Source: Bacteroidales bacterium (GTDB taxonomy: Bacteria; Bacteroidota; Bacteroidia; Bacteroidales; Tenuifilaceae). From it: a DNA stretch of 33,261 nucleotides. The DNA is taken from positions 1-33,261 of the forward strand of contig RPRQ01000053.1 of NCBI GenBank assembly GCA_003818205.1, given 5' to 3'. Made by a program: the position numbers and the translations under genes. Below, piece by piece: positions 1 to 33,261 of the stretch (within the stretch, counting starts at the first letter, position 1; every line of letters starts with the position of its first letter). The notes under the pieces were generated by a model. That model worked only from the letters and a program-made list of their open reading frames with translations. It was not told the DNA's origin and ran no database searches.

Positions 1-235
1 AAAAAGTTAGAAGAAACCCCATTATTGACTTCGTCGTCCGGCAGTTGCCGGATCGCTCCAGTTCCACTATTCCCTGCCTACCGGCAGGCAGGCATCATTC
101 CAATTCCAAATGGAAAATTTGTAACAAATTACAATTTAGAGTATTACCACTATTTCTTAAATCGAACTCACGTTATAATAATAAACAAGTAGTTAAGTTG
201 CTTCTTACGTCGAGCTCACGTTATTTTAAAACTTA
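1..235. repeat. Intergenic mosaic of dispersed repeats
   Basis: No convincing gene lies here; the only open frame (45-236) translates repeat sequence. Three pieces recur elsewhere in the window. AAAGTTAGAAG-A-AACCCCATTATT at 3-26 recurs with one mismatch at 5507-5530. The palindrome CCTGCCTACCGGCAGGCAGG at 73-92 is related to 5433-5484. TCGAACTCACGTTAT at 162-176 recurs exactly at 5600-5614 and with one mismatch at 210-224. The pieces come in a different order in the two regions, so this is a collection of modules rather than one simple duplication. Confidence 0.6.
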
Positions 236-286
236 AACAGTTTCTCAGGTATTCAAAAAATATTATGGAATCTACAAAAAAACGAT

Positions 287-898
287 CTATTCAATCCCCT
301 TAAACTTCAACCCTTTTTGTGAAATGGCTTCGAGTACTCTTGGCAACGCATACCTTAGGCTTCGTTCAGCCTTTTTTGAATCGTGGAACACGATAATTGC
401 CCCAGGGTGTATATGGTTAATCACATTATTGACAACTCGACGAGGTGAAACCCTTCGGCTATAATCCATGCTGAGAACGTCCCACATGATAATCTTGTAT
501 CTCTTGCGAAGGATTCGGATCTGCGAGGGCTTAATCCGACCGTAGGGCGGGCGGAATAGGTTGCTATTCACAAAACTATTTGCGAAATCAACGTCCTGAA
601 CGTATTGCCCCGTTTCGGTTGCCCAACCCTTTTGGTGGCTGTAGGTGTGATTCCCAATTTTATGCCCTTCGGCTACAACGCGCTCAAAGATATCGGGGTT
701 GAGCTCAACGTTCTTCCCAAGCACAAAAAAGGTGGCCTTGGCATCGTACTGTTTAAGCTGATCGAGAACCCATAGGGTTAAATCCTTAGTGGGCCCATCA
801 TCAAAGGTGAGAAAAACCCCTTCCTTCTCATTGGGGAATGTCCAAATGAAGGAAGGGAAAAGGCGTTGAAAGAATTTTGGAGGGCTAAGATTAATCAT
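287..898 (-). CDS. Polysaccharide deacetylase (NodB homology, CE4) family protein
   Basis: Predicted metal-dependent de-N-acetylase of the NodB/CE4 family, acting on a polysaccharide or peptidoglycan amide. The full motif set is visible in 203 residues: TFDDGPT (D33, D34), the metal-binding HTYSH (H84, H88), RPPYG (R116), an aromatic/aspartate segment WDVLSMDYS, and VFHDS near the C terminus. The protein is close to the bare catalytic domain. The N terminus has hydrophobic and aromatic residues but no clear signal peptide, so location is uncertain. Its start lies four bases after the stop of the upstream DUF2723 gene, so the two are almost certainly one transcript. The natural substrate cannot be read from the sequence. 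Confidence 0.9.
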   Translation of the reverse strand: MINLSPPKFFQRLFPSFIWTFPNEKEGVFLTFDDGPTKDLTLWVLDQLKQYDAKATFFVLGKNVELNPDIFERVVAEGHKIGNHTYSHQKGWATETGQYVQDVDFANSFVNSNLFRPPYGRIKPSQIRILRKRYKIIMWDVLSMDYSRRVSPRRVVNNVINHIHPGAIIVFHDSKKAERSLRYALPRVLEAISQKGLKFKGIE

Positions 899-902
899 AC
901 CT

Positions 903-3900
903 CTACCTCGACTCTAGTTTTGATGCGTACAGGCTGAAAATTTTCTCGATCTCCTTTAGGTGATCTCCCTTATCGTAACGATCTGCTAGCCTGTAAAGCT
1001 CCTGAATAATGGCCATGTTCAGCTGAATCTCATTGCTGAGTATCCTAATCTTCTTACTAGAAAGGTTGAGGATGTATTTTAGATTACTTGCCGAATTATC
1101 AAGCATTACCTTGGAGTAGGTTATCGCTTTGTCCTTAGCATCGGCCCTATAGTAATTCTCGATTAGCGAGAGGGAAAGGTAGTTGAAAGGTACATTGCGT
1201 GGTGGTATTACCTCCATGCATCGATTCAGCACGGTTAGGGCTAAATCTTTTTTCCCTTCATCAATCAAGCCCCCTGCAAGACGTGCAAAAATACTCCGAT
1301 AGTTTGATATGATACGGCTATTATTCTCATCGAGGTAAACATTGGGGTTGGCAATGCTGCGGAACCGATACTTGTTCATGATGTTATCGTACATCACCTT
1401 TGTATCAACCCTGCCAAAGTCGTAATCAGTAGGTTTCGATTCAATGGGTGCAATGCGGTACATCATCCCCTCAAGCTGAAAATACCTTTCGAGGTTCTGA
1501 TAGGAATCGTTGCTAACCGTTGTACCCATGTATATGGGTCGTTCCCAGTTATTTGTAGCAAGCAGATCAAGCACCACCAAACCCTCTTTCATGATAACAT
1601 CCTCGCTGATTTTCCACACCATGGTGTCAACAATCTCATCGGCTAGTTCAGGGCTAACCGTACCCGATTTAATGGCTTTATCCTTATCAACGGGTAAGAA
1701 GAGTAAATTCGAGGGGATAAAGCAGAGCTTATCCTTTTCGCTGTACGGGGATTGAACCTGCGAAACCGCATCGTCGCTATAGATGAATGAGATAGCCTGC
1801 CTAAGATCGATAGCACCCTTTATTTGCTCCGAAACAAGGATATAATCACGCTTCCCCGAATAGTACTTATCGTGGGTCATGGTAAGGGGCAATGGATCCG
1901 AGGTATAAGCTTTCCGTTTCATCTGATCGATGTACCAATCGCCGCGTAAATAGTTTAGGTTAGAAACCCTAACATCCTGACGAACCCCTTCCACCTCCTG
2001 ATTGTACCAAAGCGGGAAGGTGTCGTTATCGCCATAGGTGAAAAGCACAGCATTGGGGGCACAGCCGATAAGCATATTGTAGCCAAAATCAACGGATGTA
2101 TATCGACCAGAACGATTATGATCGTCCCAGTTCTGGTTGCACATGATAATTGGAACGGTCAAACAAACAGCACCGCTCGCTATTGCAGCGGTTCGGTCGC
2201 TAATCCATTTTTTAGCCAATTCGTAGAGGGCTAAAACCCCAAGCCCAATCCATATAGCAAAAGCGTAGAAACTACCTGCGTAGGCGTAATCGCGCTCTCT
2301 CGGTTCGAAAGGTTTTTGGTTGAGATAGACCACAATTGCCAACCCCGTGAGCACAAAGAGCAGCGTAACCACCCAAAAATCCTTCTGATTCCTTTTATAC
2401 AGGTAAAAAATACCTGCAATACCCAGAATTAGGGGTAGGAGGAAATATCTGTTTCGGGCTTTATTGTTCTTGTAAAGGCTAGGTAAATCCTCCTGGGGAC
2501 CAAGCCTAGTATTATCAATAATTGGAATGCCGCTAATCCAGTTCCCCTTCAATGCATCTCCATTTCCTTGAATATCGTTTTGCCTTCCAGCAAAATTCCA
2601 CATGAAGTATCGCCAGTACATGAAGCCCATCTGATAGTTCCAGAAGTACTTAACCTGATCGGAGAGCTTTGGAGCATAGCGGGTTTCCGTTTTGCCACTA
2701 TTATTCTGGAGCTTAATAGGTATTCCAGCGTATTCGGTCCATTGCTTATAGCCTTTCACATGGTTCGCTTCGCTGCTGTACATCCTTGGGAACACGGTCA
2801 TAAACCTTTCGTCAAACAAATATTTTGTTTTATGCCCTGCTACAATATACTTACCATCCTTTGGGATGTACGAAGGAGCACCCTCCTCCGTACCAATCAC
2901 AGGTGCATTGAACGATTGTCCGTATATTAATGGGCTATCGCCGTACTGCTCGCGGTTTAAATAGTAAAGGAGAGAATACATATTATCGGGAGCGTTCTGA
3001 TTCATGGGAGGCTTTGCCGAAGAACGAATTACCGTTAAGGCATAGGAGCTGTAACCCATTACCATTACCGTTAATCCGAGTAGGATTGTATTGGCAATTA
3101 CCTTTTCGTGCTTGTAGGTGTAGCTTATTCCATAAATCAATAACCCAATGACAAGGGCTAGGTAAAATAGAACCCCTGAATTATAGGGTAACCCAAAACC
3201 ATTAACGAAAAGCAGCTCGAATTTTGATGCTAGAACGACATACCCTTTAATCACAAAAACGAGCGAAGCCAGAAGAAGGGAGAATCCCACAATTAGCGCT
3301 TTGATTACTCCCCATTTGGTTACCTCGTACTTCTTGAAGTAAAAGACCATAACAATGGCCGGTATGGCAAGGAGGTTCAAAAGGTGAACGCCTATGGATA
3401 AGCCCATTAAGTATGCAATTAGGATAATCCATCGATTAGCGAAAGGCGAATCGGCTACATTCTCCCATTTCAGGATAGCCCAGAACACCATAGCGGTAAA
3501 TAACGACGATGAGGCATAAACCTCGCCCTCAACGGCCGAAAACCAGAATGTATCGGAGAAGGTATAGGCCAACGCACCGATAAGGCCCGATGCGATGATT
3601 AGTATAACCTGAGAGGATGAGTACGATGATTCGGTTCTGTTAACAACCTTACGCGCGATATGGCTTATAGTCCAAAACAAAAAGATGATGGTGAATGCGC
3701 TTGCTAATGCCGACATGGCGTTGGCAAACACCGGGATTAGCTCTTTGCTCGGGGCAAACATGGTAAAGAACCGAATAATCAGCATAAAAATTGGACTTCC
3801 GGGGGGATGTCCAACCTCAAGGCGGTTACCGCTTGCAATAAACTCACCACAATCCCAGAAGCTGGCAGTGGGTTCCATGGTAACCAGGTAAACTATGGCG

Positions 3901-3971
3901 GCTACGGCAAATGCGAGCCAACCGAATATATTATTGATTTTATTGAACGACTTATTATCAAATGTCTGCAT
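903..3971 (-). CDS. DUF2723 / TMEM260-like GT-C family membrane glycosyltransferase
   Basis: A 1022-residue protein. The N-terminal half is a polytopic membrane domain of the DUF2723 family, now linked to protein O-mannosyltransferases through human TMEM260. Around residues 33-60 it carries the acidic loop EPTASFWDCGEF followed by EVGHPPGSP (D40, E43, H55), the usual position of catalytic acids in GT-C enzymes. Many hydrophobic segments follow to about residue 620. The C-terminal part is soluble, with helical repeats near the end that resemble TPR. In Bacteroidota such proteins are candidates for the first step of general O-glycosylation, but this is family knowledge and not shown here. First gene of an operon with the deacetylase; a promoter match lies just upstream. 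Confidence 0.85.
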   Translation of the reverse strand: MQTFDNKSFNKINNIFGWLAFAVAAIVYLVTMEPTASFWDCGEFIASGNRLEVGHPPGSPIFMLIIRFFTMFAPSKELIPVFANAMSALASAFTIIFLFWTISHIARKVVNRTESSYSSSQVILIIASGLIGALAYTFSDTFWFSAVEGEVYASSSLFTAMVFWAILKWENVADSPFANRWIILIAYLMGLSIGVHLLNLLAIPAIVMVFYFKKYEVTKWGVIKALIVGFSLLLASLVFVIKGYVVLASKFELLFVNGFGLPYNSGVLFYLALVIGLLIYGISYTYKHEKVIANTILLGLTVMVMGYSSYALTVIRSSAKPPMNQNAPDNMYSLLYYLNREQYGDSPLIYGQSFNAPVIGTEEGAPSYIPKDGKYIVAGHKTKYLFDERFMTVFPRMYSSEANHVKGYKQWTEYAGIPIKLQNNSGKTETRYAPKLSDQVKYFWNYQMGFMYWRYFMWNFAGRQNDIQGNGDALKGNWISGIPIIDNTRLGPQEDLPSLYKNNKARNRYFLLPLILGIAGIFYLYKRNQKDFWVVTLLFVLTGLAIVVYLNQKPFEPRERDYAYAGSFYAFAIWIGLGVLALYELAKKWISDRTAAIASGAVCLTVPIIMCNQNWDDHNRSGRYTSVDFGYNMLIGCAPNAVLFTYGDNDTFPLWYNQEVEGVRQDVRVSNLNYLRGDWYIDQMKRKAYTSDPLPLTMTHDKYYSGKRDYILVSEQIKGAIDLRQAISFIYSDDAVSQVQSPYSEKDKLCFIPSNLLFLPVDKDKAIKSGTVSPELADEIVDTMVWKISEDVIMKEGLVVLDLLATNNWERPIYMGTTVSNDSYQNLERYFQLEGMMYRIAPIESKPTDYDFGRVDTKVMYDNIMNKYRFRSIANPNVYLDENNSRIISNYRSIFARLAGGLIDEGKKDLALTVLNRCMEVIPPRNVPFNYLSLSLIENYYRADAKDKAITYSKVMLDNSASNLKYILNLSSKKIRILSNEIQLNMAIIQELYRLADRYDKGDHLKEIEKIFSLYASKLESR

Positions 3972-3993
3972 AATGGTTTTTATTTTGATGGTT

Positions 3994-4027
3994 CAAATGT
4001 ATATTATTTTTTAGATTTTAACCCAAA
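3994..4027 (-). promoter_or_regulatory. Bacteroidota-type promoter for the DUF2723-deacetylase operon
   Basis: Read on the minus strand, TACATTTG (complement of 3994-4001) matches the -7 consensus TAnnTTTG. A TTTG (complement of 4024-4027) lies 22 bases upstream as the -33 element. The start codon follows about 20 bases downstream of the -7 box, giving a short leader. Confidence 0.5.
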
Positions 4028-4236
4028 TTACGCATTAGGGATGTACGACAAAATTCTATTTTTAGCCTTATCATTATGATTTTGTGACATGATGGTTAAA
4101 TCCTGCGATGTAGTCGCAAAAGTTTTACAGTGTAAAGATGTAAAGGCTACATTTATTTAGCGGGGGTAAATTATCTTAGATTGCTGAGTAGTTAAGGCGT
4201 TTTTTGCGTGAAAGATTCTTTTTAGCCTCCATTTTT
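4028..4236. other. Intergenic stretch, no gene seen
   Basis: AT-rich spacer between the divergent promoter end of the DUF2723 gene and the stop of the small membrane-protein gene. I found no convincing ORF, RNA or strong terminator. TGTAG near 4109 and CTACA near 4148 could form a weak long-loop pairing, which I do not trust. Confidence 0.4.
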
Positions 4237-4821
4237 TTAGAAACTCTCCAACTCCTCAAGCAATTGAATGGCTCTATCCTTTAATGGTTTTTGCTTCTTT
4301 CGCCAAATTAAAATTCCAATTAAGGCTGATATTACCATTATTGGGATATAGAATACCTGAACGATTAGTACTCTGTAAAGTGGATTCATCGGACTCAAAT
4401 CTTCATAAAAAGTTAAGGTTAGCCCAGCATCCATTAAAATAATTGGTATTAAAATAATTAAGAAATGGCCTAATCTTAACTGATAGCGCTTTACAACAGC
4501 ACTAAGCATTTCTGACAAAGGAAGTGTATAATCTATTTTCTTATATATTTTTAAATTGTACCTAAAAATTAAAATGAATGAGACAAAAGAAAGAATAAAG
4601 AAGATCTGGGAAAACATGCGAATGAATCCACGATCAAAAATGATATTTACTATCATCATAATGGAGTAAAGACCAATAAATCCGATGTAAATCCAAAAAA
4701 AGGATTTCGATATGTTAAGATTATACTCATCTTCTTTTTTAAGCTTACTCGTAAACAATTCCGTATCTGGTAAACTTTCATTTGCATGGCTTAAATTGTT
4801 ATTCATATCATTAGTTTTCAT
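4237..4821 (-). CDS. Small four-helix membrane protein encoded with an ECF sigma factor
   Basis: I do not recognise the family. From the ATG at 4821 the protein is 194 residues; a second ATG at 4833 adds four. A hydrophilic N terminus of about 35 residues is followed by two hydrophobic segments (FFWIYIGFIGLYSIMMIVNI and a second one close behind). A loop follows, then two more (FLIILIPIILM and a segment ending ALIGILIWR), and a charged C-terminal tail. The gene overlaps the end of the sigma-factor gene, which implies translational coupling. That position is where an anti-sigma factor or other sigma regulator often sits, but no zinc-binding anti-sigma (HxxxCxxC) motif is visible, so that role is only inference. 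Confidence 0.75.
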   Translation of the reverse strand: MKTNDMNNNLSHANESLPDTELFTSKLKKEDEYNLNISKSFFWIYIGFIGLYSIMMIVNIIFDRGFIRMFSQIFFILSFVSFILIFRYNLKIYKKIDYTLPLSEMLSAVVKRYQLRLGHFLIILIPIILMDAGLTLTFYEDLSPMNPLYRVLIVQVFYIPIMVISALIGILIWRKKQKPLKDRAIQLLEELESF

Positions 4822-5344
4822 AATTACCTCCATTCATTTTTTCTCTTAAAATTTCCTTAATTCGATGAACCTTTACCCTTACATTGGGTTCGGTTATACC
4901 AATAATCTCCGAAATCTCTTTCATCGATAGGTCTTCGAGTACAAGCGACATAATTGCTTTGTCGATTACCGATAGCTGATTTAATTGGTCTTGTAGTTGG
5001 TTGATCTGATTCTCTTTAAGTTTATAATCCGAGTCATCCTCCGAGAAAAGGTTGTAAAGATTCTTTTCTCCGCCATCGATAACAATTCTCATTCTTCTGA
5101 ACTCTTTACCTGCAAAACCCATTGCGGTATTCAGCGCAATCCGATAAATCCAAGTACTCTCTTGGGCTTCGCCTCGAAAGTTTTCGAGACTTTTCCAGAT
5201 GTTTACCAAAATCTCCTGATAGATATCTTTTTGATCCTCATTAGCAGGAGCGTAATACTTACAAATCTTTAGTATTTTTTGATGATTCTCTTTTACTATA
5301 AGATTGAAGCGCTCTTCCTTTTTTTGCATACTTTCTTTGGTCAT
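4811..5344 (-). CDS. ECF-type RNA polymerase sigma-70 factor
   Basis: A 177-residue sigma factor with the two-domain ECF layout. Region 2 lies at about residues 20-90 (DQKDIYQEILVNIWKSLENF, then STWIYRIALNTA, the core-binding and -10 recognition helices). Region 4 lies at about 120-170 (LSVIDKAIMSLVLEDLSMKE, then the helix-turn-helix ISEIIGITEPNVRVKVHRIK). No N- or C-terminal extension is present. It overlaps the downstream membrane-protein gene, a likely regulatory partner. A second ATG five codons in is possible. Target genes are unknown. I saw no clear Bacteroidota consensus promoter directly upstream. Confidence 0.9.
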   Translation of the reverse strand: MTKESMQKKEERFNLIVKENHQKILKICKYYAPANEDQKDIYQEILVNIWKSLENFRGEAQESTWIYRIALNTAMGFAGKEFRRMRIVIDGGEKNLYNLFSEDDSDYKLKENQINQLQDQLNQLSVIDKAIMSLVLEDLSMKEISEIIGITEPNVRVKVHRIKEILREKMNGGNYEN

Positions 5345-5829
5345 TGTATAGTTATTTAACGTCAGTTCGATGTAATAAATAATTTAAATGCCATATTATC
5401 AGTATTTTACTTTTTGGGTTAAAATGGAATGATGCCTGCCTGCCGCCTGCCTGCCGGTAGGCAGGGTAGGCAGGGTAGGCAGGGAAAAATGGAATATTGG
5501 ATGAAGAAAGTTAGAAGTAACCCCATTATTCCAGTCTTCCAAAAACATAATATTTGTATTAAAGCACTAATAAATAATAATATAATAAGCATTCTTTTAT
5601 CGAACTCACGTTATTTAGTACACAGGATTGAAACATTGTTACAATTTTGTGTAGAAAAAAATGATAGTAAATATCCGACAAATATCTCGAATTGCATGAA
5701 CTGTCAAAACCTTTAGGGTTTATAGCTTTAAACCAATAAAACTCTTATTTTTGCTTTTTCATTTTGACATAGAGAATGAGATAATTAATTGTCTGAAATC
5801 TAACACCTGAAATCTAGAATCTGAACAAT
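5345..5829. repeat. 485-bp intergenic region rich in palindromic repeats
   Basis: No credible gene here; the 95-residue open frame at 5429-5716 runs through repeats. From 5433 to 5484 lies a GC-rich cluster made of GCCTGCCTGCC, its complement, and three tandem copies of GGTAGGCAG-like units. It stands out against the AT-rich surroundings. AAAGTTAGAAG-T-AACCCCATTATT (5507-5530) and TCGAACTCACGTTAT (5600-5614) match modules near the window start. The last 100 bases hold the probable glyS promoter and two CTGAAATCT copies just before the start codon. Confidence 0.6.
5746..5753 (+). promoter_or_regulatory. Possible -7 element for glyS
   Basis: TATTTTTG matches TAnnTTTG, about 77 bases before the glyS start. 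I see no good TTTG at the -33 position, so support is partial. Confidence 0.3.
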
Positions 5830-7380
5830 ATGACCCAAGAGGAACTTTTTAAAAAGCTTATTGCACACGCAAAGGAGTACGGTTTTGTATTCCAATCGAG
5901 CGAAATTTATGATGGTTTAAGCGCTGTTTACGATTATGGTCAGAATGGCGTTGAGCTAAAGAATAATATCCGCCGTTACTGGTGGGAGGCAATGACCCGC
6001 CTAAACGATAATATTGTAGGACTTGATGCAGCTATCTTTATGCACCCAAAAACATGGGTAGCATCGGGCCATGTGGGTGCTTTCTGCGATCCGCTGATTG
6101 ATAATAAGGATAGCAAAAAACGCTACCGTGCCGATGTGCTCATCGAGGAGTGGATTCAGAAGCAGGAGGATAAGATTAATAAGGAGGTTGAAAAGGCTCA
6201 GAAACGATTCGGCGAATCCTTTAACGAGGCGATGTACCGCGAAACGAATCCTCGGGTTATGGAAATTGCAAGCAAAATAAAAGAGGTTAACGCTAGAATG
6301 GTTAAATCTCTTGATACAAGCGACCTTGCTGAGGTTAAGAAAATAATTGAGGATTGTGAAATTGTTTGCCCAATATCGGGTTCGCGTAACTGGACCGATG
6401 TGCGCCAGTTCAACCTGATGTTCGAAACCAAGATGGGATCTGTTAGCGATGATGCTGATACCATTTATCTCCGCCCCGAAACCGCTCAGGGAATTTTTGT
6501 TAACTACCTAAACGTTCAGAAAACGGGTAGAATGAAGATTCCTTTCGGAATTGCACAAACCGGTAAGGCTTTCCGTAACGAGATAGTTGCCCGTCAGTTT
6601 ATCTTCCGCATGAGGGAGTTCGAGCAGATGGAGATGCAGTTCTTCGTTCGCCCTGGCGAGGAGATGGAGTGGTACGAGTTCTGGAAAGAGAAACGCATGC
6701 GTTGGCATAAGACCATGGGGCTCGGCGATCAAAAGTACCGTTTCCATAAGCATGAAAAGTTGGCGCACTACGCCAATGCCGCATCGGATATCGAGTTTGA
6801 GTTCCCATTCGGGTTTAAGGAGGTTGAGGGGATTCACTCCCGTACCGATTTCGATTTAAGTAGCCATCAAAAGCATTCGGGTAAAAAATTGCAATACTTC
6901 GATCCTGAAACCAACGAGAGCTATGTGCCATACGTAATTGAAACTTCAATAGGTTTAGACCGTACTTTTCTATTAATCCTTTCCTCAGCATATACCGAGG
7001 AGAAAATCACCAAAGAAGATGGAACTGCCGATGAGCGTGTAGTTCTTCGCATACCACCGGCACTTGCTCCGGTTAAACTTGGCGTTTTCCCATTGGTTAA
7101 AAAGGATGGTTTACCCGAGAAGGCTCGACTGATTATGGATGATCTTAAGATTGATTTTGCTTGTCAGTACGAGGAGAAGGACACCATCGGTAAGCGTTAC
7201 CGTCGTCATGATGCCATAGGAACACCGTTCTGTATCACCATCGATCACCAAACATTACAGGATGATACGGTTACCATTCGTCATCGCGATACTATGGAGC
7301 AGGAGCGTGTACCCGCATCGAAATTAAGGGAAATTATGGAGGAGAAAGTGTCATTACGAACATTGCTTAAACAGATTTAA
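5830..7380 (+). CDS. glyS: Glycyl-tRNA synthetase, dimeric class II type
   Basis: Charges tRNA-Gly with glycine in the cytoplasm using ATP. The 516 residues contain the class II core: the N-terminal YDYGQNGVELKNNIRRYWWE region, motif 2 (FRNEIVARQFIFRMREFEQM) and motif 3 (ETSIGLDRTFL). A C-terminal anticodon-binding domain begins near APVKLGVFPLVKKDG and ends with the conserved threonine-rich segment around TIRHRDTMEQERV. This is the single-chain alpha2 form found in Bacteroidota, Gram-positives, archaea and eukaryotes, not the alpha2beta2 GlyQ/GlyS form. The ATG at 5830 gives the usual N terminus. It is followed by a hairpin terminator-like repeat. Confidence 0.97.
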   Translation: MTQEELFKKLIAHAKEYGFVFQSSEIYDGLSAVYDYGQNGVELKNNIRRYWWEAMTRLNDNIVGLDAAIFMHPKTWVASGHVGAFCDPLIDNKDSKKRYRADVLIEEWIQKQEDKINKEVEKAQKRFGESFNEAMYRETNPRVMEIASKIKEVNARMVKSLDTSDLAEVKKIIEDCEIVCPISGSRNWTDVRQFNLMFETKMGSVSDDADTIYLRPETAQGIFVNYLNVQKTGRMKIPFGIAQTGKAFRNEIVARQFIFRMREFEQMEMQFFVRPGEEMEWYEFWKEKRMRWHKTMGLGDQKYRFHKHEKLAHYANAASDIEFEFPFGFKEVEGIHSRTDFDLSSHQKHSGKKLQYFDPETNESYVPYVIETSIGLDRTFLLILSSAYTEEKITKEDGTADERVVLRIPPALAPVKLGVFPLVKKDGLPEKARLIMDDLKIDFACQYEEKDTIGKRYRRHDAIGTPFCITIDHQTLQDDTVTIRHRDTMEQERVPASKLREIMEEKVSLRTLLKQI

Positions 7381-7387
7381 TTTTATC

Positions 7388-7418
7388 ACCCTGACAGGGT
7401 TCAAAACCCTGTTAGGGT
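7388..7418. terminator. Hairpin after glyS (dispersed-repeat type)
   Basis: ACCCTGACAGGGTT, a three-base loop, then AACCCTGTTAGGGT: 13 of 14 bases pair and the remaining pair is a wobble. It begins eight bases after the glyS stop. There is no U-run behind it, so termination is plausible but unproven. This unit resembles a widespread Bacteroidota palindromic repeat. Confidence 0.5.
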
Positions 7419-7438
7419 TAATAATTCCACCAACGCTA

Positions 7439-7446
7439 CCCCCCCC
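7439..7446 (+). repeat. Run of eight C directly before a start codon
   Basis: Eight consecutive cytosines end exactly at the ATG of the glycosyltransferase gene, in otherwise AT-rich sequence. Such a tract can vary in length by slippage and could alter ribosome access, but it lies outside the coding frame. Confidence 0.6.
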
Positions 7447-8739
7447 ATGCGCCGAGTACTTATCATAACCTACTATTGGCCACCTGCAGGAAGTTCAGGC
7501 GTTCAGCGATGGCTTAAGTTTGTTAAGTATTTAAGGGAGTTCGGATGGGAGCCTGTTGTTTATACAGCCAATAACCCCGAAGTTGCTGCGCTCGATGAAT
7601 CGCTTTCCAATGATATTCCCGAAGGCGTTGAGGTCATAAAACGGAATGTTCCCGAACCATACAAACTCTACAAGCTAATTACAGGGAATAGAGGGAAAAA
7701 GATTGGGGTAGGTTTTACGTCTGGTACTTCTAAAAATGGACTTCTCAACCGATTAGCCATTTGGATTAGAGGCAACTTCTTTATACCCGATGCTCGAATG
7801 TTTTGGATTGCTCCATCGGCTCGGTATCTTTCAAAATATCTCATTAATAATCCTGTTGATATCATTATAACAACAGGTCCACCCCATAGCCTACATCTTA
7901 TCGGGTTAAAGCTAAAACGTAGATTTAATATTCCTTGGATTGCCGATTTTCGAGACCCTTGGACTGAAATATACTTCTATAAAGATTTAAAATTAACTGG
8001 GATAGCCGATAGGATTAACCATTACCTTGAAAAAAAAGTACTTAAGAATTCAAACCTCAATGTAGTCGTTTCTAAATCCATGGCCGATGCTTTTATAAAT
8101 ATAGGGGCAAAAAGAGTGGAGATCGTTTCCAATGGCTTCGACCATAGCGATTATCATTTTAGTGCAGCGGTTGACGATAAATTTTTCTCCATAGTGCATG
8201 TGGGAACCATCCCTCCGGGTAGCAATAGCAATAGCTTCTGGGGTGCTGTTTCAAAAATGGCAAAGAAAAACGATGAGTTCAATCAGAGATTGAGGATTCA
8301 ATTTGTTGGGGAAATAGATAGTTCAGTTGTTGATTCGCTGAAAGCGAACAATCTGCTCGATAAGGTTGAACTGATTGGCTATAAGCCTCATTCCGAAATA
8401 CCCAGCTTTCAGAAATCGGCTCAAGTACTTTTAGTTTTAGCCCCAAGGGCTTCAAAAGAAATTTTAACGGGTAAAATTTTTGAGTATCTTGCTGCCAATC
8501 GTCCCATAATTGCCATTGGGCCAATCGGTGGTGATTTGGATAAACTGCTTATCGAAACCGAGGCAGGGATAATGCTTCCGAGCGATTCGCAAACAGAAAT
8601 CTATGAAGGGTTAAAATGGTTTTGGGATGGGTACAAATCGGGGTGGAGTAGTTTTAACCCTAAAAATATTAATAAATACTCCCGAAAGGAGCTAACGCGT
8701 AGAATGTCTGAATTGATGTTAGAATTGATAAACCCATAG
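7447..8739 (+). CDS. GT4-like glycosyltransferase (GT-B fold)
   Basis: A 430-residue cytoplasmic or membrane-associated glycosyltransferase of the family starting MRRVLIITYYWPPAGSSGVQ, whose N-terminal domain (glycosyl transferase 4-like) binds the acceptor. WIADFRDPW near residue 170 and SNGFDHSDY near 230 are typical of this group. The C-terminal nucleotide-sugar domain includes IQFVGEIDSS, VELIGYKPHSEIPSFQKSAQ and the acidic GKIFEYLAANRPI segment holding the donor-contacting glutamate. The next gene, 18 bases downstream, is a UDP-GlcNAc 2-epimerase, which suggests that both serve an envelope or extracellular polysaccharide. Donor and acceptor are not determinable from sequence. Confidence 0.85.
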   Translation: MRRVLIITYYWPPAGSSGVQRWLKFVKYLREFGWEPVVYTANNPEVAALDESLSNDIPEGVEVIKRNVPEPYKLYKLITGNRGKKIGVGFTSGTSKNGLLNRLAIWIRGNFFIPDARMFWIAPSARYLSKYLINNPVDIIITTGPPHSLHLIGLKLKRRFNIPWIADFRDPWTEIYFYKDLKLTGIADRINHYLEKKVLKNSNLNVVVSKSMADAFINIGAKRVEIVSNGFDHSDYHFSAAVDDKFFSIVHVGTIPPGSNSNSFWGAVSKMAKKNDEFNQRLRIQFVGEIDSSVVDSLKANNLLDKVELIGYKPHSEIPSFQKSAQVLLVLAPRASKEILTGKIFEYLAANRPIIAIGPIGGDLDKLLIETEAGIMLPSDSQTEIYEGLKWFWDGYKSGWSSFNPKNINKYSRKELTRRMSELMLELINP

Positions 8740-8757
8740 CTATAAAATCTACTCAAA

Positions 8758-9837
8758 ATGAAAGTGTTATCAGTTATTGGCTCTCGTTCGCAGCTTATTA
8801 GGGCAGGTGCGGTTAGCCATCAGCTCTTTGCCAAAGGGGTTGATGAGGTGTTGCTTCTTACCGCACAGCATACCGATGATATTATTACCCAGGTATTCTT
8901 TGAGGAGATGGATATTCCAGTACCTAAGTATAGCATTGGCATTCAAAGTACAAATCAGGGTGCTATCCTAGGCAGAATGATTGAGGGGGTTGAAAATGCT
9001 ATAATAAAAGAGAAACCCGAAGTATTGCTGGTTTATGGCGATAGCAATTCAGCTTTAGCAGGTGCTCTTGCCGCAAATAAGCATCAAATATCTATTGCAC
9101 ACGTTGAAGCGGGGTTACGAATTGGCAATTTACAATCCGAAGGGGAGGTAAATAGGCTCCTAACCGATAGGATTTCAAACCTACTTTTTTGCCCATCCAG
9201 CAAGGCTCTTGAAAATCTAAAGAGTGAAGGATTTGAGAATTATACTTGTAAGATTTTTAATGTAGGAGATATTTTACAGGAGGTTGCCTATTATTATGGT
9301 TCAATCTCATCATCAAAATCCGATATCATAAACCGACTAGGAATCAAGCAAACTTATGCGCTAGCAACCATTAACCGACATGAGTATTATGATGATTTAT
9401 CGAAGTTGAAAGGCATTGTTAAAGCCTTGAACACGATTAACCGCGAGCAGCAGGTTATTGTCCCTCTACATCAGAGTAAACTTCGCTATTTTAGGGAGAT
9501 AAATATTGAACCTATTTTTAAAATAGTTCCATACCTGAATTATTTTGATATGGTTGAGCTGCTAAAAAGTAGCAATATTGTGCTTACCGATAGCGGAACG
9601 GTTCAGCGTGAGGCGTTCTATTTCGGAAAATGTAGCGTGATGCTCAGGCATGATACAGAATGGGCAGAGCTGGTTCAGAATGGTTATAGTATGCTCGGTA
9701 GCACCGATTCCGAATTTATACTAATTGCATATAACGAAATGATAAGCCGTAAACCCGATTTCACTGCTGATATTTATGGAAAAGGAAAGGCATCAGAGCG
9801 AATTGCTGAACATCTAACGCATTGGAACGAGAAATAA
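8758..9837 (+). CDS. wecB: UDP-N-acetylglucosamine 2-epimerase, non-hydrolysing
   Basis: Interconverts UDP-GlcNAc and UDP-ManNAc to supply ManNAc-type sugars for surface polysaccharides. The 359 residues show the GT-B-like fold markers of the WecB/MnaA family: the N-terminal IGSRSQLIRAG (normally GxRPQxIK), YGDSNSALAGALAA, HVEAGLR, GEVNRLLTDRIS (equivalent to PEExNRxxxD), and DSGTVQREAFYFGK near the C terminus. The usual RP in the first loop is replaced by RS, a mild departure. It follows the glycosyltransferase closely, so the two are probably co-transcribed. The hydrolysing NeuC-type alternative cannot be fully excluded from motifs alone. Confidence 0.88.
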   Translation: MKVLSVIGSRSQLIRAGAVSHQLFAKGVDEVLLLTAQHTDDIITQVFFEEMDIPVPKYSIGIQSTNQGAILGRMIEGVENAIIKEKPEVLLVYGDSNSALAGALAANKHQISIAHVEAGLRIGNLQSEGEVNRLLTDRISNLLFCPSSKALENLKSEGFENYTCKIFNVGDILQEVAYYYGSISSSKSDIINRLGIKQTYALATINRHEYYDDLSKLKGIVKALNTINREQQVIVPLHQSKLRYFREINIEPIFKIVPYLNYFDMVELLKSSNIVLTDSGTVQREAFYFGKCSVMLRHDTEWAELVQNGYSMLGSTDSEFILIAYNEMISRKPDFTADIYGKGKASERIAEHLTHWNEK

Positions 9838-9906
9838 TAATCGGTATTTTAAGTTTTATAACACTTTAATGGATTCGTAAGCAAACAATCTAAATATCTT
9901 TTTTAC

Positions 9907-9914
9907 TACTTTTG
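9907..9914 (+). promoter_or_regulatory. Possible -7 element for the yfhO-ftsX transcript
   Basis: TACTTTTG matches TAnnTTTG and overlaps the TTG at 9912. If it works as a promoter, the TTG cannot be the start codon and translation begins at the ATG at 9942. The -33 match is weak. Confidence 0.4.
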
Positions 9915-9941
9915 AAGTTTATCCCTAAAAACACTTCCTCC

Positions 9942-12389
9942 ATGAAGCCTGAACTCTTGAAAAAATTCTTTCCGCATATAATTGCAGTAACCCTATTTCT
10001 AATTGCATCATATGCATATTTTTCCCCTTTAATTGAGGGCAAGAAATTAGCCCAGCATGATATTGCTATGTTTATAGGTTCGGCAAAGGAGATTAAGGAT
10101 TATAATGCCAATACTGGTGATGTAACCCTTTGGACAAATAGTATGTTTGGCGGGATGCCTGCTTTTATGATCTCAGTGCCCTACAAAGGAAACCTTTTGG
10201 CGTATGTGAATAGAATTTTAGAGGTTGGCGCTCGTCCAGCAAGCTTTATTTTCCTGACTTTTTTGGGTTTTTATTTGCTACTCCTAGTTCTAGGTATTAA
10301 CCCATGGCTTAGTATTGTTGGAGCCTTTGCTTATGGACTTTCTTCATATTTCTTTATTATAATTGGGGCTGGACACAATTCAAAAATTCATGCTATTGCC
10401 TACGTTGCTCCAATGATAGCCGGTATGATACAAGCATTTAGAGGAAAGTATTTTGCAGGATTTGCCCTTTTTGGATTATTTTTTGGATTGAACCTTTTTA
10501 CAGGACATCCGCAAATAACATACTATGCCATACTAATTATGATTGCCTTGGGCATTTCGTATTTAATTACTGCATATAAAGAAAAACTATTACTTCAGTT
10601 TGGTAAATCTTTTGCAGTTTTAGCAATTGCTGGAATACTAGCATTTGGTGCAAATTTCTCCAAACTTTGGTTTACTTATGATTATGGGAAAGAATCAATT
10701 CGTGGTCCATCTGAACTTACGCATGATAAAGAAAATCGCACTTCTGGCCTTGATAAAGATTATGTAACCGGTTGGAGTTATGGAGTTGCCGAGTCATTCA
10801 ATCTATTAATTCCCAATCTTATGGGCGGAGCATCAGTAACTAATCTTGGCGAAGACTCCGAAACATACAAAATGTTAAAGACGTTAGGTGTACCAAATGG
10901 ACAAGCAAGTTCAATAGCAAAGCAGTCATACACGTATTGGGGGGATCAACCCGGAACATCAGGACCTATGTATATTGGAGCAATTGTGGTTTTTCTTTTT
11001 GTTTTTGGGTTATTTGCTGTTAAAGGGGTAAATAAATGGGCAATCTTAATTATTACCATTCTTGCAATTGCCCTTGCAATGGGTCATAATTTTAAGGCCC
11101 TTACATACTTTTTTCTCGACTATTTCCCTGGTTACAATAAATTCCGATCTGTTACCATGATTAATTACATCGCAGAGTTTACCATGCCATTTTTAGGATT
11201 TATCGCTTTGAAGAAATTGTATGATAATGAACTTGATAAAACAGCTGTAATCAAATCTTTAAAGTGGGCACTAGGGATTGTAGGGGGTATTTGCCTATTC
11301 TTTTTATTGTTCGGTGGAGGAATCTTTGATTTTGTAAGTGCAAGTGACCAACAACTTAAACAATCGCTTGGCTTCCCTGATGAGCTAATAAATGCACTTA
11401 GATCAGATAGGGCTTCGATGCTTAAGGCTGATGCATTGCGCTCACTCATTTATATTTTACTTGCTGCTGGTGCATTATATGCATTCTTTATTAAAAAGAT
11501 AAAACCTTATTACTTTATTGCAGTTCTTGGTTTACTTATCGTTGCCGATATGTGGGTTGTGAACAAAAGGTATATGACAAACGATAAATTTGTATCTCAG
11601 GAGAAGGTTCAAAAACCATTTACTCCGACTTCTGCCGATTTACAAATTCTAAAAGACCCAACCTTAGATTTTAGGGTGTTAGACCTTTCTAGTGGATTAG
11701 GCTCAGCATTTAACGACGCTACTGCATCATACTACCATAAGTCGCTTGGTGGATATCATGGTGCAAAAATGCGCCGTTATCAGGAGTTAGTCGATGAGCA
11801 TATTGCTAAAGGGAATATGGCAGTTCTTAATATGCTAAATACTCGTTATGTAATTCAGCAGGGTGAATCGGGTCCAATAGCCCAGTTTAATCCGCAAACG
11901 ATGGGTAATGTTTGGTTTGTTGATACTGTTCAAATAGTTCCCAATGCCGATGCAGAGATTGCTGCTTTGAATAATTTTAATCCGGCAACCAAAGCCATTG
12001 TCGATTCAAGATTTAAAAAGTGCATCGAAAGTTTTTCACCCTCAAATGATACCACAGGAAGTATTCATCTAACTGAATATTTCCCGAACAGATTGGTTTA
12101 TAAATCGGATACAAGAACTCAAAAAGTTGCTGTTTTCTCCGAGATATACTATCAAAAAGGTTGGATAGTTACCGTTGATGGTAAGGAGCAAGATCATTTC
12201 AGAGCAAATTACGTTTTGCGTGCCATGGTTGTTCCTGCCGGAAAGCACGAGATAGTATTTACCTTTAAACCCAAAATGTTCGAAGTGGGTAAGAGCATCG
12301 ACCTTGCCTCGTCTCTTCTTATTATTCTTGTTTTCATGGGTTGGCTTGCATTTGAGGTAAAGAAAATGCTAAAAGAGCAAAGTGTATAA
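9942..12389 (+). CDS. YfhO family multi-spanning membrane protein
   Basis: A large inner-membrane protein (815 residues from the ATG at 9942) of the YfhO family, which is related to GT-C glycosyltransferases and linked to cell-surface glycan modification in other bacteria. It has about a dozen hydrophobic segments from residue 10 to 560. The first extracytoplasmic loop contains LIEGKKLAQHDIAMF, where GT-C enzymes place their acidic residues. A C-terminal soluble part (SADLQILKDPTLDFRVLDLS, then GGYHGAKMRRYQELVDEHI) precedes a final membrane segment. A TTG start at 9912 would add ten residues but overlaps a -7 promoter match. The next gene, ftsX, follows within 15 bases. Confidence 0.85.
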   Translation: MKPELLKKFFPHIIAVTLFLIASYAYFSPLIEGKKLAQHDIAMFIGSAKEIKDYNANTGDVTLWTNSMFGGMPAFMISVPYKGNLLAYVNRILEVGARPASFIFLTFLGFYLLLLVLGINPWLSIVGAFAYGLSSYFFIIIGAGHNSKIHAIAYVAPMIAGMIQAFRGKYFAGFALFGLFFGLNLFTGHPQITYYAILIMIALGISYLITAYKEKLLLQFGKSFAVLAIAGILAFGANFSKLWFTYDYGKESIRGPSELTHDKENRTSGLDKDYVTGWSYGVAESFNLLIPNLMGGASVTNLGEDSETYKMLKTLGVPNGQASSIAKQSYTYWGDQPGTSGPMYIGAIVVFLFVFGLFAVKGVNKWAILIITILAIALAMGHNFKALTYFFLDYFPGYNKFRSVTMINYIAEFTMPFLGFIALKKLYDNELDKTAVIKSLKWALGIVGGICLFFLLFGGGIFDFVSASDQQLKQSLGFPDELINALRSDRASMLKADALRSLIYILLAAGALYAFFIKKIKPYYFIAVLGLLIVADMWVVNKRYMTNDKFVSQEKVQKPFTPTSADLQILKDPTLDFRVLDLSSGLGSAFNDATASYYHKSLGGYHGAKMRRYQELVDEHIAKGNMAVLNMLNTRYVIQQGESGPIAQFNPQTMGNVWFVDTVQIVPNADAEIAALNNFNPATKAIVDSRFKKCIESFSPSNDTTGSIHLTEYFPNRLVYKSDTRTQKVAVFSEIYYQKGWIVTVDGKEQDHFRANYVLRAMVVPAGKHEIVFTFKPKMFEVGKSIDLASSLLIILVFMGWLAFEVKKMLKEQSV

Positions 12390-12401
12390 TTGGTTTTTAA
12401 G

Positions 12402-13280
12402 ATGAAAAATTCCGAAGGAAAGGTTACACGTCGGCGCTTAAGAAGCTCATCATTATCCTCCATAATCAGCATATCGCTTGTGCTTTTTATGCTAGGGATT
12501 ATCGGTGTTTTAGTTTTTAACGCCAAAAAACTCTCCGATTTTGTAAAGGAGAACATTGGCTTTTCTATTTTTTTACACGATGATATTCGCGAAGTTGATG
12601 CGAATTATCTTCGTAAAACCCTCGATGCATCCTCATTCGTACGATATACCGAGTATATCTCGAAGGAAAGAGCTGCCAAAGAGCTGAAAGAGCAGCTGGG
12701 CGAGGATTTTATTAGCTTTTTGGGGTATAATCCGCTCTCGGCATCAATAGATGTTAGAATGAAAGCCGATTACGCCAATCAGGATAGCATCAATAAGATT
12801 GAAACCTTTTTACTCCAATTCAAACAGGTAAAGGAGGTTCATTACCAAAAATCGGTGGTCAATCTAATTAACGAGAATGTGAGTAAAATAAGCATTGTTG
12901 TATTGGCCTTCAGCGGGCTATTGCTTTTTATTGCGCTTGTACTTATCAACAATACCATTCGACTTTCCGTTTACTCTCGCCGTTTCATAATCAACACCAT
13001 GAAGTTAGTTGGAGCAACCTGGGGGTTTATACGCAAACCTTTTTTAGTTAAAAGCATTATCCATGGACTATACGCCTCACTTATTGCAATCACCATGCTT
13101 TCAGGGTTATTCTATCTGGTTAAAAAGGAGTTTGGCGATCTTGTCGATATAATTGATTATCAGTTTATAATTATTATTTTTGGCATGGTTATCCTATTCG
13201 GAGTGCTAATTAACTTAATTTCCACTTACTTTGCAGTGAATAAATTTTTAAGGCTTAAAGCCGATGACTTATATTACTAG
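12402..13280 (+). CDS. ftsX: Cell division protein FtsX (ABC transporter permease-like)
   Basis: Inner-membrane partner of the ATPase FtsE, which couples divisome assembly to periplasmic peptidoglycan hydrolase activation. The protein has 292 residues from the ATG at 12402; the frame opens at a TTG at 12390. It has the FtsX layout: a first membrane helix (SIISISLVLFMLGIIGVLVF), an extracytoplasmic domain of about 110 residues (KENIGFSIFLHDDIREVDAN onward), then three helices in the C-terminal FtsX domain, including RRFIINTMKLVGATWGFIRK. The partner ftsE is not in this window, as is common in Bacteroidota where the genes are split. Confidence 0.93.
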   Translation: MKNSEGKVTRRRLRSSSLSSIISISLVLFMLGIIGVLVFNAKKLSDFVKENIGFSIFLHDDIREVDANYLRKTLDASSFVRYTEYISKERAAKELKEQLGEDFISFLGYNPLSASIDVRMKADYANQDSINKIETFLLQFKQVKEVHYQKSVVNLINENVSKISIVVLAFSGLLLFIALVLINNTIRLSVYSRRFIINTMKLVGATWGFIRKPFLVKSIIHGLYASLIAITMLSGLFYLVKKEFGDLVDIIDYQFIIIIFGMVILFGVLINLISTYFAVNKFLRLKADDLYY

Positions 13281-13296
13281 TTCAAACTATCATACT

Positions 13297-13560
13297 ATGG
13301 CAAAACAAACAGCACCTACAAAACAATCCGAACAGGATGAAACCAAATTTGCGATTGGCAGAAAGAACTATAAGCTATTACTCATTGGTTTTGCTATAAT
13401 TGTTGTAGGTTTTCTTCTAATGATTGGAGGCGGCTCCAAAGACCCAAATGTGTTTAGCAACGAAATATTCAGCTTCCGACGCATAACCCTAGCCCCAATC
13501 GTTATCATTTTCGGTTTTGCATTCGAAATTTATGCCATTATGAAAAAGCCTAGCGAATAG
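13297..13560 (+). CDS. DUF3098 family small membrane protein
   Basis: An 87-residue protein from the ATG at 13297 (MAKQTAPTKQ). The frame is open from 13264, but that start would lie inside ftsX. A charged N terminus leads to KFAIGRKNYKLLLIGFAIIV, the family signature, then a first hydrophobic segment, the polar loop GGGSKDPNVFSNEIFSFRRI, and a second membrane helix. DUF3098 proteins almost always follow ftsX in Bacteroidota; their role is unknown, and a link to division or cell-wall synthesis is inferred only from position. A clear terminator hairpin follows the stop. Confidence 0.88.
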   Translation: MAKQTAPTKQSEQDETKFAIGRKNYKLLLIGFAIIVVGFLLMIGGGSKDPNVFSNEIFSFRRITLAPIVIIFGFAFEIYAIMKKPSE

Positions 13561-13581
13561 GCTTTTCTAACTTTACGATTT

Positions 13582-13617
13582 AACCTGACATTTTCGGATG
13601 TCAGGGTTTTTTATTTT
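13582..13617 (+). terminator. Rho-independent terminator after the ftsX-DUF3098 genes
   Basis: CCTGACAT, a short TTTCGG-type loop, then ATGTCAGG, followed by a run of six T. It is 24 bases past the DUF3098 stop. Confidence 0.8.
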
Positions 13618-13716
13618 AATAGCACATTAATTATTATAGTGTTTAAGAAGTGGCCACTTAACATTATTGAGGGTAAAATAATTGTTACAGAACTTTCCAA
13701 ATATTTGTAACTACTC

Positions 13717-13796
13717 ACCACTGAGACACGCCTGCCTGGCAGTAGGCAGGTCTGTGTTCCCCGCCTGCCTCACAGCTCGGCGGGCAGGTCTTTTTT
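13717..13796. repeat. GC-rich palindromic repeat cluster before truB
   Basis: Contains CCTGCCTGGCAGTAGGCAGG, ACACGCC near TCTGTGTTCC, and then GCCTGCCTCACAGCTCGGCGGGCAGG followed by TCTTTTTT. It belongs to the same mini-repeat type seen at 73-92 and 5433-5484. The last hairpin with its T-run could also act as a terminator. The 288-bp gap 13561-13848 contains no gene. Confidence 0.6.
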
Positions 13797-13848
13797 ATTC
13801 TTTATTCCGGCTAATGCTGAATAATTAAATATTTTAAAAAAATTAAAT

Positions 13849-14565
13849 ATGATACCTGGCTTTACTAAGGATACCGATTTTCAGGAGGGTGCAATACTCC
13901 TTATCAATAAACCCTACGGATGGACCTCCTTTAACGTGGTGAGCAAGATTAAGCACCTTATTCGCAAAGCGAAGGGGTACAAGAAACTTAAAGTTGGGCA
14001 TGCCGGAACGCTGGATCCCTTAGCTACGGGATTGCTCGTAATCTGTGTGGGTAGAGCGACAAAGCAGGTTGAATCCTTTCTTAAGGATGATAAGGAGTAT
14101 ATCGCAACCTTTCGGCTAGGGCAAACAACCCCATCGTTCGATATGGAAACGCAGATGAATCAGGAGTTCTCCATCGAGCATATCACCTCTGAGCTAGTTG
14201 ATAAAGTGGTACGAAGTTTCTTGGGTGAGCAGAATCAGATTCCCCCTCTCTTTTCAGCAAAAAGCGTAAATGGAACGAGAGCCTACGATCTTGCTCGAAG
14301 AGGGGTTGATATGGAGTTGGCAGCGGTGAAAATTTATTTTCATGAGCTTGAGGTTATTAAATTCGAACTTCCCGATCTTACCCTTCGAATAAAGTGTAGC
14401 AAAGGAACTTATATCCGCTCTCTGGCGAGAGATTTAGGGAAGGCTTTAAATAGCGGAGCTTATTTAGCCGATCTTGTAAGAACAGGAAGCGGTATCTTTA
14501 AATTAGCTGATGCGAAAGGGCTTGATGAATTTGAAAAAAATTTCATGGCAAATGTAACAAACTGA
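13849..14565 (+). CDS. truB: tRNA pseudouridine(55) synthase TruB
   Basis: Converts U55 to pseudouridine in the T-arm of most tRNAs. The 238 residues show LINKPYGWTSFNVVSKIK (the KPxGxTS motif) and the catalytic motif GHAGTLDPLATGLL with nucleophile D56. RLGQTTPSFDME follows, then PPLFSAKSVNGTRAYDLAR and KCSKGTYIRSLARDLG. It is somewhat shorter than proteobacterial TruB because it lacks a full C-terminal PUA domain, which is usual in Bacteroidota. It is followed by queA, and the two tRNA-modification genes are commonly neighbours in this phylum. Confidence 0.96.
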   Translation: MIPGFTKDTDFQEGAILLINKPYGWTSFNVVSKIKHLIRKAKGYKKLKVGHAGTLDPLATGLLVICVGRATKQVESFLKDDKEYIATFRLGQTTPSFDMETQMNQEFSIEHITSELVDKVVRSFLGEQNQIPPLFSAKSVNGTRAYDLARRGVDMELAAVKIYFHELEVIKFELPDLTLRIKCSKGTYIRSLARDLGKALNSGAYLADLVRTGSGIFKLADAKGLDEFEKNFMANVTN

Positions 14566-14756
14566 AAAATGGTACGTAAAAGGGGGACAGTCTTTGAAAG
14601 AATGTTTTACTTTTGTAATCCAATTGATTTTAAGTTGACACTCATATTTCCCATTTTAATTTTAAACTCTTTGATGCCTACTCCTGCATTCTCTGGGAGT
14701 AAGCTTTGTTGTGATTTATAAGATATTTTTTATTACGAAATCTTTAATTTTAAATA
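14566..14756 (+). other. truB-queA spacer with possible promoter and hairpin
   Basis: TACTTTTG around 14608 matches the -7 consensus, but the nearest TTTG is only 11 bases upstream, so the -33 element is doubtful. TACTCC with GGAGTA around 14678-14702 can form a small hairpin in the queA leader. I looked for a preQ1 riboswitch and did not find its pseudoknot pattern. Confidence 0.3.
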
Positions 14757-15806
14757 ATGAAACTCTCACAGTACAAGTACAACCTCCCTCAGGAGCTGAT
14801 TGCAAAACATCCTACAGAAAACCGCGACGAATCGAGGTTGATGATTCTGAATAGGAAAACAAAAACGATTGAGCACAAAATTTTTAAGGATATTATTGAC
14901 TACACCAACGAAGGGGATGTTTTCGTTTTCAATAATACCAAGGTTTTTCCTGCACGCCTTTATGGGAACAAGGAAAAAACAGGAGCTGAAATTGAAGTCT
15001 TTTTGCTTCGAGAGCTGAACAAAGAGCAACGTTTGTGGGATGTACTCGTTGATCCTGCTCGTAAAATAAGAATTGGAAATAAGCTTTACTTCGGCGAAGA
15101 CGATTGTCTTGTTGCTGAGGTTATCGATAACACCACCTCACGCGGACGAACCCTCCGATTCCTATTCGATGGATCATACGACGAGTTTAAGGAAACGCTT
15201 TACCGACTTGGTGAAACTCCTCTCCCCAAGTTTATCCGCCGCGATGTAGTTCCCGAGGATAGAGAACGTTATCAAACAGTTTATGCTAAGCACGAAGGGG
15301 CTGTTGCCGCACCAACCGCTGGCTTGCACTTCAGCCGCGAACTGCTTAAAAGACTCGAAATTAAGGGTGTTCATTTTGCTGAGATTACGCTACACGTTGG
15401 CCTCGGTAACTTTAGAACCGTTGACGTTGAGGACCTCACCAAGCATAAGATGGATTCGGAGCAGATTAGCATTCCTATGGATGCCGTTGATATTGTTAAT
15501 GGGGCAAAGCAGAATAGGAAGAGCGTTTGTGCTGTTGGCACAACAGTACTACGTACCCTCGAAAGTTCAGTCTCTACCGATGGTTACCTGAAACCCTATA
15601 GCGGATGGACCAATAAGTTCATTTTCCCTCCCTACGATTTTAGCGTACCCAACATGATGGTAACAAACTTCCACTTACCGCTTTCAACCCTACTTATGAT
15701 GGTTTCGGCGTTTGCGGGTTACGATTTTCTCTTTGATGCCTATAAACTAGCCATTAAAGAGAAGTATCGCTTTGGAACCTATGGCGATGCTATGCTAATT
15801 CTGTAA
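14757..15806 (+). CDS. queA: S-adenosylmethionine:tRNA ribosyltransferase-isomerase QueA
   Basis: Transfers and isomerises the ribosyl group of SAM onto preQ1-modified tRNA, giving epoxyqueuosine, the penultimate step of queuosine synthesis. The 349 residues show the family pattern throughout: the N terminus [71 protein letters not shown] and the C-terminal [20 protein letters not shown] followed by TYGDAMLIL. Length and both ends match the family. A bidirectional terminator follows, separating it from the convergent ars operon. Confidence 0.97.
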
Positions 15807-15828
15807 TCAGCATATTTCAATTTTTTTT

Positions 15829-15858
15829 CAAAAAACTCTACAGTGTAGGGTTTTTTGA
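15829..15858. terminator. Bidirectional terminator between queA and acr3
   Basis: AAAAAACTCTACAGTGTAGG followed by GTTTTTT forms a CTACA/TGTAG stem flanked by A- and T-runs, so it can terminate both convergent transcripts. Confidence 0.75.
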
Positions 15859-15877
15859 TTATTGACCAATTGCCGCA

Positions 15878-16948
15878 TTAAAAATATTTCTTCTTAAAGT
15901 AAAACGCCACGCTCACCAACCCAATCATCACAGGAACCTCAACCAACGGCCCAATAACCGCAGCAAAAGCTTCGCCTGAATTGATTCCAAAAACTGCGAT
16001 TGCTACTGCGATTGCCAACTCAAAGTTATTGCTTGCTGCGGTAAACGATAAAGTTGTTGATTGCTCGTAGGTTGCTCCTACCCTTTTACTCATAAAGAAT
16101 GAAATAACAAACATCACCACAAAGTAGATAAGTAAAGGGATTGCAATTAGTACAACATCCAACGGAATTTTGACAATATACTCCCCTTTAAGCGAGAACA
16201 TCACTACGATAGTGAATAGCAGTGCGATTAGTGTTAGCGGGCTGATTTTAGGTACAAATTTGGTGTGATACCACGTTTTGTCTTTTACCCTTATAAGTAT
16301 ATATCGTGTTAGGAACCCTGCAATAAAAGGAATTCCAAGATAGATAAAAACGCTTTCAGCAATCTGCCCGATGGTTATGGCCTCAACGCTGCTATTAGTA
16401 GGAATTCCAAACCATCCAGGTAGAACTGCAATAAAGAAGTAGGCATAAACTGAGAAGAATAGAACTTGAAAAATAGAGTTGAAAGCCACCAATCCAGCGG
16501 CATACTGAGTATCGCCCTTAGCCAAATCGTTCCAAACAATAACCATGGCAATGCACCTAGCCAAACCAATCATGATAATCCCATACATGTAGGGAAGGTT
16601 GGCATTATTCTCGCCAGGAAAAAGTTTGAATAGTGCTATAGCAAGAAAAAACATCAAAACAGGGCCAATAACCCAGTTCTGAATTAAGGATAAGCCTAAA
16701 ACCTTTGTGTTTCTAAAAACATCTCCTAGCTCCTCGTATTTTACCTTAGCAAGAGGTGGATACATCATTACTATGAGACCAATTGCTATTGGGATGTTTG
16801 TTGTGCTTTCGGGTGATGACTTGAGCGATTCCCAAAAATCAACTATTGCAGGAAAAAAGTAACCCGATAAAACGCCGATTGCCATTGCGGTAAATATCCA
16901 CAGGGTCAAATATCGGTCTAAGAAGTTAAGTCGTTTGTTTGAAGGCAT
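15878..16948 (-). CDS. acr3: ACR3 family arsenite efflux permease
   Basis: Exports arsenite, As(III), across the inner membrane. The 356-residue protein has about ten hydrophobic segments and the ACR3 signatures: [20 protein letters not shown] at the start, [32 protein letters not shown], and [13 protein letters not shown] with the conserved cysteine (C132) needed for arsenite transport. [20 protein letters not shown] is near the C terminus. It is the last gene of the ars operon; an 84-base gap carrying a 12-bp hairpin separates it from arsM. This is ACR3, not the unrelated ArsB antiporter, though ars operons sometimes label it arsB. Confidence 0.95.
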
Positions 16949-16977
16949 AATCGATTGTTTTTAATGTGCCAATAAGA

Positions 16978-17016
16978 CAATATGCCAATTAAAACATGAA
17001 TTCCATTGGCATATTG
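16978..17016. repeat. Perfect 12-bp hairpin between arsM and acr3
   Basis: CAATATGCCAAT, a 15-base loop, then ATTGGCATATTG. A related TGTGCCAATAAG lies just next to it at about 16965, making it part of a TGCCAAT repeat family. It is inside the operon and could attenuate or stabilise the acr3 part of the mRNA; there is no T-run for a terminator. Confidence 0.6.
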
Positions 17017-17033
17017 ACCCATTGAGTAATTGA

Positions 17034-17861
17034 TTAATTGACAGCTTTTATAGCCGACACAGTAATACTAAATATCCCTAATTCACCTTTTTCAAATCGT
17101 GTAATATCCTCGTTTTCCATATATCTAGAAAGTATTTCTTTGGGAACTGAAATCACTTTTTGTTTATGAATAGTGACTTTACCAAAGCCCTGATTCTTGA
17201 TAATATCGAGATATTCATCTATATCGATGGCACCAGAAACACAACCAGCATACATTTCAGCATCTTGGCGAAGATTTTCAGGTAAAACCCCCTTGATTAC
17301 AACATCAGAGACACAAAAATGTCCTCCCTTTTTAAGAACCCTCATCATTTGCTTAAAGGCTTTGTTTTTATCAGGAACTAGATTTAATACACAGTTCGAA
17401 ACGATGACATCAAACTGTTCGTTATCCAATGGCATTTCCTCAATATCTCCTTTTATAAAGTTAACATTGGTAAATCCTAGCTTATTATTGTTCTCGATTG
17501 CTTTGGTTATCATCGCATCGGTAAAATCAAGCCCAGTTACCTTTCCTGTATCACCCACTATTGCACGAGCAACAAAGCAATCGTTACCAGCACCAGAGCC
17601 AAGATCTAAAACGCTATCGCCAACCTTAATTCCGGCATATTCAGTTGGAATTCCACATCCTAAGCTTAAGTCGGCATCAGGATTGTAACCCTTAAGCGAG
17701 TCATAATTCTCGCTAAAGATGGTATAGGTTGAATCGCCACAACAACTGCTTGCTCCGCAGCACGACGAGGCATTCTGATTTTTACTTTGATTGGCTATTA
17801 AGCTGTATTTCTGTTTTACAACCTCTTTAATGTTTTTTTTATCCGCAGCAGCTGCATCCAT
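17034..17861 (-). CDS. arsM: Arsenite S-adenosylmethionine methyltransferase ArsM
   Basis: Methylates As(III) with SAM to mono-, di- and trimethyl forms. The 275 residues carry a class I methyltransferase fold (VLDLGSGAGNDCFVARAIVG, then TGLDFTDAM). The four cysteines typical of ArsM are present: C69 in GCGIPTE, C95 in GNDCF, C157 in SNCVLNLVP and C207 in YAGCVSGA. The N terminus adds a SSCC-G-ASSCC cluster (C34, C35, C40, C41) that could hold extra arsenite. The start overlaps the end of arsC by 23 bases, indicating translational coupling, and the overlap encodes the CSCCG tail of ArsC in the other frame. Methylarsenite produced here is the kind of compound the second metalloid block could export. 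Confidence 0.95.
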   Translation of the reverse strand: MDAAAADKKNIKEVVKQKYSLIANQSKNQNASSCCGASSCCGDSTYTIFSENYDSLKGYNPDADLSLGCGIPTEYAGIKVGDSVLDLGSGAGNDCFVARAIVGDTGKVTGLDFTDAMITKAIENNNKLGFTNVNFIKGDIEEMPLDNEQFDVIVSNCVLNLVPDKNKAFKQMMRVLKKGGHFCVSDVVIKGVLPENLRQDAEMYAGCVSGAIDIDEYLDIIKNQGFGKVTIHKQKVISVPKEILSRYMENEDITRFEKGELGIFSITVSAIKAVN

Positions 17862-18282
17862 GTTTTCCTAGTATTTGACTGTTATAAAATGATTTAAATC
17901 CTTCGTTAATCTCATCCCTAACCCTTCGGAACTCATTCAGAATTTCCTCTTCAGTTCCTGTGGCTTCGGCGGGGTCTTCGTAACCTAGATGCCAACGATG
18001 TTTCACCTTTCCAATAAATGCAGGGCAGGTTTCGTTGGCTCCTCCGCAAACGGTTATTACGTAATCCCACTCCTCGTTAAGATATTTGCTAACGTTGGTT
18101 GGGTTTTGCTTACTGATATCTATCCCAACCTCGCTCATTACCTGAATTGCATACCGATTAACTCGGTATGCAGGTTCTGTTCCAGCCGAAAACACCTTTA
18201 AGCTTTTATCGTACGATTGTAAGAAGGCTTGAGCCATTTGACTTCGGCAGCTATTGCCTGTACAAAGAATTAGAACCTTCAT
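17839..18282 (-). CDS. arsC: Arsenate reductase ArsC, low-molecular-weight phosphatase type
   Basis: Reduces arsenate to arsenite using a cysteine relay and thioredoxin. From the ATG at 18282 it has 147 residues. The P-loop CTGNSCR (C7 to R13) and the cysteine pair C79/C86 in VITVCGGANETCPAF match the C10-C82-C89 relay of staphylococcal ArsC, and HLGYEDPAEATG carries the conserved aspartate-proline. The open frame extends 24 codons upstream (to 18354), but that extension is translated from the GGAATGATGG repeat and does not resemble ArsC, so the ATG at 18282 is chosen. The C-terminal tail GCSCCG is an added cysteine-rich patch. Confidence 0.95.
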   Translation of the reverse strand: MKVLILCTGNSCRSQMAQAFLQSYDKSLKVFSAGTEPAYRVNRYAIQVMSEVGIDISKQNPTNVSKYLNEEWDYVITVCGGANETCPAFIGKVKHRWHLGYEDPAEATGTEEEILNEFRRVRDEINEGFKSFYNSQILGKHGCSCCG

Positions 18283-18308
18283 GTTACTATTTTTTTCGTT
18301 ATTTATTA

Positions 18309-18376
18309 TTGGAATGATGGAAAGTTGGAATAATGGGCCGTTTAGGTCTTCCAATGTTCCATTATTCCATTATTCC
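18309..18376. repeat. GGAATGATGG/CCATTATTCC inverted repeat inside the ars operon
   Basis: GGAATGATGG and TTGGAATAATGG on the left face CCATTATTCCATTATTCC on the right. The repeat sits between the rhodanese-like gene and arsC, overlapping the last codons of the former. A related element lies at 21718-21851. Confidence 0.6.
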
Positions 18377-18801
18377 TTTGCTTTCAATTTATTCCTTGGT
18401 TTTAGCTGGCACATGCATGAGCCATCCAGCTGCTCCTTAAAATCTGTTTCAAGGGGTAATCCATCCCGTTCCCATTCAACAATACCTCCAGCAAGGTTTG
18501 TTATATTCGTGTACCCCTTTTCAATCATTAGTATCATTGCTTCGTGACTTCTAAGTCCAGCAGAATCTGCAATGATTAACGGTATATCAAAAGGTAGTTC
18601 GTTTAATCGAGCATCAAGCGAGCTAAGTGGGATATATGCTATTAAAGGAGCTTTAAAACGCTTGTAACCTGTCAAATAATCCTCCCTAACATCCACGATT
18701 ACGGCTTCACAATTTACAGCTTCGAAATATGCATCCCTTGGTGTTAGATTTAAAAATCCACCACTGAGAAAACATTTTCCTGAAAACAACTCTCCTTTCA
18801 T
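18370..18801 (-). CDS. Rhodanese-like domain protein, catalytic cysteine missing
   Basis: A 143-residue single rhodanese domain in the ars operon, between arsR and arsC. The fold markers are LTPRDAYFEAVNCEAVIVDV (CDC25/rhodanese start), the active-loop region LIIADSAGLRSHEAMILMIE and LAGGIVEWERDGLPLE. The position of the sulfur-carrying cysteine in the CxxGxRS loop appears to be aspartate (ADSAGLRS), so ordinary sulfurtransferase activity is doubtful. A C-terminal CMC (GSCMCQLK) and C10 could bind trivalent arsenic instead. Rhodanese-like proteins occur in other ars operons, but this one may act as a binding or regulatory protein; that part is inference. Confidence 0.85.
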   Translation of the reverse strand: MKGELFSGKCFLSGGFLNLTPRDAYFEAVNCEAVIVDVREDYLTGYKRFKAPLIAYIPLSSLDARLNELPFDIPLIIADSAGLRSHEAMILMIEKGYTNITNLAGGIVEWERDGLPLETDFKEQLDGSCMCQLKPRNKLKAKE

Positions 18802-18831
18802 CTGATTAACTTCTTTATTGTTCCGTATCTA

Positions 18832-19173
18832 CTATCGATGTGTTTTGGTATCACAATTTATCTCAGCAGCTTTTATCGACTCAAAGAAGCTGTCAAATTT
18901 CTGTAGGTAACCTTCAATTGAAGAACAGCACAAGCAGTAGTTGACCTTTAACCCATCAATTTCACCATGAATTAGCCCAAGTGCTTTAAGTTCTTTAAGA
19001 TGTTGATAAACCGTTGTTCGGCTTAATGGAAGGAAATCTGAAATGTCTCCAGATATACAGGTTTTAGTTTCAGCAAGGTATTTTAGTATTGCCAACCTTG
19101 CAGGATGCGATAACGCTTTCGCAAATTGTGAAAGTTCTTTCAGGTCGGCATTAAGCACTTCTGTTTTGGTCAT
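18832..19173 (-). CDS. arsR: ArsR family metalloregulator (ArsR1)
   Basis: A 113-residue winged-helix repressor of the ArsR/SmtB family. ALSHPARLAILKYLAE leads into the helix-turn-helix ISDFLPLSRTTVYQHLKELK, followed by the wing GEIDGLKVNYCL. The classic ELCVCDL sensor motif is absent. Cysteines sit at C39 (TCISGD, next to the recognition region) and at C80, C82, C83 (NYCLCC), with C107 near the C terminus, so the arsenite site is probably of an alternative type. A palindrome at 19188-19207 lies 15 bases before the start, fitting autoregulation of the downstream rhodanese-arsC-arsM-acr3 genes. Confidence 0.93.
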   Translation of the reverse strand: MTKTEVLNADLKELSQFAKALSHPARLAILKYLAETKTCISGDISDFLPLSRTTVYQHLKELKALGLIHGEIDGLKVNYCLCCSSIEGYLQKFDSFFESIKAAEINCDTKTHR

Positions 19174-19187
19174 AGTTACTTTTTGTT

Positions 19188-19207
19188 ATGTCGTAAATAT
19201 ACTACAT
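19188..19207. promoter_or_regulatory. Predicted ArsR1 operator upstream of arsR
   Basis: ATGTCGTA, AATA, TACTACAT: two eight-base half-sites with one mismatch. On the minus strand the sequence contains TATATTTA, a near match to the -7 element, so repressor binding would cover the promoter. Confidence 0.65.
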
Positions 19208-19232
19208 ATTTTGATAAAAAAACATCCTTCAT

Positions 19233-19373
19233 TTAGTATAGATGAGAAAAATCCATGTAAGGGCCAAGGAGTTTCATTATAATTAGCATTATTGTACCTG
19301 AGATTATGAAAAAGATTATATCTTCCCAGTTCTCTTTCAGGATTTCTTTGAGATCTCTAATTGTTGTTTTCAT
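19233..19373 (-). CDS. Predicted 46-residue single-pass membrane peptide in front of arsR
   Basis: A small open frame starting MKTTIRDLKEILKENWEDII and ending with YMDFSHLY. The first 18 residues are charged and probably helical. They are followed by a single hydrophobic stretch (IIFFIISGTIMLIIM) and a short tail. It starts 20 bases downstream of a perfect 22-bp palindrome of the same type as the arsR operator. It lies 59 bases ahead of arsR on the same strand. Operator control and a clean frame support a real gene. I do not recognise the family; a role in arsenic transport or membrane sensing is only inferred from its position. Confidence 0.6.
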   Translation of the reverse strand: MKTTIRDLKEILKENWEDIIFFIISGTIMLIIMKLLGPYMDFSHLY

Positions 19374-19381
19374 AACTTTAT

Positions 19382-19414
19382 GACATTTAGTTAATGTCGT
19401 AATATTACGACATT
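19382..19414. promoter_or_regulatory. Perfect ArsR-type palindrome plus a third half-site
   Basis: The core ATGTCGTAATATTACGACAT is a perfect palindrome that extends by one base each side (19393-19414). A further half-site GACATT (19382-19387) faces the left arm, AATGTC, across five bases. It has the same half-site as the arsR operator and lies just upstream of the 46-residue ORF. Confidence 0.65.
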
Positions 19415-19631
19415 ATTTGCAAAAACAATACTTTTCGTTGTTAAGTTTAGGTTAATTCTTAAAATTTTGAAAAAATGAGGGAGGAAATCCCACAAAGCTA
19501 GTTCTCTTTTAGTATCAGGTTTTAATGAAGCTCCTTGCCGCAAGCGGTCGAGGTATCTTCAAGGAACTTATTTTATATTCGCCAAAAGTGGCGGGGAATT
19601 TAACCCATTAGATCCTTCGACAAGCTCAGGA
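19415..19631. repeat. Gene-free stretch with two palindromic repeat pieces
   Basis: No gene is visible between the palindrome and the DUF190 remnant. Around 19530-19570 there is GCTCCTTGCCGCAAGCGG followed by TCGAGGTATCTTCAAGGAAC, with the inverted core CCGCAAGCGG. At about 19611-19632 is GATCCTTCGACAAGCTCAGG followed by ATC, an inverted repeat (GATCCT/AGGATC) of a kind found dispersed in many genomes. Together with the next hairpin, the region looks like an accumulation site for small repeats. Confidence 0.5.
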
Positions 19632-19680
19632 TCAGTTCGACTAGATAATTTTGCTTCTCAAAATTATCTAGTCGAACTGA
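19632..19680. repeat. Perfect 22-bp hairpin next to the DUF190 remnant
   Basis: Two perfectly complementary 22-base arms (19632-19653 and 19659-19680, outer end TCAGTTCGACTAG) with a five-base loop CTTCT. It starts ten bases after the DUF190 stop in minus orientation. It could end that transcript, but there is no T-run, and its perfection suggests a recently acquired or maintained repeat. Confidence 0.75.
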
Positions 19681-19689
19681 TTAAACTCA

Positions 19690-20042
19690 TTATTGCTGCT
19701 TTTTTGTTCCTTTTTTATGAAGAATAATAGTGGCTTTCTCAACGGTAATCATGCAACCCTTATTAATGTTATCAAAGATTGGAAGAATAATCTCAATAAA
19801 CTTTTCAATCTTTTCCGACTCATCTAGAATTTCAACAACCAAAGGGACTTTCTCGGTTATCTCCCAATTGGTTGGAGAGTAAACTGCGCTGCTCGAACCA
19901 AAACCCATAATTCCCCTTAGAACAGTTGCTCCAGCAATACTGTTCTGCTTTGCAGCAAATACAATAACTTCGTATAGGGGCTCATGTTTATACTTATCGG
20001 TTGAGCTGATAATTTCCTTAACAGTTTGGCTTCGCCTTTCAA
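19690..20042 (-). pseudogene. DUF190 family protein gene, frameshifted
   Basis: The intact part (19690-19908 and upstream in frame) encodes KYKHEPLYEVIV, then AGATVLRGIMGFGSSSAVYS and VPLVVEILDESEKIEKFIEI, the DUF190 pattern. Upstream, the expected N terminus ELKGEAKLLR is present but in another frame; joining them needs one extra base near 20013 (in AAATTATC). No ATG precedes it: the nearest usable codon is TTG at 20042, and GTT sits where ATG would be expected. With one base restored the product is about 117 residues. DUF190 genes often accompany crcB, as here (nine bases from its stop). It is either a decayed gene or carries an assembly error. Confidence 0.7.
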
Positions 20043-20050
20043 TTCAACGG

Positions 20051-20428
20051 TTAAAAGATTTTTGTGACAAGATTTCCAATATAAGTAACCATTAACCCTA
20101 AGAATACGCTAAGGCTAGTATAAAGAGCAAATTAAAAAGAAGTTGCCATCTCTTAGTAGCGAAAGGTTTTGGTTGGCAAAGGTTGAAAAAGTAGTAAAAC
20201 CCCGCAAAATACTACGATAAGGAACATCCGCCAATCGGAATTCATGATATCCCCTTTCTCCGACAAACCAAAGAAAACTCCGATTAGGAAACATCCTAAA
20301 ACATTCACTAAAAAAGTCCCGTAAGGAAACGCTGATAAAATATGGTTTTGAATATACCGAGATGCTAGGAACCGTGAAACTGTCCCTAAAAAACCTCCTG
20401 CACCAACTATAAGAATCAATCGAAACAT
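20051..20428 (-). pseudogene. crcB: Fluoride channel CrcB/FluC gene with two compensating frameshifts
   Basis: CrcB proteins are small dimeric fluoride channels. The ATG frame gives MFRLILIVGAGGFLGTVSRF through FLIVVFCG, then leaves the family. The next segment, GFTTFSTFANQNLSLLRDGN, is in a second frame, and FALYTSLSVFLGLMVTYIGN with LVTKIF and a stop returns to the first frame. The shifts fall at a run of four G (about 20200; one base missing from the expected GG-NGGT) and in TTTTTAA (about 20125; one base extra). Restored, the product is about 125 residues, the normal length. Every conserved block survives, so decay is recent or the indels are sequencing errors. Confidence 0.8.
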
Positions 20429-20526
20429 ATTTTAAGTACTTAGAGTGCACTTGAGTTCTTCAAGTGCCTAAAGTTAAAGAAAAAACAATCGAAATTTTAT
20501 TCTCCTTAAGGTACTTTAGACACTTC
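20429..20526. repeat. AGTGCCTAAAGT-type repeats between arsR2 and crcB
   Basis: On the minus strand, AGTGTCTAAAGT and ACTTTAGGCACT form an 11-of-12 inverted repeat, and GCACTTGA/TCAAGTGC forms a second, perfect hairpin. Direct copies of AAGTGNNNTAAGTAC-like units are also present. I see no fluoride riboswitch in this leader. Confidence 0.45.
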
Positions 20527-20877
20527 TCACTTCCTACAACCTCCATCAGGACAAGCAATTTTTTTGGCCGAAAGTTCTCTAATTGTCTTCAACAATGTAT
20601 GATACTGTAGATTTAGCTCATTCATTGCCTCATCATTTAGTGAGTAGCGCTGACAAAGCCCATCGGGCGTAGCAACTAAAATCCCTGCCTCCTTCAGTTT
20701 AGCCAAATGCTGCGAAACCGTTGACTTGCTTAACGGTAAACGCTCCGATATGCTACCTGCAGGACAACCGCTGTACTTGGCCAAGTGCAAAATAATTTGC
20801 AATCGTGCTGGATGCGAAAGGGCATCCAGCATCGGTGCAAGTTTTAGTGATATATCTTGGTATTCTAATGTTTCCAT
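20527..20877 (-). CDS. ArsR family metalloregulator (ArsR2)
   Basis: A 116-residue winged-helix regulator. ALSHPARLQIILHLAKYSGC is followed by the helix-turn-helix ISERLPLSKSTVSQHLAKLK and the wing ATPDGLCQRYSL. Cysteines C38 (GCPAGS), C75 (GLCQRY), C109 and C114 (ACPDGGC at the C terminus) are candidate metalloid ligands; the ELCVCDL motif is absent. It differs from ArsR1 in the recognition helix (SKSTVSQH against SRTTVYQH), consistent with a different operator. It starts directly after the stop of the ProC-like gene, so both are on one transcript, preceded by a TTCGTA-type site at 21701-21717. Confidence 0.92.
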   Translation of the reverse strand: METLEYQDISLKLAPMLDALSHPARLQIILHLAKYSGCPAGSISERLPLSKSTVSQHLAKLKEAGILVATPDGLCQRYSLNDEAMNELNLQYHTLLKTIRELSAKKIACPDGGCRK

Positions 20878-21657
20878 TTATGGTTTAATTTTTTGGAAAA
20901 GCCCATTCAGCTTCTCGTCGTACATTTTAAGAATTTCCGCTTCGTGCTCGCCGATTGGTTTTACTGGAATAAGGTCAATAACTCCAACCTTATCAAGTCC
21001 GCTATTGAACATGGTTTCGGTTGTTGCACTAAGCATATTCTTAACCGCATCAACAGCCTCTTGGTCATCCATTCCGAAACTTTTAGCCAGTTCAATCAGT
21101 TTATAGTACTGAAACCAGAGATAGGTTGGACCCATAGCAACTATCATGGCATATCCTTCAAGCTTGTTTTCTGCAACTTCAAGCGTATGTCCAAAATTTT
21201 CAAATAAATCCATGAGATGCTTTTTTGTATCGTTTTCTATGGATTTGGAAAATACAGCAGGGTTGTACCCTTTACCGATAATTGATGATGCTAATGGAAT
21301 AAATCGAACAATCCGATTGAAACCACCAAGCAGTGCGCTCATCTTCTCTAAAGTAAATTTCGGAGCAAGCGAGATAAGTGTTGAGTTTGGGTTGATTGTT
21401 GCTTTCGCTTTTTCAAGCGATTCAGCAATCATAGGTGGATGCACTGCCAGAAAAATATAGTCGGCATTTAGAATGCTATCGCTTAGGCTGGTTTCCGTTT
21501 TGATTTCAGGGAAAGCAATAGATAATGCCTTAAGCACATCAGGATTTGTATCCATTACAGATACTAGCTGAAAACTTATCTTTTTACTTTTTAATGCGGT
21601 AAGGAAAATCTTGGTAATCCTACCACCACCGATAAAGGAGATTTTTCGTGTTTCCAT
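20878..21657 (-). CDS. Pyrroline-5-carboxylate reductase-like (ProC family) dehydrogenase
   Basis: A 259-residue NAD(P)-dependent dehydrogenase resembling ProC. The Rossmann start is ISFIGGGRITKIFLTALK, where the usual second glycine pattern GxGxMA is altered to GGGRIT. VMDTNPDVLKAL, ADYIFLAVHPPMI and a helical C-terminal dimerisation region (EGYAMIVAMGPTYLWFQYYK) follow. The terminal dimerisation motif of true ProC (DxVxSPGGTT) is replaced by GVIDLIPVKPIGEHEAEILK, so the substrate is probably not pyrroline-5-carboxylate. It is directly followed by arsR2, with an operator-like site upstream. An enzyme of thiol, amino-acid or arsenical metabolism is possible; its function is not known from sequence. 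Confidence 0.75.
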   Translation of the reverse strand: METRKISFIGGGRITKIFLTALKSKKISFQLVSVMDTNPDVLKALSIAFPEIKTETSLSDSILNADYIFLAVHPPMIAESLEKAKATINPNSTLISLAPKFTLEKMSALLGGFNRIVRFIPLASSIIGKGYNPAVFSKSIENDTKKHLMDLFENFGHTLEVAENKLEGYAMIVAMGPTYLWFQYYKLIELAKSFGMDDQEAVDAVKNMLSATTETMFNSGLDKVGVIDLIPVKPIGEHEAEILKMYDEKLNGLFQKIKP

Positions 21658-21700
21658 GATTGTCTGCTTTTAAGTTTGAGTTTAAATAAAATCTAGTTTA

Positions 21701-21717
21701 TTCGTAATAATATTGAA
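21701..21717. promoter_or_regulatory. Predicted ArsR2 operator before the ProC-like gene
   Basis: TTCGTA, ATAA, TATTGAA: an imperfect copy of the TTCGTA-N4-TACGAA site at 24321-24336, sharing its left arm and spacer exactly. On the minus strand a near -7 match (TAGATTTT) lies just downstream. Confidence 0.5.
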
Positions 21718-21851
21718 TTGGAATGCTGGAATATTGGAAGAATGGGAAAAAACGATAACAATTTTCCAATCGAATAACTTATCTCTTCCAACCTTTCATG
21801 CCGACCCTTTAAGCTGGCATTATTCCACCTTTCCATCATTCCATCATTCCT
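21718..21851. repeat. GGAAT/ATTCC repeat cluster
   Basis: TTGGAATGCTGGAATATTGG at the left faces CCATCATTCCATCATTCC at the right, with a possible hairpin between. It is related to 18309-18376 and fills the gap between the permease stop and the ProC operator. No gene is seen. Confidence 0.5.
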
Positions 21852-21854
21852 TTC

Positions 21855-22877
21855 TCAGAATATCCAATTAAACAGAAATCCAACAATCATTATTCCTGAG
21901 CCCACAATGGCGATAAATGTGAAAATCAAAGGAAGTTTTAAAACCTTTCTAAGGATAATCATTTCGGGCAGGGAAAGACCAATCACTGACATCATAAATG
22001 CCAACGCCGTTCCCAGTGATGCTCCCTTCTCAATTAAAACAGATACAATCGGGATAATCCCTGCAGCGTTTGAATATAGCGGAATACCTATCAATACCGA
22101 GAGAGGAACGCTATACCAAGCAGATTTTCCCATAAGTGAGGCCATAAAATCTTGGGGAACATAACCATGAGCACCTGCGCCAACGGCAATACCCAATGCA
22201 ACGTAAATCCAAACTTTTCCAACTATCTCTTTTACAGCCTCAAAGCCTAATTTAAAACGCCCTATAAAAGTCAATTTCTCCTCTTCTATTCCTGTATCTC
22301 CGAATTTTGCTTTGTAAACCCAATCCTCAACCCATTTTTCGAGTTTTAACCTGCCAATTACCCATCCGGCAGTTATTGCAATGAATAATCCTGTGAGAAC
22401 GTAAATAAGCGCTACTTTCCATCCAAACAATCCAAATAGGAGCACAACTGCAACCTCGTTTATCATCGGGGCTGCAATAAGGAATGAAAAAGTGATTCCT
22501 AGAGGAACTCCTGATTCAACAAATCCTAAGAACAGTGGTATTGCTGAGCATGAACAGAAAGGTGTAACAATTCCAAGCAGTGCAGCCATTACATTTCCAG
22601 TGAAAGTCTTTTTACCCACCAAAAACTTGCGGGTTCGTTCTGGGGAAAAATAGGAACGAAGAACTCCCACAAAAAAGATAATTAGGGTAAGCAATAGTAA
22701 CACTTTAGGTATTTCGAAGATGAAAAACCAAAGCGCCTCAGTCAGATGCTTTCCCTTTTCCAATCCTAAGACTGAATATACTAACCAATCGGTAACCGAT
22801 TGTAGGTTAAAATATATCAGAAACCAAACGGGTATAAGGGCAATTACTATCCACAAATTTTTACTAATCCTATTCAT
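21855..22877 (-). CDS. ArsP/DUF318 family permease
   Basis: A 340-residue inner-membrane permease of the DUF318 family, whose characterised members include ArsP (efflux of methylarsenite and trivalent aromatic arsenicals) and the SO_0444-type metal exporters. About ten hydrophobic segments are visible. The family signature TPFCSCSAIPLFLGFVESGV (C108, C110) is followed by GITFSFLIAAPMINEVAVVL; the second half has the matching SVLIGIPLYSNAAGIIPIVS. The paired cysteines probably contact the substrate. It is the last gene of the four-gene operon with two thioredoxin-like proteins and a CcdA-like protein, which favours arsenical or soft-metal substrates. Substrate assignment is inference. Confidence 0.85.
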   Translation of the reverse strand: MNRISKNLWIVIALIPVWFLIYFNLQSVTDWLVYSVLGLEKGKHLTEALWFFIFEIPKVLLLLTLIIFFVGVLRSYFSPERTRKFLVGKKTFTGNVMAALLGIVTPFCSCSAIPLFLGFVESGVPLGITFSFLIAAPMINEVAVVLLFGLFGWKVALIYVLTGLFIAITAGWVIGRLKLEKWVEDWVYKAKFGDTGIEEEKLTFIGRFKLGFEAVKEIVGKVWIYVALGIAVGAGAHGYVPQDFMASLMGKSAWYSVPLSVLIGIPLYSNAAGIIPIVSVLIEKGASLGTALAFMMSVIGLSLPEMIILRKVLKLPLIFTFIAIVGSGIMIVGFLFNWIF

Positions 22878-22900
22878 TTTTCGCTTTCCTAATAATGATT

Positions 22901-23605
22901 CTATTTAATAAACTGATAGATGTAATAAATTCCTGCTACAATAAACACAACGGCAATCAGCCGTCGAAACCAAAACTCAAATGTTTTTAGCTTGTTGTAG
23001 AAATTACCTACGCCTGAAACGGTGTATGCTATCAGATATGAAATAATAATTACCGGTAAACCAGTGCCAATGGCAAATACAAAAGGAAGATAAAGTCCTG
23101 ATGGGCTAGAAATGGTCATCGGTATAAGCATCCCAAAGTAAAGCACACCGCTATAAGGGCAAAATGCCAAAGCAAATGCAATACCCATCAGTAATACTCC
23201 CCAAAAACTTCCTTTCTCGGCTTTGCTTCCAATTCTATCGGAAAGATTACTTGTAAATGGAAGTTTAATCTTAATAAAATCGAGCATAAACAACCCAATG
23301 ATAATCAGAATTGGACCAATAATTCTCTCCCCATATTTCTGAAGAAATCCAGCAACCTTAAATTGATTTGCTCCTAAAAAGAAAATAACTCCGATAGCAG
23401 TATAGGTAATCGCTCTCCCAAAGGTATATATCAAACCGCTATAAAAGACCTTTTTCTTGTGTTCTATATCCTTGCTGATAAATGCAATAGCAGTGATATT
23501 GGTAGCAAGCGGACAAGGACTAATTGACGTTAAAATACCCAACAGGAATGCCGAGAGTATTGGTAAATGACTGCTATCGAGCAAATTTTGTATCCAGTCC
23601 ATCAA
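22901..23605 (-). CDS. CcdA/DsbD-like membrane protein, ArsG-like
   Basis: A 234-residue protein of the cytochrome c biogenesis CcdA/DsbD transmembrane family with six or seven helices. The redox cysteines sit in LTSISPCPLATNITAIAFIS (C31) and in AFALAFCPYSGVLYFG, the positions that carry electrons across the membrane in CcdA. Joined head to tail with a CxxC lipoprotein and a CxxC mini-thioredoxin, it fits the ArsE-ArsF-ArsG arrangement described for resistance to aromatic arsenicals, in which ArsG is named as an efflux permease. Either a thiol-electron carrier or an exporter is possible; the intact cysteine pair favours the carrier role. Confidence 0.8.
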   Translation of the reverse strand: MMDWIQNLLDSSHLPILSAFLLGILTSISPCPLATNITAIAFISKDIEHKKKVFYSGLIYTFGRAITYTAIGVIFFLGANQFKVAGFLQKYGERIIGPILIIIGLFMLDFIKIKLPFTSNLSDRIGSKAEKGSFWGVLLMGIAFALAFCPYSGVLYFGMLIPMTISSPSGLYLPFVFAIGTGLPVIIISYLIAYTVSGVGNFYNKLKTFEFWFRRLIAVVFIVAGIYYIYQFIK

Positions 23606-24040
23606 CTATTTCTTTAACCCTTTTTCGATGATATCAGTGATGATAGTCTCAAGTTTTGCAGGTTCGGTTCTTGCATACTTAAAAGCATCTACAGTGATGT
23701 TTGTTACCACACCATTCACATCAATCAATAGTGATGAGCCTGTAATTTGGTATTTCTCTGCAATAGTTTTGTTTTCGTCCTTGTCTATATTAACATCTTT
23801 AAAAACTACCACGCTATTTTCAGCATATTTAGCACTAATCAGGTTCTGAGATACCTCACCCACTTTAATGCAGGTTGGGCAACGTCTGTCGCCATGGAAG
23901 TAAAGAATTTGAATGGATTGACCAATAGCTGAAGAAATTTCCGTTGATTTTTTCTCATCGCCTTTGGCATTGCCATTACTACAACTTCCAAAATTTACCG
24001 ATAATAGGGCAAATGCTACGATTGCAAAATACTTTTTCAT
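23606..24040 (-). CDS. Thioredoxin-like lipoprotein, ArsF-like
   Basis: A 144-residue exported lipoprotein: a signal peptide with lipobox ending FGSC (C20), a polar linker, and a thioredoxin-like domain with YFHGDRRCPTCIKVGEVSQN (C54, C57). It corresponds to the proteins annotated as nitrophenyl compound nitroreductase subunit ArsF. The CPTC pair faces the periplasm and would be reduced by the adjacent CcdA-like protein, whose start is directly next to this gene's stop. TGSSLLIDVNGVV holds the region where thioredoxins have a cis-proline, here apparently absent. The substrate is unknown. Confidence 0.8.
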   Translation of the reverse strand: MKKYFAIVAFALLSVNFGSCSNGNAKGDEKKSTEISSAIGQSIQILYFHGDRRCPTCIKVGEVSQNLISAKYAENSVVVFKDVNIDKDENKTIAEKYQITGSSLLIDVNGVVTNITVDAFKYARTEPAKLETIITDIIEKGLKK

Positions 24041-24054
24041 CCTTTTTATAGTTT

Positions 24055-24288
24055 TTATTTGGTTAGTAATTCTTTCAGTTCGCTCTCGGAGGGTATCCTC
24101 CCGCTCAGAATAACCTTTCCATCTTTAACTAAGCCTGGAGTTCTCATTATTCCGTAGCCCATTATTTTGGTAATATCCTCCTCTTTTGTAACCTCAGCTT
24201 TAAGGTTCAAATCAGCAACCACCTTACGGGTTAACTGCTCTAGGGTTTTGCACTTTGCACAACCTGTACCTAATACAATGATATTCAT
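24055..24288 (-). CDS. Small redox-active disulfide protein (mini-thioredoxin), ArsE-like
   Basis: A 77-residue thioredoxin-fold protein of the redox-active disulfide protein 2 type. MNIIVLGTGCAKCKTLEQL holds the CAKC active site (C10, C13), and GIMRTPGLVKDGKVI the cis-proline loop (TP). No signal peptide, so it is cytoplasmic and would donate electrons to the CcdA-like membrane protein encoded two genes later. First gene of the operon; the promoter and operator lie 33-56 bases upstream. Confidence 0.88.
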   Translation of the reverse strand: MNIIVLGTGCAKCKTLEQLTRKVVADLNLKAEVTKEEDITKIMGYGIMRTPGLVKDGKVILSGRIPSESELKELLTK

Positions 24289-24314
24289 AGTTTTAATTAT
24301 TGTAATTAGTTAAA

Positions 24315-24344
24315 TCGTATTTCGTAATAATACGAACAAAGATA
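24315..24344 (-). promoter_or_regulatory. Promoter and operator of the ArsE-like operon
   Basis: On the minus strand the -7 box TATCTTTG (complement of 24337-24344) matches TAnnTTTG. It is directly followed by the palindrome TTCGTATTATTACGAA (24321-24336; arms TTCGTA/TACGAA, spacer of four). A wider pair TCGTATT/AATACGA overlaps it. A TTG lies 16 bases upstream of the -7 box. A repressor on this site would cover the transcription start. Confidence 0.65.
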
Positions 24345-24412
24345 GTATCTATTTTCTTTCCAACTAATAATGATTCGAATAAAATTAAAAGATTTTTAAA
24401 AAAAATAGATTC

Positions 24413-25663
24413 CTATTGATTTTCGAAATGATATGGAATTGTAAAATAAAATGTTGAGCCAACATTAACCTCCGATTGAACCCAAATATCTCCACCAAGC
24501 ATTCCGACTAAACTTTTACAAATACTCAAGCCCAGCCCAACGCCTTGATAAAGTTTCTCATTAGTCATAGAAGTCTTGGTAAATCTCATAAATATTAACT
24601 CTTTCTGCTTCTCCGTAAGACCAACTCCAGTATCTTTTACAAAGAATTTAATATAAGAACTCTCCTTTTCATAACCGAAATGGATTGAACCTGATTCGGT
24701 AAACTTTATTGCATTATCGAGCAAATAGGAGAGTATTTGTTCGAGGCGATAAGGATCGGAAATAATAGTAACACCTTTATCCTGATGATTAACCTCACTC
24801 ACTAGCTGAATATTGCTTTTATTCAGCTGCTGCTTTCTACCAGTAAAAAGTATATTTAGTTTATCAAACATAGCAAATATATCACAGGGTTTCTTTTCAA
24901 CTTTTAGCTGCCCTGTTTCAATTTTAGAGATATCGATAATATCCTCAAGCAGTTTAATCAGGGTGTTGCTACCTTGAATAATGTTATCGATAAATTCCTT
25001 TTTTACATTCTCATCAATATTTTTATCGATTAAAAGATTTGAAAAGCCAACTATCGCATTCATTGGAGTACGAATCTCATGTGAAATATTTGCCAAAAAA
25101 GCTGATTTTAATCGGTCGGACTCCTCTGCCTTCTCCTTTGCTATTTTTAGGTCAACGGTACGTTCGTCCACTAGCCTTTCTAAATCGGTTTTGTGCATTT
25201 GCAGCTCATCGCGTTGGGCTTGAATTTCCTCATTCTGCTGTTCGAGGATAATGTTTTGATCTTTGATGGTACGATAGGAGTTCCCTAGTTTTAGCATGGA
25301 GTAAACACGAGCCTGCAGCTCGAAGCTATCGATGGGTTTTCTGATGTAGTCAACAGCACCGCTCTCTAATGCCATCTTAAGGTTTTTAGAAGATGTCATT
25401 TTCCCAGTACACATAATGATTGGAATATCCTTGGTTGCCTCGCTACTTTTAAGTTTCTTAATCGCTTCAATGCCATCCATTTCAGGCATTTCCCAATCAG
25501 TTATAACTAAATCTGGGATACGTTTTTCGGCTAAATCGCATAAAATCTTCCCATTAACAGCCCTAATCACTTTATGCTGTAAGCCGGACTCTCTTAGTGC
25601 ATCAATAATAATCTGCACATTTTCAGGATAATCATCAGCTATTAGGATTGTGTAAGTCTTCAT
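24413..25663 (-). CDS. Receiver-histidine kinase (REC-HK), cytoplasmic
   Basis: A 416-residue soluble sensor kinase with its receiver at the N terminus. REC is at about 1-122 (ILIADDYPENVQIIIDAL, phosphoacceptor in VITDWEMPEMDG, then IIMCTGKM and YIRKPID). A coiled coil covers about 125-185. HisKA carries SHEIRTPMNAIVGFSNLL (histidine near 194). HATPase has DNAIKFTESGSI, VKDTGVGL and GVGLGLSICKSLVGMLGGDI. There is no signal peptide, membrane segment or output domain. The first 150 residues closely match the protein at 31723-32913, indicating duplication. It ends the kinase cluster, 11 bases after the stop of the preceding kinase. Confidence 0.92.
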   Translation of the reverse strand: MKTYTILIADDYPENVQIIIDALRESGLQHKVIRAVNGKILCDLAEKRIPDLVITDWEMPEMDGIEAIKKLKSSEATKDIPIIMCTGKMTSSKNLKMALESGAVDYIRKPIDSFELQARVYSMLKLGNSYRTIKDQNIILEQQNEEIQAQRDELQMHKTDLERLVDERTVDLKIAKEKAEESDRLKSAFLANISHEIRTPMNAIVGFSNLLIDKNIDENVKKEFIDNIIQGSNTLIKLLEDIIDISKIETGQLKVEKKPCDIFAMFDKLNILFTGRKQQLNKSNIQLVSEVNHQDKGVTIISDPYRLEQILSYLLDNAIKFTESGSIHFGYEKESSYIKFFVKDTGVGLTEKQKELIFMRFTKTSMTNEKLYQGVGLGLSICKSLVGMLGGDIWVQSEVNVGSTFYFTIPYHFENQ

Positions 25664-25674
25664 AAAACAAATAT

Positions 25675-27579
25675 CTAGCTATTTTTCAACAATTCAATAA
25701 ATTTCACCTGGTTCAATGTGCTAATATTATTCTCCATTAGCAACACCCATTTTTGAAGATTTTCTGATTTATTCTGCTTTAGATTAGCAAGAATTTCTTC
25801 GATGTCATCGGTTTCATAAATTGTAAATGCCTTTAGCTGATTGATTATTGGTTCTAACATCCTCCGCTCCTCTTCCGTAAATGCGATACTTTCCTTTTCA
25901 ATTTCTTCAGCTTTTTCTACTGCGCGCATTTTAATATGCACCGTTTCTCCTAAATGTAATGTAAACCAAAATGTTGTTCCTTTTCCAACTTCTGAGCTAA
26001 ACCCAATCTCTCCGCCGTGCGCCTCCACCGCAAGTTTGCAAAAAGTTAAACCCAAACCGGTTGAACGTACTCCTCCCGATTTTTTTGCTATTATTTGTCC
26101 GAATTTCTGAAATACGAGCTGTTTTTTATCCTCTGCAATGCCTTCGCCCGTATCGGTAACTTCAATTCGAGCCATCTCATCCGATAAATGATTTGATGAT
26201 ATTACTATTTCACCGTTTATAGGGGTGTATTTTATTGCATTGGTCAGAAGATTAACCATTACCCGTTCTATCACCTCCTCATCTACTCTAGCGACCAATC
26301 CATGCTCAATTTTATTCTGTATGTTAATCTCTTTCTGTTCACAGAGAAATTGAACCTGATTAACAGCTTCTATCGCAATAAATATCAACTGTTTATCTTT
26401 TATGTAAAGTTTCATCTTCCCCTCTTCGTACTTATTTACATCGAGAATGTTCATGACCATGTTCAGCATCTGCTTGCCCGATTGCTGCATGGCAGCAACC
26501 TGTTTTTGGGGGTTATACGTTTTTGGAACATTCAGTATTTGGTTCAGCGGGTTTTTGAGGTCATGAACGATCATGGAAGTCATGCCCTGCTTGAACTCGT
26601 CCATCTCCTGAAGTTGCTCATTCTGTTGCTGAAGTTGCTCGGCTTGGTTAAGTATCTCCTCACGCTGGTAGTGGAGCTCCTCGTTGGTAGCGGTTAGCTC
26701 CTCGTTAAAAGCTTCTAGCTCCTCTTTATGGGCTTGAATTTTCTCATTTTGCAGCTTAATGGCAATTTCAGCTAGTTTTATTTCTGTTATATCAGAATCG
26801 ATGGCAACGAATTTGGTTATCTTACCTGAATCGTCGATTATTGGGGTAAGCGTAGTTTGCACCCAAATACTTTTGTTGTCTTTGGAGGCTAGCATATTTT
26901 CGTATTGAACCGTCTTTTTTGATTCTTTGCAAAGAGCTGTTACCTCTTTAATTTTCTCATAACTACTACCCTCAATCAAGCTGAGCCCCTTGGATAAAAT
27001 TAGATCGTTGAACGTAACACCAAAAAGCTTTGTAAAGCCTTCGTTAACCCATTCAAAGTTGAAATTTTCATCCGTAATAATCACAGCGTTATCCGTTTCT
27101 CTTGCTACAATAGATAGCTTTTCCAACTCAAGGTTAACCTGCCTAAGATGTTCTGATTGTGTTTTTATTAATTCATTTTGGGATTTAATTTCTTTATAGG
27201 AGTTTGCCAATTTCAATGACGAATTGATTCTTGCAATTAATTCAATGGAGTCGATCGGTTTTCTAATATAATCAACAGCCCCAACATTAAGCGCTTTCTC
27301 TAAGTTCTCTGAACTTGTCATTGCTCCAGTTGCCATAATAACAGGAATCTCTTTTGTAATATCTTGGCTTTTTAGATGGCGAATGGCTTCGATGCCATTC
27401 ATAACGGGCATTTCCCAATCGCAAATAATGATATCGGGCAAGAACTTTTCAGCAACCATACATCCCATTTTGCCATTAAGCGCTTGCAAAACTTTATAAT
27501 CGAATTGTTTCAGATTATTAGTAATAATATCTAAAAAACTTTGTTCATCATCTATTACAAGTATAGTTGCTTTACTCAT
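25675..27579 (-). CDS. REC-PAS-histidine kinase, cytoplasmic
   Basis: A 634-residue soluble kinase. REC is at about 1-122 (ILVIDDEQSFLDII, aspartate in IICDWEMPVMNG, then VIMATGAM and YIRKPID). A PAS domain with PAC covers about 160-275 (VARETDNAVIITDENFNFEW, KFVAIDSDITEIKLAEIAIK). A long coiled coil rich in EEL and QQ follows to about 330. The phosphoaccepting HDLKNPLN is near 338; HATPase has TNAIKYTPINGEI, DTGEGI and STGLGLTFCKLAVEAHGGEI. A final ~65-residue segment (FTIYETDDIEEILANLKQ, LQKWVLLMENN) is shared with two other kinases here. The start overlaps the end of the propeller kinase by eight bases, so translation is coupled. Confidence 0.92.
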   Translation of the reverse strand: MSKATILVIDDEQSFLDIITNNLKQFDYKVLQALNGKMGCMVAEKFLPDIIICDWEMPVMNGIEAIRHLKSQDITKEIPVIMATGAMTSSENLEKALNVGAVDYIRKPIDSIELIARINSSLKLANSYKEIKSQNELIKTQSEHLRQVNLELEKLSIVARETDNAVIITDENFNFEWVNEGFTKLFGVTFNDLILSKGLSLIEGSSYEKIKEVTALCKESKKTVQYENMLASKDNKSIWVQTTLTPIIDDSGKITKFVAIDSDITEIKLAEIAIKLQNEKIQAHKEELEAFNEELTATNEELHYQREEILNQAEQLQQQNEQLQEMDEFKQGMTSMIVHDLKNPLNQILNVPKTYNPQKQVAAMQQSGKQMLNMVMNILDVNKYEEGKMKLYIKDKQLIFIAIEAVNQVQFLCEQKEINIQNKIEHGLVARVDEEVIERVMVNLLTNAIKYTPINGEIVISSNHLSDEMARIEVTDTGEGIAEDKKQLVFQKFGQIIAKKSGGVRSTGLGLTFCKLAVEAHGGEIGFSSEVGKGTTFWFTLHLGETVHIKMRAVEKAEEIEKESIAFTEEERRMLEPIINQLKAFTIYETDDIEEILANLKQNKSENLQKWVLLMENNISTLNQVKFIELLKNS

Positions 27580-30500
27580 CGTTTTTAAGATTTATTAATT
27601 CGCTGTACCTCTCCTCGTTGCAGGCCCTAATGGCATTCTCTAGCTGCTGCTTCCATAGTGCGAGACGAGGGTTCTCTTGGGTATCGATGGTTTTTAGTAT
27701 CTCCACTAGATCGCTGAATTCGTAAACGCTATACTCCTTAAATAGCGCGCAGTATGCGCTTAGCTGATCGATTTCCGAAGGGATAAACGCCAAGGCCCCA
27801 TTCTCCGCTACTATATCGTTCACGGGAAGGCTGCCATCCTCTATCAACTCCTGTTCTACAGCTTGTGCCCCGGGGATTAGAAACCAAAAGGTAGTACCCT
27901 GGCCATACTCCGACACCACCCCAATCTCACCGCCATGCGCCTCCACGGCCATTTTGCAGAACGCCAGCCCTAGGCCGGTGGAGCGCACCGAGCCCGAATT
28001 GCGCGCCTCCAGCTGCGAGAACTTGTCGAAAACGCGGTGAAGCATACCCTCCGGAATCCCCTGACCGGTATCGGATACGGATACCCTAACGAAACCGGGG
28101 GGGGAGTTCTCCTCGGCCTGCAGGGTGATGACCCCGTTATTGGGGGTGTATTTTATGGCATTGGTGAGGATGTTCACGAGTACGCGAACGATGAGATCGG
28201 AATCGGCTTGTATGGCTATACTCAGTGGAACTAGGTGGTTCAGCTGAATGGATTTACGATCCAGAAGCATTTGAACCTCCTGTACTGCCTCGCTTGAGCA
28301 TTTCATCAGGTTGTACCTGCCCGGTTGCAGCTTCATCTCGGCACTCTCGAACTTCTGCACGTCGAGGATGTTCAGCACCATGTTCAGCATCTGCTGCCCG
28401 GCCTGCTTGATTTCGGGTGTTTTAGATAGTCCTAGGATGGTGTTTAGCGGGTTTTTCAGGTCGTGGACGATCATGCCCATCATACCCTGCTTGAACTCGT
28501 CCATTTCACGGAGCTTTTCATTCTGATCGTGTAGCTGTTCTGTTTGAGCATGAATCTCTTCGTTGGTAGCAGCCAACTCCTCGTTAAACGCTTGTAAATC
28601 CTTAGCCTGAAGAACCACCTCGGCTGTTTTTTCCATAACAATACGTTCGAGCTGTAGCTTTTGTCGTCTAAGTAAGGCTATTCGCCAGCGATAAAAGCCA
28701 AACAAGCACGAAGATAAAAATGACAGCCCGAATACTCGAAACCACCAGGTTTTCCACCAGGGTGGACGAATAGAGAAGGGATACGAATACTCGTTGCTCC
28801 AGTACCCTTCACCATTCATGGCTTTAACCCTAAAAATATAGTTCCCATGCGGTAGGTTGCCATAAAATGCTTCATTACGAATAGTTGGAGCGCTCCAGCC
28901 ATCATCCAAACCGTCAAGCATATATTGGTACTTAACCTGCTTACTCTGCTTTTGGGTTATGCCGATATACCTAAAGGCAATGAAATTATTATTGTATCGA
29001 AGGCTAAGGTTAAGGGGTAAACCATACCACCTAGCTGTCGAATCGAAGATGAAATCTCTAACGATTACGCCATTCCCAAGGGTAATACTTGTATCTTTTA
29101 TCTCATTTTGCTCCTTCGTTAAAAGATTTACCCATGGAATGCTTTCGTTGTATAAATCAATTCCCGTTAGCTGTATATTGGGCGGAATGGTATCGAGGTC
29201 ATCGCCATCGGGGTGAAAAGCGGTAAGTCTATCATTGGCCCCGATCCAGATTGTACCGCTATAATCCTCACAAATTGTTCCACGATTACACCCTATGCCC
29301 AAAAAACCATCCTCGTAGGTATAATTCTTGAAGAGATTCGGTAGAATTTTATTATTCTTTTTAGAAGAATTTAATACCGCTTCATTTGGATTTGAGCGCC
29401 TTATACCTAAATTTCTCTGGCTTAACTTACTTAACCCAAAGCCAGTACCAAACCACAGGTTTCCCCGTTTATCCTGCAAAATACTGTAAACATGGTTATT
29501 TACCAAACCCTCCTTCTCTGTAAAATGGGTAAAGGTTGCCTTTTCACCAGGTAAGGAATTCCCATCATACCTTGATATGCCCCCTCCATCGGTACCAAAC
29601 CAAATAAATCCATCATTATCTTGTAGGATGCTGTAGATGCGATTATCACTTAAACCCTGTTCTTGGGTAAAATGGGTAAAGGTAAACCCTTCACCGCTGC
29701 TAATGTCAAGCCTCGAAACTCCTCCACCATCGGTTCCAGACCAGATACTTCCGTTTTTATCCTGTAAAATGGATAATACACGATTATCGCTTAAGCCCTG
29801 TTCTTGGGTAAAATGGGTAAAGGTTGCTTGTCCAGCAGGTTGGATTAGCCCGTCATACTTTGAAATACCTCCATCATACGAACCAAACCAAAGGTTACCT
29901 ATATCGTCTTGAATAATGCAATAAATAATATTACTATTTAACCCCTCATCTGTGGTAAATTGTGAAAAGTAGATTCCATCGTACTTGTAAACTCCTCCAC
30001 CAAAAGTACCAAACCAAATATCTCCGTTCGAATCCTCAAGGATACTAAGTATTGAAGTGCTATTCAAGCCCTCCTTTTCAGTAAAATAGGAAAAGGCTGC
30101 CTGCCTGTTGGGTAAGTATTTAATATGCTTTTCACTACTTTTAGCCATGTTGGGATGATCCTGCGGACTAAATTCTTCCCCGCTTTCAGCACCTTCTACT
30201 CGACATCCATCATATTTCGAAGCGCCCATATTCAAAGTGCCAATCCAGAGGTTTCCGCTTTTCGAGTGGATGATTGATAGAATACGGTTGCTGTTTAACC
30301 CCTCCTTTTCGGTAAAATGGGTAAAGCCTGCCTGTCCGGTAGGCATAGATTTTCCATAGTATTTCGAAACACCCCCCCCGAAAGATCCAAACCAGAGGTT
30401 TCCGCTATGGTCTTGTAATATTGATAGAACATTGTTATTGCTTAAGCCCTCGTTTTCAGTAAAATGGGTGAACGTATTCCCATTGAATTTTGATACGCCT

Positions 30501-31705
30501 CCACCATTAGTGCCAAACCAAAGTATCCCGCTATCGTCCTGTAAGATAGTATTAACCTGATTGCTGCTCAGACCCTCCTCTTTGGAGTAATTGGTAAAAT
30601 ATTTCCCATCATACTTTGATATACCAGTCCCACTTGTCCCAAACCAAAGGTATCCTAAACTGTCTTCGACAACGCAGCTAACATTATTGCTGCTCAATCC
30701 CTCATTTTCGGTAAAGTGGGTGAAAGTTGCCCTACCAGAAGAGAGGTCCTTTTCATTGTATTTGGATACCCCACCATCGGTACAAAACCAGATGTTCCCG
30801 CTTTTATCCTGCAGAATACTATTTACCCTATTACTGCTCAGGCCTTCATTTTTGGTGTAATGGGTAAAGCCAGCCTTTCCCTCAGACATGGTTTCCCCAT
30901 CGTACATATAAACTCCATCACTATTAGTACCAAACCAAATATTTCCGCTACTATCCTGAAAAATAAATCGAATACAGCTATTGCTTAACCCCTCTTTTTC
31001 TGAAAAGTTGGTAAAATATTTTCCATCGAATTGGGTTACCCCTCCTGCTAAAGTACCGAACCAAAGGTTACCAGCATTATCCTGTAACATGCTATAAACA
31101 CGATTGTTGGCTAAACCCTCTTTCTCGGTGTAATGGGTAAAGTATTTCCCATCGTATTTTGATGCGCCTCCACCATCGGTGCCAAACCAAACGTTTCCGT
31201 TTTTATCTTGCAAAATACAGAGGATTACGTCATGCTTTAAACCTTGCAGCTTGCTAAAACTGCTAAAGTTTTGTGGATTCTGATCCTTAACATAGGCATT
31301 GTTGGCTTGAACAATTTCGGGGATACCCCCTAAAAAAGGACGATTAATCGCTAATACTTTTTTAGGAAGCGCGCAAGAATCCTCACCTGAAATTACCATT
31401 TTGGGGTTACCCGCCAGAACTATTTTTGGTATTCCTGCAATGTGAATGTTAATGTTAGTAAGCACCTCCTTGGGGGTTTTGGCAAGTATTATTTTGGGGT
31501 TGCCCGCTATTACCACTTTTGGACTTGAAATACTGTCTTGGGGTACAACATATCCATTGGCTTCAACTACTTTTTGAGAAAAAGAAATGAAGCTCTTCTC
31601 CTCCTGCTGCGTAGTGCAGGAAAAAGCAAAAAGAGAAACGATAGCTATACTGAATAGCTGAAACTTTATACAAAAAATCCTATAATTAGCAATACAGCGA
31701 TGCAT
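27572..31705 (-). CDS. Two-component sensor kinase with 14 Reg_prop repeats
   Basis: A 1377-residue membrane sensor. The signal peptide ends in a lipobox-like LFAFSC (C30). Residues 60-130 repeat an AGNPK-IVLA unit. From about 150 to 820 there are 14 GNxWFGT-type Reg_prop repeats, enough for two seven-bladed propellers. A Y_Y_Y domain (~915-975) and one membrane helix near 990-1005 follow. Next come a coiled coil, a HisKA with MIVHDLKNPLNTILGLSK (~1085) and an HATPase (TNAIKYTPNNGVI, VSDTGQGI, STGLGLAFCKMAVEAHGGEI). The C-terminal ~65 residues match the neighbouring kinases. Unlike Bacteroides hybrid sensors it has no receiver or AraC domain; the receiver-bearing kinase encoded next is the likely partner. 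Some propeller loops carry insertions that look repeat-derived. Confidence 0.93.
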   Translation of the reverse strand: MHRCIANYRIFCIKFQLFSIAIVSLFAFSCTTQQEEKSFISFSQKVVEANGYVVPQDSISSPKVVIAGNPKIILAKTPKEVLTNINIHIAGIPKIVLAGNPKMVISGEDSCALPKKVLAINRPFLGGIPEIVQANNAYVKDQNPQNFSSFSKLQGLKHDVILCILQDKNGNVWFGTDGGGASKYDGKYFTHYTEKEGLANNRVYSMLQDNAGNLWFGTLAGGVTQFDGKYFTNFSEKEGLSNSCIRFIFQDSSGNIWFGTNSDGVYMYDGETMSEGKAGFTHYTKNEGLSSNRVNSILQDKSGNIWFCTDGGVSKYNEKDLSSGRATFTHFTENEGLSSNNVSCVVEDSLGYLWFGTSGTGISKYDGKYFTNYSKEEGLSSNQVNTILQDDSGILWFGTNGGGVSKFNGNTFTHFTENEGLSNNNVLSILQDHSGNLWFGSFGGGVSKYYGKSMPTGQAGFTHFTEKEGLNSNRILSIIHSKSGNLWIGTLNMGASKYDGCRVEGAESGEEFSPQDHPNMAKSSEKHIKYLPNRQAAFSYFTEKEGLNSTSILSILEDSNGDIWFGTFGGGVYKYDGIYFSQFTTDEGLNSNIIYCIIQDDIGNLWFGSYDGGISKYDGLIQPAGQATFTHFTQEQGLSDNRVLSILQDKNGSIWSGTDGGGVSRLDISSGEGFTFTHFTQEQGLSDNRIYSILQDNDGFIWFGTDGGGISRYDGNSLPGEKATFTHFTEKEGLVNNHVYSILQDKRGNLWFGTGFGLSKLSQRNLGIRRSNPNEAVLNSSKKNNKILPNLFKNYTYEDGFLGIGCNRGTICEDYSGTIWIGANDRLTAFHPDGDDLDTIPPNIQLTGIDLYNESIPWVNLLTKEQNEIKDTSITLGNGVIVRDFIFDSTARWYGLPLNLSLRYNNNFIAFRYIGITQKQSKQVKYQYMLDGLDDGWSAPTIRNEAFYGNLPHGNYIFRVKAMNGEGYWSNEYSYPFSIRPPWWKTWWFRVFGLSFLSSCLFGFYRWRIALLRRQKLQLERIVMEKTAEVVLQAKDLQAFNEELAATNEEIHAQTEQLHDQNEKLREMDEFKQGMMGMIVHDLKNPLNTILGLSKTPEIKQAGQQMLNMVLNILDVQKFESAEMKLQPGRYNLMKCSSEAVQEVQMLLDRKSIQLNHLVPLSIAIQADSDLIVRVLVNILTNAIKYTPNNGVITLQAEENSPPGFVRVSVSDTGQGIPEGMLHRVFDKFSQLEARNSGSVRSTGLGLAFCKMAVEAHGGEIGVVSEYGQGTTFWFLIPGAQAVEQELIEDGSLPVNDIVAENGALAFIPSEIDQLSAYCALFKEYSVYEFSDLVEILKTIDTQENPRLALWKQQLENAIRACNEERYSELINLKNDE
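30326..30345. repeat. Palindromic mini-repeat inside the propeller kinase gene
   Basis: GCCTGCCTGTCCGGTAGGCA is a near copy of the intergenic palindrome at 73-92 and encodes the loop SMPTGQAG between two blades. More divergent versions are at 30095-30116 (loop LPNRQAA) and 29823-29843 (loop IQPAGQAT). Confidence 0.65.
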
Positions 31706-31722
31706 AGCGTTATATCTTTTTT

Positions 31723-32913
31723 TTAGTTTGAAGCATCAGTGGTCAAAGGAAATTTTTTGTTTGCTTTTGGAATCGTAAATGAGAACCTGCTACCTAGTCC
31801 AATTTTACTATCCACCCAAATTTTACCTTTATGCCAATCAACAAACTCTTTGCATAGTATCAGGCCAAGACCAGTTCCCTGCTCCTGGGCAGTTCCTTCG
31901 GTTTTAACATGCTCATCGACTTTAAACAGTTTGCCTATTAACTTTTCATCAATTCCAATCCCAGTATCTGAAACCAAAACAGTAATTTCATCATCAAGTT
32001 CTTCAACCTCAATAGAAATCCTATCTCCCTTTCTTGAAAACTTTATAGCATTAGTAATGAGATTCCTCAGAATGGTTAGAACCATATTCTTATCGGCAGC
32101 TACGATAAGATTCTCGGTTAGCTGCGTGGTGATGCTAATTCCCTTTCTTTCAGCCGAGTCTTTAAGTAAATAAACATTACTGTCGATTATATCTTTTAGG
32201 TTCAGGTTTTCCGGCTTGAATGGAATTTTCCCGGTTTGGGATCTACTCCAATTCAAGAGATTTTCGAGTAGATTGAATGCTACTGAAGATGATTGAAAAA
32301 CCGTTTCGGCCAGCTTATAGCTTTTCTCTATTTCCTGCTCTTTAATTTTTTCTACAAGCAGTTCAGAAAGTCCTAGTATAGAATTAAAGGGGTTTCGAAG
32401 ATCGTGCGCAATGATGCTAAAAAACTTATCCTTAGTTGCATTGGCCACCTGAAGCTCCTCCTTTTGAGCAATTATTTCATCCTTTTGCTGCTCTAAAACG
32501 ATGTTCTGCTCCTTGATAGTACGATAAGAATCGCGCAGTTTGAGCATTGAATAGACCCGTGCCTGGAGTTCAATGCCATCCAATGGTTTTCGGATGTAGT
32601 CAACCGCCCCGCTATCCAATGCCATTTTGAGGTTCTCGGAGGTGGTCATAATTCCGGTACACATAATGATGGGGATATCCTTGGTTGATTCTATGCTTTT
32701 TAAAATCTTTATGGCTTCGATACCATTCATTTCGGGCATTTCCCAATCCGTGATTATCAAATCGGGACAGCGCTTCTGGGCTAGCTCGCATAGAACAATC
32801 CCATTTACAGCTCTAATAATTCTATGCTCTATGCTAGAGCTTTTTAAAGCATCAACAATTATTTGAACATTTTCAGGATAATCGTCCGCTATAAGAATTG
32901 TGTAGGTTCTCAT
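31723..32913 (-). CDS. Receiver-histidine kinase (REC-HK), cytoplasmic, paralogue
   Basis: A 396-residue soluble kinase. The N-terminal REC (~1-122) is almost the same as in the 24413-25663 protein (ILIADDYPENVQIIVDAL, ITDWEMPEMNG, IIMCTGIM, YIRKPLD). A shorter coiled coil follows. The HisKA is of a different subtype, FSIIAHDLRNPFNSILGLSE (histidine near 168), and the HATPase has NLITNAIKFSRKGDRI, VSDTGIGI and GTGLGLILCKEFVDWHKGKI. There is no output domain. The next gene, the propeller kinase, starts 17 bases downstream. The shared receiver joined to different kinase halves suggests domain shuffling after duplication. Confidence 0.92.
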   Translation of the reverse strand: MRTYTILIADDYPENVQIIVDALKSSSIEHRIIRAVNGIVLCELAQKRCPDLIITDWEMPEMNGIEAIKILKSIESTKDIPIIMCTGIMTTSENLKMALDSGAVDYIRKPLDGIELQARVYSMLKLRDSYRTIKEQNIVLEQQKDEIIAQKEELQVANATKDKFFSIIAHDLRNPFNSILGLSELLVEKIKEQEIEKSYKLAETVFQSSSVAFNLLENLLNWSRSQTGKIPFKPENLNLKDIIDSNVYLLKDSAERKGISITTQLTENLIVAADKNMVLTILRNLITNAIKFSRKGDRISIEVEELDDEITVLVSDTGIGIDEKLIGKLFKVDEHVKTEGTAQEQGTGLGLILCKEFVDWHKGKIWVDSKIGLGSRFSFTIPKANKKFPLTTDASN

Positions 32914-33059
32914 GGTCTATATATTATGGAGTATGTTATTTTCAGGTATATCAACTGACCATTGATTACCCCAATGGTTAATTAATTTTGATTCGAAAAC
33001 GAGCAAAAAAATCATTGAAAAAATCTTCATCATATGCTTTTTGCTATTAAACTTTCTAA
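32914..33059. other. Spacer between two kinase genes
   Basis: 146 bases without a convincing gene; a 64-residue open frame at 32917-33111 overlaps the upstream kinase in another frame and is judged a shadow. No clear terminator or -7 element was found, so the cluster may be transcribed through. Confidence 0.4.
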
Positions 33060-33261
33060 TTAAATTCTCATCAATTCTAAGAATTGGGTTTGGCTCAAGA
33101 TCGTTATACATTTTTCAACCTGCAATATCCATCTTTTGATATTCTCCGATTCGGTCTGCTTTAGCGTTGCCAGAATCTCCTCGATGTCATCGGTCTCGTA
33201 AACGGTGAACGCCTTGAGTTTGCAGATAAAAGGCTCCAATATCTTTATTTCTGCTTCTGTA
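33060..33261 (-). CDS. Histidine kinase, C-terminal end only (runs off the window)
   Basis: Only the last 67 codons are present. They read TEAEIKILEPFICKLKAFTV, then YETDDIEEILATLKQTESEN, and end FLELMRI. This is the same C-terminal domain as in the REC-PAS-kinase at 25675-27579 (YETDDIEEILANLKQ) and is more distant from the propeller kinase. The missing part is therefore probably a REC-PAS-HK paralogue, followed like its counterpart by a REC-HK gene. Confidence 0.8.
   Translation of the reverse strand, partial: TEAEIKILEPFICKLKAFTVYETDDIEEILATLKQTESENIKRWILQVEKCITILSQTQFLELMRI

Follow-up and report, generated by a model that had tools for sequence, protein, structure and literature searches.

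Two spellings of candidate ArsR operator in an arsenic island of a Bacteroidales bacterium and the repressors that may read them

When two ArsR paralogues are encoded in the same metalloid island, do they share their operators or does each of them own a class of sites? The question is raised by a whole contig (C80; 33,261 bases, hereafter the window) of a 5.17-Mb genome, 99% complete, whose three nearest named loci, with ArsR2 as the query, are Bacteroidales assemblies. A preliminary description had reported four palindromes in it, with the core CGTA-N4-TACG or a close variant and arms of two spellings, and had proposed that each regulator owns one spelling. The results of this work suggest that such a two-class operator code is largely real, and that two ArsR repressors would probably run separate gene sets through differently spelled sites.

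Two gene sets and the sites before them

The ars genes of the window lie on the minus strand in two sets. The first consists of arsR1 (18832-19173), a gene for a rhodanese-domain protein 3′ of it (18370-18801, called from its open reading frame and domain match), arsC, arsM for an arsenite methyltransferase (17034-17861; NF008823 over the cut-off) and acr3 for an arsenite efflux permease (15878-16948; TIGR00832 over the cut-off). ArsC resembles the thioredoxin-type arsenate reductases (TIGR02691, 129 bits, under the cut-off of 174), and its true start probably lies inside the listed open reading frame of 17839-18354. The second set consists of arsE (24055-24288, thioredoxin-like, a sequence-based call), arsF for an ArsF-like lipoprotein (23606-24040; NF040494 over the cut-off), arsG for a permease (22901-23605; NF040495 over the cut-off), arsP for an ArsP-type permease (21855-22877; PF03773), a gene for a ProC-like NAD(P)-binding protein (20878-21657; under the NCBIfam proC cut-off) and arsR2 (20527-20877). 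The adjacent ArsF and ArsG family matches identify an arsEFG operon, to which the island adds ArsP, the ProC-like protein and ArsR2. A 46-residue open reading frame (19233-19373) and pieces of DUF190 and crcB genes are found on the same strand.

The claim that the two paralogues differ in their recognition helix is borne out, the helix being SRTTVYQHL in ArsR1 and SKSTVSQHL in ArsR2. Both were placed in the ArsR/SmtB family by profiles, alignment and tree, and both have a winged helix-turn-helix of the HTH_5/HTH_20 type in profile searches, with ArsR2 over the cut-off of NCBIfam HTH_metalloreg (70 vs 55) and ArsR1 just under it (52.4 vs 55). A cysteine near this domain recurs, as judged by eye, across the alignment rows of both types. 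Sequence relatives with solved structures include YgaV, Rv1994c, PagR, SmtB and NolR for ArsR1, and YgaV, two ArsR, HlyU and NmtR for ArsR2 (best E 3e-10).

All four palindromes have the positions and sequences that had been given for them, and three of them hold as candidate operators, all on the minus strand; the fourth is taken up below with the model that depends on it. The candidate before arsR1 (19188-19207; ATGTCGTAAATATACTACAT) has ATGT arms and differs by one base from ATGTCGTA-N4-TACGACAT; its core reads TATATTTA in gene orientation, which is a variant -7 box, and the start codon of arsR1 follows 30 bp after it, the usual position among relatives. The candidate before the 46-residue open reading frame is a perfect 22-bp palindrome (19393-19414), inside which 19394-19413 matches the same pattern perfectly, with a core (TAATATTA) that lies at -36 from the start codon and lacks the -7 consensus. 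With up to three mismatches this ATGTCG pattern occurs twice in the window, where 0.06 matches are expected, and at 14 places in the 5.17-Mb genome (39 for the backwards control pattern); 12 of the 14 carry three mismatches, and the genome's only two places with at most one mismatch are the two of the window. The third candidate, before arsE (24321-24336; TTCGTAATAATACGAA), is the genome's single exact TTCGTA-N4-TACGAA. It lies at -46, its counterpart in the nearest relative found (locus L124) lying at -47, and a -7 box (TATCTTTG, 24337-24344, same strand) abuts it directly upstream, just as had been described.

A scan of the genome, which the preliminary description had called for, places both spellings in the window alone as long as it is strict (ATGTCG with at most one mismatch, TTCG exact); at up to two mismatches the TTCG pattern is common and shows no enrichment (236 places; 544 for the backwards control). 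The genome has 11 exact copies of the core CGTA-N4-TACG (59 for the control), two of them in the window, where about 0.07 would be expected by length, and no ars genes were seen by eye among the translated reading frames in stretches of 1.1-4 kb around the other nine. The core loosened to one mismatch was discarded as a signal, the window having six matches for 5.2 expected.

Arms, ArsR clades and promoters among the relatives

ArsR2, ArsR1 and ArsE served as queries against 247 genomes of the order, and segments of some 4-17 kb surrounding chosen matches, together with the named loci, gave 103 sequences (930 kb, window included) with 129 ArsR genes and 69 arsE-like genes. Chosen as they were from the best matches to these three proteins, the loci are not a random sample. 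A strict pattern that ignores the arms (CGYA-N4-TRCG, at most 220 bp upstream) was found before 69 of the ArsR genes and 24 of the arsE-like genes, and some of the 60 ArsR genes without it stand later in an operon. A relaxed site score, which favours three arm classes by design and is reached by shuffled upstream sequences in 14 of 645 cases, calls an operator for 87 of the 129 ArsR genes.

Both arm classes recur in the relatives before the matching ars genes. Beside the CG, most ArsR1-type genes carry GT or GA (i.e., ATGT or ATGA arms), with mixed arms at L145, L153 and L180. At arsE, TT flanks both sides in 21 of 24 sites, and the neighbouring ArsR genes are alike in this; the remaining three are GA/GA, AT/AT and GC/TT, with L196 (GA arms) and L199 (GC/TT) as misfits. 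In every one of the 16 loci in which both kinds of site were called the arms are separate, with GT or GA on at least one side for the ArsR1 type and TT for arsE/ArsR3. The same division is seen in the recognition helix: [KR]STLS goes with TT arms in 26 of 26 cases (on both sides in 25), RTTVN with GA/GA in 10 of 12, and RTTVS and RSTVS with GT in the left arm in 27 of 31 and five of seven, respectively. A strict rule by which S or N in the helix dictates the left arm has five exceptions (L145, L147, L162, L189 and L192).

A tree of the ArsR proteins agrees with this division. It was built by a quick method from 94 of the 129 rows and 112 columns, leaves 52 of its 91 inner branches open, and omits the rows without a called operator (except those of ArsR2 and the window) as well as L109 and L146_14331, the latter having a likely chance site within a coding stretch. 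On it 29 of the 30 TT rows group with two AT rows (SH-aLRT 99), 11 of the 13 GA rows group with a single GT row and another whose arms are odd (SH-aLRT 95), and the six arm labels require 12 changes, compared to 47 in shuffles. Arm class thus follows the ArsR clade and the recognition-helix residues in these relatives. The change from S to N in the helix was not counted as repeated evidence, since the GA clade represents nearly a single event, seemingly with one origin, and the S-to-N rule is accordingly put forward as a hypothesis. For the ATGT class the separation of arms, the tree and the helix all point to ArsR1, whose ownership of this class is well supported on sequence grounds; that half of the proposal that each regulator has its own class stands, and the pairing of ArsR2 with TTCG is plausible on indirect grounds.

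The position of the sites suggests how they may act. The -7 box of Bacteroidota primary-sigma promoters reads TTTG or TAnnTTTG (PMC7366714, PMC9723704), and such a box lies in or beside the operators found here; unlike in plain Bacteroidota promoters, it is often flanked by CG on both sides and doubles as the operator centre. Read in gene orientation, the core is TAnnTTTR in 51 of 58 sites with G arms (three reversed) and in 27 of 40 with TT arms (three reversed). Of 81 sites in which the box is embedded, 54 fall between -27 and -36 relative to the start codon, and 20 have a TTG in a peak 22-23 bp upstream of the box, which fits a -33 element. Among the 42 TT rows listed, 18 have an exact embedded box, 10, the window included, have a box abutting the operator (at -10 or -11), and 14 have neither. 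Palindromic sites that overlap a promoter, as expected for ArsR/SmtB repressors, are thus present as far as letters can tell. Since the core usually reads as a -7 box, binding of a repressor should occlude the promoter, and repression by occlusion would be the simple reading. A sigma-70 scan of the window found 15 promoters, compared to 16.5 in shuffles, that consensus being uninformative for Bacteroidota.

The reader of the TTCG site

Kinship does not reveal what ArsR2 binds, as ArsR2 forms a clade of its own (8 of 8 rows, SH-aLRT 100), not grouped with the arsE-adjacent TT clade, whose helix is [KR]STLSQHL; the SKSTVSQHL of ArsR2 does have KST in common with part of that clade. The indirect argument comes from genomes that have ArsR2. 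A search with a single TT-clade ArsR as the query recovered clear members (66-71% identity) in G097, G040, G089 and G248 and none in the genome studied here or in G080, G153 and G247, to which only such single-query searches were applied; the best matches in these four (35-46%) are ArsR1- or ArsR2-type genes. Even so, the arsE promoters of the four keep TTCG-type arms: all 12 positions match in the window and in L124 (of G247), whilst G080 (L106) and G153 (L104) have degenerate sites with 10 of 12, equalled by 11 and nine of 1000 shuffles, respectively. The retention of these arms where a TT-clade ArsR was not found makes ArsR2 the likely reader in these genomes, and ArsR2 as the reader of the TTCG class in general a plausible proposal. 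Three further ArsR2 loci (L105, L107 and L125) include a TT-clade ArsR as well, and in G089 one is encoded elsewhere in the genome than the ArsR2 locus examined.

The gene order in L124 adds to this. It runs site-arsE-arsF-arsG-arsP-proC-arsR2-crcB-DUF190-site-arsR1-rhodanese-arsC-acr3, with proC only 17 bp after arsP and arsR2 last in the arsE operon layout, so that a single site before arsE could serve the whole operon and ArsR2 could autoregulate through it without a site of its own. For the window, where a gap of 197 bp with a repeat separates arsP from proC, we infer the single arsE-to-arsR2 transcript from this layout.

We consider it probable, though by no means certain, that the island holds two metalloid-responsive circuits kept apart by the spelling of their operators. 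ArsR1 would bind ATGT-CGTA-N4-TACG-ACAT before arsR1-rhodanese-arsC-arsM-acr3 and before the small membrane-protein gene, and a second ArsR, most likely ArsR2, would bind TTCGTA-N4-TACGAA before arsE-arsF-arsG-arsP-proC-arsR2, which would form one operon as laid out in L124. With these sites over or beside the -7 box, a bound repressor would keep RNA polymerase from the promoter, and As(III) or an organoarsenical would relieve the block by releasing the repressor.

In principle, ArsR1 alone might read both classes, one tightly and the other more loosely, with ArsR2 sensing otherwise or acting elsewhere. Both classes do share CGTA-N4-TACG, and the ArsR1 and ArsR2 of Pseudomonas putida down-regulate each other's promoters (PMC7994332), but a single reader would hardly account for arms that part by gene in all 16 two-class loci and track the ArsR clade, nor for the TTCG-like arms at arsE in G080 and G153, which have no ArsR1 match (E 1e-15) among the matches listed; we regard it as rather unlikely. 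It is also unlikely that the TTCG site is a relic of a lost TT-clade ArsR, now unregulated or read by another protein. The failure of the one-query search to find such an ArsR in this genome would fit a relic, as would an apparent N-terminal remnant of the arsE-adjacent ArsR, seen by eye upstream of arsE in L108, and two additional ArsR-family matches in the genome (C30:65687 and C45:61007) are possible readers in principle. Against this, the site is perfect both in the window and in L124, i.e., in two genomes where no TT-clade ArsR was found, and the two additional proteins have other helices and no TTCG- or ATGT-type site upstream of their genes. The model with all four palindromes as operators, ArsR2 also repressing a promoter of its own through 21701-21717 (no strand assigned), we find very improbable and give up that site, since, in spite of a half TTCG site (ATTCGTAATAATA) about 50 bp before proC, it has mismatches at three of 12 positions, a class no commoner than chance (18 in the window, 16.5 expected from shuffles), lies at the edge of a repeat with matches in many other parts of the genome, and would precede a gene that in L124 starts 17 bp after arsP.

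A gene with a probable phosphate link and the meaning of the proposed code

The 46-residue open reading frame behind the ATGT site at 19393 looks like a small membrane protein and matches no Pfam family up to E 1. We rejected the idea that it is spurious, as the 392 other genomes searched in the order yielded three homologues with 46-50% identity, two in G333 and one in G394; its own genome has a weaker paralogue about 5 kb from phoU, and this second own-genome copy was the only addition when 395 genomes across the phylum were searched with the alignment. The gene is real and probably linked to phosphate. In G333 (L226) an ArsR-class site with GT/GA arms precedes the homologue, which is followed by pstS, pstC and pstA, and then a second such site leads into arsR1, arsC-type genes and arsM; the offset of the first site (L225/L226) from the start codon, -36, equals that in the window, where no pst gene lies between the 19188 and 19393 sites. 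An ArsR-class site accompanies just two of the five family members, those of the window and L226.

All five, on the other hand, have a direct repeat with a spacing of 11 bp at -81 to -85, which in the window is ATTAACCTAAACTTAACA (19439-19456, minus strand; -83 of the open reading frame). Spacing 11 scores best among 7 to 21, the consensus being drawn from those same five sequences, and 9 of 2000 shuffles are as good as the window copy. The pattern was not seen to be enriched in the genome, where allowing one mismatch gives four places (three for the backwards control), the window copy being weaker and outside the four. These are found at the paralogue (a source of the pattern), a PHO4-family transporter, a polyphosphate kinase and a gene about 5.6 kb from phoU. 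Counts alone prove nothing here; it is the genes downstream that suggest the repeat to be a Pho box. ArsR1 of Agrobacterium tumefaciens 5A has two reported binding sites between pstS1 and phoB1 (PMC7965956).

The island resembles known systems in part. P. putida also has two ArsR paralogues and two ars promoters with operators in the promoter core, wired as a bifan motif (PMC7994332). In that species the operators closely resemble one another and are both targets of either repressor, whereas in the island the arms differ and co-vary with the ArsR clade. The ArsR1-4 stimulon of A. tumefaciens 5A likewise has several ArsR with their own profiles, but that strain is a Gram-negative model from outside the Bacteroidota, and the section concerned gives three MEME motifs of varied degeneracy and no arm code (PMC7965956). 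Novelty can be claimed in part: ArsR operators that overlap promoters are known, whilst clade-specific arms around the -7 box seem to be new. A search of open literature by title and the start of the abstract gave no description of an operator code for Bacteroidota ArsR, a weak absence given that subscription papers were mostly uncovered.

More tentatively, and with doubt as to the whole, it can be imagined that the helix (RTTVS, RTTVN or [KR]STLS) sets the two bases that flank CG-TAnnTTTR-CG and so yields orthogonal operators, that ArsR2 took over the TTCG class, and that ArsR1 captured a small membrane protein of the Pho regulon through a composite Pho-box/ArsR promoter. Such a promoter would tie arsenate defence to phosphate control. 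A map from helix residues to operator arms is directly testable, with natural contrasts at hand, and supplies candidates for orthogonal sensor-operator pairs in Bacteroidota. For the bacteria themselves, the code would explain how one genome can keep several arsenic circuits with little cross-talk between them.

Operator-like sites and ArsR genes in relatives

In some relatives a second predicted operator of the TTCG class, the palindromic type that precedes arsE, lies inside the arsE operon immediately 5′ of arsP (at position 7914 of the ars-locus stretch L107, and at L112:3215, L115:3750 and L126:6536), L107 and L126 being apparently the same contig. In another such stretch, L108, an apparent N-terminal remnant of an arsE-adjacent ArsR is visible by eye 5′ of arsE, as is a TTCG-like site of its own, and the genome carries a TT-clade ArsR (the arsE-adjacent clade with TTCG arms) at another place. 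Read in reverse complement, L135:2533-3391 holds both ArsR1 and ArsC matches in a single open frame, a possible ArsR-ArsC fusion.

Fluoride-type frames and repeats

The crcB and DUF190 (fluoride-type) frames of the window (19690-20450) are shorter than their counterparts in L124, the nearest relative found, and apparently broken, which could be decay or an assembly error. A long inverted repeat, seen by eye as a hairpin, lies 3′ of the DUF190 gene (19631-19681), and between arsP and proC (21715-21855) there is a short dispersed repeat with many copies across the genome.

A phosphate-linked small protein family

The 46-residue ORF (19233-19373) resembles a small membrane protein, and phosphate genes are associated with its family. 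A Pho-box-like repeat (19439-19456 in the window) and a predicted ArsR-class operator occur together both here and at the family member of a relative (L226:5284-5424).
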